DNA of 64,000 bases, from positions 1 through 64,000 of the forward strand of contig JABXHN010000013.1 of assembly GCA_013373635.1 (NCBI GenBank), in the 5' to 3' direction. Numbering within the stretch: the first letter of the stretch is position 1; the number at the start of each line of letters is the position of its first letter. The position numbers were made by a program, and so were the translations under genes. Below, in pieces: positions 1 through 64,000 of the stretch. The notes beneath the pieces were generated by a model. That model saw nothing but the letters and a program-made list of their open reading frames with translations. It did no database searches and was not told the DNA's origin. The stretch comes from Flavobacteriaceae bacterium. Lineage in GTDB: Bacteria; Bacteroidota; Bacteroidia; Flavobacteriales; Flavobacteriaceae.

Positions 1-60
1 GTTGGTTAGAATACCTGCCTGTCACGCAGGGGGTCGCGAGTTCGAGTCTCGTCCAGACCG
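1..60 (+). tRNA. tRNA-Asp (GTC), 5' end cut off by window edge
   Basis: The fragment starts in the D-arm. The anticodon arm reads CCTGC-CTGTCAC-GCAGG, giving anticodon GTC (Asp). The T-arm is GCGAG-TTCGAGT-CTCGT, followed by the acceptor strand CCAGACC and discriminator G at 60. CCA is not encoded, as is usual in Bacteroidota. The 5' acceptor strand and part of the D-arm lie outside the window. Confidence 0.93.
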
Positions 61-100
61 CTAGAAAAAAGCCCGGTAATTAATTTTACTGGGCTTTTTC
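51..100 (+). repeat. Direct repeat copy 1: tRNA-Asp 3' end plus terminator
   Basis: The last bases of tRNA-Asp (CCAGACCG), the following CTA and the whole terminator hairpin recur at 1364-1413. The first 20 positions align without gaps at 16 of 20. The next 10 (GCCCGGTAAT) are identical, and the second hairpin arm is nearly so. The two copies bracket the Fic gene, like the left and right ends of an insertion at a tRNA gene. Confidence 0.75.
64..100 (+). terminator. Intrinsic terminator after tRNA-Asp
   Basis: AAAGCCCGGTAA pairs with TTACTGGGCTTT, followed by a T run. This hairpin has a close copy after the Fic gene at 1381-1414. Confidence 0.85.
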
Positions 101-160
101 ATTTTTACCGGGGACGAAACCGGGGAGGTTTTAGGGGTTTATTGTGAAAATTGATTTTTG

Positions 161-220
161 ATTTGCGGAGAAAAATTAACATATTCACCGCAAATATACG
201 GAGAATAATAGGTATCTTTA
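161..220 (+). promoter_or_regulatory. Inverted repeat and -7 box upstream of the Fic gene
   Basis: ATTTGCGG at 161-168 is the exact reverse complement of CCGCAAAT at 188-195, with a 19-base spacer. A Bacteroidota-like -7 box, TATCTTTA, lies at 213-220, about 19 bases before the GTG start. The right arm therefore overlaps the expected -33 region, which is a plausible operator position. The binding protein is unknown; the Fic protein's own C-terminal winged-helix-like region is one candidate. Confidence 0.45.
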
Positions 221-238
221 CAGCATAAATTATTTTTC

Positions 239-1345
239 GTGGCTAAATACATCTATCAACATACTAATTGGACAAATTTTCATTGGCAAGATCATGCCAT
301 CAACACTGTTTTTGGTGAAGTTCGAAATTTACAAGGTAAGATTATTGGCCAAATGAATACCGTAGGCTTTTCTATTAAAGAGGAAGCTAATCTTTCTACA
401 TTAACTCTTGATGTCGTAAAATCATCAGCAATAGAAGGCGAACAACTCAACTATGATCAAGTGCGTTCCTCAATTGCAAGACGTTTAGGAATGGATGTCG
501 CTGGGATGACATCTAGTAGCAGAGACGTAGAGGGAGTTGTTGAAATGATGTTAGATGCTACTCAGTATTATATGAAGCCACTTACTGAAGAACGGCTTTT
601 TGGATGGCATTCTGAACTGTTTCCAACTGGTTACAGTGGAATGTATAAAATTGAAGTTGCTAAATACAGAACTGGAGAAATGCAAATTGTCTCTGGAGCA
701 ATGGGTAAAGAAAAAATTCACTATCACGCACCTGCACCACAATATGTAAAATCTGAAATGGATAACTTCTTAATGTGGTTTAACTCTGAAAACAATTTAG
801 ATCCAGTGCTAAAAGCTGCGATAGCACATTTTTGGTTCATTATCATTCACCCATTCGATGATGGAAACGGAAGAATTGCAAGAGCCATAACTGATTTATT
901 ATTGGCTCGATCTGATAAAAGCACAGATCGATTTTACAGTATGTCAAGTCAGATATTGAATGAACAAAAACAATATTATGCTGTATTACAAAAAGTACAG
1001 CATAGTTCAGGTGATATTACCGAATGGTTAGTTTGGTTTCTTAATTGCTTAAAAAATGCACTAATTGAAACTGAAAAATCTTTACAGAAAGTTTTATTAA
1101 AAGCTGAATTTTGGAATATTAACGAACATACAGCCATCAATGAAAGGCAACGAATAGTACTCAACAAACTTCTAGGTGATTTTGTTGGTAAATTAACAAC
1201 CTCCAAATGGGCTAAAATGACTAAATCCTCACAAGATACTGCCTTAAGAGACATCTACGATTTAGTCGATAAAAACATCTTAGAAAAAGCCACTTCAGGA
1301 GGTAGAAGCACCCATTATTTTTTAAGATTAAATCAAAAAAAATGA
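239..1345 (+). CDS. Fic/DOC family protein (probable AMP transferase), class II, with N-terminal DUF4172-like region
   Basis: Fic enzymes transfer AMP or other phosphate-containing groups from nucleotides to target proteins. The core motif HPFDDGNGR starts at His204 and is intact, including the catalytic His and the Asp and Arg positions. An inhibitory-helix motif (S/T)xxxE(G/N) is present as S62-S-A-I-E66-G67, which places it in the class whose inhibitory helix lies N-terminal to the Fic fold. The first 40 residues (YQHTNWTNFHW) resemble DUF4172, seen on many bacterial Fic proteins. The last 70 residues look like a winged helix, suggesting DNA binding or autoregulation. The start is GTG; the next Met (residue 39) would remove the N-terminal domain. 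The gene stands alone between two copies of a tRNA-end/terminator repeat, so it may be a transferred cargo gene. Its target is unknown. Confidence 0.9.
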   Translation: MAKYIYQHTNWTNFHWQDHAINTVFGEVRNLQGKIIGQMNTVGFSIKEEANLSTLTLDVVKSSAIEGEQLNYDQVRSSIARRLGMDVAGMTSSSRDVEGVVEMMLDATQYYMKPLTEERLFGWHSELFPTGYSGMYKIEVAKYRTGEMQIVSGAMGKEKIHYHAPAPQYVKSEMDNFLMWFNSENNLDPVLKAAIAHFWFIIIHPFDDGNGRIARAITDLLLARSDKSTDRFYSMSSQILNEQKQYYAVLQKVQHSSGDITEWLVWFLNCLKNALIETEKSLQKVLLKAEFWNINEHTAINERQRIVLNKLLGDFVGKLTTSKWAKMTKSSQDTALRDIYDLVDKNILEKATSGGRSTHYFLRLNQKK

Positions 1346-1363
1346 TTTAAAACAATAAATTTT

Positions 1364-1413
1364 GACCAGACCGCTAAAGTAAAGCCCGGTAATTTAATTA
1401 CTGGGCTTTTTTA
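1364..1413 (+). repeat. Direct repeat copy 2: tRNA-Asp end remnant plus terminator
   Basis: ACCAGACCGCTA at 1365-1376 matches the tRNA-Asp 3' end and its next bases, followed by the copied terminator hairpin. No T-arm or anticodon arm precedes it, so it is not a second tRNA gene. It starts about 20 bases after the Fic stop codon. Confidence 0.75.
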
Positions 1414-1414
1414 T
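1381..1414 (+). terminator. Intrinsic terminator after the Fic gene
   Basis: AAAGCCCGGTAAT and ATTACTGGGCTTT form a hairpin followed by six T. It is a copy of the tRNA-Asp terminator and now ends the Fic transcript. Confidence 0.85.
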
Positions 1415-1512
1415 TTATAACACTTAATAATTCAGTTAGTTTTTACATTTTAACTTCAAATAAAACAAAAGACTTCTATTTTTTTCTATTTTCATTCAAA
1501 ATTTAGAACCCT

Positions 1513-2097
1513 ATGAAAACCCTACTATTTATTTTAGCATGGATACCCATGCTTGCACAAGCACAAACATCATTATTTAACGGAAAAAACCTCGATGGTT
1601 GGACCATACAAGGAACTGAGAAGTGGTATGTTGAGGATGGCCTATTAGTCTGCGAAAGTGGACCAGATGAAGAATACGGCTATTTGACTACCGATGCCTT
1701 TTACGATGATTTCATTTTAGAATTAGACTTCAAACAAGAAGCTGATGGTAACTCTGGAGTCTTTATTCGCTCAACTGTGGAAGGAACCAAAATCAGTGGA
1801 TGGCAAGTCGAAGTAGCTCCTCCAGGACTTCACACCGGTGGTGTATATGAGTCTTACGGAAGAGGATGGCTTATTAAACCAGAACCAGAGAAGGAAAAAT
1901 TCCTTAAAATGGGAGAATGGAACCATCTAAAGATTAAAGTCAAAGGAGCTCATATCACTAGTTGGTTAAACGGTGAGAAAATGATTCATCTCAAAGATGG
2001 TAAGATTGGAGATGGAAAAGGATCCATTGCATTACAAATTCACTCCGGAGGAGGAATCAAGGTACAGTGGAAAAACATCCAAGTAAAACAATTGTAA
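1513..2097 (+). CDS. Secreted DUF1080 protein (3-keto-disaccharide hydrolase-like domain)
   Basis: A signal peptide (MKTLLFILAWIPMLAQAQ) precedes a single DUF1080 domain that fills the protein. Recognisable parts are SLFNGKNLDGW at the start, the NSGVFIRS stretch, and a terminal GGGIKVQWKNI. DUF1080 proteins have a concanavalin-like jelly-roll fold. Some act on 3-keto-glycosides, but many have no proven activity. At 194 residues it is a minimal single-domain member acting in the periplasm or outside the cell. It has its own terminator and sits beside the gal genes, but no functional link to them can be shown from sequence. Confidence 0.82.
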   Translation: MKTLLFILAWIPMLAQAQTSLFNGKNLDGWTIQGTEKWYVEDGLLVCESGPDEEYGYLTTDAFYDDFILELDFKQEADGNSGVFIRSTVEGTKISGWQVEVAPPGLHTGGVYESYGRGWLIKPEPEKEKFLKMGEWNHLKIKVKGAHITSWLNGEKMIHLKDGKIGDGKGSIALQIHSGGGIKVQWKNIQVKQL

Positions 2098-2104
2098 AAC
2101 TAAA

Positions 2105-2133
2105 AAGAGGTAGCTAGTCTACCTCTTTTTTTA
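2105..2133. terminator. Bidirectional terminator between the DUF1080 gene and galE
   Basis: AGAGGTAG and CTACCTCT form a stem around a short loop, with A and T runs on the two sides. It can serve both converging genes. Confidence 0.8.
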
Positions 2134-2178
2134 TCTTGATGATTTAATTCTTATTGATCTTCCAATTGAGGAGTTGTT

Positions 2179-3201
2179 TTAGCTCCTTATTTTCTTTTCC
2201 CAATTCCAAGCGGATAATAAAGCGTCTTTAAGAGTGTACTGTGATTTCCATCCTAGTACTTGATTTGCCTTTGTGGTATCAGCATATGCAGCCGTAATAT
2301 CCCCTTCTCTTCGATCGACAATTTTATAGTTGAGCTTCTGTCCCGACACCTCTTCAAAAGCGTGTATCACTTCTAGTACAGACGATCCTTTTCCGGTACC
2401 GATATTAAACACTTCATAACTCTCAGAATTATTTTTTTCGATAAGCCTTTTTAAAGCAGCCACGTGAGCTTTAGCCAAATCAACAACGTGAATATAATCT
2501 CTGATACAGGTTCCATCCTGGGTTGGATAATCATCTCCAAAAACAGAAAGTTGTTCTCTTATTCCTATTCCAGTTTGAGTGATAAAAGGAACAAGGTTTT
2601 GTGGAGTTCCAATTGGTAGCTCTCCTATTTTTGAAGATTCATGAGCTCCAATGGGATTAAAATAGCGGAGTGCAATGGCATTGAGTTTTTTTGAAACTTT
2701 CGCAGTATCTCGTATAATCTCTTCACCAATTTGTTTGGTATTCCCATAAGGAGATTCTGCAGTTTTTGTTGGAGCTGCTTCTGTAATTGGCAACTCGTCA
2801 GCCTGTCCATAAACGGTACAGGAAGAACTAAAGATAAAATTAGCGGTTGGCAACTGTTCTAATTCTTGTAAGAGATAAATCAGAGAAGCAAGGTTGTTTT
2901 CGTAATACAATAATGGCAATTGAACACTCTCTCCAACTGCTTTAGAAGCTGCAAAATGAATGACACCTTCTATAGCTGAATGCTTTTTAAAAAAATCACT
3001 TACATAAATTTTATCTCTTAGATCAAACTCCTCAAAAACAGGTTCGATTCCAGTAATTTCTGTAATGCCTTTTAACACCTCTTTTGAAGAATTGGATAAA
3101 TTATCGATGATTATTACCTCATATCCTTCATTTTGAAGTTCAACGACTACATGAGAACCGATAAAGCCAAGTCCTCCACTGACAACTATTTTTTTACTCA
3201 T
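2179..3201 (-). CDS. galE: UDP-glucose 4-epimerase
   Basis: This cytosolic enzyme interconverts UDP-galactose and UDP-glucose in the Leloir pathway. It is an extended short-chain dehydrogenase. The Rossmann NAD motif GGLGFIG lies at residues 9-15, and the catalytic Tyr152-x-x-x-Lys156 appears in SPYGNTK. The substrate-loop region GTCIRDYIHVVDLA is typical of GalE. Its 340 residues match the family. It is transcribed divergently from galK-galT, whose products supply galactose-1-phosphate and UDP-galactose. Confidence 0.95.
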   Translation of the reverse strand: MSKKIVVSGGLGFIGSHVVVELQNEGYEVIIIDNLSNSSKEVLKGITEITGIEPVFEEFDLRDKIYVSDFFKKHSAIEGVIHFAASKAVGESVQLPLLYYENNLASLIYLLQELEQLPTANFIFSSSCTVYGQADELPITEAAPTKTAESPYGNTKQIGEEIIRDTAKVSKKLNAIALRYFNPIGAHESSKIGELPIGTPQNLVPFITQTGIGIREQLSVFGDDYPTQDGTCIRDYIHVVDLAKAHVAALKRLIEKNNSESYEVFNIGTGKGSSVLEVIHAFEEVSGQKLNYKIVDRREGDITAAYADTTKANQVLGWKSQYTLKDALLSAWNWEKKIRS

Positions 3202-3205
3202 AGCT

Positions 3206-3213
3206 CAAATTTA
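3206..3213 (-). promoter_or_regulatory. -7 promoter box for galE
   Basis: TAAATTTG on the minus strand matches the Bacteroidota consensus TAnnTTTG and lies just upstream of the galE ATG, so the leader would be very short. A TTTGG element lies further upstream but with shorter spacing than usual. Confidence 0.45.
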
Positions 3214-3291
3214 CATATTTATTAAAACCAAATACCATAAATACTGTATTAGTGTTGTAATTTTATATCTTAGGATAGACAAGATATTGCA

Positions 3292-4437
3292 ATGAATAAT
3301 AAGCTCATAGATCGTGTTAAAAAAGGTTTTTTTGAAGAATTCAACTCGAATCCTTTTTTGATCTTTTCTCCAGGCAGAATCAATATCATAGGGGAACACA
3401 CTGACTATAACGATGGATTTGTTTTTCCATCAGCGGTTGACAAGGGAATTGTGGCAGCTTTTGAAAAAAGTAATAGCACTAGTTCTAAAGCAATTGCTCT
3501 TGACCTTGATGAATCCTTTGAATTTGAGGTCGATTCCATTGCTCCTCAAAAAGAGCAATTATGGGCTAATTATATACTTGGAGTTATAGACGAATTAAAA
3601 AAGAAAGGGAATCATATTAAAAATTTCAATCTTGTGTTTAGTGGAGATATCCCAAATGGAGCTGGCATGTCATCCTCTGCAGCACTTGAAAACAGTGTAG
3701 TATTTGGATTAAATGAACTTTTTGAATTAGGGCTTTCCAAAGAAGAAATGATCTTCATTTCACAAAAGGCAGAACACAATTATGTGGGGGTTCAATGTGG
3801 AATCATGGATCAATACGCATCGATGTTTGGTCTTAAAGACCAGGCTTTGCATTTGGATTGTAGATCCATCGAGGCCACCCCCTTTAAAATTGATCTTGGA
3901 GACTATCAATTACTACTGATCAATACTAACGTTAAACACACCCTTTCAGAAAGCGCCTACAATAATAGACGGGAAGTTTGCGAACGTATTTCTAGTTTAT
4001 TAAAAGTCACGGCTCTTCGAGATGTAAGTGAACTAGATCTTTTCGCTATAAAAGACAAAGTATCCGATGAAGATTTTCAAAAAGCCTTATTTGTCATTCA
4101 GGAAAACAAGCGAACCATTGAAGCTTCTAAAGCCATGACAAATGGAGATTTAAATAGATTGGGGGAACTTATTTATGCATCTCATCATGGTTTACAACAT
4201 CAATATCAAGTAAGCTGTAAAGAGTTAGATTTTTTAGTGGATGTTACAAGAGACAAAGACTACCTATTGGGAGCTCGAATGATGGGTGGTGGTTTTGGTG
4301 GCTGTACCATCAATCTAATCAAAACTTCAGAAATCAACTCCTTTAGCCAATACATCAAAGAAGCTTATTTTCATAAATTTAATATTCAGTGTTCTATTTA
4401 CGATGTCACATTATCAGATGGAACTCATCAACTTTAA
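3292..4437 (+). CDS. galK: Galactokinase
   Basis: It phosphorylates galactose to galactose-1-phosphate with ATP in the cytosol. The galactokinase signature PGRINIIGEHTD lies at residues 27-38. The GHMP ATP-binding motif GAGMSSSAA lies at 123-131, and the C-terminal glycine motif MGGGFGGC is present. Its 381 residues are normal for the family. It starts at ATG and is followed after 8 bases by galT, so the two are co-transcribed. It is divergent from galE across 90 bases. Confidence 0.96.
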   Translation: MNNKLIDRVKKGFFEEFNSNPFLIFSPGRINIIGEHTDYNDGFVFPSAVDKGIVAAFEKSNSTSSKAIALDLDESFEFEVDSIAPQKEQLWANYILGVIDELKKKGNHIKNFNLVFSGDIPNGAGMSSSAALENSVVFGLNELFELGLSKEEMIFISQKAEHNYVGVQCGIMDQYASMFGLKDQALHLDCRSIEATPFKIDLGDYQLLLINTNVKHTLSESAYNNRREVCERISSLLKVTALRDVSELDLFAIKDKVSDEDFQKALFVIQENKRTIEASKAMTNGDLNRLGELIYASHHGLQHQYQVSCKELDFLVDVTRDKDYLLGARMMGGGFGGCTINLIKTSEINSFSQYIKEAYFHKFNIQCSIYDVTLSDGTHQL

Positions 4438-4445
4438 TAAATCCC

Positions 4446-5477
4446 ATGAACTCAAATTTACAAGACTATTCCCATAAGCGTTTTAACATTCTCACCGGAG
4501 AATGGGTATTGGTATCTCCTCATCGCACCAAAAGACCTTGGCAGGGGCAACAAGAAGAGCTAATGACTGATTTGAGACCTACTCATGATGTTAATTGTTA
4601 TTTGTGTTCTGGTAACACTAGAGCGAATGGAGAACAAAATCCTGATTACCAAGACATATTCATCTTTGAAAATGACTTTGCTTCACTTCAAAGCGATACT
4701 CCAGATTTTAAAGTTCACGAAGGTTTATTAAAAGCAGAATCAGAAACAGGCATTTGCAAGGTCATTTGCTTTAGTTCGGATCACTCGATGAGTTTAGCCG
4801 ATATGAAAGTTTCTGCTATTGAAAAAGTAGTAACTGCATGGCAAAGAGAATATTTATCTCTTGGTCAGAGAAATGACATCAATTACGTTCAGATTTTTGA
4901 AAACAAAGGAAGTATTATGGGATGCAGTAATCCACATCCTCATGGACAGATATGGGCTCAATTAACACTTCCAAATGAAGTCCTAAAGAAAGATCTTCAG
5001 CAAAAAAACTATTACGACAAAAAACAATCGAGCTTATTAGGAGATTATCTCTCACAAGAATTAGAACTTGGAGAGCGTATCTTATTTGAAAATGATTCTT
5101 TTGTAATTCTCGTTCCTTTTTGGGCAGTATGGCCTTTTGAAACAATGATCGTACCCAAAAAACACCTTAAAAATATAGCTGAATTAACTTTTGAAGAATC
5201 AAAGGCATTTGCAGAGGCCATCTCTGTGATTACAAAGGCCTATGACAAACTCTTTAAAACTTCATTTCCCTATTCTAGTGGAATTCATCAGGCACCAACC
5301 AATGATCAAGATCATTCTCATTGGCATTGGCATATGAGTTTTTATCCTCCCTTATTGAGATCTGCTACAGTTAAGAAATTCATGGTTGGATACGAGCTAT
5401 TTGGAACACCTCAACGAGATATCAGTCCTGAAAAGGCAACCGAAATGATTAAAAGCTTCATACCAACTTTTATATAA
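4446..5477 (+). CDS. galT: Galactose-1-phosphate uridylyltransferase
   Basis: It exchanges galactose-1-phosphate with UDP-glucose to give UDP-galactose and glucose-1-phosphate. The active-site motif HPHGQ lies at residues 164-168, with His166 as the expected nucleophile. The metal-binding pair C51-x-x-C54 (CYLC) is present. Its 343 residues fit the family. The open frame extends upstream into galK, but the ATG at 4446, 8 bases after the galK stop, begins the conserved region. Confidence 0.96.
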   Translation: MNSNLQDYSHKRFNILTGEWVLVSPHRTKRPWQGQQEELMTDLRPTHDVNCYLCSGNTRANGEQNPDYQDIFIFENDFASLQSDTPDFKVHEGLLKAESETGICKVICFSSDHSMSLADMKVSAIEKVVTAWQREYLSLGQRNDINYVQIFENKGSIMGCSNPHPHGQIWAQLTLPNEVLKKDLQQKNYYDKKQSSLLGDYLSQELELGERILFENDSFVILVPFWAVWPFETMIVPKKHLKNIAELTFEESKAFAEAISVITKAYDKLFKTSFPYSSGIHQAPTNDQDHSHWHWHMSFYPPLLRSATVKKFMVGYELFGTPQRDISPEKATEMIKSFIPTFI

Positions 5478-5493
5478 TCAATATATTTAACCC

Positions 5494-5979
5494 ATGAATT
5501 CGATTAAAACCCTCTATTTCACGATTAAGAAGTGGCTTGAAAACAAGTACATTTCCAACGGATTATACATTATTGGTTTTCTTGCTCTTTATATTTTTTA
5601 TATCAATCCCAAGGTTGATTTCAAAGAACACTCTGAAAAGGGAATTCAATTTGAACAGATCAGTCTAAGTCAGGCCATTCAAAAATCTAAAGCCGAAAAT
5701 AAACCCCTTTTTGTCGATGTCTACGCTACCTGGTGCGGTCCCTGTAAACGAATGAAAAAGTTCACCTTTACAGATGAAAAACTAGGAGCATACTACAATG
5801 AGCATTTTATAAACATCAGTCTCGATGGAGAAACAATGGAAGGAAGAAGATTTCATAACTCCTTCCCCTTTTCAGCCTATCCAACTGTATTTATTATAGC
5901 TCCAAATGGCGAAATACTACTTAAAGAAGAAGGCTTTAGTTTCGCCTTCTCATTACTCAATAAAGCTAAAACCCTCTAA
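5494..5979 (+). CDS. Membrane-anchored thioredoxin-like protein
   Basis: An N-terminal hydrophobic segment at about residues 21-36 is followed by a thioredoxin fold with the active site W80-CGPC (Cys81 and Cys84) inside YATWCGPCKRMK. This resembles the DsbD C-terminal domain/thioredoxin_7 type, probably facing the periplasm and handling disulfides there. It begins 17 bases after galT, so it may be read from the gal transcript. It overlaps the next gene by one base (TAATG), implying translational coupling to the peroxiredoxin-like protein. Confidence 0.82.
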   Translation: MNSIKTLYFTIKKWLENKYISNGLYIIGFLALYIFYINPKVDFKEHSEKGIQFEQISLSQAIQKSKAENKPLFVDVYATWCGPCKRMKKFTFTDEKLGAYYNEHFINISLDGETMEGRRFHNSFPFSAYPTVFIIAPNGEILLKEEGFSFAFSLLNKAKTL

Positions 5980-6578
5980 TGATGTCAATTAAAACCCTCT
6001 CTCTAAATTTCTTTCTATTTTTAAGTTTTATCGCAACTGCTCAAGTTTGGAACACTCCTGAATCCATCACTCCTATTGAGGTTGGACAAATCATTCCAGA
6101 CGGCACTCTTGTCGACAGTGAATTAAATTCAACTGCTCTTTACGAGGTATTAAACAATCAAAAAGCAGTCATTGTCATCTATAGAGGTGGCTGGTGTCCT
6201 TATTGCAACAAACAACTCTCCGAACTCACTGATATAGAATCAAAAATTAAAGATTTAGGATATAGAATCTTAGCGATCAGTCCTGAAGATGCCGTCAACA
6301 TCAAAGAATCTTTACAAAAAAATAAGATTAATTATGAGCTCTATTCCGATGCAGGAGCTCAACTGATTCAAGACTTAGGACTTGCTTTTTACAGCAGTGA
6401 TAGAACCAACAATTACATCACAAAAAAATCAGCTGGCAAGCATACTGGAATTTTACCAGTTCCTGCAGTTATTGTAGTAGGAATCGATAAGAAAATCAAC
6501 TACATCTATCACGATGCTGATTATAAAGTGCGATTAGATTCTAATGAACTACTTAGTATTATAACTACTTTGAATTAA
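5979..6578 (+). CDS. Exported peroxiredoxin-like (AhpC/TSA, thioredoxin fold) protein
   Basis: A signal peptide (MSIKTLSLNFFLFLSFIATAQ) leads into an AhpC/TSA-type thioredoxin fold with the motif GGWCPYC, giving Cys73 and Cys76. This CxxC form is typical of redoxin-domain proteins rather than of classic 2-Cys peroxiredoxins. Its 199 residues fit one domain. The stop-start overlap with the preceding thioredoxin-like gene suggests a periplasmic thiol-redox pair. A second ATG lies 3 bases after the first. Confidence 0.78.
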   Translation: MMSIKTLSLNFFLFLSFIATAQVWNTPESITPIEVGQIIPDGTLVDSELNSTALYEVLNNQKAVIVIYRGGWCPYCNKQLSELTDIESKIKDLGYRILAISPEDAVNIKESLQKNKINYELYSDAGAQLIQDLGLAFYSSDRTNNYITKKSAGKHTGILPVPAVIVVGIDKKINYIYHDADYKVRLDSNELLSIITTLN

Positions 6579-6633
6579 TCCGATTGCTTAATTATTTGAT
6601 TTTTTATAGTATTTTTAGAAGTACTAAGAATTG

Positions 6634-7125
6634 ATGATGATATCTGACATTAAAACCAACCTATCACAACTTCAGAACCTACTTGAACAAATAGATCCAA
6701 AAATCTATAGTCAATCTTTTGAGGAATTATCAAATGCCAGTATAGGACAACACATAAGACATATTGTTGAGTTGTTCCAAGCATTGGATAGTGGTTATGA
6801 ATCTGGTATTGTATGTTACGACAATCGCAAAAGAGATCCCCTTATTGAATTAGATCCCAATGCCGCTCTATCCGCTCTAGATCAGATTCTTTTAAACCTC
6901 CTCAAAGAAGATAAAGAACTCCAGGTTGATTATCAATTTTTAAGCAATCAGCAAAAGAACATACAATCAAGCTATCAAAGAGAGCTACTCTACAACTTAG
7001 AACACAGCATACACCACCAAGCCATTATCAAAGTAGCACTAAGAACACTTAGATCTGTTGAGATAGATGAAAATTTTGGTGTCGCTCCTTCTACCATTAG
7101 ATATCGACTGAGCTTAAATCAGTAG
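6634..7125 (+). CDS. DinB-like four-helix-bundle protein
   Basis: This small helical protein has scattered metal-ligand-type histidines (GQHIRHIVEL near the start and LEHSIHHQAI near the end), as in the DinB/YfiT metal-binding superfamily. Some members are thiol-dependent transferases; the substrate here is unknown. The frame opens with TTG at 6631, but the ATG codons at 6634 and 6637 are more likely starts. It is the first gene of a tight trio, with the NRDE gene following after 2 bases. Confidence 0.7.
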   Translation: MMISDIKTNLSQLQNLLEQIDPKIYSQSFEELSNASIGQHIRHIVELFQALDSGYESGIVCYDNRKRDPLIELDPNAALSALDQILLNLLKEDKELQVDYQFLSNQQKNIQSSYQRELLYNLEHSIHHQAIIKVALRTLRSVEIDENFGVAPSTIRYRLSLNQ

Positions 7126-7127
7126 TC

Positions 7128-7802
7128 ATGTGTACGCTTACCTACATTCCACTTAAGGAGCATCGTCTCATATGCTCTAATAGAGATGAAATCGCTCAAC
7201 GATCACAATGCGAATTAACAAGGACCGATACTGGACTAATATACCCTAGAGAACCTCTTAAAGGCGGTAGTTGGATCTGTAGTGACAATAAACGCGTATT
7301 AGTACTTCTCAATGGGGCTTTTAAAAAACATCAACCCAATTCAAAATACACAAAAAGCAGGGGACTGTTACTTTTAGAACTCTCTGAAACAGAAAATCCG
7401 ATCCAACTACTCGAATCGATGAATTTAACTAATGTAGAACCTTTTACATTGGTACTAATTGAGACAAATACTATTAATGAGGCGCGTTGGACAGGAGTAG
7501 AACTCTTTTGCAAATCCATAAATCCAAAAGAGGCTCATATCTGGTCTAGTTCTAGCTTGTATACTGAGGATGCTATCAAAATGAGAGCAAACCTCTTTAA
7601 AAAATATCTCGAATCTAAGGAATTGACCAAGGAATCTCAGTGGTTCTTTCACACTCAAAAAAGTGATGATTTGGAAAACGGAATCGTAATGAAAAGAGAT
7701 TTAGGACCACAAACCATCAGTACCACCCAAATCCTCTTTGGAGATGATCTAAAAGAATTTAAATACTTCGATCACATCAAAGACGAATTGATTCAACTAT
7801 GA
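7128..7802 (+). CDS. NRDE/TANGO2 family protein
   Basis: The N-terminus MCTLTYIPL followed by SNRDE is the hallmark of the TANGO2/NRDE family, in which Cys2 becomes the mature N-terminal residue of an Ntn-hydrolase-like fold. The conserved PREPLKGGSWI stretch is also present. Eukaryotic members are linked to lipid or heme trafficking; the bacterial role is not established. At 224 residues it is compact. Its last 4 bases overlap the next gene (ATGA), so it is coupled to the ATP-grasp protein. Confidence 0.82.
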   Translation: MCTLTYIPLKEHRLICSNRDEIAQRSQCELTRTDTGLIYPREPLKGGSWICSDNKRVLVLLNGAFKKHQPNSKYTKSRGLLLLELSETENPIQLLESMNLTNVEPFTLVLIETNTINEARWTGVELFCKSINPKEAHIWSSSSLYTEDAIKMRANLFKKYLESKELTKESQWFFHTQKSDDLENGIVMKRDLGPQTISTTQILFGDDLKEFKYFDHIKDELIQL

Positions 7803-8854
7803 AGCTCTTAGATCTTAAAATATGGTTTCACAAAAAATTGCATTGGGAATATTGGCATGCAAGAGCAATATACATTCCTCTATCCTGGATGTGGATTTAT
7901 TTAGCTCTAAAAAACAAATCCCTTTATTTCTTTAACTACGCCAACCCCTCTATTAGTTACGGAGGTTTAGTGATGTGTTCTAAAAAAGAAATATACGATC
8001 TCATACCATCGAGATGGATTCCTAAGACCTTAAAATTCAATCATAAAGATTCTGTTGAAAAGATATCCACTGCAATAGATCAATTCCAAATGAGTTTTCC
8101 GCTAGTTTTAAAACCCGACATCGGTCTCAAAGGATTAGGTGTTCATTTTATTGAAAATTATTCCCAGCTTGAAAAAGAGGTAAAAAACTTAGACAGCGAT
8201 TATCTCATTCAAGAAAAGATCCCCTACAATAATGAAGTAGGTATCTTTTACGTTCGTTATCCAAACGAAAAGGATGGATTTTGTACTGGTATGGTTAGAA
8301 AAGATTTTTTAAGCGTACGTGGAAATGGTAGCTCAACCTTGGAGGAACTAATTCTAAATGACTCAAGAGCTTTTGTGCACTATAAAAGTTTGTATAGAGA
8401 ATGGAGTAATCAGTGGAATTCTATTGTCGAAAAAGACAAAACAATACTTTTAGTCCCCTATGGTTCTCATACCCGTGGAGCCTGTTTTAAGGATGTTTCT
8501 AATTCTATGAGTACGCAGCTCAGTTCTGTAATTAATTCTATCTGTAAAGAAGTCAACGGTTTTTATTACGGAAGATTAGATGTCATGTATAAAGACTGGG
8601 AAAGCCTATTAGCTGGAAAGGATTTTAGCATTATTGAAATCAATGGAACAGCTGCAGAACCTACTCATATATTCGATTCAAAACACTCTTATTTTTTTGG
8701 AGCTAAAACCATTATCAAACATTGGATGATGATGTCTAAAATCAGTAGGATAAATCGAAATTCTTTAGAGACTGCTAGCTTTAAAAAAACCACCAAGGCC
8801 CTATTTCAAAACATCAAATTAGAGCGTCAACTCCGATTGTTACACGGTCTATAA
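7799..8854 (+). CDS. ATP-grasp family protein, D-Ala-D-Ala ligase-like
   Basis: The middle of the protein shows ATP-grasp features: FPLVLKPDIGLKGLGV (the lysine and glycine loop contacting ATP) and YLIQEKIPY (an adenine-contact strand). Near the C-terminus, YGRLDVMY and FSIIEINGTAAEP carry the Asp and Glu-x-Asn metal ligands. The N-terminal 80 residues have a Trp/Tyr-rich, partly hydrophobic region (YIPLSWMWIYLAL) that may touch the membrane. The fold predicts ATP-dependent formation of an amide or similar bond. Related proteins are often annotated as D-alanine ligase, but the substrate cannot be inferred. It ends the DinB-NRDE-ATP-grasp operon. Confidence 0.75.
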   Translation: MKLLDLKIWFHKKLHWEYWHARAIYIPLSWMWIYLALKNKSLYFFNYANPSISYGGLVMCSKKEIYDLIPSRWIPKTLKFNHKDSVEKISTAIDQFQMSFPLVLKPDIGLKGLGVHFIENYSQLEKEVKNLDSDYLIQEKIPYNNEVGIFYVRYPNEKDGFCTGMVRKDFLSVRGNGSSTLEELILNDSRAFVHYKSLYREWSNQWNSIVEKDKTILLVPYGSHTRGACFKDVSNSMSTQLSSVINSICKEVNGFYYGRLDVMYKDWESLLAGKDFSIIEINGTAAEPTHIFDSKHSYFFGAKTIIKHWMMMSKISRINRNSLETASFKKTTKALFQNIKLERQLRLLHGL

Positions 8855-8864
8855 AAAAAAGCAA

Positions 8865-8893
8865 ACCACCTTATCAGCGACAAGGTGGTCTTT
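8865..8893 (+). terminator. Hairpin after the ATP-grasp gene
   Basis: ACCACCTT (8865-8872) pairs with AAGGTGGT (8882-8889). Only three T follow, so it is either a weak terminator or an mRNA 3' stabiliser. The remaining 150 bases up to trxA hold only A/T-rich sequence and the next terminator. Confidence 0.6.
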
Positions 8894-9014
8894 AAGTAAG
8901 TTTTTCAAAACTTACAAACTAACTACAACACTGCTAAAGTAATTTGTAGTATTAGTTTCTACAATAAAAGATATTCTTAATGTATTACCACTATTTTAAA
9001 ATAGTTTTGAGCAT

Positions 9015-9044
9015 AAAAAAAGGACCCTAAAAGGTCCTTTTTTA
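9015..9044 (-). terminator. Terminator of trxA (bidirectional form)
   Basis: AAAAAAGGACC and GGTCCTTTTTT form a near-symmetric hairpin 20 bases past the trxA stop, with a T run in both directions. Confidence 0.85.
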
Positions 9045-9064
9045 TATCGATATAGATCAGCTAC

Positions 9065-9382
9065 TTATAGTGCTGCATCAATTGCATCAGTATAGGCTTG
9101 TTTTGGAGAAACCCCAACTTTACGATCTACAATTTCACCGTTTTTAAACACGAGTACTGTAGGAATATTACGAACACCGTATTGAGCAGCATACTTCTGA
9201 TGAGCATCAACATCTACCTTACCAACTACAGCTTTACCTTCGTATTCACTGCTAATTTCTTCGATTACTGGACCAACCATTCTACAAGGTCCACACCAAG
9301 CCGCCCAAAAATCTACAACGACTGGTTTGTCACTTTTCAAAACTACTTCTTCAAAAGTAGCGTCTGTTATTTCTAATGCCAT
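9065..9382 (-). CDS. trxA: Thioredoxin
   Basis: This is a classic 105-residue cytosolic thioredoxin with the active site W29-C30-G-P-C33 in DFWAAWCGPCR, the buried Asp24, and the cis-proline segment RNIPTVLVF. It reduces disulfides in ribonucleotide reductase and other targets. It is a single-gene unit with its own -7 box and terminator, downstream of and co-oriented with dnaE. Confidence 0.97.
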   Translation of the reverse strand: MALEITDATFEEVVLKSDKPVVVDFWAAWCGPCRMVGPVIEEISSEYEGKAVVGKVDVDAHQKYAAQYGVRNIPTVLVFKNGEIVDRKVGVSPKQAYTDAIDAAL

Positions 9383-9404
9383 GATTTAAAGTTTTATATA
9401 ATTT

Positions 9405-9412
9405 CAAATGTA
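9405..9412 (-). promoter_or_regulatory. -7 promoter box for trxA
   Basis: TACATTTG on the minus strand lies 22 bases before the trxA ATG and matches TAnnTTTG. Confidence 0.55.
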
Positions 9413-9482
9413 TAAATAATATTTCATCTTTACAGGAGCCAAACTATTCTTATTTTCTATATGACTATCAATGCTCCCTATT

Positions 9483-12400
9483 TTAATTAATTTGATAGTG
9501 AAAGCCTTTATCTTCTAACTCTTGAATAAGCTCAGATTCTATGGATACTTTTCGCTTCCTTGAAGTCATGTTCAGTTTAATTTCCTCTTCTAATTCGTAC
9601 AGCGTTATATGAAATGGCTTATCTCCTTTATGAGTTTTTACAACCTCTAATAGATCGTCAATAGTTTCTTTTTGGAGTTCGTTTAAGTTTAGTTTTAAGG
9701 TCAATTTTTTAGAGAATTTTTCCAGTACCTCTTGTAATAACATAAAGGAATTGTACTGTAATCTAGGTTCTCCTTTCTTACCTTCTTTGTTAACCCATCC
9801 TTCTTTTACAAAGGCTTTGAGATGTACAAAAGAATTCGGTTTTAAAAAATGTTGAAACTTCAAATACTCTTCACCAAAAATTCTAAATTCATATGTATCG
9901 TAGTAGTCTTCTAAGGTAAATAGGCCCCATCCATTTCCATTTTTAGCTACTCTGTGTTGCGCATCGGTAATGATTCCTGCAACAGTAATTTCTTTATTCA
10001 CTAGAGGAAATAGATCGCGAAACACACTGAGATTAGCGTTGGTAAAGGTTTTGATTTCTGTTTTGTAATCGTCTAATGGGTGACCAGAAATATAAATCCC
10101 CACAACCTCTTTTTCTCTTCGAAGTTTTTCCATAGTACCCCATTCCTCACATGGTGGAACCTCAGGTGCTGGAATTTCCACTTCTGACTCTCCTCCAAAA
10201 AGGCTGACCTGAGAAGAATTGACACTCTCCTGAAAACGAGATCCAAATCGCATCGCCTTCTCGATAAACGTTTGGGAATCATCGGTAGAATGAAAATATT
10301 GTGCCCTATGCACGCCACCAAAAGAATCGAAAGCTCCAGCGAGGGCTAAGTTTTCAAAAGCTTTTTTATTGGCAGCTCTTAAATCAACGCGTTTGGTTAA
10401 ATCAAAAATAGATCCGTAAGGTCCATTTTCTTTTCGTTCGGCAACAATAGCTTGAACAGCTGCTTGACCTACTCCCTTGATGGCTCCCATCCCAAAGCGA
10501 ATCGCATTATTGGCGTTTACAGCAAATTTGTAGTAAGATTCATTGACATCCGGACCGAGTACTTCCAATCCCATTCGCTTACACTCTTCCATAAAGAAGG
10601 TAACCGATTTGATGTCATTCATATTATTAGAAAGAACCGCCGCCATATACTCCGCTGGATAATGTGCTTTTAAATAGGCTGTCTGATAGGCGATATAAGC
10701 GTAACAGGTAGAGTGACTTTTATTGAATGCATAAGAAGCAAAGGCCTCCCAATCCTTCCATATTTTTTCAAGAACGTCTTCTGGATGACCATTGGACTTT
10801 CCTCCATCAATAAACTTTGGTTTTAATTTTTCGAGCAGCGCAAAGATCTTTTTACCCATGGCTTTACGAAGCATATCAGCCTCACCCTTGGAAAAATTGG
10901 CTAGCTTTTGAGAGAGGAGCATCACTTGCTCTTGATAGACGGTAATACCATAAGTTTCTTTTAGGTATTCCTCCATATCATCAAGGTCATAGGCAATTTC
11001 TTCATCACCGTTTTTACGCGCCACAAAACTCGGAATGTATTCCATTGGACCCGGTCTGTAAAGGGCATTCATAGCAATCAAATCATCAAAAACGGTAGGC
11101 TTTAAATCGCGTAAGTGTTTTTGCATTCCTGGAGATTCGTATTGAAATACCCCTACGGTATCTCCTCTTTGAAAGAGTTCATACGTCTTGGTATCATCCA
11201 ATGGAAAATCATCGGGAATGAGTTCAATTCCGTGTTTTGCCTTGACTATTTTAACGGTGTCTTTAATCAGCGTCAAGGTTTTTAATCCCAAGAAATCCAT
11301 CTTGAGTAGTCCTGCAGACTCCACCACAGCATTGTCGAATTGAGTAACGTATAAATCAGAGTCTTTGGCAGTAGCCACAGGCACAAACTTGGTGATATCA
11401 TCAGGAGTAATAATCACCCCACAGGCGTGTATTCCAGTATTTCTCAGAGATCCCTCAATAATCTTAGCCATCTGAAGGGTTTGAGCTTCCAAATCGGTCC
11501 CTTCTGATATATTCATCAACTCGTTGACCTTTAAGAGCTCTTCTGCTCTGAATTTTGATTTTAATTCGGCTTCATCATATCCAAAAATCTTAGACAACTT
11601 AGACATATTGGGAATGAGCTTTGCAATTCGATCCGCATCGGCAAGTGGTAAATCCAATACTCTGGCTGTATCTCTAATGGATGATTTAGCAGCCATGGTT
11701 CCATAGGTGATGATTTGAGCAACCTGATTAGATCCGTACTTATCGATTACGTATTGCATGACTCTTCCTCTACCTTCATCGTCAAAATCGATATCGATAT
11801 CGGGCATGGATACACGATCAGGATTTAAGAAACGCTCAAAAAGCAGATCGTACTTAATAGGATCAATATTGGTAATTCCCAAACAATAGGAAACCACTGC
11901 TCCTGCCGCAGAACCCCTTCCAGGTCCAACCGAAACATCCATATTTCTGGCCTCACGAATAAAGTCTTCTACAATCAAAAAGTATCCTGGGTATCCTGAA
12001 TTTTCAATAGTCGCTAACTCAAAATCGAGACGCTCTTTGATTGCGTCAGTGATTTCTCCATAACGCTTTTCAGCACCCTGATAGGTCAAATGTCGCAAAT
12101 ACGCATTCTCTCCTCTCTTCCCTCCATCGATCGCATCCTCTGGATTTTTAAACTCTTCCGGAATATCAAAAGCTGGTAATAATACATCTCTAGCCAGTTC
12201 GTATGCTTCAACCTTATCTGCAATTTCTAAACTGTTTTCAATCGCCTCTGGCAGAGATTCAAAAAGAGATTTCATTTCTTCTACAGACTTAAAATAATAC
12301 TCCTGATTTGGTAAGCCATATCGAAAACCTCTACCTCTACCTATAGGCGTGTCTTTCTTTTCTCCATCCTTAACACAGAGCAAAATATCGTGAGCATCGG

Positions 12401-13859
12401 CATCCTCTTTATCTATATAATAAGTGTTGTTAGTAGCAACTAATTTTATTTGGTGTTTTTTACTCAGTTGAATTAGCAATTCATTGACACGCTGCTCATC
12501 TTCCTGTCCGTGTTTCATGAGTTCTAAGTAGAAATCATCTCCAAACTGTTCTTTCCACCACAAGAGCGCTTCCTCGGCCTGAGTCTCACCGACATTGAGA
12601 AGCTTGGATGGCACCTCTCCGTAGAGATTCCCGCTGAGTACGATTAAATCGTCTTTGTATTGTTCAATGAGTTTTTTATCTATTCTAGGAACGTAATAAA
12701 ATCCATCGGTATAGGCAAGTGATGATAATTTTGCCAGATTGTGATATCCATTTTTATTCTTTGCTAAAAATACGATTTGATATCCGTAATCTTTAAAGTT
12801 CTTATTAGTGTGATCCTCACATACGAAAAATTCACAACCGATAATTGCTTTTAAAGGTTCTAAGCGTTCATCTTCAGCTGTGGACTCATCCTGAGACTTC
12901 ACCGCAGAATTATGAGCATTCACTTGTTTAACAAAGTGAAAAGCTCCCATCATATTGGCGTGATCCGTCAGTGCTACAGCAGGCATCTTTTCTTTTGTTG
13001 CTGCCTGAACTAAATCACTGATACTAATGGTCGATTGAAGTATTGAAAACTGAGAATGGTTGTGAAGATGTACAAATGAACTTCCTTTAAGCTGTTCTTT
13101 ATTTTCTTTGAGTTCAGCTTCAGATATTTTTGATTCAACAGTTTCCTCTTGTTGTTTCGAAGCTAATTCTTTTGAAACCTGTTTTAAATTTTGATGTACT
13201 AATCCAACAGCAGGAATTGGATCGGGATTTAGCTCGATAAATCGATTGTAATAATCGGGTTGGGCTTGAAGTTTTTCAATTGAATAGTGTTTTTGACGAA
13301 GAAGTTCCAAAAAACAACGCGTGGTCGCTTCTACATCAGCAGTTGCATTGTGAGCTTCATTAAAAGGCTCTCCAAAAAGATGCTCGTGTAATTCAGTCAG
13401 TGTTGGCAATTTAAACTTACCACCTCTACCTCCAGGGATCTTACACATCAAAGCCGTCTCTTCAGTACAGGTATCGAGAACAGGCAGGTCCAATAATTGA
13501 GAACTGACTCCTGCCCTGTGAAATTCAGCACCCATAATATTGATATCAAAACCTAGATTTTGACCGACTATGAATTTTGCTTTAGAAAGAGCCTCTTCAA
13601 ACTTTTCTAAAGCTTCCTCAATTGTAATTCCTTGTTCTTTAGCAAGATCTGTTGAAATTCCGTGAATTTGTTCCGCCTCGTATGGAATCGTATATCCATC
13701 AGGAACTATGAGATAATCTTGATGATCGACCAGTACTCCCATTTCATCATGGACTTGCCAAGCGATTTGAACGCATCTCGGCCAATTATCTACATCGCTA
13801 ATTGGCGCGTTCCAACGTTTTGGTAATCCAGTGGTTTCCGTATCAAAGATTAAATACAT
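9483..13859 (-). CDS. dnaE: DNA polymerase III alpha subunit with fused N-terminal 3'-5' exonuclease
   Basis: This is the replicative polymerase, 1458 residues. Residues 1 to about 190 form a DEDDh exonuclease like DnaQ: FDTETTGLP holds the first Asp and Glu, FIVGQNLGFDINIM the third acidic site, and HNATADVEAT the His and Asp. A linker of about 70 residues leads to the PHP domain, beginning with HLHNH at 264-268. The polymerase catalytic motif MPDIDIDF starts at Met685, giving Asp687 and Asp689. The finger region, helix-hairpin-helix and an OB-like part (NKEITVAGIITDAQHR) follow. Proofreading is thus carried on the same chain as synthesis. The PHP domain keeps most of its metal ligands, so a second nuclease function cannot be excluded. 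It starts at ATG 13859 and is separated from trxA by 100 bases. Confidence 0.95.
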   Translation of the reverse strand: MYLIFDTETTGLPKRWNAPISDVDNWPRCVQIAWQVHDEMGVLVDHQDYLIVPDGYTIPYEAEQIHGISTDLAKEQGITIEEALEKFEEALSKAKFIVGQNLGFDINIMGAEFHRAGVSSQLLDLPVLDTCTEETALMCKIPGGRGGKFKLPTLTELHEHLFGEPFNEAHNATADVEATTRCFLELLRQKHYSIEKLQAQPDYYNRFIELNPDPIPAVGLVHQNLKQVSKELASKQQEETVESKISEAELKENKEQLKGSSFVHLHNHSQFSILQSTISISDLVQAATKEKMPAVALTDHANMMGAFHFVKQVNAHNSAVKSQDESTAEDERLEPLKAIIGCEFFVCEDHTNKNFKDYGYQIVFLAKNKNGYHNLAKLSSLAYTDGFYYVPRIDKKLIEQYKDDLIVLSGNLYGEVPSKLLNVGETQAEEALLWWKEQFGDDFYLELMKHGQEDEQRVNELLIQLSKKHQIKLVATNNTYYIDKEDADAHDILLCVKDGEKKDTPIGRGRGFRYGLPNQEYYFKSVEEMKSLFESLPEAIENSLEIADKVEAYELARDVLLPAFDIPEEFKNPEDAIDGGKRGENAYLRHLTYQGAEKRYGEITDAIKERLDFELATIENSGYPGYFLIVEDFIREARNMDVSVGPGRGSAAGAVVSYCLGITNIDPIKYDLLFERFLNPDRVSMPDIDIDFDDEGRGRVMQYVIDKYGSNQVAQIITYGTMAAKSSIRDTARVLDLPLADADRIAKLIPNMSKLSKIFGYDEAELKSKFRAEELLKVNELMNISEGTDLEAQTLQMAKIIEGSLRNTGIHACGVIITPDDITKFVPVATAKDSDLYVTQFDNAVVESAGLLKMDFLGLKTLTLIKDTVKIVKAKHGIELIPDDFPLDDTKTYELFQRGDTVGVFQYESPGMQKHLRDLKPTVFDDLIAMNALYRPGPMEYIPSFVARKNGDEEIAYDLDDMEEYLKETYGITVYQEQVMLLSQKLANFSKGEADMLRKAMGKKIFALLEKLKPKFIDGGKSNGHPEDVLEKIWKDWEAFASYAFNKSHSTCYAYIAYQTAYLKAHYPAEYMAAVLSNNMNDIKSVTFFMEECKRMGLEVLGPDVNESYYKFAVNANNAIRFGMGAIKGVGQAAVQAIVAERKENGPYGSIFDLTKRVDLRAANKKAFENLALAGAFDSFGGVHRAQYFHSTDDSQTFIEKAMRFGSRFQESVNSSQVSLFGGESEVEIPAPEVPPCEEWGTMEKLRREKEVVGIYISGHPLDDYKTEIKTFTNANLSVFRDLFPLVNKEITVAGIITDAQHRVAKNGNGWGLFTLEDYYDTYEFRIFGEEYLKFQHFLKPNSFVHLKAFVKEGWVNKEGKKGEPRLQYNSFMLLQEVLEKFSKKLTLKLNLNELQKETIDDLLEVVKTHKGDKPFHITLYELEEEIKLNMTSRKRKVSIESELIQELEDKGFHYQIN

Positions 13860-14022
13860 AGTTGTTTTTTAACTCAGTTTTTAGAGTTTTAAAAGTACTA
13901 AATCTTACCCCTTTTTTGATGGGCTGTTAATATGTTTTTATAAAAGAAAAATGCTTTATAGATTTGAATTCTTATAAACGTATTTTTTTTGATATAATAA
14001 GCTGATAATGTATGATTTTAAT

Positions 14023-14030
14023 TATATTTG
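14023..14030 (+). promoter_or_regulatory. -7 promoter box for rpsP-rimM
   Basis: TATATTTG matches the Bacteroidota TAnnTTTG box. It predicts a transcript start near 14036 and a leader of roughly 65 bases before rpsP. The rest of the 243-base gap back to dnaE is A/T-rich, with no other feature seen. Confidence 0.6.
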
Positions 14031-14034
14031 CACC

Positions 14035-14087
14035 CGCTTAATCGATAAGCGAATTAAAAGAATTAATAACCAAGGGTCGGGCACCCT
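14035..14087 (+). promoter_or_regulatory. Structured 5' leader of rpsP (two hairpins)
   Basis: CGCTTA (14035-14040) pairs with TAAGCG (14046-14051). AGGGT (14073-14077) pairs with ACCCT (14083-14087) around a CGGGC loop, 15 bases before the rpsP start. This is a plausible binding site for autogenous control by S16. I cannot say whether it matches a named ribosomal-protein leader family. Confidence 0.4.
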
Positions 14088-14102
14088 ACAAATTAATGTG
14101 AT

Positions 14103-14681
14103 ATGCCAGTAAAAATTAGACTACAAAGACACGGTAAAAAAGGTAAACCTTTCTATTGGATCGTAGCAGCAGATGCTAGAGCAAAAAGAGATGGTAAATT
14201 CTTAGAAAAATTGGGAATTTACAATCCAAATACAAATCCAGCAACCATCGATTTAGATGTTGACGGATCTGTAAAATGGCTCGGTAACGGTGCACAACCA
14301 ACAGAAACTGCTAAACGTCTTTTATCTTACAAAGGTGTACTCTTAAAGCATCACTTACAAGGTGGTGTTGCAAAAGGAGCACTTACTCAAGAAGAAGCTG
14401 ACAAGAAATTTGAAGCTTGGTTAGCTGACAAAGAAAAAGCAGTTGGATCTAAAGTTGCTGATCTTGACAAAGCTAAAGCAGAGGAAAGAGCTAAAGCAAT
14501 TGAAGCTGAAAAAGCTGTAAACGAAGCAAGAGAAAAAGCTGCTGCTGAAGCATTAGCTGCTGCTGCTGCTGAAGAAGAAGCTGAAGCTGCTACTGAAGAG
14601 GAAGCAACTGAAGCTGTAGCTGAAGAAGCTGCTGCTGAAGAGTCTGCTGAAGAAGCTTCAGAGGAAGAAAAAGCTGAGTAA
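14103..14681 (+). CDS. rpsP: 30S ribosomal protein S16 with long Ala/Glu-rich C-terminal extension
   Basis: S16 binds 16S rRNA and is needed for 30S assembly. The first 80 or so residues are a standard S16 (MPVKIRLQRHGKKGKPFYWI, then RDGKFLEKLGIYNPNTNP). The typical protein has 80-90 residues, but this one has 192. The extra half is a Lys/Glu/Ala helical stretch ending in a very acidic low-complexity tail of Ala-Glu repeats. Extended S16 proteins are common in flavobacteria. The gene is followed by rimM after 11 bases, the conserved rpsP-rimM order. Confidence 0.96.
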   Translation: MPVKIRLQRHGKKGKPFYWIVAADARAKRDGKFLEKLGIYNPNTNPATIDLDVDGSVKWLGNGAQPTETAKRLLSYKGVLLKHHLQGGVAKGALTQEEADKKFEAWLADKEKAVGSKVADLDKAKAEERAKAIEAEKAVNEAREKAAAEALAAAAAEEEAEAATEEEATEAVAEEAAAEESAEEASEEEKAE

Positions 14682-14692
14682 GTAATTGTAAG

Positions 14693-15217
14693 ATGCGAAA
14701 GCAAGAGTGTTTTTACCTCGGAAAAATCGTATCTAAATACAGTTTTAAGGGAGAAGTCTTAGTGAAATTAGACTCAGACGACCCCGAACTCTACGAATCA
14801 ATGGAATCAGTATTTGTCTCTCTTAGAGACAGTCTGGTTCCATTTTTTATTGAGCAATCCAGACTTCACAAATCATCGCTTCTACGAATCAAATTTGAAG
14901 ATGTGGACAGCGAAGAAGAAGCCGATCGCATAATGGGAAGTGAATTATATCTTCCCTTAGAGTTTTTACCACCTCTAGAGGGTAATAAATTTTACTTTCA
15001 CGAAGTTATTGGCTTTACAGTCATCGATCAAAATTTTGGAAAAGTAGGTGTTATCACTAGCATTAACGACACGACCAATCAGGCTCTTTTTGTCATTGAT
15101 CACAAGGGAACTGAAATTCTTATTCCGATCAACGATGAATTCTTGACCAAAGTCGATCGAGAGACTAAAACTATTGAGGTCAACACTCCAGAGGGATTGA
15201 TCGAATTATACCTCTAG
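14693..15217 (+). CDS. rimM: Ribosome maturation factor RimM
   Basis: RimM binds S19 and the head of the 30S subunit during maturation. The N-terminal beta-barrel (YLGKIVSKYSFKGEVLVKL) and the C-terminal PRC-barrel (GFTVIDQNFGKVGVI, then ILIPINDEFL) are clear. Its 174 residues are normal. It lies directly behind rpsP and is presumably co-transcribed. Confidence 0.95.
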   Translation: MRKQECFYLGKIVSKYSFKGEVLVKLDSDDPELYESMESVFVSLRDSLVPFFIEQSRLHKSSLLRIKFEDVDSEEEADRIMGSELYLPLEFLPPLEGNKFYFHEVIGFTVIDQNFGKVGVITSINDTTNQALFVIDHKGTEILIPINDEFLTKVDRETKTIEVNTPEGLIELYL

Positions 15218-15247
15218 ATTCCATCTTTTTATTTTTTATATTTGGGT

Positions 15248-16684
15248 ATGAAACATCTAATTTTTACCCTCTTATTTGTGTTCTTACTATTGAGTTGCAA
15301 CGATTCTCAAAAAAAACAACCTACTACTCCTCCTAATATTGTACTCATCTTAACTGACGATCAAGGCTTTCAAGATATTGGTCCCAATGGAGCAGTTGAT
15401 TTTCAAACACCAAATATCGATCAACTCGCAAGTGAAGGAGTTGTGTTGGACAATTACTACGCCCCTCAGGCAGTATGTTCCGCTTCTAGAGCTGGGATCT
15501 TGACAGGCTGTTATCCCAATCGCATCGGAATTCACAATGCACTCATGCCCAAAGCAAACAAAGGTCTTAATCCATCTGAGGTCACTTTGGCTGAACTTTT
15601 AAAAACAAAAGGTTATGCTACTGGAATTTTTGGAAAGTGGCATTTAGGAGATCACAAAGAAGCTATGCCATTAAACCATGGTTTTGATGAATATTTTGGA
15701 ATTCCCTACTCTAACGATATGTGGCCCAATCATCCCTATCAGGGTAAGTGGTTCAACTTTGATCCCTTATTTCTATACGAAAACAATAAAGTGATCGATA
15801 CGCTGACCGATCAATCTCAACTCACCACTCAGATCACTGAAAGAAGTGTCGCTTTTATAAATAAACACAAAGATGAGCCGTTCTTTTTATACGTTCCTCA
15901 TCCACAACCACATGTTCCTTTATTTGTATCTGACAAATTTAAAGGTAAATCCAAAAGAGGATTGTACGGTGATGTGATCATGGAAATCGACTGGTCTGTC
16001 GGTCAAATTGTGAAGACTCTCAAAGAAAACGGTTTAGAAGAAAACACTATTATCATCTTTACCTCAGACAATGGCCCCTGGTTATCATATGGAAACCACG
16101 CTGGTTCTGCACTTCCCTATAGAGAAGGTAAGGGAACTGCATGGGAAGGTGGGCAAAGGGAACCCTTTGTTATTAAATACCCCAAAGAAATCCCTATGGG
16201 AAAACGATCCCATACTCCAGTGATGGGAATAGATGTATTACCTACCCTAGCAAAACAAGTGGATGCCTCATTGCCCGATCATCCCATCGATGGAAAAGAC
16301 GTATGGGAAGTATTTACGTTAAAGACCGATAAAAGCCCTCAAGAAGCCTATTTCTTTTACTATAGAGTCAATGAATTACACGCTGTTCGTTCTGGAGATT
16401 GGAAATTGTATTTTCCTCACAATTACAGAACAATGAAGGGACAAGCTCCTGGAAAAGATGGCATTCCAGGTGATTACAGTTCCCTAGAACTCAAAGAGCA
16501 AGAACTATACAATCTTATCACCGATGAAAGTGAAACTACAAATGTAGCCTCACAGCACCCTGAGATTGTTAAAAAACTCAATCAACTAGCCGATCAAATG
16601 AGACTTAAACTAGGTGACAACTTATCTGGTATGGAGTCTGGTATTGAAACAAGAGAACCCGCATATTACAATATAGACCAATAA
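15248..16684 (+). CDS. Sulfatase lipoprotein (type I arylsulfatase family)
   Basis: It removes sulfate esters, probably from sulfated polysaccharides, at the cell envelope. A lipoprotein signal with lipobox LLSC ends at about Cys17. The domain begins with PNIVLILTDDQGFQDIG (paired metal-binding Asp residues). The formylglycine motif is C77-S-A-S-R81, the C-x-A-x-R variant, so Cys77 must be converted by a maturation enzyme not seen in this window. GKWHLG and TSDNGPW supply further catalytic and metal residues. The true start is ATG 15248; a TTG 6 bases upstream extends the frame but would spoil the signal. It is followed after 3 bases by trmN6. Its sulfated substrate is unknown. Confidence 0.92.
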   Translation: MKHLIFTLLFVFLLLSCNDSQKKQPTTPPNIVLILTDDQGFQDIGPNGAVDFQTPNIDQLASEGVVLDNYYAPQAVCSASRAGILTGCYPNRIGIHNALMPKANKGLNPSEVTLAELLKTKGYATGIFGKWHLGDHKEAMPLNHGFDEYFGIPYSNDMWPNHPYQGKWFNFDPLFLYENNKVIDTLTDQSQLTTQITERSVAFINKHKDEPFFLYVPHPQPHVPLFVSDKFKGKSKRGLYGDVIMEIDWSVGQIVKTLKENGLEENTIIIFTSDNGPWLSYGNHAGSALPYREGKGTAWEGGQREPFVIKYPKEIPMGKRSHTPVMGIDVLPTLAKQVDASLPDHPIDGKDVWEVFTLKTDKSPQEAYFFYYRVNELHAVRSGDWKLYFPHNYRTMKGQAPGKDGIPGDYSSLELKEQELYNLITDESETTNVASQHPEIVKKLNQLADQMRLKLGDNLSGMESGIETREPAYYNIDQ

Positions 16685-16687
16685 AAT

Positions 16688-17392
16688 ATGTTTCAATTTA
16701 AACAGTTTAGTGTTGCTCAAGACAAAACCGCAATGAAAATTGGAACTGATGGAGTTCTTTTAGGAGCTTGGACTACCATTGACCATCACCCTAATAGCAT
16801 TCTAGATATTGGAGCTGGAACTGGAGTTATCGCACTGATGTTAGCCCAACGCTCCAATGCAGAAACCATTGATGCCATTGAAATAGAACCCAATGCTCAC
16901 GAGCAATGTGTTGAAAATTTTGAAAGCTCACCTTGGGGAGATCGACTGTTTTGCTATCATGCTGATTTAGTAGAACTAATTCAAGAACCCGAAGAACACT
17001 ATGACTTAATCGTATCCAATCCCCCTTTTCACAATACCGATATTGTGGGTGATAAAACATCGAGAACCACAGCGAGACAAACAGAAGATTTACCATTCGA
17101 AGTCTTATTAATCGGAGTCAAAACACTTATGTCATCTAATGGTGTATTTTGTTGTATTATTCCTTTTATAGAAGAAGATAACTTTATAGGCATTGCTGCT
17201 CATTACGGATTACATCCATTTAAAATAACTAGAGTAAAAGGAACAACTGAGGCTCCGATCAAAAGGTCTCTAATAGCATTTTCATTTGCTGAAAAAGAAA
17301 TCTTGTACGATGAACTCATTATTGAAGTCAAACGACATCAGTATACAAAGGAGTATATAGAACTCACAAAAGCATTTTATTTAAAAATGTAA
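16688..17392 (+). CDS. trmN6: tRNA1(Val) (adenine-37-N6)-methyltransferase
   Basis: It methylates N6 of A37 in tRNA-Val using S-adenosylmethionine. The N-terminal FQFKQFSVAQDKTAMKIGTD, the SAM motif LDIGAGTGVIALML and the adenine-methyltransferase motif N111-P-P-F114 together identify the YfiC/TrmN6 family. Its 234 residues match. It follows the sulfatase by 3 bases, but the pairing looks incidental. Confidence 0.92.
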   Translation: MFQFKQFSVAQDKTAMKIGTDGVLLGAWTTIDHHPNSILDIGAGTGVIALMLAQRSNAETIDAIEIEPNAHEQCVENFESSPWGDRLFCYHADLVELIQEPEEHYDLIVSNPPFHNTDIVGDKTSRTTARQTEDLPFEVLLIGVKTLMSSNGVFCCIIPFIEEDNFIGIAAHYGLHPFKITRVKGTTEAPIKRSLIAFSFAEKEILYDELIIEVKRHQYTKEYIELTKAFYLKM

Positions 17393-17426
17393 CATTTTAT
17401 TCTTGTATTGTTATATTCCTTTTGAT

Positions 17427-17434
17427 TACATTTG
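17427..17434 (+). promoter_or_regulatory. -7 promoter box for the acyl-CoA dehydrogenase gene
   Basis: TACATTTG lies 16 bases before the ATG, with TTG at 17403-17405 as a possible -33 element at a spacing of 21. Confidence 0.55.
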
Positions 17435-17450
17435 ATTAAAATCTTACTAT

Positions 17451-18629
17451 ATGAAAGCTGATTTATTTCAAGCACCTGATTATTATCAAATCGATGATTT
17501 ACTTACTGAAGAGCACAAGCTCATCAGAGATGCTGCCCGCGATTGGGTAAAGAAAGAAGTGAGTCCTATTATTGAACAACACGCTCAAGAAGCTACATTT
17601 CCAAAACACTTACTTGTTGGACTAGCGTCTATCGGAGCTTTTGGTCCAACGATTCCAGAGGCCTACGGAGGTGTAGGATTAGATTATATATCCTACGGAT
17701 TGCTCATGCAGGAAATCGAACGTGGAGATTCTGGACTTCGATCGACTGCTTCGGTTCAATCCTCTTTGGTGATGCATCCTATAAACACCTATGGAAGTGA
17801 AGAGCAAAAACAAAAATACCTTCCAAAATTAGCCACTGGCGAACTCATGGGTTGTTTTGGACTTACCGAACCCGATCACGGTTCCAATCCTTCGGGAATG
17901 AACTCTAAAATAGTAGATAAGGGGGATCACTACCTTCTCAATGGAGCCAAAATGTGGATTTCCAATGCTCCTTTTGCTGATATCGCAGTGGTCTGGGCTA
18001 AAGATGAAAATGGAAGAATTAAGGGAATGATTGTAGAGCGTTCTATGGAAGGATTTTCTACCCCTGAAACTCACAATAAATGGTCACTGAGAACCTCTGC
18101 TACTGGAGAGCTGATCTTTAACGATGTCAAGGTTCCCAAAGAAAACATTCTTCCTGGTAAAGATGGACTCGGAGCTCCTCTAGGTTGCTTGGATTCAGCT
18201 CGTTATGGAATTGCTTGGGGTGCCATTGGTGCCGCTATGGACTGCTACGACACCGCTCTTCGTTATGCTAAAGAACGCATTCAATTCGGAAAGCCAATCG
18301 CTGCCACGCAACTCCAACAAAAGAAACTCGCTGAAATGATCACCGAGATCACCAAAGCTCAACTCTTAGCTCTTCGATTAGGACAACTCAAAAACGAAGG
18401 AAGAGCTACCACTGCACAAATTTCCATGGCTAAACGAAACAATGTTTCCATGGCTTTAAACATCGCCAGAGAAGCCAGACAAGTACTTGGAGCTATGGGA
18501 ATTACAGGTGATTACTCTATTATGAGACATATGATGAATTTAGAATCCGTAGTCACTTATGAAGGAACTCACGATATCCATTTACTGATCACCGGTATGG
18601 ATATCACAGGTCATTCTGCCTTCAAATAG
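17451..18629 (+). CDS. gcdH: Acyl-CoA dehydrogenase, probably glutaryl-CoA dehydrogenase
   Basis: This FAD enzyme would oxidise and decarboxylate glutaryl-CoA to crotonyl-CoA in lysine or tryptophan breakdown. Sequence features are the acyl-CoA dehydrogenase signature GCFGLTEPDHGSNPSGM, the FAD and substrate segment KMWISNAPFADIAVVWA, and the catalytic Glu371 in TYEGTHDIH. The strings STASVQSSLVMHPI and the ending MDITGHSAF are more like GcdH than short-chain dehydrogenases. Its 392 residues are typical. It is a single-gene unit with its own promoter and terminator. Confidence 0.88.
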   Translation: MKADLFQAPDYYQIDDLLTEEHKLIRDAARDWVKKEVSPIIEQHAQEATFPKHLLVGLASIGAFGPTIPEAYGGVGLDYISYGLLMQEIERGDSGLRSTASVQSSLVMHPINTYGSEEQKQKYLPKLATGELMGCFGLTEPDHGSNPSGMNSKIVDKGDHYLLNGAKMWISNAPFADIAVVWAKDENGRIKGMIVERSMEGFSTPETHNKWSLRTSATGELIFNDVKVPKENILPGKDGLGAPLGCLDSARYGIAWGAIGAAMDCYDTALRYAKERIQFGKPIAATQLQQKKLAEMITEITKAQLLALRLGQLKNEGRATTAQISMAKRNNVSMALNIAREARQVLGAMGITGDYSIMRHMMNLESVVTYEGTHDIHLLITGMDITGHSAFK

Positions 18630-18664
18630 TTAATAACTTCTAGGGAAGACTACTTCAACTCAAC

Positions 18665-18708
18665 AACTCGGTTTTGTAACTTTACATCTCCGAGTTTTTT
18701 ATTTTTTC
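18665..18708 (+). terminator. Terminator of gcdH carrying the umuC promoter in its loop
   Basis: AACTCGG (18665-18671) pairs with CCGAGTT (18690-18696), followed by TTTTATTTTTT. The 18-base loop contains TTGTAACTTTAC, which resembles a -7 box. The umuC GTG lies 4 bases past the T run, so termination and initiation signals are stacked. Confidence 0.65.
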
Positions 18709-18711
18709 AAA

Positions 18712-19965
18712 GTGATAGCCCTAGTCGATTGCAATAATTTTTACGCTTCCTGTGAGCGGGTGTTTCAGCCTCAGCTGAACAACACCCCTGTGGTGGTACT
18801 CTCCAACAACGACGGATGTGTGATCGCTAGAAGTGATGAATCCAAAGCCCTTGGAATTCCAATGGGAGCTCCTATTTTTAAACTCAAAGAGCTGGTTCAA
18901 AAAAATCAAATCAAGTGCTTTTCTTCCAACTTTCCCCTTTATGGAGATATGAGTTCAAGAGTGATGCAAATCCTCAGCAGCTTTACTCCTGAGATTGAAA
19001 TCTACAGTATCGATGAAGCCTTTTTATCCCTGGAAGGGTTTAAAGAAGAGGAACTGGAAGCCTATGCTGCTCAAATGAAAAAAAAGGTAGAACAGTATAC
19101 AGGTATTCCTATCAGCATTGGAATTGCACCTACCAAAGCGCTCGCTAAGGTGGCCAATAGAATTGCAAAAAAGTTTAAAGAGCGCACTAAGGGTGTATAT
19201 CTTATCGATAACGAGCAGAAGCGAATCAAAGCGCTCAAATGGCTTAAAATTGAAGATGTTTGGGGTATTGGAAGACAACACAGCAAGCGCTTGCAATTGA
19301 AACGAGTGTATACCGCCTGGGACTTTACTCAATTAAACGACGCTTGGGTTCGAAAAGAACTCTCAGTAGTGGGACTACGACTCAAAAGAGAGCTCGAAGG
19401 ACAGCAGAGCCTCTTCTTGGAACAACCTCAAAACAAAAAATCTATAGCGACCACTAGAAGTTTTAAAACCAATATTTCTGATTTAGAAACGCTCGAAGAA
19501 CGCGTTGCCACCTTTGCAGTACACTGCGCTGAAAAACTTCGCAAACAAAAGAGCAGTTGTAGTATGATCTCGGTGTTTTTAAGATCCAATCCCTTTGATA
19601 AAAGCCAACCCTATGTCTTTAGGAATACGACCATCAGTCTTCCCTATAGCTCTGACTCGAGTATTCTTATTGCAAGCTACGCACAAAAAGCACTTCGACA
19701 TATTTACAAATCGGGAGTTCCTTACAAAAAGGCAGGAGTATTAGTTTTAGGCCTACGCCCTAATGAGACCCAACAACTCAATCTCTTTTGCGATACACAG
19801 CCCAAACACAAGGATTTAATGAGAGTGATGGACAAGATGAACAATCGTTATGGAAAAGCGCTTCAACTCGCCAGTCAAAACCTCACAGGAAAATGGATTA
19901 TGAGACAAGAAAACCTCTCTCAGCGCTATACCACAGATATTAATGAATTAATACAAGTACGCTAA
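18712..19965 (+). CDS. umuC: DNA polymerase V catalytic subunit UmuC-like (Y-family)
   Basis: This is an error-prone lesion-bypass polymerase. The Y-family N-terminus IALVDCNNFYASCERVF, then LSNNDGCVIARS, and the catalytic pair in YSIDEAFLSL are intact. The helix-hairpin-helix region (IEDVWGIGRQ) and a little-finger domain follow, with a UmuC-type C-terminal region. Its 417 residues match UmuC rather than DinB. It starts at GTG. Its stop codon directly abuts the ATG of umuD, so the order is umuC-umuD, the reverse of Escherichia coli. Confidence 0.94.
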   Translation: MIALVDCNNFYASCERVFQPQLNNTPVVVLSNNDGCVIARSDESKALGIPMGAPIFKLKELVQKNQIKCFSSNFPLYGDMSSRVMQILSSFTPEIEIYSIDEAFLSLEGFKEEELEAYAAQMKKKVEQYTGIPISIGIAPTKALAKVANRIAKKFKERTKGVYLIDNEQKRIKALKWLKIEDVWGIGRQHSKRLQLKRVYTAWDFTQLNDAWVRKELSVVGLRLKRELEGQQSLFLEQPQNKKSIATTRSFKTNISDLETLEERVATFAVHCAEKLRKQKSSCSMISVFLRSNPFDKSQPYVFRNTTISLPYSSDSSILIASYAQKALRHIYKSGVPYKKAGVLVLGLRPNETQQLNLFCDTQPKHKDLMRVMDKMNNRYGKALQLASQNLTGKWIMRQENLSQRYTTDINELIQVR

Positions 19966-20406
19966 ATGACAGCATCAAAATCACAGGGACTTCAAATCTT
20001 TAAAACACTTAGCAAAAGCGGTTTGAAACAACCGCTAATCGAAGGGGGAATCGCAGCTGGTTTTCCGTCCCCAGCTGATGATTTTGCAGAAGTGAGGATT
20101 AGCCTTGACGAGAGTCTTGTCAAAAACAGAGCAGCGACCTTTTACGCTAGAGTTAGTGGAGAATCTATGGTCGATGCAGGTCTTGACGATGGAGACCTAC
20201 TAGTCATCGATCGAAGCTTAGAGCCTAAAGACAATAAAATTGCAGTCTGTTTTATCGATGGAGAATTCACCGTCAAACGATTGGCGCTCAAAGGAGAACA
20301 ACTCTTTCTAATGCCTGAAAACAAGAACTACAAGCCCATAGAAGTGACCCCAGAAAACAACCTACTAGTGTGGGGAATTGTCACCTATGTGATTAAAAAA
20401 GTTTAA
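19966..20406 (+). CDS. umuD: UmuD-like S24 serine peptidase (LexA family)
   Basis: It processes itself and partners UmuC in damage-tolerant replication. The autocleavage site is A31-G32 in GIAAGFPSP. The catalytic Ser67 lies in SGESMVDAG and Lys104 in FTVKRL. At 146 residues with no DNA-binding domain it fits UmuD, not LexA. The start codon immediately follows the umuC stop. It could alternatively cleave only itself and act as a regulator of UmuC. Confidence 0.93.
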   Translation: MTASKSQGLQIFKTLSKSGLKQPLIEGGIAAGFPSPADDFAEVRISLDESLVKNRAATFYARVSGESMVDAGLDDGDLLVIDRSLEPKDNKIAVCFIDGEFTVKRLALKGEQLFLMPENKNYKPIEVTPENNLLVWGIVTYVIKKV

Positions 20407-20410
20407 ACAA

Positions 20411-22735
20411 TTACTGATTATTAGAACAGAAATTCTTTTGGGCAGTAGCTGCATCCTTATAACCAAGAGCTTTGGATTGCTCTAATAGACCACAAGCTTC
20501 ATCTCTTCTATTGAGATTCACCAATGAAATCGCCCATAAATATTCGCTTTTTCCAGATTTAGGATTGAGTTCTTCGACTACTTTCTTAAAATAAGGAAGC
20601 GCCTGTTCGTATTGACGGGCTGAAAAATAAGAAGCTCCAACATTCTCATAATAAGAAAATTCCAATGGATCTAATTCACTAGAACGCTTAAACTCCTGAG
20701 CAGCTTCGAGGTACAATCCCTGAGTAAAGAGTTGATTGGCGTTTTGAGAAATAGCCAATGCTTGATCTACTCGAGTCTTTCCATAAGAAAGTGTTTTATG
20801 TAAAACTCTAAAATCGTTTTGATCCGGATAGAGCTCCATTCCTCTTTTAGCAATATGGATGTATTTTGGATTTCCAACAGGACTTAATGAATTCATCGCC
20901 ACTAGATAGTTTTTCCATACATCGCGATTGTAATCAGCGCTATCCTTGGTAAACATACGATTGATTTCAACGGTGTCTTTTACTCGAATAGCCTCGATAA
21001 GGTAATTGGTAAAATGAGGAGGAATCGGTAGTTTATTATAGGCAATTCTCGAATATTTCAATGCTGAATCCAATTGATTCATCTTTTTGTACTCCTGAGC
21101 AATGAGGTTTTCAGAGAATCCTAAATAGGGATTCACCTTAATGCCCTGATGAAACATTTCAATGGCCTTCTTGGTCTTTCCTGCCTGGGCGTAATAACGA
21201 CCTTTCATCGCTACTATTGGAAGTGTGGTTACCGATATGTTTGGGATATTAGGCACCACCTCATCGATTTGATTTAGAGGATACTTGAGTTCCCCTCTAT
21301 TGTATTCCCCTAAAAGGACTTGTTGTCCTCTAAGTGATAAGTTTGTTTTATAAGCAATGGTGGTGAGCGGCATGGATCCTATAATCAATACAAGCACTAC
21401 CAGTTTTGCTGGAATCTTTACCTTAGAAGTATCTACTTCTGTTTTTGATGATAAATAAAGTTTTAATGAGAGTGCTAATACCAAAATCCACATCACTTGC
21501 ATAATAGGTCTGGCAAGTGGGAAGTTTAGATTTGCATCGATTCCGTAGACTGAAAGCGACAAAAACAAAAACGCTACAAAGAATTTGGTATCCACATCTA
21601 AATTTGACTTCCAAATCTTAATCATAAAAAAGAGCACCAATGCAAATAAGCCTACATAAGACAGAAATCCAATAACTCCGAGTTCCGCACCTATTTGAAT
21701 GAAGTCATTGTGCATATGATAGGGAACTACATAACCTCGAATGTCTTCTTTGTCGTATTTGATGGATTCTAGTTTCCAGTTCCCCAGTCCTATTTCACTA
21801 ATCAATGGATGAGTTAGCATATGTTTGATTCCTACCTTGTAAAAGCGGAGTCGTTGCGCCGTTGATCCATCTTCTAAATCGACAATTTTCTCAGCTCTTT
21901 GAGCAAAGGTTATCGCACTCTTTTGTCCAGAGAGCAATAACTGACTACACATAATACCCAAGATAATTGGCAAATAAAATGAGGCCAAAGATTTAGCAAT
22001 AGTGAGTTTTGATTCCTTTTGATAGCGAATAAATACAATCACTGCATAGAAAATCATCATCACTCCGATTGCTACATAGGATCCTCTTGAAGCGATAAAC
22101 ACCAAACTGAGCATCACTAGACCTATAAGCACTCGAAGCAGCCATTTTAACCACTCTTTAGCTGAAGTATTAATAAGGTATAAGGCAAAAGGAATTTTCA
22201 TCACCATGGAAAAAGCTGCAATATTTATATTTCCAGTCGTTCCAATAAGAGACCTGGATCGAGATGCAAAAGTATTGGTTCGAATCATCTCCAATGCTGG
22301 TTCTAAAACCATATACATCTCCACCATCAGATACACACTCATGAGCATGGAAAGAACTTTAAATTTATTTGGCATGGATTGAAGCATGGTAAACAAATTG
22401 AAAAATCCGATAAAAACACCTCCCACTCTGGCAATATTCACCAAAACTTCAGTAGAATTGATAGCGTAGAAATACGAGAGAGCTGACCAAAACACAAAAA
22501 TTGCATAAAGCCCAAAAAAGCGAGTATTTAACAACAATTTTATAGAAGATCTAAACGATACTCTGTTCAAATAGAGGTATAAGAGCGTTATTAAGTTCAA
22601 CCCATTTAAATACAACCATTGTGGTGCGATTTGATCAACTGCAGTTAAATTGGGAATAAATCCAATTCCCAAATACAGAACAATTAGAATACTGTTGTAA
22701 AATTGCTGTGTTACATTTTGATCTTTCTTGCTCAT
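20411..22735 (-). CDS. O-antigen ligase-like polytopic membrane protein with C-terminal TPR domain
   Basis: The N-terminal 450 or so residues hold about a dozen hydrophobic segments with a Wzy_C-type core: SRGSYVAIGVM, then the periplasmic-loop motif PYHMHNDFIQIGAELGVIG, whose His residues are typical of O-antigen ligases and polymerases. The C-terminal 300 residues contain tetratricopeptide-like repeats (YAQAGKTKKAIEMFHQGI, EAAQEFKRSSELDPLEF, ARQYEQALPYFKKV). Such fused proteins occur across Bacteroidota and may act in polysaccharide or glycoprotein assembly; the acceptor is unknown. It lies downstream of the Bcr/CflA gene with a 57-base gap. Confidence 0.82.
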   Translation of the reverse strand: MSKKDQNVTQQFYNSILIVLYLGIGFIPNLTAVDQIAPQWLYLNGLNLITLLYLYLNRVSFRSSIKLLLNTRFFGLYAIFVFWSALSYFYAINSTEVLVNIARVGGVFIGFFNLFTMLQSMPNKFKVLSMLMSVYLMVEMYMVLEPALEMIRTNTFASRSRSLIGTTGNINIAAFSMVMKIPFALYLINTSAKEWLKWLLRVLIGLVMLSLVFIASRGSYVAIGVMMIFYAVIVFIRYQKESKLTIAKSLASFYLPIILGIMCSQLLLSGQKSAITFAQRAEKIVDLEDGSTAQRLRFYKVGIKHMLTHPLISEIGLGNWKLESIKYDKEDIRGYVVPYHMHNDFIQIGAELGVIGFLSYVGLFALVLFFMIKIWKSNLDVDTKFFVAFLFLSLSVYGIDANLNFPLARPIMQVMWILVLALSLKLYLSSKTEVDTSKVKIPAKLVVLVLIIGSMPLTTIAYKTNLSLRGQQVLLGEYNRGELKYPLNQIDEVVPNIPNISVTTLPIVAMKGRYYAQAGKTKKAIEMFHQGIKVNPYLGFSENLIAQEYKKMNQLDSALKYSRIAYNKLPIPPHFTNYLIEAIRVKDTVEINRMFTKDSADYNRDVWKNYLVAMNSLSPVGNPKYIHIAKRGMELYPDQNDFRVLHKTLSYGKTRVDQALAISQNANQLFTQGLYLEAAQEFKRSSELDPLEFSYYENVGASYFSARQYEQALPYFKKVVEELNPKSGKSEYLWAISLVNLNRRDEACGLLEQSKALGYKDAATAQKNFCSNNQ

Positions 22736-22792
22736 TTGAATCGTATTACTTTTGAAAAATAATCATTTTTTGAGAGATACTAAAATTGAGTA

Positions 22793-24043
22793 TTAAAGTG
22801 TGCTGATCATATCGATATCTTCCTCTTGAACAAGAGATTTTGTAGTGCGTTTTTTAATACGCACATTACCGATATACAGAATTAAAGTTGCAACAACCAC
22901 ACAAAGAGCCATGATCGCAACAAGTGGTAAAGCGGTACCATCTTCAAATACTCCAACCAAAGCAGACAAAACTGCTCCACACATCAATTGAAAGAATCCC
23001 ATCAATGCGGATGCTGAACCAGCGTTTTTTGAAAAGGGAGCCATTGAGATTGCTGAAGCATTAGGAAAATTAAATCCTTGACAAGCTAAAAACAAAAAGA
23101 TCAGTCCAACAAATAAATAGAGGTTTTGATAACCTAAAACAGTTAATACCAATAAAACTATTCCGATTAAAGATTGAATGACAAGGGTTACTTTAATAAC
23201 CTGTTCTGAAGTGTATTTTCTGAGCAGTAGATTGTTAAATTGACTCGCGCTTATGAGTCCTGCAGCGATTAATGCAAAAATCCAACCAAACACTTTTTCA
23301 TTGAGACCATAGACTACCATAAAAACATAGGGAGCACCACTGACATAGGCATAAAGTGCGGAATACGCAATAGCTGAGGTAGCAGTGTAGACCACAAATT
23401 GTTGGTTGGAAAGCACTATTTTAAACTTTCCTAAAATGGCTTTTGGCTTAAGGCTGTATAAAGGATCTGGGTCTTTGCTCTCGGGTAATACTAAATAAAC
23501 TGACAACAGAATAATGAGTATTAACACCAATAAAAATATAAAGACTGATTGCCATCCAAAATAAAAGGTGAGATAACCTCCAACGGTTGGAGCAATGATT
23601 GGTGAAAGTGCAATGACTAACATCAGATTTGAAAATACCTTAGGAATATCACCCAGCTCAAAAAGATCTCGTACCATCGCTCTAGAAGTCACCATCCCAA
23701 CACAACCTCCTAAAGCTTGAAAAAAGCGATAGGCAATTAATTGATCAACATTAAGGGCATATAAACAGGCAACAGAACTTATAGCGTAAAGAACTAATCC
23801 AACATACAGTGGTTTTTTACGTCCATAGCGTTCGATCAATGGACCATAGAGCAACTGACCAAAAGAAATCCCTACAAAAAAAGAAGAAAGCGATAGCATT
23901 ACCGATGCAACATCGGTGTTTAATCGCTCTGCAATCTCCGGAAAGGCAGGTAGGTATAAATCAATTGAAAAGGGGCCTATTGCTGAGAGTAATCCCAAAA
24001 CAAAGATGACCTTGAAATTTCCTTTAATACTTAGTTTTTTCAT
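22793..24043 (-). CDS. Bcr/CflA family multidrug exporter (MFS)
   Basis: This 12-helix major facilitator has the Bcr/CflA start IGPFSIDLYLPAFPEIAERL, the cytoplasmic-loop motif GPLIERYGRKKPLY and the helix-5 antiporter motif SPIIAPTVGGYLTFYFGW. Its 416 residues are normal. It probably exports drugs or small metabolites by proton antiport. It lies 40 bases downstream of the PorP/SprF gene on the same strand. Confidence 0.9.
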   Translation of the reverse strand: MKKLSIKGNFKVIFVLGLLSAIGPFSIDLYLPAFPEIAERLNTDVASVMLSLSSFFVGISFGQLLYGPLIERYGRKKPLYVGLVLYAISSVACLYALNVDQLIAYRFFQALGGCVGMVTSRAMVRDLFELGDIPKVFSNLMLVIALSPIIAPTVGGYLTFYFGWQSVFIFLLVLILIILLSVYLVLPESKDPDPLYSLKPKAILGKFKIVLSNQQFVVYTATSAIAYSALYAYVSGAPYVFMVVYGLNEKVFGWIFALIAAGLISASQFNNLLLRKYTSEQVIKVTLVIQSLIGIVLLVLTVLGYQNLYLFVGLIFLFLACQGFNFPNASAISMAPFSKNAGSASALMGFFQLMCGAVLSALVGVFEDGTALPLVAIMALCVVVATLILYIGNVRIKKRTTKSLVQEEDIDMISTL

Positions 24044-24083
24044 TTGACAAAACTAAGTGAAAAGTTTTAAGAACCACAAAACT

Positions 24084-25004
24084 TTAAAAGAATCTAGGCT
24101 TAAATATTGTTTTCACCACCTTAGGTAATAGTTCGTAGCGAATAAATATTTCTGAAGAACTCCCTGTAAAGTTTCCAATATATCCCAACTCTTTATCATA
24201 AGAATAGCCTACAAGTACATTTTTTTGAATACGTAATGCCATAAGTGCACTCATAGCGCCTGAAAAACGATAAGAAACTCCTGCTTCAATTCGATCTTGA
24301 ATTCTAAGGTTTGCTGAAATATCTGCCTGAATTGGAACTCCTTTCACCATTCTCATTAAAAAAGATGGTTTAAATAGAATGTTTTCATTGAGTTCAAGAA
24401 CCTTTCCTGCCATGAGATAATAATGGGCTCTATCTGCTGCTAAATAACTTGTAGCACTACTTTGATCAAAGTGTTTAGTCGAAAGAATTCCACTAGTCGA
24501 CAATCCAATATAACCTCTATCATCGTAATAAAAAACCCCTAATCCCAAGTTAGGAGAAAGCTTTTTATCGATATTGATATCAAACCAAGGATCTTGTGGA
24601 TTATAAATATTTAGACTACTAAAGTTGATATCTAGTAAATCAATCATCGGTTTTAATCCTAATGAAATAAAACTATCTCCACTTAGTTGAAGTTTATATG
24701 CAAAATCAATACCCGCAGAAAGTTGACTCATTGGTCCAGAACTCTCCTGCATAATACTGATTCCAGTTGAAAGTTTTTTAGCCCCTTGTTTTTGATAATT
24801 AAAATAACTCGAACGAGGAGCTCCTTCAAAAGAATTCCATTGAGAGCGGTACTGAAAGTATAGAATATTTTCATCTCGAGTACCTGTATATGCAGTGTTC
24901 AGTGCTGAAGGGTTATACATATACTGTGAAAACATCCCCTCCTGTTGAGCAAATGCAAAATCAGCAGAAAACAATACAAGTAAAATTAGTAATCGTTTAG
25001 CCAT
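24084..25004 (-). CDS. Type IX secretion membrane protein, PorP/SprF family
   Basis: A signal peptide ending FAFAQ is followed by the PorP/SprF start EGMFSQYMYNPSALNTAYTG and a beta-rich outer-membrane body. PorP/SprF proteins bind or anchor T9SS cargo that carries the type B (gliding motility-associated) C-terminal domain. It starts 3 bases after the stop of the giant repeat protein, a common cargo-anchor pairing in flavobacteria, so this copy is probably dedicated to that cargo rather than being the core gliding gene. Confidence 0.92.
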   Translation of the reverse strand: MAKRLLILLVLFSADFAFAQQEGMFSQYMYNPSALNTAYTGTRDENILYFQYRSQWNSFEGAPRSSYFNYQKQGAKKLSTGISIMQESSGPMSQLSAGIDFAYKLQLSGDSFISLGLKPMIDLLDINFSSLNIYNPQDPWFDINIDKKLSPNLGLGVFYYDDRGYIGLSTSGILSTKHFDQSSATSYLAADRAHYYLMAGKVLELNENILFKPSFLMRMVKGVPIQADISANLRIQDRIEAGVSYRFSGAMSALMALRIQKNVLVGYSYDKELGYIGNFTGSSSEIFIRYELLPKVVKTIFKPRFF

Positions 25005-25007
25005 AGC

Positions 25008-28000
25008 TTATCTATTTATATACAAGAATCCTTTAAAGATTTGTTGTTTTGATTTCTCATTAATTTTTAAAACATAATAATACGTACCAACTGGCACCGT
25101 AACTCCACTGTCGGAATGTCCAGTAAAATATCTATTGTACTGACCATAACCTTTTACTTGGTAAATTATTTTACCCCAACGGTTAAAGATAGTCACTTCA
25201 TTGTCTGGGTAACGTTCAATATTTCTAATAGTGAATACGTCGTTTAATCCATCACCATTTGGTGAGAGCGCATTGTATACTTCGATATCTTCAGCTACTG
25301 TTGGACTTTCAGTGTAAACATTACTGTCTAAATAATCTACAATACCATCATTATCTGCGTCATAACCATCTTCACTATATCCATCTCCGTTTGGATCAGC
25401 ATTCTCAAAATCAGTATTTAATCCATCTCCATCATCATCTACATCTAAGAAATTTGGAAGACCATCCCCATCAGTATCTCCATTTTGACCTTCTTCTGCA
25501 TTTAAAATACCATCTCCATCGCAGTCTAATAAATCCCATTGAGTGCTCGAGGATGAAACAGTTTGATGCTCAACAATCAATGAACATCCATTTAATGGAT
25601 CTGTTAGGTCTTGAACTTCAGTGAAGTCGATAACTCCGTCTGCATCAGTATCCACATTGTAATAATCGGTACCTATTTCTAATTCGTAAGATGTCAATAA
25701 ACCGTCTCCATCATCGTCAGTATCTAAGAAATTTGGAGCTCCATCACCATCTAAATCTTCAGCATCTATAGGATTTCCATCATTATTTTGATCTGAGAGT
25801 TCATTTAAAGTAGGTACTCCATCTCCATCATCATCAGGATCTAAGTAATCAGGAAGTGAATCATCATCAGTGTTTCTAGCATCAGATGGATTGCCATCTC
25901 CGTTAAAGTCAGCTAATTCATACATCGTCAAGATACCATCATTATCATCATCATCGTCAAGGAAGTTCACAATTCCATCATTATCGGTATCCCATACCAC
26001 AAGGGTGATTGATCGAGAAGCTGGATCAACACCGACTTCATTGATATTCAATAATCCATCTCCATCACAATCCAAAGTTTCCCAAGCTAGGGTACCAGCC
26101 TCTTCCGTTTGGTGATTTACGATTAATGAACAAGCTTCTAATGGGTTGGTTTGATCATCAACCTCAATTGCATCAAGAACTCCATCATTATCAGTATCAA
26201 CTAGGAGTGGGTTGGTTCCAATTGAATTCTCATATTCATCAGTAAGCCCATCGTTATCATCATCAGGATCAACACAATTTGGTAGAAGATCACCATCGGT
26301 ATCTAAAGATAAGTCGTTCTCATCTAAAGGATCAGAACCACAAAGAATTTCATGGAAATCTGATTGACCATCATTATCGTCATCCGTGTCTGCATTGTCA
26401 CCAATACCATCTAAATCGTTATCTACCCATTCAGCAGCATCGTAGGGGAAGACATCTTGATCATCGTTTACACCATCATTGTCATCGTCATCATCACAAC
26501 TATCTCCAATTCCATCATTGTCATAATCTTTTTGATCGGTATTAGGAGTAGTGATACAATTGTCAATATCGTCTGTGATTCCATCGCCATCAGAGTCTTT
26601 TTGATAATCTGCACATCCATTTTCATCGACAATCGCTCCAAAGTTTGTATTAGGACATAAATCCTCTACATCAAATACTCCATCGCCATCAGCATCGCCA
26701 ACTCCAACTCTAAGCTCTGTACTAATCGATGCAGAGTTAAATTTGTTTGGTATTGCCAACTGAACTGCTGTAATGGTTATTGTTCCAGCATTTAAGAGTT
26801 TTACTGTTGTACCGCTTATGGTGGCAACTGAAAGATTACTCGAGCTGTAAACTATTGTTCCACTCACCGTAGAAGTTGGTGCTGTAATCTCAAAATCAGG
26901 ATCATTGTCTAATTTTGCTCCTATATTAAAATTACTCAAGACTACATCTCCTGGTTCAATAACAATCGATTTCTGAACAGGAACAGCTGGGTTGTAGTAA
27001 TCATTTCCACTTTGAGTTACCTGAATGACAATAACACCAGTTTGATAAACAGTAAGAGTGTTTCCAGAAATACTCGATATATCAGAAGCCTTTCCACTTG
27101 TTCCTGGACCATCCACAATGCTAAATAGTGGTGTTAATCCTGAATCTGCAGTTGCTTTGAGTTTTAAACTTAAATTTTCACGATATTTAACAGGAGTATC
27201 AATACTAAAGTCGATACTCTGAGCCACTTTAACCACATCCATTGATTGGCTAATTGAAGCTCCTAAATAGCGATTGGTTTCGGCAACACTATAGGTGATA
27301 CTCACCATACCTGTTTGACCAATTTGAACTAAACTATAATTACCAATAGTACCTGATAAGGTAGCAGCGGAGCCAGCCTCCAAACTAATCGTAACATCTT
27401 CTCCCGAAGATGAAGTAGTTCCTATTGCAACATCTGTAAAGTCTTTTAATGGTTTCGTATTTGGAATTGGTTCAACACTGAGTGTTTGAATCGCCTTATC
27501 GATACTAAGAGTCATCGTAACAGTTGCGGCATTGTAATTAGCTGTTTCATTTTGATGAGCTGTAATAATAACTGAACCAGCATAGTCAATAGAAACTGAA
27601 TTAGAATTAATGCTCACTAAAGTAGATGATTCCGTAAAACTCCAAGTTCCGTCTGAATTAGAACTTGGTGGAATTAAATCAAAATCAGCATCTCCATAAG
27701 TCTTAGTCACATCTTCAAATACACCAAGAATTGGATTAGCTTTAGCCACAGTAAGTGTAGCAGTAGTTGAACTAGAAGCATAACCTCCTGAGGCTACTTG
27801 AGAAGCAGTAATTACAGTGCTACCTGCTCCAACAATAGTCACAGTAGTACCACTAATAGTTGCAATTGAAGTATTCGATGAACTATAGCTAATGGTACCA
27901 GATGATGATGAAGTGGCACTTAGTTCAAAATCAGGATCGTTGTACACTTTGGCAATATCATTCAAGTTCAATAATGAATCATCTTGGGCAACGCTAAGGG

Positions 28001-31000
28001 TTGCTGTGACACTTGCAGCCTTGTAATTAGAGTCAGAAGTTTGAGATGCTGTGATAATAGAAGTTCCGGGTCCAATAATATGAACTGTTGTTCCGCTAAT
28101 GGTCGCAACACTTGTATTACTAGAGACATAACTAATCGCTCCAGTACTACTAGAAGCAGCACTGACACTAAAGTCTGGGTCATTAAATGTTTTGCTTAGA
28201 TCATCAAGACGTATCAATGGCTCGTCTTTTTCAACTGTAAGTGTTGCAGTTACAGATGCTGTATTGTAGTTCGATTCAGAAGCTTGAGTTGCAGTTAATT
28301 CAGCAGTTCCTGCTCCAACAATTGTAAGGGTGGTTCCACTAATGGTTGCTACAGATCCATCTGAAGAACTAAATACAAAGGATCCCGTACTCGATGAGCT
28401 AGCACTTAATTCATAATCAGGGTCATTAAAGGTTTTAATGATATCGTTAAAAGTTATGATCGGATCATCCTTGATTACAGTGATCGTAACCGTTGTATTC
28501 GCTGAATTGTAATTAGAGTCAGAAAGTTGGCTTACAGTAATGACTGCAGAACCAGCTCCATTAATACTAACTAAATTACCGTTAATTAATACAACAGCAG
28601 TATCAGATGATGAATACGAATAGGCTCCAGTGCTACTTGAAGTGGCACTTAAACTGAAGTCTGAATCGTTGTATGTCTTAGTAATATCACTGAAATTAAT
28701 AAGTGGATCATCTTTTAATACTGTAAGTGTCGTTGTCACAGATGCAGCATTGTAATTGTTTCCGACACCTTGTGATGCAGTAATCACCGCAGAACCTGAC
28801 CCCACGATAGTGACTACAGATCCACTCACCGTAGCTACAGAAGCATCACTAATACTATAGCTAACTTCATTAGGGCTATTTGAACTAGCATTTAAACTAA
28901 AGTCTGAATCGTTATAAGTCTTAGTTATCGCAGCGAGATTGATAACTGGATCGTCTTTTAAGACCGTTATACTCATTGTAGCTGTTCCTGCGTTGTAATT
29001 TACATCAGCTGCTATTGCTACCGTTACACTCACTACTCCAGCTCCTTGAATACTCACTGTTCGACCACTGATTGTCACAATCGAATTATCGTTCGAAGCA
29101 TATGAAATTGTACCAGTACTATTACTCAAAGCACTTAGACTAAAGTCTGCATCGTTATAAGTTTTGGTGATATCTGAAATTGTAATCGTAGGATCATCCT
29201 TTAAAACAGTTAAAACAGCTGTTGTAGTTCCTGCATTGTAATTTGCATCTGAAGCCTGATTTACCGTAATCGTTGTACTTCCAGTTCCTACAATACTCAG
29301 TGTATTTCCACTGATGGTTGCAACACTACTTACACTTGAACTATAAGTCAAGCTACCTGTTGAATTCGAACTAGCATTTAAGGCAAAATTTGGATCGTTA
29401 TAAGTCTTGGTTAAATCAGCTAAACTAACAGTAGGATCGTCTTTTAGAACCGTTAAGGTCGCAGTAGTTGTACCAGCTAAATAATTGGCATCCTCAGCCT
29501 GATTCACAGTAATTACAGCAGTTCCTGCTCCGATAATGGTCACCGTAGATCCACTGATGCTTGCAACTGAAGTATCTGATGAAGAATAGGTATAAGAACC
29601 TGTACTACTAGAGCTAGCACTTAAATCAAAGTCAGGATCGTTATAAGTTTTTGTAGTATCAGAGAAGCTAATTGGAGCCGATGCTTTTAAGACCCTAAAG
29701 CTAGTTGTTACAGTTGCTGAAGTAAAGTTATCCCCTTCTATCTGAGTTGCAGTAATTATTGAAGTACCTGCTCCAACAATAGTTACTGTAGTTCCACTAA
29801 TCGTGGCCACAGAACTATCCGATGAACTATAACTAATCGATTCAGGACTATTCGATGTTGCTGAAATACTAAAGTCTGCATCACCATAGGTCTTATCTGC
29901 AATACTGAATGATATGGTAGGGGTTGATTTTCTTACAGTCAATACAGCTGAAATAGTCGCTGAATTAAATTTATTTGGAACTGCCAATTGTTGAGCTGTA
30001 ATAACAGCTGAACCAGCACCAACTATTCTATAGGTATCACTGCTAATCGATGCCACATTTAAATTACTTGAACTGTATACAAAAGTGGTATTATCAGTAG
30101 AAGTAGTTGTGGTTGGAGCATTGATACTTATTGAACCATTTAGGTAATCCAAGTAGTCCGATTCCATATCGTTAAAGTTCGATAGACTGACTTCTCCTGG
30201 CTGAATTACAATCGATCTTTGGACTGTAGCAGCAGGGTTGTATAATGAATTACCAGCTTGATCAGCATCCACTACAATAACTCCCGTTTGAGATACCGTA
30301 AGGGTGTTTCCAGAAAGTGTAGCAGGACCAGATACTAAACTAAAGCTAGGAGTCAATCCAGAAGTTGAACTAGCACTTAAATCAATTGTTAAACTCTCTT
30401 GATAGCTAATAGGTGAACTTACAGTAAAACTGATGTTCTGAGCTGTTTTAACCACATCCATCACCTGAGAAACAGTTGCTGATAAATAGCGATTGGTTGC
30501 GGGTGCTGAATAGGTAACAGTTACAAGACCAGTTGTCCCAATATTAACTAAACTGTAATTTCCAGTAGTTCCGGATAAAGTAGCAGCACTTCCAGGGGTG
30601 ACAGCAATGGTCACACTCTCAGATGAAGTAGCACTTGCAGCAAGAGGAATTTGATCGAAATCTTTTAAAGGTTGCTCTGTAGGAATTGCTTCAACGTTTA
30701 TCGATTGAATTGCCTTGTTAATGGTTAAGGTCATCGAAGTGGTTGCAGCATTGTAATTAGCAGTTGTAGCCTGCGTAGCTGTAATAACCACTTGACCTGA
30801 AAAATTAAGCGATACCGAATCACCACTGATGGTAGCACTAACCGATGATGCGGTATAGGTCCATGAACCATCTGAGGTTGAGCTCGGTTGTGTTAGACTA
30901 AAGTCTGCATCTCCATAAGTTTTAGTAACATCTGCAAATGATCCAATAATTGGATCTGCCTTATTTATAACTAAAGAAGCTGTTGCAGTTGCTGAATTGT

Positions 31001-32624
31001 AATTCGCATCCGACTCTTGACTTACTCTTATGGTCGTAGATCCCGTACCCAGAATAGAAACGGTGGTTCCGCTAATTGTAGCAATATTGTAATCTTCAAA
31101 AGTATATTTAAAAGAACCGGTACTACTAGAAGTGGCACTTAAATTAAAATCTGCATCTGTATAGATCTTCGTATAATCTGAAATACTAATCACAGGATCG
31201 TCTTTTGCAACTGTTAAAGTAGCTGTAGTTGATCCAGCATTGTAATTTGAATCAGAAGCTTGATTAACCGTGATCACTGAAGTACCAGCGCCTACAATAG
31301 TCACAGTAGTTCCACTGATAGTCGCTACTGAAGTATTTGAAGAACCATAAGTAATTGCTCCTGTACTACTTGAAGTGGCACTTAAATTAAAATCAGGATC
31401 GTTATAAGTTTTAGAGATAGTTCCTAAACTCACTATTGGATCATCTTTTTGCACTGTTAATGAAGCAGTCACTGTCGCTGAATTGTAGTTGGAATCAGCA
31501 GCTTGAGTAGCTGTAATCACAGCATTTCCAGCTCCAACAATAGTAACTGTTGATCCGCTGATGGTTGCAATATTCAGATCACTAGAACTATATGCAATCA
31601 AACCTGTACTACTCGAAGTGGCACTTAATGTAAAATCAGGATCGTTATAAGTCTTCACTACATCATTTAATCCACTAATGCTTGGATTGTCTTTGTTAAC
31701 AGTGAGGGTTGAAGTTGCAGTTCCTGATTTGTAATTGGAGTCTGAAGCTTGATTCACTGTAATCACAGAAGTTCCTGCTCCAACTATAGTAACAGTGGTA
31801 CCACTGACAGTCGCAACAGAAGTAGTTCCAGAACTAAAACTAAAGTCACCACTACTATTTGAAATTGCAACCAAATCAAAATCAGCATCGTTAAAGAACT
31901 TGGTCATATTGCTCATATTGATCACAGGATCGTCTTTAGCAACGGTTAGTGTTGCTGTAATGGTAGCTGAATTATAATTATCGTCTGCAGCCTGAGAGGC
32001 AGATATAATAGCAGTACCAGCACCGATTATGGTAACAGTCGATCCACTAATGGTCGCTACAGAATAATCATTAGAATCATAGCTGATAGAACCTGTACTA
32101 GAGGAAGTTGCACTAACACTAAAATTAGCATCATTGTAAACTTTTGACACATCATTTAAACCTAATAGAACAGGGTTGTCTTTGTTAACCGTTAGAGTTG
32201 CAGTAACAGATCCTGAATTGTAATTATCATCTGAAACTTGACTTACTGTAATCACTGAAGTTCCTGCCCCAACAATGGTCACTGTAGTTCCACTAATGGT
32301 CGCTACAGAGGTGTCTGAAGAACTATAGGTAATTGCTCCAGTACTATTGGTACTCGCACTTAAATTAAAGTCCGCATCATTATAAGTCTTGGTGATATCA
32401 GATAGACTCACAACCGGGTTGTCTTTATTGACTGTAAGAGTAGCAGTAACAGACCCTGAATTGTAATTAGAATTCGCTACTTGATTCACCGATATCACAG
32501 ACGTTCCTGCTCCAACTAGAGTAACTGTAGTTCCACTGATGGTCGCAACAGAGGTATCAGAAGAACTGTACGAAATGGCTCCTGTGCTATTGGTACTCGC
32601 ATGATACAGATCGACTAGGATCAT
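25008..32624 (-). CDS. Giant Ig-like/TSP3 repeat surface protein with T9SS type B sorting domain; 5' end appears truncated
   Basis: This 2538-residue open frame has three parts. Residues 1 to about 1970 are some 24 tandem beta-sandwich modules of 70-85 residues, with a core like KTYNDADFNLSASS, SVATISGTTVTIVGAGT and NYNSGSVTATLTV. A thrombospondin type 3-like, Asp-rich calcium-binding stretch follows (DSDGDGITDDIDNC-type units). The last 90 residues are the gliding motility-associated domain (LSPNGDGLNDVF, then VTIFNRWGKIIYQ), which directs T9SS export. The expected product is a cell-surface adhesin. There is no signal peptide. The frame opens with MILVDLYH and joins the middle of the first repeat at about 32601, with TAA directly before the ATG. 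This suggests loss of the 5' end, a rearrangement or an assembly error. PorP/SprF follows after 3 bases. Confidence 0.85.
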   Translation of the reverse strand: MILVDLYHASTNSTGAISYSSSDTSVATISGTTVTLVGAGTSVISVNQVANSNYNSGSVTATLTVNKDNPVVSLSDITKTYNDADFNLSASTNSTGAITYSSSDTSVATISGTTVTIVGAGTSVITVSQVSDDNYNSGSVTATLTVNKDNPVLLGLNDVSKVYNDANFSVSATSSSTGSISYDSNDYSVATISGSTVTIIGAGTAIISASQAADDNYNSATITATLTVAKDDPVINMSNMTKFFNDADFDLVAISNSSGDFSFSSGTTSVATVSGTTVTIVGAGTSVITVNQASDSNYKSGTATSTLTVNKDNPSISGLNDVVKTYNDPDFTLSATSSSTGLIAYSSSDLNIATISGSTVTIVGAGNAVITATQAADSNYNSATVTASLTVQKDDPIVSLGTISKTYNDPDFNLSATSSSTGAITYGSSNTSVATISGTTVTIVGAGTSVITVNQASDSNYNAGSTTATLTVAKDDPVISISDYTKIYTDADFNLSATSSSTGSFKYTFEDYNIATISGTTVSILGTGSTTIRVSQESDANYNSATATASLVINKADPIIGSFADVTKTYGDADFSLTQPSSTSDGSWTYTASSVSATISGDSVSLNFSGQVVITATQATTANYNAATTSMTLTINKAIQSINVEAIPTEQPLKDFDQIPLAASATSSESVTIAVTPGSAATLSGTTGNYSLVNIGTTGLVTVTYSAPATNRYLSATVSQVMDVVKTAQNISFTVSSPISYQESLTIDLSASSTSGLTPSFSLVSGPATLSGNTLTVSQTGVIVVDADQAGNSLYNPAATVQRSIVIQPGEVSLSNFNDMESDYLDYLNGSISINAPTTTTSTDNTTFVYSSSNLNVASISSDTYRIVGAGSAVITAQQLAVPNKFNSATISAVLTVRKSTPTISFSIADKTYGDADFSISATSNSPESISYSSSDSSVATISGTTVTIVGAGTSIITATQIEGDNFTSATVTTSFRVLKASAPISFSDTTKTYNDPDFDLSASSSSTGSYTYSSSDTSVASISGSTVTIIGAGTAVITVNQAEDANYLAGTTTATLTVLKDDPTVSLADLTKTYNDPNFALNASSNSTGSLTYSSSVSSVATISGNTLSIVGTGSTTITVNQASDANYNAGTTTAVLTVLKDDPTITISDITKTYNDADFSLSALSNSTGTISYASNDNSIVTISGRTVSIQGAGVVSVTVAIAADVNYNAGTATMSITVLKDDPVINLAAITKTYNDSDFSLNASSNSPNEVSYSISDASVATVSGSVVTIVGSGSAVITASQGVGNNYNAASVTTTLTVLKDDPLINFSDITKTYNDSDFSLSATSSSTGAYSYSSSDTAVVLINGNLVSINGAGSAVITVSQLSDSNYNSANTTVTITVIKDDPIITFNDIIKTFNDPDYELSASSSSTGSFVFSSSDGSVATISGTTLTIVGAGTAELTATQASESNYNTASVTATLTVEKDEPLIRLDDLSKTFNDPDFSVSAASSSTGAISYVSSNTSVATISGTTVHIIGPGTSIITASQTSDSNYKAASVTATLSVAQDDSLLNLNDIAKVYNDPDFELSATSSSSGTISYSSSNTSIATISGTTVTIVGAGSTVITASQVASGGYASSSTTATLTVAKANPILGVFEDVTKTYGDADFDLIPPSSNSDGTWSFTESSTLVSINSNSVSIDYAGSVIITAHQNETANYNAATVTMTLSIDKAIQTLSVEPIPNTKPLKDFTDVAIGTTSSSGEDVTISLEAGSAATLSGTIGNYSLVQIGQTGMVSITYSVAETNRYLGASISQSMDVVKVAQSIDFSIDTPVKYRENLSLKLKATADSGLTPLFSIVDGPGTSGKASDISSISGNTLTVYQTGVIVIQVTQSGNDYYNPAVPVQKSIVIEPGDVVLSNFNIGAKLDNDPDFEITAPTSTVSGTIVYSSSNLSVATISGTTVKLLNAGTITITAVQLAIPNKFNSASISTELRVGVGDADGDGVFDVEDLCPNTNFGAIVDENGCADYQKDSDGDGITDDIDNCITTPNTDQKDYDNDGIGDSCDDDDDNDGVNDDQDVFPYDAAEWVDNDLDGIGDNADTDDDNDGQSDFHEILCGSDPLDENDLSLDTDGDLLPNCVDPDDDNDGLTDEYENSIGTNPLLVDTDNDGVLDAIEVDDQTNPLEACSLIVNHQTEEAGTLAWETLDCDGDGLLNINEVGVDPASRSITLVVWDTDNDGIVNFLDDDDDNDGILTMYELADFNGDGNPSDARNTDDDSLPDYLDPDDDGDGVPTLNELSDQNNDGNPIDAEDLDGDGAPNFLDTDDDGDGLLTSYELEIGTDYYNVDTDADGVIDFTEVQDLTDPLNGCSLIVEHQTVSSSSTQWDLLDCDGDGILNAEEGQNGDTDGDGLPNFLDVDDDGDGLNTDFENADPNGDGYSEDGYDADNDGIVDYLDSNVYTESPTVAEDIEVYNALSPNGDGLNDVFTIRNIERYPDNEVTIFNRWGKIIYQVKGYGQYNRYFTGHSDSGVTVPVGTYYYVLKINEKSKQQIFKGFLYINR
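25290..26710 (-). repeat. TSP3-like Asp-rich calcium-binding repeats with a duplicated Cys/HQT module
   Basis: Many DxDxDGxxD-type units occur. Inside them a module of about 40 residues occurs twice: CSLIVNHQT...LDCDGDGLLN (near 26050-26150) and CSLIVEHQT...LDCDGDGILN (near 25510-25600). Each has two Cys, which could form a disulfide. Confidence 0.75.
26711..27726 (-). repeat. Higher-order block, copy 2 (four divergent modules)
   Basis: The order is FEDVTKTYGDADF, PLKDFTDVAIGTT, VKYRENLSLKLKA, VVLSNFNIGAK, matching the block at 29921-30945 with diverged sequence. It ends where the calcium-binding Asp-rich region begins. Confidence 0.7.
29921..30945 (-). repeat. Higher-order block, copy 1 (four divergent modules)
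   Basis: This block is four modules in fixed order: FADVTKTYGDADF, then PLKDFDQIPLAAS, then ISYQESLTIDLSASS, then VSLSNFNDMES. The same order recurs at 26711-27726. Each block follows a run of ordinary modules, so the array is a duplicated run-plus-block unit. Confidence 0.7.
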
Positions 32625-32683
32625 TTAACAACGATTTAGGATCTCAAAATCGCATCAAATCTTTTTTTTTGTAATTTTACCAT

Positions 32684-33097
32684 GTGATAAATATTTATAA
32701 ACAAATAGGAGCTTTTGTATTTGCCTTGTTGATTATTGGTTCAACAACAGCAACTGCTATGAGTTTTCACCTTTGCGGAGGTGCAGTAACTGACACCGCT
32801 TTTTATAAAGAAGCTGAAGGTTGCGGAATGCATCACCATACTCCAAAAAGCGATTTACCTCTAGTATCAAAGAAATCTTGTTGTGTCAATGACACTGTCA
32901 ATTTAAACAGTGATATTTCTATTGTAATAGAAAAACAACAGTCTACTGATACCTTTGTTTTTATTACTCCTTTAAATAAGATTTCAAATACTGATTTGAT
33001 TGTAATCGATCAGAAGCAATCTTCTACTATTAACAACCACTCCCCTCCCTTTAAAGATTCCAATCTCTACAAGATCTTTGAAGTTTATTTGATTTGA
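32684..33097 (+). CDS. HYC_CC_PP family protein
   Basis: This small exported protein has an N-terminal hydrophobic signal (FVFALLIIGSTTATAM). It then carries the metal-ligand-like elements that name the family: FHLCGG, a His/Cys region GCGMHHH, the KKSCCVND pair and a late SPPF. Proteins of this kind sit beside cation-efflux operons in Bacteroidota, and this one opens such a cluster. Metal binding is likely but unproven. The start is GTG 32684, directly after a TAATTTTAC promoter-like box at 32672-32680. The ATG 2 bases upstream runs straight into TGA. Confidence 0.78.
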   Translation: MINIYKQIGAFVFALLIIGSTTATAMSFHLCGGAVTDTAFYKEAEGCGMHHHTPKSDLPLVSKKSCCVNDTVNLNSDISIVIEKQQSTDTFVFITPLNKISNTDLIVIDQKQSSTINNHSPPFKDSNLYKIFEVYLI

Positions 33098-33173
33098 TTT
33101 AACCGCTACTAGGATGTTTTCAGTCCTAGCTTTCTGCATTTTCAATAAATTGTAAACGGTTAAATTCAATACC

Positions 33174-36100
33174 ATGCTCAACAAAAGCATCAAATACTTG
33201 ATAGAAAATAAATTTATAGTTTTTGTCCTTCTAGTATTAATTCTAGGATGGGGAATGACTCATGCTCCATTTAATTGGAACAACAAATTAATCACGCAAG
33301 ATCCTGTTCCAGTGGATGCTATTCCTGATCTTGGTGAAAATCAACAAATAGTCTTCAGCAAATGGGAAGGAAGATCTCCACAAGACATCGAAGATCAAAT
33401 CACCTACCCCCTAACCACGACGCTTCTTGGAATACCAGGCGTAAAAACGATTCGATCGTCATCCATGTTTGGATTCTCGAGTATCTATATCATTTTTGAA
33501 GAGGATATCGAATTCTATTGGTCTCGTTCTCGAATACTTGAAAAACTCAACGCACTACCTCAAGGCTTGTTGCCACAGGGTGTCCAACCGAGTTTAGGCC
33601 CCGATGCAACAGCATTAGGACAGCTGTTTTGGTATACGATAGAAGGTCGAGATCCCGATGGAAATCCAACTGGAGGTTGGGATTTAGACGAGCTTCGATC
33701 TGTACAAGACTTCTACGTTAAATACGCCTTAGCCTCAGCTCAGGGAGTTTCCGAGGTTTCCTCGATTGGAGGTCATATCAGAGAATATCAAGTGGATGTC
33801 GATCCTAAAAAGTTAGAACAATACGATATTTCATTGGCACAAATCGCACAAGCGATCAAAGGATCGAATAAAGATATTGGGGCACAAACTATTGAAATCA
33901 ATCGTGCTGAATATTTTGTCAGAGGATTGGGATCCATCACAAGTTTGAAAGATTTGGAACAGGTAGCAGTAAAGACTACCGACTACAGACCCATTTATTT
34001 AAATGAAATTGCCAATATTCAATTTGGACCAGCTCAACGAAGAGGAATCTTAGATAAATCAGGCGTAGAAGCTGTTGGTGCAGCAGTAGTATCTCGATAC
34101 GGTGCTAATCCTTTAGAAGTAATTGAAAACGTCAAAGAAAAAATCGCAGAACTTTCTCCAGGATTACCTTCAAAAGTATTAGCAGATGGAACTGTGTCCA
34201 AGCTTACCATTATTCCCTTCTACGATCGAACTGAACTCATTCAAGAAACGCTTGGAACTCTTGATGAGGCCCTAAGTCTTGAAATCCTGATCACGATTCT
34301 CGTAATTGTAATCATGCTATATAACTTAAGAGCTTCAGCATTGATATCGGGACTCTTACCTCTAGCTGTACTTATCGTTTTTATCGCGATGAAGTACGCC
34401 AATGTAGATGCCAACATTGTATCGCTTTCAGGAATTGCAATTGCCATTGGAACCATGGTTGATGTGGGAATTATCCTCACTGAAAATATCATCAGAAGAT
34501 TAAATGAAGACCAAAATAAAACTCCAATCAATGAATTGGTCTTTAATGCGACAAAAGAAGTCTCCTCTGCAATCATCACCGCAGTTCTAACGACCATTGT
34601 GAGTTTTATTCCTGTATTTGCACTTATAGGCGCAGAAGGAAAACTATTTAGACCACTTGCTTTCACTAAGACCTTTGCTTTAATAGCTGCACTGTTGATT
34701 TCATTATTTATCATCCCACCAATAGCTGCAATTATCTTTAAAAAGTCTACTCAAAAAGGCATTTACAGTCGTTTTAAACAACAGATCAAAGATCAAATCA
34801 ATTCTTTTTACCCAAAATCAATAGCTGGAATTAAGCTGCCAAACCCTTTACTATTAATCACCCTTGGATTAATTTTGTTTATGCTGACTGCCCTATGGGT
34901 CCCAATGGGAGTTGACAAAAGCTATATGCTCAATCTGTTGATTGTAGTGCTTTTAACCTTTGGTATTTTAGGTCTATTCAAATTGTTTCAAAAAAAGTAT
35001 CAAGGAATCTTAGAATGGGCCTTAGCAAATAAATTAAAATTTTTAGCTATTCCTATTTCGCTACTTGTATTTGGTGCACTTATCTTTTCAAATACTCAAA
35101 AAGAGTTTATGCCTGCTTTAGACGAAGGATCCTTTTTACTTATGCCGAGCTCTTTGCCACATGCAGGAATTGAACAAAACAGAGAAACTCTGAGACAATT
35201 AGATCTTGCCGTTGCACAAATACCAGAAGTAGCCACTGTAGTTGGTAAATCTGGAAGAACAGAATCTGCTTTAGATCCCGCACCCCTTTCGATGTATGAA
35301 AACGTCATCAATTACAAGAGTGAATTTGTAAAAAATGAAGAGGGTGATTTACAAAAATTCAAAGTCAATGAAGATGGATTTTTTGTTCTCAAAGACGGGT
35401 CTTTGATTTACAACCCTAATATTGAACTATCAGAAAAACAACATAGCTATGCTTCTGAACGTTTATTCCATCAGATCAATCCAAATGAACTCATTGTTGA
35501 TTCCAGAGGTGAGCTTTATCGCAATTGGAGACCTGAAATCAAAACTGCAAATGATATTTGGAATGAAATCGCTCGAGTGAGTAAAATTCCTGGTGTGACT
35601 TCTGCTCCCAAATTACAACCGATTGAAACGCGTCTTGTGATGCTTCAAACAGGAATGCGTGCTCCTCTTGGCATCAAAGTAAGAGGTTCTAGCTTAGAAC
35701 AAATCGAAGCCTTTGGATTTGAACTCGAAAAACAACTAAAAACCATAAAAGGAGTAAAAGAGCAAACAGTCTTTGCTGATCGAATGGTTGGAAAACCCTA
35801 TTTGATTTTTGATCTCGATCGCGATAAAATTGCTCGTTATGGACTGACTATTTCAAAAGTTCAAGAGAGCCTTCAGCTCGCTGTTGGTGGGGTTCCATTG
35901 ACTCAAACCATCGAAGGAAGAGAGCGATACAATATTCGTCTTCGTTATCCTCGATCACTTAGAAACGATCCAGAGGAGCTGAGTAACATTTCAATTGATT
36001 TGCCTAACGGAACTACGATTCCTATTAGTGAAGTGGCTCAAATTAAGTATGAAAGAGGTCCTGGACAAATCAAGAGTGAGGATGGATTTTTAGTGGGATA

Positions 36101-36842
36101 TGTCATCTTTGACAAAGAAGAAGGTTTTGCAGAAGGAAGCTTAGCTCAAAAAGTAGAAAAAGAACTGAATCGAATGATTGTTGATGGAACTCTAAAAATT
36201 CCTTCTGGCATTAGTTATAAGCTTACTGGGTCCTATGAAAACCAATTAAGAGCAGAAAAAACACTCAGCATCATCATCCCGTTAGTTTTACTAATCATAT
36301 CGGTAATTCTATACATGCAGTTTAGATCCATTGCTACAGCGTTGTTTATTTTTAGTGGAATAGCCGTTGCTTTCTCTGGAGGCTTTATTTTAATATGGCT
36401 TTACGGTCAGGACTGGTTCTTAAACATCGACTTTTTTGGCGTTTCACTTCGTGAGGTATTTAACATTCAAAGTATTAACCTCAGCGTTGCAGTATGGGTT
36501 GGGTTTATCGCACTTTTTGGAATTGCAACTGACGACGGAGTCGTTATGGCGACCTATCTTAAACAAAATTTCGAAAAACAAAAGCCAGAAAGTATTGCTG
36601 AAATTAGAAAAGCGGTAACTGAAGCTGGTTTAAAGAGGATTAAACCTTGTTTGATGACCACAGCGACAACTCTCATTGCCTTATTACCTGTGATGAGTTC
36701 TCACGGTAGGGGAAGTGATATCATGATTCCTATGGCCATCCCTAGTTTTGGAGGAATGCTCGTCGCATTAATTACGCTATTTGTGGTACCAGTGTTGTAC
36801 AGTTGGAATCAAGAACTTAAACTTAAAAAGGCATTATCATGA
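33174..36842 (+). CDS. cusA: Heavy-metal RND efflux pump, CusA/CzcA-like
   Basis: This inner-membrane proton-driven pump moves metal ions through a CusCBA-type tripartite channel. The N-terminus, including DAIPDLGENQQIV, and the transmembrane motif AIGTMVDVGIILTENIIRRL are typical of the heavy-metal branch. Its 1222 residues exceed the usual 1040 or so. The extra length lies in additional hydrophobic segments near residues 550-610 and a periplasmic insert near 710-790, as in other long Bacteroidota CusA proteins. Its stop overlaps the TolC-like gene by 4 bases (ATGA). Copper or silver is the likely substrate because the neighbours are CopA-like and carry copper-type Cys/Met motifs. Confidence 0.92.
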   Translation: MLNKSIKYLIENKFIVFVLLVLILGWGMTHAPFNWNNKLITQDPVPVDAIPDLGENQQIVFSKWEGRSPQDIEDQITYPLTTTLLGIPGVKTIRSSSMFGFSSIYIIFEEDIEFYWSRSRILEKLNALPQGLLPQGVQPSLGPDATALGQLFWYTIEGRDPDGNPTGGWDLDELRSVQDFYVKYALASAQGVSEVSSIGGHIREYQVDVDPKKLEQYDISLAQIAQAIKGSNKDIGAQTIEINRAEYFVRGLGSITSLKDLEQVAVKTTDYRPIYLNEIANIQFGPAQRRGILDKSGVEAVGAAVVSRYGANPLEVIENVKEKIAELSPGLPSKVLADGTVSKLTIIPFYDRTELIQETLGTLDEALSLEILITILVIVIMLYNLRASALISGLLPLAVLIVFIAMKYANVDANIVSLSGIAIAIGTMVDVGIILTENIIRRLNEDQNKTPINELVFNATKEVSSAIITAVLTTIVSFIPVFALIGAEGKLFRPLAFTKTFALIAALLISLFIIPPIAAIIFKKSTQKGIYSRFKQQIKDQINSFYPKSIAGIKLPNPLLLITLGLILFMLTALWVPMGVDKSYMLNLLIVVLLTFGILGLFKLFQKKYQGILEWALANKLKFLAIPISLLVFGALIFSNTQKEFMPALDEGSFLLMPSSLPHAGIEQNRETLRQLDLAVAQIPEVATVVGKSGRTESALDPAPLSMYENVINYKSEFVKNEEGDLQKFKVNEDGFFVLKDGSLIYNPNIELSEKQHSYASERLFHQINPNELIVDSRGELYRNWRPEIKTANDIWNEIARVSKIPGVTSAPKLQPIETRLVMLQTGMRAPLGIKVRGSSLEQIEAFGFELEKQLKTIKGVKEQTVFADRMVGKPYLIFDLDRDKIARYGLTISKVQESLQLAVGGVPLTQTIEGRERYNIRLRYPRSLRNDPEELSNISIDLPNGTTIPISEVAQIKYERGPGQIKSEDGFLVGYVIFDKEEGFAEGSLAQKVEKELNRMIVDGTLKIPSGISYKLTGSYENQLRAEKTLSIIIPLVLLIISVILYMQFRSIATALFIFSGIAVAFSGGFILIWLYGQDWFLNIDFFGVSLREVFNIQSINLSVAVWVGFIALFGIATDDGVVMATYLKQNFEKQKPESIAEIRKAVTEAGLKRIKPCLMTTATTLIALLPVMSSHGRGSDIMIPMAIPSFGGMLVALITLFVVPVLYSWNQELKLKKALS

Positions 36843-38065
36843 AAAACAGATATCGATTTATAGCACTTTTTTGGATTGCATCAACTGTAGGAGTCTTTGC
36901 TCAACAACTCGATGAATTGATTGAAACAGCCCTTGAAAACAATGCTCGATTAAATGTTCTCGAATTAAAAGTAGCTGCTACTAAAGAAGGTGAAATACAA
37001 GCGGAAAGTTGGAAAAATACTTCCATATCCTCGGCTCTATTTATCAGCGAACCAGAGACTAGAACAGGTCCTCAAAAGTTTCAACTATCAGCAAGTCAAC
37101 CAATTCCAGCATTTGGAAGAATCACTGCTCGTACAGCATACGCCAAGTCCTTAACCGATATCAGTTATCAAGAGTGGGTGATTGCTAAGCGAAAATTGAT
37201 TTTAGAAGTTGCCCAATTGTACTACAACTACCAAGTTCTCATTAGACAAAGTGCTTTGATTGAAAAACATATAAAGCGATTGGATCAGTATATTTCCATT
37301 GCGACTACTAAAGTGACCACAGGTGAAGCTTCAGCTGTGGATGTATTTCAACTCAAGATGAGAAAAGAAGACTACCAAAACAACTATCTTCAAATTCAAA
37401 AGTCTTTCGATGTGATTGCTTCTGCTCTTAAGGCTACCTTAAATACCAATACAGAAATTAATATTAAAGAAGATTCCAGTTTTACAATACATTCAACAAG
37501 TTTAGATCTGGACAAGTATCAACTAGAAATCCACCCTGAACTCATTCAATACGATTTACTTTTTGAATCAGTAGCTAAAGAACGAGATTTAAACGATAAG
37601 GAACGATTACCAGGGATTGGTGTTGGTCTAAACTACATCAATGTTGCTAATCGAGTTGACCTCAACCCAATCGATAACGGAAAGGATATTGTGGCTCCGA
37701 TGCTCTCATTTAGTCTTCCTATCTTTAATAAAAGCTATCAATCTAAGGAACGTCAATTAAACATCAGAGAAAAGCAGGTTGAACAGCAAAAAATAGATCG
37801 TGCAAATCAATTGCAACAACAACTCGATCGCGCTATCGCCTTGAGTGAAAAAGCATTGATTGATTTCAATTCTCAAAATAAAAACTTGAACTTAGCGCAT
37901 CAATCCATGGAACTAGTACTAGCGGCTTTTCAAACGAACGCTAAGGGAATTGAAAAACTTTTAGATATCCAGCAAATGGAGTTTAATTATGAATTCAAAA
38001 AAATAGCTGCTATTGGCAACTATTTTCAAGGAAGACTACAATTAGAATACCTTGTAAATCAGTAA
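36839..38065 (+). CDS. TolC-family outer-membrane efflux protein (CusC-like role)
   Basis: A signal peptide ending VGVFAQ is followed by long helical heptad stretches and two OEP repeats (ETALENNARLNVLELKVAATKEGE and a related second half). This is the outer-membrane exit duct for the RND pump. Its 408 residues are normal. It is translationally coupled to the pump gene upstream and lies 3 bases from copA downstream. Confidence 0.9.
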   Translation: MKNRYRFIALFWIASTVGVFAQQLDELIETALENNARLNVLELKVAATKEGEIQAESWKNTSISSALFISEPETRTGPQKFQLSASQPIPAFGRITARTAYAKSLTDISYQEWVIAKRKLILEVAQLYYNYQVLIRQSALIEKHIKRLDQYISIATTKVTTGEASAVDVFQLKMRKEDYQNNYLQIQKSFDVIASALKATLNTNTEINIKEDSSFTIHSTSLDLDKYQLEIHPELIQYDLLFESVAKERDLNDKERLPGIGVGLNYINVANRVDLNPIDNGKDIVAPMLSFSLPIFNKSYQSKERQLNIREKQVEQQKIDRANQLQQQLDRAIALSEKALIDFNSQNKNLNLAHQSMELVLAAFQTNAKGIEKLLDIQQMEFNYEFKKIAAIGNYFQGRLQLEYLVNQ

Positions 38066-38068
38066 AAA

Positions 38069-40480
38069 ATGAAACATCACTATAGAATTATTGGAATGAG
38101 TTGTATGGGCTGTAGAAGTCATGTACAAGAAGCGCTTTCTGAAGTTGAAGGTGTGAGTCTTGCAGAAGTCAATTTAGAACTTGGAAAGGCAGAACTTACA
38201 ATGGAGTATCACATTCCAATAGAAACTTTAGACCAAGCCATCAAAGAAGCTGGAGCACACTACAGTATCAAACCATGGAGTGAAAAATCGGACTGTTGTT
38301 CTTCAAAAGAAGAACATCATCACGAAGTTGACAAAGATTCCAAAGTCGATCAAAAAGCAAGTGAATACTATTGCCCCATGTTTTGCGAAGGAGATAAAAC
38401 CTACTCAAATCCTGGAGATTGTCCTGTATGTGGTATGGATTTGGTTCCTATGGCAACTTCAGCATCTGAAGAAGATCAGACCTATACTAAACTCCTTAAG
38501 AAATTTTGGATATCACTAGCATTTACCTTACCCATATTTTTTATCGCAATGTCGGATATGATTCCATCATTCGACAAAACAAAGTGGCTCTCAGAATTTA
38601 CATGGAATAACATTCAACTCCTTCTATCAATCCCTGTAGTTTTTTACAGTTGTTGGATGTTTATGCAACGTGCATGGACTTCTCTAATCACCAAGCGATT
38701 AAATATGTTTACTCTTATTGGATTTGGAGCAGGAATTGCATGGGTTTACAGTGTTTTTGCAACTTTCTACCCTTTAATCGATTCAACTTTAGAACTAGAT
38801 CTCTTTGTCTATTACGAAGCAGCTACAGTTATTTTGACACTGGTGCTACTTGGTCAAGTATTGGAAGCAAAGGCACATTCTAAAACTTCTGCTGCCATTA
38901 AGAGTCTTCTCAAATTAGTACCGAATAATGCAACCCTAGTTAGAAATGGAAAAGAGCGTCAAATCTCCATCGATCAAATAAAAATCGACGATCATATACG
39001 AGTAAAACCAGGAGGTAAGATACCAGTTGATGGAATCCTTGTAGAGGGAAGTTCTAGTGTGGATGAATCTATGATTAGTGGTGAACCAATACCAGTGGTA
39101 AAAGAAATCGGAGATTTAGTACACGCAGGAACCATTAATGGAACCCAATCATTTACACTCAAAGCACAAAAAGTTGGTGCTGACACCCTATTATCTCAAA
39201 TCATCGAAATGGTGAATGCTGCCAGTCGCTCCAAGGCTCCTATTCAAAAAAAGGCGGACCGTATTGCTGCCTATTTTGTACCCATCGTCATGGGAATCTC
39301 AGCACTTACATTTGCTTTGTGGATGCTTTTAGGCCCTGAACCAATCTATCTCAACGCCATGATAAACGCTATAGCTGTTTTAATTATCGCCTGTCCTTGT
39401 GTATTGGGATTGGTAACACCCATGTCAGTGATGGTTGGAGTGGGAAGAGGATCCCAAGCGGGAGTGCTCATCAAAGATGCTCAAGCTTTAGAACTCATGG
39501 AACAAGTCAACACGCTAATTGTCGATAAAACAGGTACACTTACTCAGGGAAAACCAACAGTACACAAGGTGCACTTTACAAGTGATTCAATTTCTAAAGA
39601 AAGACAAGAAAAAATTCTAACAGCTCTAGGATCGATCAATCAATTGAGTGAACACCCACTTGCAAATGCTTGTGTAACCTTTGTTAAAGAATCCAATCTA
39701 GAATTAAAAACAGTCAGTGATTTTAAATCAATCAGTGGAAGTGGTGTTCAAGCGACTTTTGAAAATCAACTGTGGTCCATCGGCAATGAATCGCTCTTAG
39801 AAACTTCTTCGATCAATCTTGATGATTCAATTAAGACTCAAGTTGAAAAATTGCAGTCTAAAGGAGCAACCGTATCCTATATTGCAGCTAATCAAGAACT
39901 TTTAGCCTTTGTGGAAATCACCGATCAGATCAAAGAAGGAACCAAAGAAGCCCTTGCGACCATCAAATCATTAGGGGTTGAAATTCATATGTTGACAGGA
40001 GACAACGAACTTACTGCTACACATATCGCCAATCAATTAGGCATCGAACATTTTGAGGCGGGATGCCTTCCAAAAGACAAACTCTTAACCATTAAAAAAC
40101 TTCAAGAAGAAGGTAAAGTCGTTGCGATGGCAGGAGATGGAATCAACGACGCCCCAGCACTAGCACAATCAGACGTTGGAATAGCCATGGGAACTGGAAC
40201 CGATGTAGCGATTGACAGCGCTTCCATTACTCTTGTCAGTGGTCAACTCTCTGGAATTGCAAAAGCAAAAAGACTCAGTCGTGCTGTTGTGAAAAACATC
40301 AATCAAAACTTTGTCTTTGCATTCGTTTACAACCTCATTGGAATTCCAATAGCAGCAGGAGTGCTCTATCCGTTTTTCGGATTACTGCTCTCCCCTATGA
40401 TTGCAGCAGCTGCAATGAGCTTTAGTTCATTTTCAGTCATTACCAATTCACTTCGACTTAGAAGCACAAAACTGTCTTAA
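38069..40480 (+). CDS. copA: Copper-type heavy-metal P-type ATPase
   Basis: It exports Cu(I) or Ag(I) across the inner membrane using ATP. Domains in order: an HMA domain with C12-M-G-C15; a Cys-rich heavy-metal-binding domain ([13 protein letters not shown], then [14 protein letters not shown], about residues 95-130); the transmembrane metal site C442-P-C444; phosphorylation site D486-KTGT; and a [10 protein letters not shown] hinge. The Cys-Pro-Cys with GMSCMGC indicates a monovalent P1B-1 ATPase. The HMBD has FCEG where MHPE is more usual. It lies between the RND pump and adaptor genes, so ATPase and tripartite efflux are under one control. Confidence 0.95.
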
Positions 40481-40482
40481 AT

Positions 40483-41196
40483 ATGAAAAGAAAAACACAG
40501 ACAACCATTCGTAAAATTCACCGTTATTTCGGAATTTTTATAGGCATTCAGTTCTTGTTTTGGACCATTAGTGGTCTGTATTTTAGTTGGACTGATATCG
40601 ATGAAATTCACGGAGACCATTTTAAGAATATGGAATACAAGGCTCCTGAATATCAAAACTTAATCGGACTGGAACAACTTAAAGAGACATCAGGAATTAG
40701 GTCTATTGACTTGAGAACGATTGACCATAAGCCTTATTACTGGATCAATAACGAGCAGTTGTACTCAGCCATTGATGGAAGTCCAAAAGAATTCATCAAT
40801 GAAGAAGAAGCTTTATCCATTGCTAAAGAACGTATGCAACCTCATTTAGAAGTAGCTTCGATTGAATTGATTCATACAACTGATGCCCATCACGAATACA
40901 GGGAAAGAAGATTACCTGCTTATGTGATTTCATACAACAATGACGAAATGCTAAAAGCTTATGTCTCAAAAAAAGACGGAGCTTTTCAAACAGTTAGACA
41001 CCGAGCTTGGAGATGGTTTGACTTTCTGTGGATGACCCATACGATGGATTATCAAACTAGAGACGACTTTAACACCCTATTACTTAGAAGCTTCTCACTA
41101 TTAGGACTATTAACGGTTCTTTCTGGTTTTACACTATGGTTTGCTACCTCGGTACGCTGGAGAAAATTTACATCACTTTTTAAATCAAAATCTTAA
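40483..41196 (+). CDS. PepSY-associated membrane protein
   Basis: It has an N-terminal membrane segment (YFGIFIGIQFLFWTISGLYFSW), a periplasmic PepSY-like domain (NEEEALSIAKERM and similar) and a C-terminal membrane segment (LRSFSLLGLLTVLSGFTLWF). PepSY-TM proteins are often linked to metal uptake or reduction. One in a copper cluster might handle electron transfer or act as an anchor, but no direct role is shown. It begins 2 bases after copA and ends 3 bases before cusB. Confidence 0.8.
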   Translation: MKRKTQTTIRKIHRYFGIFIGIQFLFWTISGLYFSWTDIDEIHGDHFKNMEYKAPEYQNLIGLEQLKETSGIRSIDLRTIDHKPYYWINNEQLYSAIDGSPKEFINEEEALSIAKERMQPHLEVASIELIHTTDAHHEYRERRLPAYVISYNNDEMLKAYVSKKDGAFQTVRHRAWRWFDFLWMTHTMDYQTRDDFNTLLLRSFSLLGLLTVLSGFTLWFATSVRWRKFTSLFKSKS

Positions 41197-41199
41197 GTC

Positions 41200-42417
41200 A
41201 TGAAACTGATTCAAAATAAATACCTGCAATTTGCACTGCTAATCCTCATCGGATTCATCATTGGAATTGCAATACCTAAGTCAAACTCCAATGAAAACTT
41301 AGCTAGCCTAGAAGAAAACCACGAGCACAGTGGTTTATGGAGTTGTTCTATGCACCCACAAATCGTATCAGAAACCAAAGGCAGTTGCCCAATTTGTGGT
41401 ATGGATCTAACTCCAATGGAAGAAAATGGAGGCCTCGATCCAAGTCAACTATTATTGACAGAAGATGCCGCAAAAGCAGCACAACTCACTACTTATATAA
41501 TCACAGACAGTCAACAAGCAGATCATACTGTAGAAATATCTGGAACTCTTAAGGCAAATCTCGACAAGCAATTTAGTGAAATATCCTACGTTTCTGGTAA
41601 AATCGATTATTTAGCTAACCCAACTTCAGGAACTAAAATTCAAAAAGGAAGCCTTATCGCAAAACTCTACTCTCCAGAACTTATCGCTGCTCAGCAAGAA
41701 CTCATAAATCTATCAAAAGTAAAGAATACTGAAGTTGAACTTTATAATGCAGTTGTTCAAAAATTTGTAAACTGGAATTTTAATGAAGCCCAAATAATGC
41801 AATTCATAGAAAATGGCAGTGTTATGAATTCCATACCCATCTATGCAAATCAATCGGGGACTATAACTGAAGTACATCTCAAAGAAGGAGATTGGATCAA
41901 AGCGGGTCAAAAGATCTATACAGCGGTCGACTTAAATTCCATTTGGGCAGAATTAGAAGTCTACGAATCCGCTATCCATCAATTTAAAAAAGGACAACAA
42001 ATAGAATTGAACATAGACGCCCTATCTAGTCAAAAGAGAACAGCTCAGATCGATTTTATAGACCCAATCATGGACACCACAAAACGCATCACAAAAGTTA
42101 GAGTAAGTTTATCAAATACCGACGGTGCTTTAAAACCAGGGATGTTTGTGAGAGCCAAATCAACTTTGAATTCTAATAAATCAATTCAAATTCCAGCCTC
42201 ATCAGTCTTATGGACTGGAAAACAATCATTAGTATATGTAAAATCCCCAACGGCTCCTACCTACTCACTTCGTGAAGTATCACTTCAAGATCGAAATGGA
42301 GAATGGTATTCCATTGAAAAAGGACTCGAAATTGGAGAAGAAATTGTCAAAAATGGAACTTTTGTAATAGATGCAGTTGCACAACTAGCTGGCAAAACAT
42401 CTATGATTAATCAATAA
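41200..42417 (+). CDS. cusB: RND periplasmic adaptor, CusB-like, with heavy-metal-binding domain
   Basis: This adaptor joins the RND pump to the outer-membrane duct. After a membrane anchor (FALLILIGFIIGIAIP) comes a heavy-metal-binding domain WSCSMHPQIV...CPICGMDLTPM at about residues 46-70. The lipoyl/hairpin and beta-barrel parts follow (TKIQKGSLIAKLYSPELIAAQQEL, then EVHLKEGDWIKAGQKIYTAVDL). Its 405 residues suit CusB. The Cys-rich domain matches that of the ATPase, pointing to metal hand-off within the cluster. Confidence 0.92.
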   Translation: MKLIQNKYLQFALLILIGFIIGIAIPKSNSNENLASLEENHEHSGLWSCSMHPQIVSETKGSCPICGMDLTPMEENGGLDPSQLLLTEDAAKAAQLTTYIITDSQQADHTVEISGTLKANLDKQFSEISYVSGKIDYLANPTSGTKIQKGSLIAKLYSPELIAAQQELINLSKVKNTEVELYNAVVQKFVNWNFNEAQIMQFIENGSVMNSIPIYANQSGTITEVHLKEGDWIKAGQKIYTAVDLNSIWAELEVYESAIHQFKKGQQIELNIDALSSQKRTAQIDFIDPIMDTTKRITKVRVSLSNTDGALKPGMFVRAKSTLNSNKSIQIPASSVLWTGKQSLVYVKSPTAPTYSLREVSLQDRNGEWYSIEKGLEIGEEIVKNGTFVIDAVAQLAGKTSMINQ

Positions 42418-42453
42418 TTATAAACTCAATATTAAACAATTAACACTATTAAA

Positions 42454-42891
42454 ATGAAAAAAGTAATTTATGCTACACTTTTAGTTGCTATCACTATGAT
42501 CAGCTGTAAGGACAACAAGAATTCTACAACTGAACCCTCTCAAGAAGTTGCAGTAATTGAAGCGAATACTGAGGCTAGCTTTGGAGTTAGAGGTAATTGC
42601 GAAATGTGCAAGAAAACCATCGAAACAGCAGCATTGGGAATTCCTGGTGTGACACATGCCAATTGGGATGTTAAACTCAAAAAGATCGATGTGAAATTTA
42701 ATTCAGAGATGACCGATCAGATGGCTATTCACCATGCGATTGCAGCATCTGGATACGATACGGATCAAATGACTGCTGAAGATGCCTCCTATCAAAACTT
42801 ACCGAAATGTTGTCAATACGATCACAGCATGGAAATGAGTATCAGTGATTCTGAAGCTACAATGGATCATCAAATGCACGAAAGTCATTAA
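42454..42891 (+). CDS. HMA-domain lipoprotein with Cys/His/Met-rich tail (periplasmic metallochaperone)
   Basis: The lipobox MISC ends at about Cys18. One HMA domain carries the metal site GNCEMC. The C-terminus adds KCCQYDHSMEM and DHQMHESH, giving further soft-metal ligands. It probably buffers or passes copper or silver in the periplasm to the RND system. It is the last structural gene of the cluster, 36 bases after cusB, and is followed by a strong terminator. Confidence 0.85.
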   Translation: MKKVIYATLLVAITMISCKDNKNSTTEPSQEVAVIEANTEASFGVRGNCEMCKKTIETAALGIPGVTHANWDVKLKKIDVKFNSEMTDQMAIHHAIAASGYDTDQMTAEDASYQNLPKCCQYDHSMEMSISDSEATMDHQMHESH

Positions 42892-42916
42892 GAAAAATGT
42901 TTTGATCATTAAATTA

Positions 42917-42948
42917 AAATACTGCTCTGATGAGCAGTATTTTTTTAT
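42917..42948 (+). terminator. Terminator of the metal-efflux operon
   Basis: ATACTGCTC and GAGCAGTAT form a stem with a TGAT-type loop, followed by seven T. Confidence 0.88.
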
Positions 42949-42974
42949 CTCAATATAAAAACACTATTAATTTA

Positions 42975-42990
42975 ATTGACATATGTCAAT
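42975..42990. promoter_or_regulatory. 16-bp perfect palindrome, possible operator
   Basis: ATTGACATATGTCAAT is its own reverse complement. It lies 54 bases before the start of the AraC-type gene, upstream of a TAATTTTA promoter-like box at 43024-43031, where an operator would sit. The factor that binds it is unknown. Confidence 0.55.
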
Positions 42991-43043
42991 AGTTTGGAAA
43001 ATAAGGTTTAAACTTCGAACTTGTAATTTTAAAATTTCCTTCT

Positions 43044-44183
43044 ATGTTATTTTCCTTAATTATAAGCTTAACTGCCTTAGTAGCAATTGTATTAGCTATT
43101 TTCAACTACAACAAACAGAACAACGCCATCTATATTAGTCTGTTTTTACTTATATTTAGTTTATATGGTTTAACTCACTACGTTACTGTCAACTTGAGAG
43201 ATGTGTATTGGGGGGCGATTTTCTATATAAATTTTACACCCATTTATTTATTAGTTGGTCCCATCATATTCCTCTATGCACGTCAAAATTTACATCCTAG
43301 AAAAAAACTCAATAAATATGATTTAGTTCATTTGATTCCTTTTGTACTTGATTTAATCGGTATTAGTGGGTATTTGTTTTCCAGTTTTGAATCCAAACAA
43401 GAACTTATTCAGAGTTTGTACAATTCTCCTTCAGACTTTAGAACTACAGAATTTCATCTATTTTTCCATCCTTTATGAAGTTATATTATTCGAATTGGCT
43501 CTGTGTTAGGTTATGCTTTATACAACCTATTTACCTTTAGAAACTTTTATTACGAAAAAGACATCGCCAATAGCGATAATGATCGCAAGAGAAGTATTCA
43601 ATGGCTCGTTCTGTTTCACATACTCGTTATAATTACAACTGTATCATACGTATTTTACATCATCAATTTATTCTCTACTGGAGAATTCTTTACCATGGCA
43701 AATTCTGTATTACTGGGAATTGCTGCTTTCGGAATCTGTTTAATGGGCTTAAGCCTTATGTTTTTCCCATCTATTCTTTACGGAATATCAAAGGTTTCTT
43801 ACAAACCAATTGACCCGGATGAACTCTATACCAACAATCCTTTTTACGATGAATTAAAAAATAGAATTGACACCTATTTTGTAGAAAAAGAACCCTTTCT
43901 CAAAAAGAATTTTTCTAGAGTTGATTTGGCAAAAGCATTAAAAGTACCGAGTCATCAAGTCACGTTCTGCTTTAAATATATCTACCAATCGTCTTTCCCT
44001 GCTTATAAGCTCGGATATAGAATTGATTGGATCAAAAATGCCTTAAAAAATCCGGAGATGAAGAATCTTTCAATTGAGGAAATAGGTAAAAAAGCTGGAT
44101 TTGCTTCGAAGAGCAGTTTCTTTGTGAGTTTTAAAAGTCAAACTGGAATGACTCCTTCAGAATACAGAGACAATAATTCATAA
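43044..44183 (+). pseudogene. AraC-family regulator with N-terminal membrane domain, interrupted by in-frame TGA
   Basis: Both halves are in the same frame. Residues 1-144 hold four or so hydrophobic segments ending LFFHPL. TGA follows at 43476-43478, and the frame continues as SYIIRIGSVLGYALYNL through three more hydrophobic segments. It ends in an AraC/XylS helix-turn-helix domain (NFSRVDLAKALKVPSHQV, then LSIEEIGKKAGFASKSSFF and TGMTPSEYR). Without the stop it would be a 379-residue regulator of the type having an N-terminal seven-helix-like membrane sensor. A TGG-to-TGA change is the simplest cause; a sequencing error is possible. A second start inside (ATG, or GTG near 43503) could still yield a protein with the DNA-binding part. 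Its position suggests it regulated the metal cluster. Confidence 0.8.
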
Positions 44184-44212
44184 AAAAAGCTGGAATTTAG
44201 TTCCAGCTTTTC
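44184..44212. terminator. Hairpin terminator between the AraC-type gene and tRNA-Leu
   Basis: AAAAAGCTGGAA and TTCCAGCTTTT pair around TTTAG. A/T runs on both sides allow use in either direction. Confidence 0.82.
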
Positions 44213-44215
44213 AAG

Positions 44216-44297
44216 TACCTTGGGTGGGAATCGAACCCACACTTCCGAAGAAACTGGATTTTGAATCCAGCGCGTCTACCAATTCCGCCACCAAGGC
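44216..44297 (-). tRNA. tRNA-Leu (CAA)
   Basis: Read on the minus strand it begins GCCTTGGTGGCGGAATTGG and has anticodon loop ATTCAAAAT, giving anticodon CAA at 44261-44263. A long variable arm (TTTCTTCGGAAGT) follows, as in class II tRNAs, then T-arm GTGGG-TTCGATT-CCCAC and acceptor CCAAGGT plus A. It is 82 bases long, with no encoded CCA. Confidence 0.95.
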
Positions 44298-44363
44298 TCG
44301 TAGTGAGGGCACAAAATTAGAAAAATATTCTAATTATCAATTAAAAAATATCTTTAAAATATC

Positions 44364-44393
44364 TTGAGCAACTCAAATAATTGTATAAATTTG
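44364..44393 (+). promoter_or_regulatory. Promoter of prs
   Basis: TTG (44364-44366), a 19-base spacer and TAAATTTG (44386-44393) form the best match in the window to the Bacteroidota primary sigma promoter. It also shows why the upstream TTG at 44381 cannot be the prs start. Confidence 0.75.
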
Positions 44394-44443
44394 CAGTCCC
44401 ATTTATTTTGGGATATAAATTATTAATTAACAACAGCTTACAG

Positions 44444-45385
44444 ATGTCAGTTCCAGTTCCACAGCCAAAGATTTTTGCTTGTACTCAAAGCATGGACTTA
44501 GGAGAACGTATAGCAAAGGCCTTTGGGTCTCCACTAGGAAAAGTTAAATTCTCAAGATATTCTGATGGTGAATTTCAACCATCCTTTGAAGAATCGGTTC
44601 GTGGATCAAGGGTGTTTTTAGTAGGATCAACGCATCCCAACTCAGAACACTTAATGGAATTATTACTGATGATCGATGCTGCTAAAAGAGCTTCAGCGAG
44701 ACACATCACAGCGGTACTTCCCTATTTTGGATGGGCGAGACAAGATCGCAAGGATAAGCCTAGAGTTCCGATCGCTGCTAAGATGGTTGCAAAGATGTTA
44801 GAAGTTGCAGGTGCTACTCGAATCATCACTATGGATTTACACGCAGATCAAATCCAAGGGTTTTTCGAAATTCCTGTAGACCACTTGTTTGCATCCACCT
44901 TGTTTTTCCCTTACTTAAAAGAACTGAATTTAGAAAACCTCACGATTGCATCACCAGATATGGGTGGTTCAAAAAGAGCATATGCTTACTCAAAGGCATT
45001 GGAATCTGATGTTGTTGTTTGTTACAAACAACGTGAAAAAGCCAATGTGATTTCACATATGGAGCTTATCGGTGAAGTTAAAGGTAAAAACGTAGTGTTA
45101 GTAGACGATATGGTCGATACTGCTGGAACCTTAACTAAAGCTGCAGACCTGATGATCGAAAGAGGTGCTAAAAGCGTTAGAGCAATTTGTACCCACGCAA
45201 TTCTTTCAGGAGAAGCTTACAACAGAATTGAAAATTCAAAACTAGAAGAATTAATCGTAACGGATTCGATTCCTCTAAAACAACAATCAAATAAAATTAG
45301 AGTTCTTGAATCTGCTCAACTCATTGCTGATGTAATGCAACGAGTTCAAGCTAATGAATCGATTTCATCTAAGTTTATTATATAA
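44444..45385 (+). CDS. prs: Ribose-phosphate pyrophosphokinase
   Basis: It makes PRPP from ribose-5-phosphate and ATP for nucleotide, His and Trp synthesis. Key parts are RYSDGEFQPSFEESVRG, the flexible-loop PYFGWARQDRKDKPR, the metal site ITMDLHADQIQGFF and the PRPP-binding loop VLVDDMVDTAGTL. Its 313 residues are typical. The start is ATG 44444. Its partner downstream is rplY, 27 bases on, a frequent prs-rplY arrangement. Confidence 0.97.
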   Translation: MSVPVPQPKIFACTQSMDLGERIAKAFGSPLGKVKFSRYSDGEFQPSFEESVRGSRVFLVGSTHPNSEHLMELLLMIDAAKRASARHITAVLPYFGWARQDRKDKPRVPIAAKMVAKMLEVAGATRIITMDLHADQIQGFFEIPVDHLFASTLFFPYLKELNLENLTIASPDMGGSKRAYAYSKALESDVVVCYKQREKANVISHMELIGEVKGKNVVLVDDMVDTAGTLTKAADLMIERGAKSVRAICTHAILSGEAYNRIENSKLEELIVTDSIPLKQQSNKIRVLESAQLIADVMQRVQANESISSKFII

Positions 45386-45412
45386 TTTTAAATAACTATT
45401 TAACTATTACAC

Positions 45413-46051
45413 ATGCAATCAATTACAATTAAAGGATCAGAAAGAGAAAGCGTGGGCAAGAAATCAACAAAAGCCCTACGTAATGCTGGAAAGGTTCCTT
45501 GCGTGATCTACGGAGGAGAACAACCAGTACATTTTTATGCAGATGAAATCGCATTTAAAAACCTAGTTTATACTCCGAATGCATATACGGCAGTAATTGA
45601 CTTAGGTGATAAAGGATCATTCAAAGCTGTGATGCAAGACATTCAGTTTCACCCAGTGACTGATGCGATCTTACACATCGACTTCTACCAATTATTTGAT
45701 GACAAACCAGTAACTATGAGAATTCCTGTACGTTTGGAAGGAAACTCTCCTGGAGTTAGAAACGGTGGACGTCTCTTATTTAGAAGAAGAAAACTTACGA
45801 TTAAAGCACTTCCTGGGAACTTACCAGATTTCTTCAACGTAGACATCTCTAAACTTAGAATTGGTGGTAACATCACTGTTGCTCAGTTAATGAGTGATAA
45901 GTACACAATTCTTCACCCAGAATCTAACGTAGTTGTTCAGGTTAAAGCTTCTAGAACTTCTGTTGATGATTCAGCTGAAGATGAAGAAGAAGAAGGAGAA
46001 GAAGGAAGTGAGGCTGCTGCTGAAAGCTCAGAAGCTCCTGCTGCAGAATAA
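45413..46051 (+). CDS. rplY: 50S ribosomal protein L25 (Ctc form) with acidic tail
   Basis: L25 binds 5S rRNA. The N-terminal L25 domain ([24 protein letters not shown]) and the C-terminal TL5/Ctc domain ([16 protein letters not shown]) are both present. The last 35 residues are a Glu/Ala/Ser-rich tail resembling the rpsP tail in composition. Its 212 residues match the long Ctc form. It follows prs and ends in a strong terminator. Confidence 0.95.
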
Positions 46052-46070
46052 TTTAAAACTTATTCCAATA

Positions 46071-46112
46071 AAAAGCACTGCTTCAAAAGAAGTGGTGCTT
46101 TTGTTTTTTATA
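46071..46112 (+). terminator. Strong terminator after rplY
   Basis: A 14-base-pair stem (AAAAGCACTGCTTC with GAAGTGGTGCTTTT, two wobble pairs) encloses an AAAA loop, followed by GTTTTTTAT. Confidence 0.88.
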
Positions 46113-46134
46113 TATTTATTCAAACTTTATTAGA

Positions 46135-46710
46135 GTGAAGAAATTTCTAATTGTAGGACTAGGCAACATTGGGAGTGAATACGAAAACACTAGACACAAT
46201 ATTGGTTTTAAGGTAGTCGACCTTTTAGCTAAAGAACTCGACACCCATTTTGAAACCAAAAAACTAGGATCCTTAGCTTGGACGAAATACAAAGGTAAAA
46301 CCTTAGTGCTTCTCAAACCCAGCACGTACATGAATCTCAGTGGAAAAGCAATTTCATATTGGCTCCAACAAGAAGAAATACCCCTTGAAAACTTACTTGT
46401 AATCACCGATGATATTCATTTGGATTTTGGAAGTTTTAGACTAAAAGCCAAAGGTTCTGACGGTGGTCATAACGGACTTAAAGACATCCAAGAAAAACTC
46501 AATACAACTTCATACTACCGATTTCGATTTGGAGTCGGAAATCGTTTTAGCCAAGGCAAACTAGTTGATTACGTGCTAGGAACATGGAGTCCTGAAGAAG
46601 AGAAAGGACTCGTTATGAGAATTGGAGAAGCAACCGAACTCGTTAAATCGTTTGTATTTGCAGGTGCTGCCAATACGATGAATCAATTTAACGGACCAAT
46701 GCCTAGTTAA
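46135..46710 (+). CDS. pth: Peptidyl-tRNA hydrolase
   Basis: It recycles tRNA from peptidyl-tRNA that drops off ribosomes. The family start VGLGNIGSEYENTRHNIGF contains the catalytic His, and KPSTYMNLSGKA plus DDIHLDFGSFRLKAKGSDGGHNGL are intact. Its 191 residues are typical. It starts at GTG 46135. Its 3' end overlaps the convergent lipoprotein gene by 8 bases. Confidence 0.95.
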   Translation: MKKFLIVGLGNIGSEYENTRHNIGFKVVDLLAKELDTHFETKKLGSLAWTKYKGKTLVLLKPSTYMNLSGKAISYWLQQEEIPLENLLVITDDIHLDFGSFRLKAKGSDGGHNGLKDIQEKLNTTSYYRFRFGVGNRFSQGKLVDYVLGTWSPEEEKGLVMRIGEATELVKSFVFAGAANTMNQFNGPMPS

Positions 46711-47377
46711 CCTTAAAATCAAAAATAGGAGATAGCGAACTGTTTCCCTGCTGGTCAATTACTTTAATTTTCCAGTAATAACGGGTGTTCGAACTCACAT
46801 CGACAAAGGTGTTGGTCGTAAATCCACTTCCTAAATCCAATAGAGTAACTGGAGGGTTTTGGGTGTCAAAATAGACTTCAAATCCACTGATATCATTATC
46901 ACTATCTGCAGCAATCCACTGTAAATACACCTGATTGTTTTCATTGGCGTCAATAAATGAGCCGGGAACAGGAGCTATTGGATAGGCCTGATATGGAATA
47001 TGAGACAGCGAGGCGCCTGCTACATAGAAATACCAATCTTCAGATACAGATGTCTCAATCACTTCTTGATTTGATGCTGTAACGTTCCAAGAATAAGCTT
47101 TTCGCGTATCGAGGGTAATCTCGATCGCTGTAGAAGAAGTTGTTCTAGAATAACGCAAACCTGACTCTAAATCAACAACACTCAATCGGTATTGATCCGT
47201 ATGAGTGGCTGTAGCCCATTGAAAGTTAATCGCTCTGGTTTTATCTGCCACCACAGTTCCTTCTGTACATTCTAGATTCTTAGAAGGGTACACCAAACTT
47301 ACAGGACCAGGAGGGCTTGGTGGTTTCGAACAAGAAACACCCACCAAAATCAACAGTAACACAACTATCTTGTTCAT
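46703..47377 (-). CDS. Fibronectin type III-like lipoprotein
   Basis: Lipobox GVSC is followed by a Pro/Ser linker and two beta-sandwich fibronectin type III-like domains: INFQWATATHTDQYRLSVVDLE...YSWNVTA, and VYLQWIAADSDNDISGFEVYF...YYWKIKVID. No enzyme motif is present, so it is probably a surface or periplasmic binding partner. Its start overlaps the stop of the metallopeptidase gene by 4 bases (ATGA), so the two are co-translated and may act together. Confidence 0.8.
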   Translation of the reverse strand: MNKIVVLLLILVGVSCSKPPSPPGPVSLVYPSKNLECTEGTVVADKTRAINFQWATATHTDQYRLSVVDLESGLRYSRTTSSTAIEITLDTRKAYSWNVTASNQEVIETSVSEDWYFYVAGASLSHIPYQAYPIAPVPGSFIDANENNQVYLQWIAADSDNDISGFEVYFDTQNPPVTLLDLGSGFTTNTFVDVSSNTRYYWKIKVIDQQGNSSLSPIFDFKVN

Positions 47378-50300
47378 TCTTTTATCAATTTATAAATTAC
47401 GGTAGTACCTTCAAATTTTAACTGCATCACATAAATTCCCTTTGACCAATATTTAGTGTCAAATCCAAATTCATCTTCTATCATAAGCCCTTTATAACGA
47501 TACATATTATTCGCATTCATATCCTTAATCTGAATCGAAACATTTTTATTCTTTAAGAGTTCTGTATTGATAAAAAACTGTTCTTTAATAGGGTTAGGAT
47601 ACGCTACTGGTAATTTTGAAAAATAAATCTCTTCCTCATAGCTACCCATACAACTTAAATCACCTGTAACTTTTATCTTGTTATACCCTTCTTCCAATGG
47701 CACGTCTAAGTTTTTACCACTTACAAAATACGATTGATCATTGACCTCAACCGTATAAAATGAGGAACCGTCAAGGGAAAGATTTAATTCTTGATTTTCA
47801 TAGGTCACTGCTGTTAAAACACTCAGAGGTTCTGGCTGAGTGATTCGAGCCGATAGGCAAACCTGATCGTACTGGATTCCATCGTCCGACCCCACAATGC
47901 ATATCTGATAATCTCCAACTGCAAGATTGACAATATTTGTATTGGATGTAAAGCTTCCATTTTTAGAATATCCATTAGGACCACTAACACTGTAACTATA
48001 ATTCATCGAACTTATAGCACTGAGTTCGATAATACCATCTGATTGATCTCTACAAGATTGAGAACTTACAGAGGCTAAGAAATTATTTTTATCCAACTGA
48101 TACACCGGACATCCATGAGTATCTACTTTTTGTCCAAACGGCGTATCTAAACACAAATCATCACCATCATCGAACACTCCATCCCCATCGGCATCTGGCC
48201 TGATAGTTCCTTGAAAACAAGCATTTATAGAAAATGCCTCAATACTTCCACCGTCTAGTTCAGCAGCATCTTTTACTTCAAGAGTCCAAATCCCTTTACT
48301 ACTCTCTCCTTTGAGTAATGAAAGCGGTGAAATTGGAATGACTGTTCCACTGACTGCAGTTCCACTACTCGAACAATTTAAAGCTACTCCATCGTCACTA
48401 AATACCGCATCGATATCGGCATCGTAATTACCGCAAGAATAGTTTAACAGTTGAACAATAGTTCCAGAAGGAGAAATTAAGCTAACCGATATATCTGGAA
48501 TCCATGTGTGATTAATTTTAACAGCTACACTGATGGATGAAATCGGCAAATCCTGTTCAAAATTGATTTGTGAACGAACGGTCGAAATTCTAGAATCAGA
48601 AATAGGTTTTGGCAAATCTGTTGCTGTTAAGGTTGTACATTCTGTTGCTGTCACTTGAAAACTATAGACAGAATCGTAATCACCAGACCCACAACTATTA
48701 ATACCTCGAACTCTCCAATAATAAATAGTGTCAGGACTTAGATCGTGAATATCAATTGAGTTAAAGGTTGTACTCACCGTTGAAACAATAGATGTAAAGT
48801 TTTCATCAGTAGACAACTGCAACTCGTAATACTCAACATTGAAGTTCGGATTCCATTTTAAATCCACGTCTTGCAAAACTCCCTGCTGCATATGCTGAGG
48901 ACTCACAAGATCAACAGTTCCAACAGCCGCGTCTCTAATGACTAATTTTAAAGGAATGGTTTGGCTAGCTGTGGTAGATTCCGCGTTGAGATTAAATGAA
49001 TACACTCCTGCAGCGACCGTAGCATCTGAATTGATTGTCAAACTAAAAGCGGCTCCATCTTCACTTAAAGTGGAAGCAGATAAATTTGCAGTGACTCCAT
49101 CGGGAAGACCACTTACAGAAATAGTTGCTGTTTGAGAAGTAGTCGATGAAACTTCATAAGTAAAATCTATTGAAGTACTAGCTTCTTTACAAATACTCAA
49201 TTCACTAGTATTACCAACTAAGGCAAAATCTTTCGCTACAATGGTAAAATCTGAAGTATTCATACTAAAGAAAATATTCTTATGAGCTGCAACCATAATA
49301 CGAGCTTGTGTAGTGGCTATATTGGGTATAATCACTTGTGCATTTCCATCATTGGCAACTTCCTCCGCAATTTTAATTGGAAAGGTATTTCCGCCATCGG
49401 TAGATAAAAACAAATCAACAGTCGTCTCTGCAATAGCTGAGCGATTGGTACCTGCCACATCCCATGAAACCTCTTGAAGACTACCACCATCATAAGTTAG
49501 TTGACTACTTTGAGAAGTAACTTTAAAAGGCCCTGCATCCTTAGTAACCGAAACCTTTGTGGTGATTTGATCTACTCCTCCATAAGGATCATTATCTCTT
49601 GCTGTAGCCATAAAATTATAGACTCTTGGGACCTCTGATAGGGTTTCCCAACTATCTCCTAATTTTGGATTAATGAGCGTTAATTCATTTTTTTTAACAC
49701 TGCTCAATCCAGGAAAATAACGAACTCCAACTGCTTTAGGAGGAAGTGATCTAAAAGCAGCTCCACTGCTATTTGTAGGTCCAAAATCCGCCGAAGCGAC
49801 TACTCCTGCATCAATTTGTTCCCAACAATACGTGACATTCGATTGCGTTTCTTGATCCACTGCAACAGTCTCAAGCTTGAAGGGCGTTCCTAAAGGAATC
49901 GTATAATTGGGTACCGAACTCAATTCAGGAGTTGTATTTTCAACACTTTGAACGGTCCCGCAAGAACGATTCGCAAGGGTTGCATTGATCTGATCTATAC
50001 TAATTCCATGAAAATAATCAGAAGCCTGAGAAGCGATATTTTCTCCTGCCACAATTCCAGCATAACTCATCAGGGTAGTTCCCGAACCGGGTTCTACTTG
50101 AGCACGTGTTCCCTCAGACTGATAGGACCAAGTGTGATTAGCCCCTAATTGATGTCCGATCTCGTGAGCTACGTAATCAATATCAAATGAATCTCCCTGT
50201 GGACTTGCACCCGAGGTAAAACCTGACCCTTTTTTTCCGTCCAAACAAATTCCACCTATATAGCCAGCATTACCATTACTGGATCCCTGTAAAAACAAAT

Positions 50301-51138
50301 GACCTATATCGTAATTATCGACTCCAATCACTTCATCTAATGTCGATTGTAGCTCTGAATTGTAAACACTCGAATAAGGATCTGTTTCAGCATCCGTATA
50401 AATAACAGAAACTGTGGAACTAATCAGCTCTAATTTAACTGATAAATCCCGACTTAAGATCCCATTCACCCTTGTAAGTGTTGCATTAATGGCCGATAAT
50501 GCACCTTCGACAGTTCCTCCAAAATAAGTTGTGTATTCACCTGAAACGGAGATTGCTAAACGATAGGTTGTGTAGACCACCTGTTCGTTTGCTAAAGTCG
50601 AAGCAATCGATCGAGCAACTTGATCGTAATCTTTGGTCGAACAAACAAAATGATCCTCTGCCTCCTTATCCTTACTAGAGTACCAAGTATAATAGTTTGA
50701 ATGCTCTCTAGAAGGCTCGACATACGTATGATAATTCGTTTTTGGATTCATAATCATCATCTGAATCCCCTCTTTTGAAATTGAAATCCAAATCAACTCA
50801 TTAGACCCTGCTCTTCTTGCTTTAAAAGACCGAATCGCAGGATAGGCTTTCGCTAATTCTGGAGCTAATTGATTAAAAGGTTCTAAAGTAAATTCTTTTA
50901 ATTCTCCATCACTATCTGGCAATAGGACTTCACTTGAACCTTTGATATTGATATGTGATAGAAACTCTTTTAAATTGAGTTCGTACAATTTTGCCTTATC
51001 ACTTTTGACATTAGATTTGAGATAGGATTGATTTTTAGAAGTCATTTGAACTTCTTTCCAATACCCTTCCTGTGCAAAAAGAGAAAAGCTTAAAAAAATT
51101 AAGGCTATTGATAAAACAAAGGTTATTTTTGCTTTCAT
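47374..51138 (-). CDS. Secreted reprolysin-like zinc metallopeptidase with P-domain and T9SS type A sorting domain
   Basis: A signal peptide ending SFSLFAQ begins a 1254-residue exported protease. The zinc motif HEIGHQLGANH starts at His325, with a Met-turn-like TLMSYAG downstream, placing it with metzincins. Then follow Ig/FN3-like domains (YYWRVRGINSCGSGDYDSVYSF), a proprotein-convertase P-domain (NHTWIPDISVSLISPSGT...GIWTLEVKD), one TSP3-like unit (DADGDGVFDDGDDLC) and the C-terminal type A T9SS domain (VAYPNPIKEQFFI...WSKGIYVMQL). The frame extends upstream to TTG 51153, but ATG 51138 begins the signal peptide. It is co-translated with the FN3 lipoprotein. Confidence 0.92.
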   Translation of the reverse strand: MKAKITFVLSIALIFLSFSLFAQEGYWKEVQMTSKNQSYLKSNVKSDKAKLYELNLKEFLSHINIKGSSEVLLPDSDGELKEFTLEPFNQLAPELAKAYPAIRSFKARRAGSNELIWISISKEGIQMMIMNPKTNYHTYVEPSREHSNYYTWYSSKDKEAEDHFVCSTKDYDQVARSIASTLANEQVVYTTYRLAISVSGEYTTYFGGTVEGALSAINATLTRVNGILSRDLSVKLELISSTVSVIYTDAETDPYSSVYNSELQSTLDEVIGVDNYDIGHLFLQGSSNGNAGYIGGICLDGKKGSGFTSGASPQGDSFDIDYVAHEIGHQLGANHTWSYQSEGTRAQVEPGSGTTLMSYAGIVAGENIASQASDYFHGISIDQINATLANRSCGTVQSVENTTPELSSVPNYTIPLGTPFKLETVAVDQETQSNVTYCWEQIDAGVVASADFGPTNSSGAAFRSLPPKAVGVRYFPGLSSVKKNELTLINPKLGDSWETLSEVPRVYNFMATARDNDPYGGVDQITTKVSVTKDAGPFKVTSQSSQLTYDGGSLQEVSWDVAGTNRSAIAETTVDLFLSTDGGNTFPIKIAEEVANDGNAQVIIPNIATTQARIMVAAHKNIFFSMNTSDFTIVAKDFALVGNTSELSICKEASTSIDFTYEVSSTTSQTATISVSGLPDGVTANLSASTLSEDGAAFSLTINSDATVAAGVYSFNLNAESTTASQTIPLKLVIRDAAVGTVDLVSPQHMQQGVLQDVDLKWNPNFNVEYYELQLSTDENFTSIVSTVSTTFNSIDIHDLSPDTIYYWRVRGINSCGSGDYDSVYSFQVTATECTTLTATDLPKPISDSRISTVRSQINFEQDLPISSISVAVKINHTWIPDISVSLISPSGTIVQLLNYSCGNYDADIDAVFSDDGVALNCSSSGTAVSGTVIPISPLSLLKGESSKGIWTLEVKDAAELDGGSIEAFSINACFQGTIRPDADGDGVFDDGDDLCLDTPFGQKVDTHGCPVYQLDKNNFLASVSSQSCRDQSDGIIELSAISSMNYSYSVSGPNGYSKNGSFTSNTNIVNLAVGDYQICIVGSDDGIQYDQVCLSARITQPEPLSVLTAVTYENQELNLSLDGSSFYTVEVNDQSYFVSGKNLDVPLEEGYNKIKVTGDLSCMGSYEEEIYFSKLPVAYPNPIKEQFFINTELLKNKNVSIQIKDMNANNMYRYKGLMIEDEFGFDTKYWSKGIYVMQLKFEGTTVIYKLIKE

Positions 51139-51155
51139 AGATTTGATTGTCAAAT

Positions 51156-51163
51156 CAAATATA
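51156..51163 (-). promoter_or_regulatory. -7 promoter box for the metallopeptidase operon
   Basis: TATATTTG on the minus strand lies 17 bases before the chosen ATG. It supports the ATG at 51138 rather than the TTG at 51153. Confidence 0.55.
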
Positions 51164-51195
51164 AGATAAAGAATTCATTTTAAAGAGCACTAACG

Positions 51196-52131
51196 TTGAT
51201 TACCACCTTTGCGATTCCTGAATTAGATTACCATACACAGTGTTGTGTCACTATTGGTTCTTTTGACGGCTTACACAAAGGCCACATGAGCATTCTCAAA
51301 CAATTAGTTGAGGAAGCATCGCAAAAAGGATTAAAATCATTGGTATTTACTTTTGATCCACACCCTAGAACGGTTCTATCTCAGGGTGCCCCCCTTCAAT
51401 TACTCTCAACCTTAGAGGAAAAAAAGAACAGCTTAGAACAACTTGGAATTGACTACCTGGTAATCTTCCCTTTTGACTTGGAATTTTCGAGACTATCTGC
51501 TAGAGATTTTGTAACAACTATCCTTGTAAAGGGATTACACACTAAGAAAATCATCATCGGATACGATCACCGATTCGGAAGAAACAGAAATGCCGACATC
51601 GATGATTTGATTGAATTTGGCAGAGAATTTAACTTTGAAGTTCAGCAAATTCAGGCCAAACAAATCGATGCCATTTCCATCAGTTCAACAAAAATCAGAA
51701 ACGCACTCCAAGAAGGTGCTATTTCAACTGCAAATTCCTATCTAGGTTATCATTACAGTCTAAGTGGAACTGTTGTCAAGGGAAATCAACTCGGAAGAAC
51801 CTTGGGTTATCCAACGGCCAACATCCAAGTAGATGAATCTTTGAAACTCATTCCCTATCAAGGAGTCTATATCGCAAAGTCTACAATAGACAACGAAGAA
51901 GTCTATGGGATGATGAATATAGGAACTAAACCCACCGTTGATGGAAAAGTTCAATCCATAGAAATTCACTATTTTAACTTTGAACAGAACCTCTATGATA
52001 GGAGTCTAAAAATAGAACTCTTACATCGTCTTCGAGATGAACAAAAGTTTGAAACTATCAAACAGTTAGAAGAGCAACTTCAAATAGACAAAGCCCAATC
52101 TCTTCAGTGGATAAAGCAAAAAAAGGCTTAA
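51196..52131 (+). CDS. ribF: Bifunctional riboflavin kinase/FAD synthetase
   Basis: It converts riboflavin to FMN and then FAD. The N-terminal adenylyltransferase has GSFDGLHKGH and the ISSTKIRNAL motif. The C-terminal flavokinase has GRTLGYPTANI and GVYIAKS. Its 311 residues are typical. The start appears to be TTG 51196: no ATG or GTG precedes the conserved region, and the next Met falls inside the nucleotide-binding part. It is divergent from the metallopeptidase. Confidence 0.94.
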   Translation: MITTFAIPELDYHTQCCVTIGSFDGLHKGHMSILKQLVEEASQKGLKSLVFTFDPHPRTVLSQGAPLQLLSTLEEKKNSLEQLGIDYLVIFPFDLEFSRLSARDFVTTILVKGLHTKKIIIGYDHRFGRNRNADIDDLIEFGREFNFEVQQIQAKQIDAISISSTKIRNALQEGAISTANSYLGYHYSLSGTVVKGNQLGRTLGYPTANIQVDESLKLIPYQGVYIAKSTIDNEEVYGMMNIGTKPTVDGKVQSIEIHYFNFEQNLYDRSLKIELLHRLRDEQKFETIKQLEEQLQIDKAQSLQWIKQKKA

Positions 52132-52149
52132 TTCCAATCCCCTATTTAT

Positions 52150-52157
52150 TATCTTTG
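52150..52157 (+). promoter_or_regulatory. -7 promoter box for serS
   Basis: TATCTTTG lies 20 bases before the serS ATG, in the 45-base gap after ribF. No clear TTG is seen at the -33 position. Confidence 0.5.
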
Positions 52158-52176
52158 CCCCCAGAATTGAATTATT

Positions 52177-53448
52177 ATGTTGCAACTCCAATACATTAGA
52201 GATCACCAAGAAGCAATCATTGAAGCTTTAGACAAAAGAACTATCGATGCCAAGCCAATGCTCGATCGCGTTCTAGAACTCGATAGCAATCGCAGAAAAA
52301 CTCAAACCGAACTCGATGAGTCCTCTGCGAGAATGAACCAACTCTCCAAAGAAATTGGAGGATTGTACAAAAGTGGAAAAGCTGCGGAAGCAGAGGCTTT
52401 AAAAGAAGAGACTGCCAGTCTAAAACAACAGATCAAAGAATTGACAGATCAATTAAACGATTTTGTAGACTCACTCAACAACGAACTCTATCATATTCCT
52501 AATGTACCACATCAAAGTGTTGTCAAAGGAAACTCTGAGGATGATAACGAAATTGTCTTAAATGAAGGAGAACTTCCAACTTTAGGATCGAATGCGCTTC
52601 CACACTGGGAACTCGCAAAGAAATACGACCTCATCGATTTTGAACTCGGAGTTAAGATAGCAGGTGCTGGTTTTCCTGTATACAAAGGAAAAGGAGCTAG
52701 ATTACAAAGAGCGCTCATCAGTTATTTCTTAGATAAGAATACAGAAGCTGGATATACAGAAGTTCAACCACCTCTAGTAGTTAACGAGGCTTCTGGATAT
52801 GGAACCGGTCAATTACCAGATAAAGAAGGACAGATGTACCACATTGGAATTGACGATCTCTATTTGATTCCAACTGCTGAAGTACCTGTGACCAATATCT
52901 TTAGAGACAGCATTGTTTCTGAAAAAGAATTACCCATACAATATACAGCCTATACTCCTTGTTTTAGAAGAGAGGCAGGATCTTATGGAGCACATGTTAG
53001 AGGTCTCAACAGACTTCATCAATTCGACAAAGTTGAAATCGTTCGAGTAGAACACCCTGATCGTTCTTACCAAGCTCTAGAAGAGATGGTAGTACATGTT
53101 CAAAACATCCTCAGAGAATTAAAACTTCCCTATAGAATTCTTAGACTCTGTGGAGGAGATCTTGGATTTACTTCTGCCCTCACCTATGATTTTGAACTCT
53201 TTTCAGCAGGACAAGATCGCTGGTTAGAAATTAGCTCTGTATCGAACTTTGAAACCTTTCAGGCGAATCGTTTAAAACTTCGCTATAAAGATGAAAACGG
53301 TAAAAATCAATTAGCACATACCCTCAATGGAAGTTCTTTAGCGCTCCCTAGAGTGATGGCCGGCATTTTAGAAAATTACCAAACAGAGGACGGAATCATC
53401 ATTCCAGAAGTACTTAGACCTTACACTGGATTCGATAAAATAGACTGA
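52177..53448 (+). CDS. serS: Seryl-tRNA synthetase
   Basis: It charges tRNA-Ser. The N-terminal coiled-coil arm (residues 30-100, rich in Lys/Glu/Gln) is followed by the class II core: motif 2 PCFRREAGSYG with the RGLNRLHQFDKVE stretch, and motif 3 NGSSLALPRVMAGILENYQ. Its 423 residues are normal. It begins the serS-DUF4286-rsmA-mgtE run. Confidence 0.97.
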   Translation: MLQLQYIRDHQEAIIEALDKRTIDAKPMLDRVLELDSNRRKTQTELDESSARMNQLSKEIGGLYKSGKAAEAEALKEETASLKQQIKELTDQLNDFVDSLNNELYHIPNVPHQSVVKGNSEDDNEIVLNEGELPTLGSNALPHWELAKKYDLIDFELGVKIAGAGFPVYKGKGARLQRALISYFLDKNTEAGYTEVQPPLVVNEASGYGTGQLPDKEGQMYHIGIDDLYLIPTAEVPVTNIFRDSIVSEKELPIQYTAYTPCFRREAGSYGAHVRGLNRLHQFDKVEIVRVEHPDRSYQALEEMVVHVQNILRELKLPYRILRLCGGDLGFTSALTYDFELFSAGQDRWLEISSVSNFETFQANRLKLRYKDENGKNQLAHTLNGSSLALPRVMAGILENYQTEDGIIIPEVLRPYTGFDKID

Positions 53449-53449
53449 G

Positions 53450-53761
53450 ATGTATATTTACAATGTAACCACTAATGTGGACGAAAGTATCCAAGAAGAG
53501 TGGATGGAATGGATGCAAAACACACATATACCATCAGTTCTAAATACTGGAAAATTCACAGAGGCAAAAATATGCAGAGTGATGATCAACGAAGAAATGG
53601 GAGGCACTACCTTCTCAGTTCAATATACTGCTGAGTCACTCGAAGCCATCAACTCTTTTACCAAAAATGAAGGAATCCGAATCGAAAATGAAGCCTTTAT
53701 CAAATTTGGAGAAAAGCAACTTTCTTTTAGAACCAATTTAGAATTGATCAGTACTCACTAA
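53450..53761 (+). CDS. DUF4286 family protein
   Basis: This 103-residue protein begins MYIYNVTTNVDESIQEEWMEWM and has the HIPSVLNTGKF segment of DUF4286, a small ferredoxin-like alpha/beta family confined largely to Bacteroidota. No function is known. It starts one base after the serS stop and ends 10 bases before rsmA. This placement beside rsmA is suggestive, but its meaning is open. Confidence 0.8.
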   Translation: MYIYNVTTNVDESIQEEWMEWMQNTHIPSVLNTGKFTEAKICRVMINEEMGGTTFSVQYTAESLEAINSFTKNEGIRIENEAFIKFGEKQLSFRTNLELISTH

Positions 53762-53771
53762 AATTTAAACT

Positions 53772-54623
53772 ATGGCCAGAGGTAAAAAACACACAAGCAG
53801 CCATAGATCAAAGGCCAGCTCACAAGGAGTTCAAGCTAAAAAACACTTAGGTCAGCACTTTTTAAAGGACGAGCATATCGCTCAAAAGATCGCGAGCATT
53901 TTAGTCTTAGACCAATCGAATAATGTTCTCGAAATAGGCCCAGGAACTGGCGTGATGACCAAATACCTAGTGGAACAACCCATTGATTTGATCGCCATGG
54001 ATCTCGATCGTGAATCCATCGATTATCTCAACAGAGAATTGAAGCCCCTTGTCGATTTAAAATCTTCAATAAATTCATTTGAAGTTATTTACGGTGATTT
54101 TTTAAAATTTGATTTAGACCAATTATTTACTAATCAACAGTTTGCAATCATCGGAAACTTCCCTTACAATATCTCTTCTCAAATTGTGTTTAAAACATTG
54201 GAACACAAAGAACGGATCCCTGAATTCAGTGGAATGTTTCAAAAGGAAGTGGCCAAGAGAATCTGTGCAGAACCTGGCTCTAAGACCTATGGAATTCTAT
54301 CGGTATTGGTACAAGCATATTACAATGCCGAATACTTATTCACAGTTCCTCCAGGTGTATTCAACCCTCCTCCCAAAGTAGATTCTGGAGTGTTGCGACT
54401 CATTCGCAAAGACCATCTCGATTTAGGATGTGACGATCGCATGTTTTTTAAGGTAGTCAAAACTGCCTTTAATCAGAGAAGAAAAACACTTAGAAATAGC
54501 TTAAAATCTTTGATTCCTAATGCTATTGTAAAAGAAGATGCTATCTTTGACAAAAGACCCGAAGCATTAGGGGTAAATGATTTTGTATCCTTAACTAAGA
54601 TTTTAAGCGATGACACCATTTAA
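53772..54623 (+). CDS. rsmA: 16S rRNA (adenine-1518/1519-N6)-dimethyltransferase
   Basis: It dimethylates two adenines near the 3' end of 16S rRNA late in 30S assembly. KKHLGQHFLKD, the SAM motif VLEIGPGTGVMT and catalytic NFPYNIS are all present. A basic N-terminal extension of about 20 residues (Lys/Ser/His-rich) precedes the core. Its 283 residues fit. It overlaps the mgtE start by 14 bases. Confidence 0.96.
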   Translation: MARGKKHTSSHRSKASSQGVQAKKHLGQHFLKDEHIAQKIASILVLDQSNNVLEIGPGTGVMTKYLVEQPIDLIAMDLDRESIDYLNRELKPLVDLKSSINSFEVIYGDFLKFDLDQLFTNQQFAIIGNFPYNISSQIVFKTLEHKERIPEFSGMFQKEVAKRICAEPGSKTYGILSVLVQAYYNAEYLFTVPPGVFNPPPKVDSGVLRLIRKDHLDLGCDDRMFFKVVKTAFNQRRKTLRNSLKSLIPNAIVKEDAIFDKRPEALGVNDFVSLTKILSDDTI

Positions 54624-55965
54624 ACTCAGCGAAGAACTCATCGATGAAATTAAACAACTCATCGAAACGGGAAGTGATAAAAAGTTAAAGAAACTCTTTG
54701 ACGAATATCACTTTGCAGATATTGCTGAAATCATCAATGAGATCGATACTATTGAAGCGGGTACCTACATCATTAAACTCCTCGATTCAGAACTCACCTC
54801 AGAAGTTCTTACCGAATTAGAAGAAGATCTTAGAGAGGGGATTCTCTCTAATTTAACAGCTAAAGAAATCGCGATTGAGATTGCAGAACTCGATACCGAT
54901 GACGCGGCTGATATCGTTGCTGAGCTTCCTAAAAACATGCTCAAAAAGGTAATCCTCAATATCGATGACCGAGAGCATGCTCAGGATATTGTAGACCTAC
55001 TTCGCTATGACGAAAACTCAGCAGGTGGTCTGATGGCAAAAGAATTGGTGAAAGTCAGTGCTGACTGGACCGTGACTAAGTGCATCAAAGAAATGAGAGC
55101 TCAGGCAGAAAATGTCACTAGAGTTCACTCCATCTATGTGGTAAATGAAAAGGAAGAACTCATCGGAAGACTCTCTTTAAAAGACTTACTTACGACTCCT
55201 GCAAGGGCTAATATCAAAGAAGTATACATCCCTAAGGTGGATTATGTCAATGTACATGACAAACCTGAGGAGGTAGCTAATATTATGTCTAAATACGACC
55301 TAGAAGCCATTCCAGTAGTAGATGAAATTGGACGACTGGTTGGAAGAATTACCATTGATGATATCGTCGATGTCATCAAAGAAGAGGCTGAAAAGGATTA
55401 CCAATTAGCAGCAGGTATTGCTCAAGACGTCGATACAAATGACAGTATTCTTGAACACACTAAGGCTCGAATTCCATGGTTGTTCCTCGGATTGGTCGGT
55501 GGATTTGGAGCAGCACTCATTATGGGAGGTTTTGAATCGCTATTAAGTGATCACGCTGTTCTATTTTTCTTTACTCCCCTAATTGCTGCGATGGCAGGAA
55601 ATGTAGGAGTACAATCATCTGCGATTATCGTTCAAGGACTGGCCTATGAAAATATCAAAGGAAGCAACTTGAGCCGATTGATTAAAGAGCTTCTTTTAGC
55701 ACTCCTCAATGGAACCATACTGTCGATCATCCTCATGGTACTTACCTGGATGTGGAAAGGCGACCTACTAATATCGCTATCAATATCCATCTCATTGATT
55801 ACAGTAACTGTTACCGCTGGAATTATCGGAACCTTTATTCCACTTCTTCTTCACAAGCGAGGAATCGATCCAGCCATCGCTACAGGCCCCTTTATTACCA
55901 CTAGTAATGATATCTTCGGGATCTTGATTTATTTCTTTATTGCAAAAACCATCCTTGGAATTTAA
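54610..55965 (+). CDS. mgtE: Magnesium transporter MgtE
   Basis: It is a Mg2+ channel of the inner membrane. The N-terminal MgtE_N domain (LDTDDAADIVAELPK), two CBS domains (about residues 135-250) and five C-terminal membrane helices (GNVGVQSSAIIVQGLA, then GTFIPLLLHKRGIDPAIATGPF) are in canonical order. Its 451 residues match. The CBS and N domains sense cytosolic Mg2+. The 14-base overlap with rsmA implies coupled translation. Confidence 0.95.
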   Translation: MTPFKLSEELIDEIKQLIETGSDKKLKKLFDEYHFADIAEIINEIDTIEAGTYIIKLLDSELTSEVLTELEEDLREGILSNLTAKEIAIEIAELDTDDAADIVAELPKNMLKKVILNIDDREHAQDIVDLLRYDENSAGGLMAKELVKVSADWTVTKCIKEMRAQAENVTRVHSIYVVNEKEELIGRLSLKDLLTTPARANIKEVYIPKVDYVNVHDKPEEVANIMSKYDLEAIPVVDEIGRLVGRITIDDIVDVIKEEAEKDYQLAAGIAQDVDTNDSILEHTKARIPWLFLGLVGGFGAALIMGGFESLLSDHAVLFFFTPLIAAMAGNVGVQSSAIIVQGLAYENIKGSNLSRLIKELLLALLNGTILSIILMVLTWMWKGDLLISLSISISLITVTVTAGIIGTFIPLLLHKRGIDPAIATGPFITTSNDIFGILIYFFIAKTILGI

Positions 55966-55979
55966 TATATTTTATACCT

Positions 55980-56915
55980 ATGAAGGTACTCCACCTCGAT
56001 AGCAACCATCCTATCCTCGAACAAGGTTTAGCCCAAATGGGAATAGAAAATCACTTCGATTACAAAAGTTCAAAAGAAGCTGTTTTAAAAACCATTGATC
56101 AATACCATGGAATTATTATCCGCTCGAGATTCAGCATTGATAAATCTTTTTTGGATGCAGCAACCAGGCTCAAATTTATCGGAAGAGTTGGAGCTGGATT
56201 GGAAAATATCGATATACAGTACGCTAAATCAAAAGGAATTGTATTGATTTCTGCTCCTGAGGGAAACAGAAATGCTGTTGGTGAACACGCCTTGGGAATG
56301 CTGCTCTCTTTGTTTAACAATCTCAACAAAGGAGACCGTGAGGTTAAAAATGGCATTTGGGACCGCGAAGGTAACCGAGGCTATGAGATCGAAGGGAAAA
56401 CCATAGGAATTATAGGCTATGGCAATATGGGAAAAGCATTTGCAAAAACACTAGCTGGTTTTGATTGCGAGGTTCTCTGTTACGATATTGATACTTCTGT
56501 AGGTGATCATAACGCCAAACAGGTTTCATTAGCTGAATTTCAATCATTTGTCGATGTGGTGAGCATGCACCTTCCTCAAGACGACTCGACTATCAATTTA
56601 ATGAACGCTTCATTCATAAAAGGATTTTCCAAACCCTTTTGGCTAATTAATACCGGTAGAGGAAAAACAGTTCAAACAGCAGACCTTGTTGAGGCCTTAA
56701 AAACAGGTGAAATCTTAGGTGCTGGATTGGATGTTTTGGAATACGAAAAAACCTCTTTTGAGCAATTAAATCCTAATGAAATTCCTTTGCCTTTACAATA
56801 CCTAAGAAAGGCTGAAAACGTATTACTCAGCCCTCATGTAGCAGGTTGGACCTTTGAAAGCCATCGTAAATTAGCTCAAACTATTGTCGATAAAGTAAAA
56901 AGCACCTTTTTCTAA
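55980..56915 (+). CDS. D-2-hydroxyacid dehydrogenase, phosphoglycerate dehydrogenase-like
   Basis: It is an NAD-dependent dehydrogenase. The substrate-side segment FIGRVGAGLENIDI, the Rossmann motif GIIGYGNMGKAFA and the catalytic C-terminal SPHVAGWTFES (His), with Arg in INTGRGKTV and Glu downstream, are present. At 311 residues without a C-terminal ACT domain it is the short form. It may be 3-phosphoglycerate dehydrogenase or a related enzyme. Its last 4 bases overlap the convergent aspartate kinase gene. Confidence 0.83.
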   Translation: MKVLHLDSNHPILEQGLAQMGIENHFDYKSSKEAVLKTIDQYHGIIIRSRFSIDKSFLDAATRLKFIGRVGAGLENIDIQYAKSKGIVLISAPEGNRNAVGEHALGMLLSLFNNLNKGDREVKNGIWDREGNRGYEIEGKTIGIIGYGNMGKAFAKTLAGFDCEVLCYDIDTSVGDHNAKQVSLAEFQSFVDVVSMHLPQDDSTINLMNASFIKGFSKPFWLINTGRGKTVQTADLVEALKTGEILGAGLDVLEYEKTSFEQLNPNEIPLPLQYLRKAENVLLSPHVAGWTFESHRKLAQTIVDKVKSTFF

Positions 56916-58162
56916 GCCACTACCAGTTGCAGTGTTTCTTTACCGCGTTGCTCTAAAAGCACATCTTTTCCATTTTGAAGTTTATTGATCGCATCTTGAT
57001 CAAAGTGACGTATGGTATACAATGAAACATCTCTGTGAACGCTTATTTTGTACTTGTTTTTGAGAATCAACAGTAACTCATCTAGCTTTTTAAACTTATT
57101 GTCTACACAGACCGAAAATGAAATGGCAGAGTTTTGAATGAGTTCTACTTTTGTTTGGTATTTGTGAAACAATTTAAAGAGTTCACTCATCGAATCTTCG
57201 ACTATAAATGAGAAATCCAAAGAAGATAACTTAATCAATACTTGATCTTTTTTCACTATAAAACAAGGAACCTTCGGTTCAATTCCCTTTCCTTTTCCAA
57301 CAACTGTACCCACCTCATTAGGTTTTACAAAAGACTTAACGCGAAGAGGAATTTCTTTGCGTTGTAAAGGCTGTAATGTTTTAGGGTGAATCACAGAAGC
57401 TCCGTAAAATGCTAATTCAATTGCTTCTCTATAAGATATACTATTGAGCAATTCTGCATCTTCAAAATACCTTGGATCGGCATTTAAAACCCCAGGAACG
57501 TCTTTCCAAATGGTTACTGAACTCGCATCCAAACAATAAGCTAGGATTGCAGCAGAATAATCGGACCCCTCTCTTCCCAAAGTCGTAGTGAAGTTGTTTT
57601 CATCAGATCCTAAAAATCCTTGAGTCACATATAATTTAGAACTATCAATTTGAGATTTAATCGCCTGAGCAGTCAAATCCCAATCCACTTTTGCATCTCT
57701 GTACTCGGAACCTGTTTTAATACAAGTTCTAACGTCCAACCACTCATTAGCAATTCCAATCTCATTCATATAGTAACTGAGAATCGTAGTTGAAACAAGC
57801 TCACCATATCCAACTACTTGATCGTAAACAAAACTGTAATTTGGAGATTTGTTCCAAGCTAAAAATCCTTTAACCTCTTCAAACAACGCTTGAAGTTTCT
57901 TATAAATAGGGTGTGATTTAGATTCGAACAAGGCGTCGATGATTTCATAATGAAAATCTTCAACCACTCGAATTGCCTTGTTTTCATCAGCATCATCATC
58001 AAAGTAATGAGCCACTACTTCTTCCATGGCATTGGTGGTTTTTCCCATTGCTGAAACTACCACTAAAGTTTCTTTGTGACCAAATTCTTTTAAAATTGAA
58101 ACTACATTCTTTACGCTTTCAGCATCTTTAACTGAAGCTCCTCCAAACTTAAATACTCTCAT
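56912..58162 (-). CDS. Aspartate kinase (monofunctional)
   Basis: It phosphorylates aspartate, the first step toward Lys, Thr, Met and diaminopimelate. The N-terminal kinase motif KFGGASV (Ala where Thr is usual), TTLGREGSDYSAAI and the DVPGVLNADPRYF stretch are clear. A C-terminal region of about 130 residues resembles ACT domains (IKLSSLDFSFIVEDSMSEL, then VELIQNSAISFSVCVD). ATG 58162 is preferred: the frame runs 13 codons further upstream, but that part overlaps the end of the GNAT gene. The gap to GNAT is 10 bases, so they are co-transcribed. Confidence 0.93.
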   Translation of the reverse strand: MRVFKFGGASVKDAESVKNVVSILKEFGHKETLVVVSAMGKTTNAMEEVVAHYFDDDADENKAIRVVEDFHYEIIDALFESKSHPIYKKLQALFEEVKGFLAWNKSPNYSFVYDQVVGYGELVSTTILSYYMNEIGIANEWLDVRTCIKTGSEYRDAKVDWDLTAQAIKSQIDSSKLYVTQGFLGSDENNFTTTLGREGSDYSAAILAYCLDASSVTIWKDVPGVLNADPRYFEDAELLNSISYREAIELAFYGASVIHPKTLQPLQRKEIPLRVKSFVKPNEVGTVVGKGKGIEPKVPCFIVKKDQVLIKLSSLDFSFIVEDSMSELFKLFHKYQTKVELIQNSAISFSVCVDNKFKKLDELLLILKNKYKISVHRDVSLYTIRHFDQDAINKLQNGKDVLLEQRGKETLQLVVA

Positions 58163-58172
58163 TGATTGTGTA

Positions 58173-58640
58173 CTACTTGAAATTTTTAATCCCCTGTTCA
58201 TCTAGTTGAACAACATCCCAGTCTCTTAACACCTTGGCTCCTTTGGCTTCGTAAAATGAAATAGCTGGTTCATTCCAATCTAAAACATCCCATGAAACAC
58301 GTTTGACACCTAGTTCTTTGGCATAATCCACTACTTGTTTCAATAAGGCAGAACCAATTCCTGAACCCCTCAACGATTGAGTGACAATCAAATCTTCCAA
58401 GTGAAGAGCCACTCCTTTCCAAGTCGAGTAACGAGGATAAACAAGAGCAATACCAACAATACGAGCTTCTTTTTCAGCCACAAAACACTTAAATGCATCC
58501 CCTTCGAATCCATCTCTGATGAGATCCTCTTCTGTGATTTCAACAGCATAAGGTTCATTTTCAAAAACGGCGAGTTCCTGAATCAAACCCAACACTTCTT
58601 TCATATCCGTTGGCTTAGCCGTTCGTATTAAATAAGACAT
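58173..58640 (-). CDS. GNAT family N-acetyltransferase
   Basis: Its 155 residues have the acetyl-CoA-binding motif LRGSGIGSALLKQVVDYA (the R/Q-x-x-G-x-G/A signature) and the later VLDWNEPAISFYEAKGA, like diamine or amino-acid acetyltransferases of the SSAT type. The substrate is not known. It is the first gene of an operon with aspartate kinase. Confidence 0.87.
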   Translation of the reverse strand: MSYLIRTAKPTDMKEVLGLIQELAVFENEPYAVEITEEDLIRDGFEGDAFKCFVAEKEARIVGIALVYPRYSTWKGVALHLEDLIVTQSLRGSGIGSALLKQVVDYAKELGVKRVSWDVLDWNEPAISFYEAKGAKVLRDWDVVQLDEQGIKNFK

Positions 58641-58659
58641 TGTTGTTACAAATAAAACA

Positions 58660-58667
58660 CAAAGTTA
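58660..58667 (-). promoter_or_regulatory. -7 promoter box for the GNAT-aspartate kinase operon
   Basis: TAACTTTG on the minus strand lies 19 bases before the GNAT ATG. Confidence 0.55.
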
Positions 58668-58685
58668 AATATTTAAGTTTACTAA

Positions 58686-58727
58686 CAAAAACACCTTCTA
58701 TTCTTTTCACAAAAACAGAAGGTGTTG
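58686..58727 (-). terminator. Terminator of the terB-like gene
   Basis: On the minus strand ACACCTTCT and AGAAGGTGT form a stem with a 17-base loop, followed by TTTTTG. It lies about 30 bases past the stop. Confidence 0.78.
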
Positions 58728-58758
58728 TTACATTATAGAGCAAAAGGGGTTAATCCCT

Positions 58759-59178
58759 TTATTTTAGAAGCATTTGATACTCTTCAAATGTGAATTTTCC
58801 TTCAAAAATACGGATGGATTTAGCGATAATTTTAGAAGCTGCCTCTGCAGTAAAACCAATTCCAATTGCGTATCTATTTAAAAGTTTTAATTCAGCTTCA
58901 TCGAGCTGATGATCTGAATAAACAATTTTAAAGAAATCAAACATACGTTCCAATCGACTTTCTTTATCTGAACTGATCTCAACAGCGTACTTTTTTCCGT
59001 TGTTGATGATCTCATCGTACTCTGCATCGGTGATTTCTAATTTTTGAGCTAAACGATTAATGACATTTAATTCATCTTCATTCACAGTTCCACTAGCTGT
59101 AGCAAGTGATACAATCGAAGCAAAATGAGCTACGTTGTTTTTGTGTTTTCCACTGGTATATAAATCGGCAATTGACAT
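58759..59178 (-). CDS. TerB-like (tellurite resistance B) domain protein
   Basis: This 139-residue helical protein has the TerB pattern of two acidic helix-loop repeats (ASGTVNEDELNVINRLAQKL and YSDHQLDEAELKLLNRYAIG), which can bind divalent metal. TerB-like proteins occur far outside tellurite resistance, and no other ter gene is here, so the specific role is unknown. It is a single-gene unit with its own promoter and terminator. Confidence 0.83.
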   Translation of the reverse strand: MSIADLYTSGKHKNNVAHFASIVSLATASGTVNEDELNVINRLAQKLEITDAEYDEIINNGKKYAVEISSDKESRLERMFDFFKIVYSDHQLDEAELKLLNRYAIGIGFTAEAASKIIAKSIRIFEGKFTFEEYQMLLK

Positions 59179-59202
59179 AGTTATTATATTAAGATTCTAT
59201 AA

Positions 59203-59210
59203 CAAAGATA
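59203..59210 (-). promoter_or_regulatory. -7 promoter box for the terB-like gene
   Basis: TATCTTTG on the minus strand lies 24 bases before the ATG at 59178. Confidence 0.55.
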
Positions 59211-59263
59211 CTCAATCGCATATTTTTTTTCTTAAAATTCAGGTTTTTTATTTACTCGAATAC

Positions 59264-59271
59264 TATCTTTG
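59264..59271 (+). promoter_or_regulatory. -7 promoter box for mfd
   Basis: TATCTTTG predicts a transcript start near 59277. The TTG at 59269, which opens the longest frame, is part of this box, so translation more likely begins at TTG 59287. Confidence 0.5.
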
Positions 59272-59286
59272 ACCAAAATACGAAAA

Positions 59287-62200
59287 TTGAGTATTTCACT
59301 AGTCTTAGAAGAGTTTTCAAAGTCTTTGCCGCTGCAAAAACTAGGGGATGTTCTATCCCAAAATCAAACCAAAGGAATTCCGAGTAAAATTCATCTCGAA
59401 GGGCTTGTAGGCTCATCGCTTTCATTGAGTATTGCACATATATTTAAAACTCAAAATGCTCCAATACTGCTGCTGTTTGAAGAAAAAGAGGAAGCTGCTT
59501 ACCTTTTTAACGACCTACAGTATTTAATTAGTGAAGAAGACGTGCTCTTTTATCCAGCGAGTTATCGAAGACCCTATCAGATTGAAGAGACCAATAATGC
59601 CAATGTGGTTTTAAGGGCAGAGGTTCTCAAAAGAATCAGTTCAAGAAAAAAACCAGCGGTCATTGTTTCTTATGCCAATGCTATTTTTGAAAAGGTCATC
59701 AGTAAAAAGAGTATTGAAAAAAATACCATTAAACTTAGCGTTGGAGATCAAATAGACCTTGAATTTTTAAATGAAACTCTGTTTGAATACCATTTCAACA
59801 GAGTGGATTTTGTAACAGAGGCAGGTGAGTTTTCCGTAAGAGGTGGAATTGTCGATGTATTTTCATTTGATCACGACGATCCCTATCGCATTGAATTTTT
59901 CGGTAATGAAGTAGACTCCATTCGCAGTTTTGATATCGAAAGTCAACTCTCTATAGAGCCGATGAAAAAGATCAGTATCGTTCCAAATATAGACGATAAG
60001 AATCAAGACGAAGAACGTATCAGTATCTTTGAGTTTCTAAAGAATCAGACCTGGGTTATCAGTAAAAATACAGGCCTGATCAGCCATCATTTAGAAGAGC
60101 AATACCAAAAGGCAGAAGAGGCCTTTAGCGAATTAAAAACTGAGGTAAAACACCTGAAACCCGATAATTTATTTATCGATAAGGCAGATTTCATCAATCA
60201 ACTAAAACAGTTCACACACCTACAAACTGGAACAAAGAGTGAAATTCCTGTCAATGACTTAATCAGCTTTCAATCGAGTCCCCAGCCTTCTTTTAATAAG
60301 AAGTTTGATTTATTGATCGAAGATTTACACCTCAAAAAAGAACAGGGCTATACCAACATCATCTTTTGTAGCTCTGAGGAACAGGTAAAAAGACTCGATG
60401 ACATCTTTGCGGAATTAGATCCAGCCTTTACTTACACCTCTATAGTAGCTCCTCTTCATCAAGGTTTTGTGATGGAAGCTCTTAAATTGTGTTGTTATAC
60501 AGATCATCAAATCTTTGAGCGTTATCACAAGTTCAAATTAAAATCCAATGCCAACAAAAGAGCGAGTCTCCAACTTTCAGAACTCAACAATCTTGAAAAC
60601 GGGGATTACGTCACTCATATCGATCACGGTATTGGTCGTTTTGCAGGACTTCAAAAAATTGATGTCAATGGACAAATGCAAGAGGCGATCAAACTCATCT
60701 ATGGAGAACGAGATATTCTATATGTGAGCATTCACTCGCTTCACAAAATTTACAAGTACAACGGAAAAGACGGAACAACTCCCAAACTCTACAAACTAGG
60801 ATCAAACGCTTGGAAAAAACTCAAGGAAAAGACCAAGTCAAGAGTTAAAAAGATTGCATTTGATCTCATTAAAACCTACGCTAAACGCAAGTTTAAAAAG
60901 GGAATTGCATCTGGAGCAGATTCCTACTTACAATTGGAATTAGAGGCTTCTTTTATCTATGAAGACACCCCTGATCAGAGCAAGGCTACTTCAGAGATCA
61001 AAGCTGATATGGAGTCCAGTCAACCTATGGATCGATTGGTCTGTGGTGATGTTGGATTTGGAAAGACCGAAGTAGCTATTAGAGCTGCTTTTAAGGCAGT
61101 GGATAATGGCAGACAGGTAGCTGTTTTAGTTCCGACGACCATACTAGCATTTCAACACCACAGAACCTTTAGCAAACGACTTAAAGACATGCCTGTTCGT
61201 GTGGATTATCTGAACAGATTTAGAACTGCCAAAGAAAAAACTCAGGTTCTCAAGGATTTAGAAGCCGGTAAAATTGATATCATCATTGGTACGCATCAAC
61301 TCGTAAATGACAAGGTGAAATTTAAAAATCTGGGCTTACTCATCGTTGATGAAGAACAAAAATTTGGTGTAGGTGTTAAGGACAAATTAAAATCCATTAA
61401 AGAAAACATCGATGTATTAACACTGACAGCTACTCCAATTCCTAGAACCCTTCAATTTAGTTTGATGGCTGCAAGAGATCTTTCGGTCATCAATACTCCT
61501 CCACCCAATAGAGTTCCAATTGAAAGCGAAGTGATTCGTTTTGACGAAGAAGTCATTAGGGATGCTGTTTCTTATGAAATACAACGAGGAGGTCAAGTCT
61601 TTTTTATCAACAACAGAGTTGAAAACATACAAGAGGTTGCTGGAATGATTCAGCGTCTTGTCCCAGATGCAAAGGTTGCTATTGGTCACGGTCAAATGGA
61701 GGGTAAAAAACTAGAAAAGATCATGCTCAATTTTATGGAAGGGGCCTATGATGTTTTAGTAGCCACCACCATTATTGAAAGTGGATTAGACGTCACCAAT
61801 GCCAATACTATATTTATCAATAATGCCAATCATTTTGGACTGAGTGATCTTCACCAAATGAGAGGAAGAGTTGGACGTTCCAATAAAAAGGCCTTTTGCT
61901 ATTTCATTACCCCTGCCTACCATCAAATGACTCCTGAGGCTCGAAAACGTATCGAAGCAATCGAACAGTTTACAACTCTAGGCAGTGGATTCAATATTGC
62001 CATGAAGGATTTAGAAATCAGAGGAGCAGGTGACATCTTAGGAGGTGAACAATCTGGATTTATCAATGATATCGGATTTGACACTTACCAAAAAATCATG
62101 AATGAAGCTATTGAAGAGCTAAAAACCACCGAGTTTGCAGATCTCTTCGAAGAAGAACTCTCTCAAAAACCTGATTGGGAAGTCAAAGATATTCAATTGG

Positions 62201-62682
62201 ATACCGATTTCGAATTGCTCTATCCAGATCAGTACATCAATAAGACTTCAGAACGACTCAAACTTTACAAAGAACTCAACCAAGTTGAAAACGAAGAAGA
62301 ACTATCTATTTACAAGGAGCAACTTATCGACCGTTTTGGCCCACTTCCAAAACAGGCAACCAACCTCATTGAATCCATGAAAATCAAATGGATAGCGAGC
62401 GCCTTAGGAGTCGAAAAAATCGTCTTAAAACAACACAAACTCATCGCTTATTTTATCGCAGATCAGGATTCCAAATTCTATCAATCTGAACTCTTCAGAG
62501 GCGTCCTCATCTATGTTCAACAGCATCCTAAAAGCTGTCAGTTAAAAGAAAAGGAAACCAGAAATGGACTTCGTTTAATTCTTTCTTTTAACCAAATTGA
62601 TTCCATAGAAAAAGCCCTAAAAGTTTTGGATCCTTTTAAGGCTTTGTTCGCGTACACTAATAATGATAAGACTAGCTTATAA
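59287..62682 (+). CDS. mfd: Transcription-repair coupling factor
   Basis: It removes stalled RNA polymerase and recruits nucleotide-excision repair. Order: UvrB-like N-terminal part (PASYRRPYQIEETNNANVVLR, EFSVRGGIVDVFSFDH), an RNA-polymerase-interaction domain (LENGDYVTHIDHGIGRFAGL), RecG-like helicase motifs (Walker A GDVGFGKTE near residue 587, VDEEQKFGV, LTATPIPRTL, MRGRVGRSNKKAF) and a TRCF C-terminal domain. About 1131 residues is standard. The start is uncertain: TTG 59269 gives the longest frame but lies inside the -7 box, and no ATG exists before the conserved region. It overlaps the convergent ACT gene by 6 bases. Confidence 0.94.
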   Translation: MSISLVLEEFSKSLPLQKLGDVLSQNQTKGIPSKIHLEGLVGSSLSLSIAHIFKTQNAPILLLFEEKEEAAYLFNDLQYLISEEDVLFYPASYRRPYQIEETNNANVVLRAEVLKRISSRKKPAVIVSYANAIFEKVISKKSIEKNTIKLSVGDQIDLEFLNETLFEYHFNRVDFVTEAGEFSVRGGIVDVFSFDHDDPYRIEFFGNEVDSIRSFDIESQLSIEPMKKISIVPNIDDKNQDEERISIFEFLKNQTWVISKNTGLISHHLEEQYQKAEEAFSELKTEVKHLKPDNLFIDKADFINQLKQFTHLQTGTKSEIPVNDLISFQSSPQPSFNKKFDLLIEDLHLKKEQGYTNIIFCSSEEQVKRLDDIFAELDPAFTYTSIVAPLHQGFVMEALKLCCYTDHQIFERYHKFKLKSNANKRASLQLSELNNLENGDYVTHIDHGIGRFAGLQKIDVNGQMQEAIKLIYGERDILYVSIHSLHKIYKYNGKDGTTPKLYKLGSNAWKKLKEKTKSRVKKIAFDLIKTYAKRKFKKGIASGADSYLQLELEASFIYEDTPDQSKATSEIKADMESSQPMDRLVCGDVGFGKTEVAIRAAFKAVDNGRQVAVLVPTTILAFQHHRTFSKRLKDMPVRVDYLNRFRTAKEKTQVLKDLEAGKIDIIIGTHQLVNDKVKFKNLGLLIVDEEQKFGVGVKDKLKSIKENIDVLTLTATPIPRTLQFSLMAARDLSVINTPPPNRVPIESEVIRFDEEVIRDAVSYEIQRGGQVFFINNRVENIQEVAGMIQRLVPDAKVAIGHGQMEGKKLEKIMLNFMEGAYDVLVATTIIESGLDVTNANTIFINNANHFGLSDLHQMRGRVGRSNKKAFCYFITPAYHQMTPEARKRIEAIEQFTTLGSGFNIAMKDLEIRGAGDILGGEQSGFINDIGFDTYQKIMNEAIEELKTTEFADLFEEELSQKPDWEVKDIQLDTDFELLYPDQYINKTSERLKLYKELNQVENEEELSIYKEQLIDRFGPLPKQATNLIESMKIKWIASALGVEKIVLKQHKLIAYFIADQDSKFYQSELFRGVLIYVQQHPKSCQLKEKETRNGLRLILSFNQIDSIEKALKVLDPFKALFAYTNNDKTSL

Positions 62683-63336
62683 TTCTTTTAATCCTTTAAT
62701 CGTTTTAAAGGCTTGATCTACCTGTTCCTCATCTACGATAATTGTAAATTCATTGGTTGTGGAGATCACCTCGTATAAAACAATGCCCTCCCAAGCTAAA
62801 CGTTGGAAGATAAAATAATAGATTCCAGGGACTGATACGTTTTCAGCAGGAAGTTTTACTGTAATGGAAGATAACTCCTCTGCTTTCTGAGTACATTTTT
62901 CATTCTTAAATAATTCTTCAACGGTATCGTTTAAAGAACCACTAACAACAATATTCATTTCATTGACTCCTCTTGAAGAAGTGTAGAACACATCTTTGTT
63001 CTTATTGACTTCTTTTAGTAAAAGAGTTTGATTTTCTAAAACCGTATCGGATACTAAAAAGGTGTAATCAGTTAGCGAAGATCGAACTGTAATTTCACCT
63101 ATGTTTTTTAAGACTTTGACAATTTTGTGGGTTGCTCTAAATTCTAAATCATCAGAAAGACGTTTTAAAGCCATCACAATGGCACCATTGCGGATATCTT
63201 TTCCTAAAATTTCTTCGATTTCAGGTTTGATAAACCTAGAAAGGGATGTGAGATTTATAATCCCTTGAGCTAGAGCAGATTGTAAAAAAGGTTTTTTCTT
63301 GATGTAGTTTTCAACTACTGATGAAATTGTTTTCAT
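62677..63336 (-). CDS. ACT-domain regulator-like protein, Bacteroidota-specific
   Basis: It has 219 residues. The N-terminal half has a helix-rich part (KPFLQSALAQGIINLTSLSRFIKPEIEE) that looks like a winged-helix or DNA-binding-like fold. The C-terminal half has ACT-like strands (SSITVKLPAENVSVPGIYYFIFQRLAWEGI, then NEFTIIVDEEQVDQAF) similar to the regulatory end of aspartate kinases. No kinase domain is present. It may be an amino-acid-sensing regulator; homologues are sometimes mislabelled aspartate kinase. ATG 63336 is chosen over an upstream ATG 45 bases earlier because a TATTTTTG box lies between them. Confidence 0.65.
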   Translation of the reverse strand: MKTISSVVENYIKKKPFLQSALAQGIINLTSLSRFIKPEIEEILGKDIRNGAIVMALKRLSDDLEFRATHKIVKVLKNIGEITVRSSLTDYTFLVSDTVLENQTLLLKEVNKNKDVFYTSSRGVNEMNIVVSGSLNDTVEELFKNEKCTQKAEELSSITVKLPAENVSVPGIYYFIFQRLAWEGIVLYEVISTTNEFTIIVDEEQVDQAFKTIKGLKEL

Positions 63337-63352
63337 GGCATTATATTTTGCA

Positions 63353-63360
63353 CAAAAATA
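63353..63360 (-). promoter_or_regulatory. -7 promoter box for the ACT-domain gene
   Basis: TATTTTTG on the minus strand lies 16 bases before ATG 63336. Confidence 0.5.
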
Positions 63361-63457
63361 ACTTATTGTTATAAATATCACAAATATTTTTAAAAATAAT
63401 TTTTAATATTCAATCTAAAAAGGGCTTTTACCCACTTTATATACTTCTAATACTAGC

Positions 63458-63475
63458 TATTTTTGTCTATTTTTG
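63458..63475 (+). promoter_or_regulatory. Two tandem -7 boxes for metG
   Basis: TATTTTTG occurs at 63458-63465 and again at 63468-63475, exactly 10 bases apart, 17-35 bases before the ATG. This could give two transcript starts one helical turn apart. Confidence 0.5.
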
Positions 63476-63492
63476 TGACCAAATTGAATTTT

Positions 63493-64000
63493 ATGGCTCA
63501 AACCAATCAAAAGCCTGCTCGTTATACCATCACAGCAGCTCTTCCGTATACTAATGGACCTATACACATAGGGCATTTAGCGGGTGTTTATGTCCCAGCT
63601 GATATTTACGCACGTTATCAAAGAGGAAGAAAAGAGGATGTACTGTTTGTTTGTGGAAGTGATGAACACGGTGTTGCCATCTCTATGAAAGCAAAGAAAG
63701 AAGGGGTGAGTCCAAGAGAAATCATCGATAAATACGATGGGATTATCTCTAAGTCATTTAGTGATTTCGGAATTAGCTTTGACAACTATTCGAGAACTTC
63801 AAAAGAAATACACCATAAAACTGCCTCTGATTTTTTCAAAAAACTTTACGATGCAGGAGAATTCGATGTGGAGGTCTCTGATCAATTATACGACGCAAAA
63901 GCCAACCAATTTTTAGCAGATCGATACGTTATTGGAACCTGCCCTAAATGTGGCAATAAAGAAGCGTATGGAGATCAATGTGAGCAATGTGGATCTTCGC
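63493..64000 (+). CDS. metG: Methionyl-tRNA synthetase, N-terminal 169 residues (cut by window end)
   Basis: It charges tRNA-Met and initiator tRNA. It starts at ATG 63493 with [22 protein letters not shown], containing the class I HIGH motif, and continues [12 protein letters not shown]. The Cys-rich zinc knuckle begins as [20 protein letters not shown]. The frame stays open to the window edge; the KMSKS loop and anticodon-binding part lie beyond. Confidence 0.97.

What the first reader, a model, noticed from the sequence alone, without database searches (positions are those of the whole stretch)
51..1413. Fic gene bounded by direct copies of the tRNA-Asp 3' end and its terminator
Positions 51-100 (tRNA-Asp acceptor end plus terminator) recur at 1364-1413, roughly four in five bases or better, with the Fic gene as the only gene between them. 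This is the geometry left by site-specific insertion at a tRNA 3' end, where the incoming element restores the tRNA and pushes out the old end. There is no integrase in between, so the element would be a decayed or satellite-type single-gene cargo. Alternatively, a former tandem tRNA was replaced.
Basis: partly seen in the sequence, partly recalled or inferred. Interest (0 to 1): 0.72.

Follow-up and report, generated by a model that had tools for sequence, protein, structure and literature searches.

The report
Lone Fic gene at tRNA-Asp end
A single self-contained gene for a protein-modifying enzyme, possibly an anti-phage one, sits just behind an aspartate tRNA gene between two copies of the tRNA's tail, most likely what is left of a mobile element that once inserted there.

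Summary
The repeat is real: CCAGACCGCTA (last 8 nt of tRNA-Asp plus CTA) and its terminator at 53-101 recur at 1366-1413 (49 of 58 aligned bases), with one gene between, a DUF4172-Fic enzyme (239-1345). The near relative G004 (~96% identical) aligns from 1412 on; between about 151 and 1411 it has a different Fic gene and no second copy, so cargo has been swapped, but this is no clean empty site. tRNA-Asp is a genuine insertion site in the family: I mapped 30 other units ending in a tRNA-Asp 3' fragment; 11 hold recombinase sequence, 19 none found. A Fic gene lies in 4 of the 29 not chosen for Fic. G195 holds a close counterpart (tRNA-Asp, Fic, one gene, fragment, no integrase), and G000 itself a second single-Fic unit behind tRNA-Met. 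Best reading: an integrase-less, CIME-like remnant of a tRNA-Asp integrative element. Weak points: only 8 nt of tRNA remain; 0 of 80 close relatives of this Fic sit in such units; a Fic sample shows no clear excess near tRNAs; tandem full tRNA-Asp copies occur too. Ordinary in kind; the integrase-less arrays are the interesting part.

The parts
1..60 (+). 3' part of tRNA-Asp (GTC), 5' end cut off by the contig start
   Evidence: Rfam tRNA 37.1 bits, cut at 5'; sequence
53..63 (+). repeat copy 1, tRNA part: acceptor 3' strand + discriminator + CTA
64..101 (+). repeat copy 1, terminator (arms 66-79 and 86-99, then T run)
   Evidence: inverted repeat I8
107..139 (+). CCGGGGACG doublet and following block, also found behind the tRNA-Asp terminator in G004 (C39) and G009 and at the orthologous site in G004 (C43); a shorter form in G001
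150..238 (+). conserved upstream region of this Fic subfamily, likely operator/promoter (arms ATTTGCGG 161-168 / CCGCAAAT 188-195)
   Evidence: alignment of 80 upstream stretches incl. the window; arms; best nucleotide match to each of 80 relatives reaches no further left than 150
239..1345 (+). Fic gene, 368 aa: DUF4172 + Fic, motif HPFDDGNGR, SSAIEG
1366..1376 (+). repeat copy 2, tRNA part (11/11)
1377..1413 (+). repeat copy 2, terminator
151..1411 (.). block without counterpart in G004, where a different Fic gene stands
   Evidence: G004:C43 matches window 83-150 and 1412 onward
1513..2097 (+). flank: 3-keto-disaccharide hydrolase gene, 98% identical protein in G004

Best explanation
[quoted passage not shown] The incoming element carried its own copy of the tRNA 3' end and of the terminator, so the tRNA stayed whole and still terminated; the old 3' end and terminator were pushed to the far side of the cargo. 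Only one cargo gene is left, a self-contained Fic enzyme with its own operator-like upstream region, plausibly an AMPylating (possibly anti-phage) gene. Shown: the repeat, the single gene, the cargo difference at this site from G004, the same geometry with related integrases elsewhere in the family. Inferred: that an integrase made this copy, that it was lost or acted in trans, and the function of the Fic protein.
For: Repeat and geometry. G004 (~96% identical): different 512-aa Fic gene at the site, homology resuming at 1412, just at the end of copy 2's terminator. Family: 30 further units ending in a tRNA-Asp 3' fragment; 11 with recombinase sequence (8 with one ORF each; the 3 in G149 hold only pieces), 19 with none of the two kinds sought. 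36 fragments: 33 of 15-25 nt, 3 of 42-47 nt, none of 26-41 nt; the cut was at 14 nt, so shorter ones could not be seen. 26 of 36 are followed by a hairpin plus T run in a rough test. Seven related integrases inside such units, 0.25-1.7 kb behind tRNA-Asp, in G028, G023, G309, G189, G272, G389, G150. Fic cargo in 4 of 29 units not chosen for Fic (G189, G389, G272, G221), and in G195, found through Fic; in the 15 genomes other than G000/G004, 4 of 12 Fic domains lie inside units that make up about 0.45% of the DNA (my arithmetic). G195: tRNA-Asp, Fic, one gene, fragment, no integrase, repeats 54/58. G000's second Fic unit at tRNA-Met. G036 and G150 (95-96% identical flanks): array contents share only one match over 150 nt (169 nt, 77%). 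Precedent: the Riemerella island at tRNA-Arg has a 53-bp att repeat that holds what I read as a hairpin and T run (PMC6764341, passages).
Against: Only 8 nt of tRNA are left in copy 2; the 36 other fragments have 15 or more, but by a method that could not see shorter ones. No integrase in the unit; G000's best match to the tRNA-Asp integrase profile is partial, 107 bits. Copy 1, not copy 2, carries the CCGGGG block that G004 also has, so a simple one-step insertion in G000 after the split from G004 does not fit; a swap or an older event is needed. 0 of 80 close relatives of this Fic gene are bounded by tRNA copies. Fic sample: 4 of 48 bounded vs 0 of 20 controls (3 of 47 without G189, which I held because of its tRNA-Asp unit), and 10 of 48 vs 3 of 20 with a tRNA on the proper side: no clear difference.
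Confidence: 0.64

Rival explanations
1. Former tandem tRNA-Asp: a second tRNA-Asp with its own terminator stood at 1366 and lost its body when the Fic gene came in; no site-specific recombination.
For: Full tandem tRNA-Asp genes occur in the family: 6 of the 16 genomes fetched (G362, G370, G232, G106, G198, G201), also G025, G032, G052. Copy 2's terminator is close to copy 1's.
Against: Within the genus 6 of 12 genomes match the tRNA-Asp end pattern, each exactly once. Partial copies in the family cluster at 15-25 nt, none at 26-41 nt, as expected for an att site rather than random erosion (nothing under 15 nt could be seen).
Confidence: 0.18
2. The Fic gene came as a lone gene by ordinary recombination into a spot that already held a relic tRNA end from an older, lost element. 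Fic and repeat are then unrelated.
For: Near relatives of this Fic gene are scattered over Bacteroidota: of the 80 best loci of 457, 0 bounded by tRNA copies, 4 with a tRNA on the proper side within 10 kb, 2 with a recombinase of the two kinds sought; similarity to the relatives spans 150-1336, operator plus gene, not the repeat. G004 has another Fic there without copy 2.
Against: Fic genes recur inside tRNA-Asp units in other genera and a second Fic in G000 has the same geometry at tRNA-Met.
Confidence: 0.13
3. Assembly artefact of a metagenome bin.
For: The contig starts inside tRNA-Asp, and another contig (C83) ends in a tRNA-Asp whose 3' end looks chimeric.
Against: Copy 2 lies 1.3 kb inside a 135-kb contig, and right of 1412 G004's assembly agrees.
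Confidence: 0.05

Closest known systems
CIME (cis-mobilizable element; PMC5704250, passages read)
   Same: No integration or transfer genes; flanked by copies that look like attL and attR; family examples stand in tandem with other units
   Different: One gene only; descent from an ICE or IME not shown; att function untested
tRNA-borne genomic islands as mapped by Islander (PMC4383910, abstract and passages)
   Same: tRNA plus displaced 3' fragment in the same orientation on the 3' side; boundary near the T-stem/acceptor junction, one of the crossover subsites that paper names (J)
   Different: Islander rejects candidates without integrase and under 2 kb, so a unit like this one would be left out
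Riemerella anatipestifer 10K island (PMC6764341, passages)
   Same: Repeat lies at a tRNA end and holds what I read as a hairpin with T run; probably the same bacterial order (recalled)
   Different: tRNA-Arg, 53-bp perfect repeat, own integrase, 12 ORFs
CbFic2, PDB 8CIL (PMC10628234, passages), and SoFic (PMC12249575, abstract and outline)
   Same: DUF4172 + Fic; HPFDDGNGR; S/TSAIEG; full-length match to 8cil (355.7 bits)
   Different: Far below NCBIfam's SoFic cut-off (70.5 vs 550 bits); a C-terminal HTH is inferred, not shown, here; activity and target unknown

Membership tests
tRNA-borne genomic island (Islander signature) | full tRNA plus cognate 3' fragment, same orientation, on the 3' side | tested here: inconclusive
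   orientation and side fit, but the fragment is only 8 nt and the tRNA's 5' end is off the contig
tRNA-borne genomic island (Islander signature) | integrase gene inside | tested here: not met
   only the Fic gene lies between
tRNA-borne genomic island (Islander signature) | at least 2 kb long | tested here: not met
   1313 bp
CIME | integration and transfer genes lost | tested here: met
   one gene, Fic; that such genes were once there is inferred
CIME | attL and attR kept | tested here: inconclusive
   repeats present; no recombination assay possible
CIME | derived from a related ICE or IME | tested here: inconclusive
   integrase-bearing units at tRNA-Asp in other genera; in G000 only a partial 107-bit relative
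Class II Fic of CbFic2 type | DUF4172, HPFDDGNGR, inhibitory motif S/TxxxEG | tested here: met
   motifs as given in PMC10628234
Class II Fic of CbFic2 type | AMPylation controlled by DNA binding | not testable with these tools
   needs protein
SoFic defence gene | NCBIfam NF046030 equivalog cut-off | tested here: not met
   70.5 vs 550 bits; PADLOC SoFic 163.8 bits, no cut-off shown
Integron cassette array | attC sites and IntI | not tested
   tRNA ends mark the units; considered as an analogy only

The most novel reading that the evidence does not exclude
The unit belongs to a cassette system built on a tRNA gene: arrays of integrase-less units, each headed by a tRNA-Asp 3' end plus terminator and carrying one or a few genes, moved one by one by integrases supplied in trans, much as integron cassettes are. 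For: 19 of 30 mapped units hold no recombinase of the kinds sought; G036 holds five detected integrase-less units in a row in a single-contig genome; contents differ between 95%-identical relatives; a 6.4-kb stretch shared at 98% by G036 and G152 ends at the tRNA end although the next sequence differs; G078 and G277, with integrase-less units, hold close relatives of the tRNA-Asp integrases elsewhere (530 and 512 bits). Against: G036 and G195 hold no close one (best 45 bits in G036, none at E 1e-10 in G195), so no resident helper is seen there.
Probability: 0.15. Interest if true: 0.8.

Novelty: new member of a known kind. Interest (0 to 1): 0.45.

Why it matters
It shows how small a tRNA-end insertion can get and stay recognisable, and that the usual island search (integrase required, 2 kb or more) passes over such units. 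Among the units that I mapped, which are not a random sample, those without a recombinase outnumber those with one, and array contents, Fic genes among them, differ between near-identical genomes. If the integrase-less units prove mobile, a common tRNA gene would be a cassette landing pad across a large family of bacteria.

Tried and rejected
Fic genes linked to tRNA ends in general: not supported. From (63 of 110 genomes with a match) I examined 48 Fic loci, taken mostly from the top of a list ordered by E-value (40 fetched; 8 already held, seven of them as homologs of the window's Fic and one, G189, because of its tRNA-Asp unit) and 20 control stretches 60 kb to one side: 4 of 48 vs 0 of 20 bounded, 10 of 48 vs 3 of 20 with a tRNA on the proper side within 10 kb; for tRNA-Asp alone 3 of 48 vs 1 of 20.

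This Fic subfamily as tRNA cargo: 0 of the 80 best loci of 457. Phage origin: no match in 50,697 phage records at E 1e-20. On plasmids it occurs (262 records, E 1e-40).

The CCGGGGACG block as a mobile repeat: rejected; with up to 3 mismatches it occurs at 4 places in 3 of 12 genus genomes, each behind a terminator of the tRNA-Asp kind.

Base composition: the Fic gene (34.6% G+C) is within the window's spread (mean 37.5, sd 2.1); no help.

Rfam STnc310 match at 1371-1431, minus strand (26.6 vs gathering 40): below threshold, taken as the terminator hairpin.

Left out of the count of 30 units: five other fetched loci, G014 (a partial copy on the 5' side of the full tRNA, with an integrase), G025, G032, G052 (full tandem tRNAs) and G048 (two ends 142 nt apart at a contig start; not resolved). 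Fragments under 14 nt were cut off by the method; a check of the same stretches found two CCAGACCG sites with less than 14 nt of tRNA, neither with a terminator. G295's integrase lies just outside its unit, which is therefore counted as without, and neither of its two copies is a full tRNA.

Literature on tRNA-Asp as an integration site in this group. No listed paper shows it by title or abstract start; the listings were capped (12 of 30, 12 of 48). The one that names tRNA-Asp among those with an integrase (PMC4755523, passages) does so only for where the gene lies. Only the held open library was searched.

Full report
Observation. The window is contig C4:1-64000 of a 2.5-Mb genome in 97 contigs and begins inside a tRNA-Asp (Rfam 37.1 bits, cut at 5'). 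The last 8 nt of the tRNA, CTA and the terminator (53-101) recur at 1366-1413: 49 of 58 aligned bases, E 1.3e-10 against the whole genome; 0 of 20,000 first-order shuffles of the 167-nt gap give the 11/11 tRNA-end match. The only gene between is a 368-aa DUF4172-Fic gene.

Same site in the nearest relative. G004's hydrolase and GalE proteins are 98-99% identical, and its DNA matches the window at about 96% from 1412 rightwards. G004:C43 also matches 83-150 (90%), but between these it has a 512-aa Fic gene of another kind (PADLOC PDC-S24, 648.9 bits) and no second tRNA end that I could see. So [151-1411], Fic plus copy 2, is a replaceable block whose right edge is the end of copy 2's terminator. 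This is not an empty site: copy 1 with its CCGGGG block is shared by both genomes, so either G004 lost copy 2 when its Fic gene came, or G000 gained Fic plus copy 2 by a swap. G004 has one tRNA-Asp match, on another contig (C39), with an MFS gene upstream as at the end of G000's C83. C83 and C4 may be the two sides of one tRNA; not proven.

The family. In 299 family genomes 261 hold the tRNA-Asp 3' end pattern, and by my hand count of the table 64 hold it twice or more, full tandem tRNAs included (the list of places was cut). I read 18 stretches from 14 genomes of G036's genus plus G028 and G023, and 16 further genomes picked from listed pairs no more than about 20 kb apart, so not a random sample. 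Of these 16, 10 had a partial second copy and 6 full-length tandem tRNAs. With G195 added (found through a Fic search), 30 units apart from the window end in a fragment: 11 with recombinase sequence (three of them pieces in G149), 19 with none of the two kinds sought (a profile of these tyrosine recombinases and one serine recombinase); 36 fragments, 33 of 15-25 nt, 3 of 42-47 nt (fragments under 14 nt were cut off). 26 of the 36 are followed by a hairpin plus T run in a rough test; most of G149's are not. Seven tyrosine recombinases from such units align well, with H-x-x-R, G-H and a C-terminal Y invariant (meaning of the motifs recalled). So tRNA-Asp is a real insertion site, and units without integrase are common among those mapped.

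Turnover. G036 and G150 agree at 95-96% on both sides of the array (G036 1-5545 and 36403-38001 in reversed locus coordinates), while the contents (about 31 and 26 kb) share only one match longer than 150 nt (169 nt, 77%, E 1e-10). G036's five detected units hold no recombinase, and its outermost boundary holds what I read as a decayed repeat. A 6.4-kb stretch shared with G152 at 98% ends at the tRNA end; G152's distance from G036 was not measured and its contig has runs of N.

Fic as cargo. 4 of the 29 units not chosen for Fic hold a Fic gene (G189, G389, G272, G221). In 15 of the 17 genomes searched, leaving out G000 and G004, 4 of 12 Fic domains lie inside tRNA-Asp units and a fifth just outside one; by my sum these units are about 245 kb of 54.5 Mb (expected 0.05). 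G195's unit is the closest counterpart of the window: tRNA-Asp, terminator, Fic, one 636-aa gene, fragment and near-identical terminator, no recombinase. In G000 itself contig C13 holds tRNA-Met, terminator, one Fic gene (318 aa), then a 15/16 copy of the tRNA-Met end (0 of 20,000 shuffles). Against a general rule: the Fic sample shows no clear excess over controls, and 0 of 80 close relatives of this Fic gene are bounded by tRNA copies.

The Fic gene itself. Best solved relative by sequence: 8cil, full length, 355.7 bits, which is CbFic2, a DUF4172 class II Fic with a C-terminal HTH, regulated by DNA binding; its authors used random DNA and left a specific site open (passages). In 80 aligned upstream stretches (window and 79 relatives) a block TTGCGGTGA...TCACCGCAA, then TTTGCGGTGA...TTACCGCA, is the consensus, with many columns at 85% or more; simple word tests find TTTGCGG or TTGCGGA in 58 of 80 and an ACCGCAAA-like word in 36 of 80. 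In the window arms lie at 161-168 and 188-195. I infer an autoregulatory operator. PADLOC's SoFic model matches (163.8 bits) but NCBIfam's cut-off is missed by far, so anti-phage function is a guess.

Mechanism and standing. Best reading (0.64): remnant of a tRNA-Asp integrative element that lost its integrase, CIME-like as defined in PMC5704250 (passages). The 53-bp att repeat of the Riemerella island, which holds what I read as a hairpin and T run, makes a repeat that includes the terminator unremarkable. Islander's filters (integrase required, 2 kb or more) would leave such units out. Rivals: tandem tRNA relic (0.18), lone-gene arrival beside an older relic (0.13), artefact (0.05). The most novel reading, trans-mobilised tRNA cassettes (0.15), has some support in G078 and G277, which hold related integrases elsewhere, and none in G036 and G195.

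Noticed in passing
window 150-238 and upstream of 79 relatives (among L272-L351): A conserved double palindrome (consensus TTGCGGTGA...TCACCGCAA) precedes this Fic subfamily across Bacteroidota; a candidate specific DNA target for a DNA-regulated Fic enzyme, for which the CbFic2 paper left the site open.
   Followed up: partly
L188 40-1235 (G000 contig C13): Second single-Fic unit in the same genome: tRNA-Met, terminator, Fic (318 aa), 15/16 copy of the tRNA-Met end.
   Followed up: partly
L093/L094 (G036), L149-L151 (G149), L152/L153 (G150): Arrays of up to six or seven tRNA-Asp ends in one direction with ordinary genes between; contents of G036 and G150 differ almost wholly though their flanks are 95-96% identical.
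   Followed up: yes
L200 4799-11640 (G105): A 6.8-kb unit at tRNA-Met with a Fic gene and a large serine recombinase whose gene overlaps the tRNA; the Islander paper (2014) says only tyrosine recombinases were known to target tRNA genes. L236 has a serine recombinase gene overlapping a tRNA-Arg.
   Followed up: no
L081 18109-19350 (G001): A tyrosine recombinase gene reads away from a tRNA-Asp 3' part that starts in the D-arm, about where the window's contig begins; another kind of insertion at the same tRNA.
   Followed up: no
L002 1-114 (G000 contig C83): tRNA-Asp with a 3' end that does not pair well with its 5' end, followed by what looks like the start of another tRNA: chimeric contig end or an unusual insertion.
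   Followed up: no
L078 4400-4578 (G004 contig C43): What looks like an insertion-sequence end lies in the terminator of the orthologous site.
   Followed up: no
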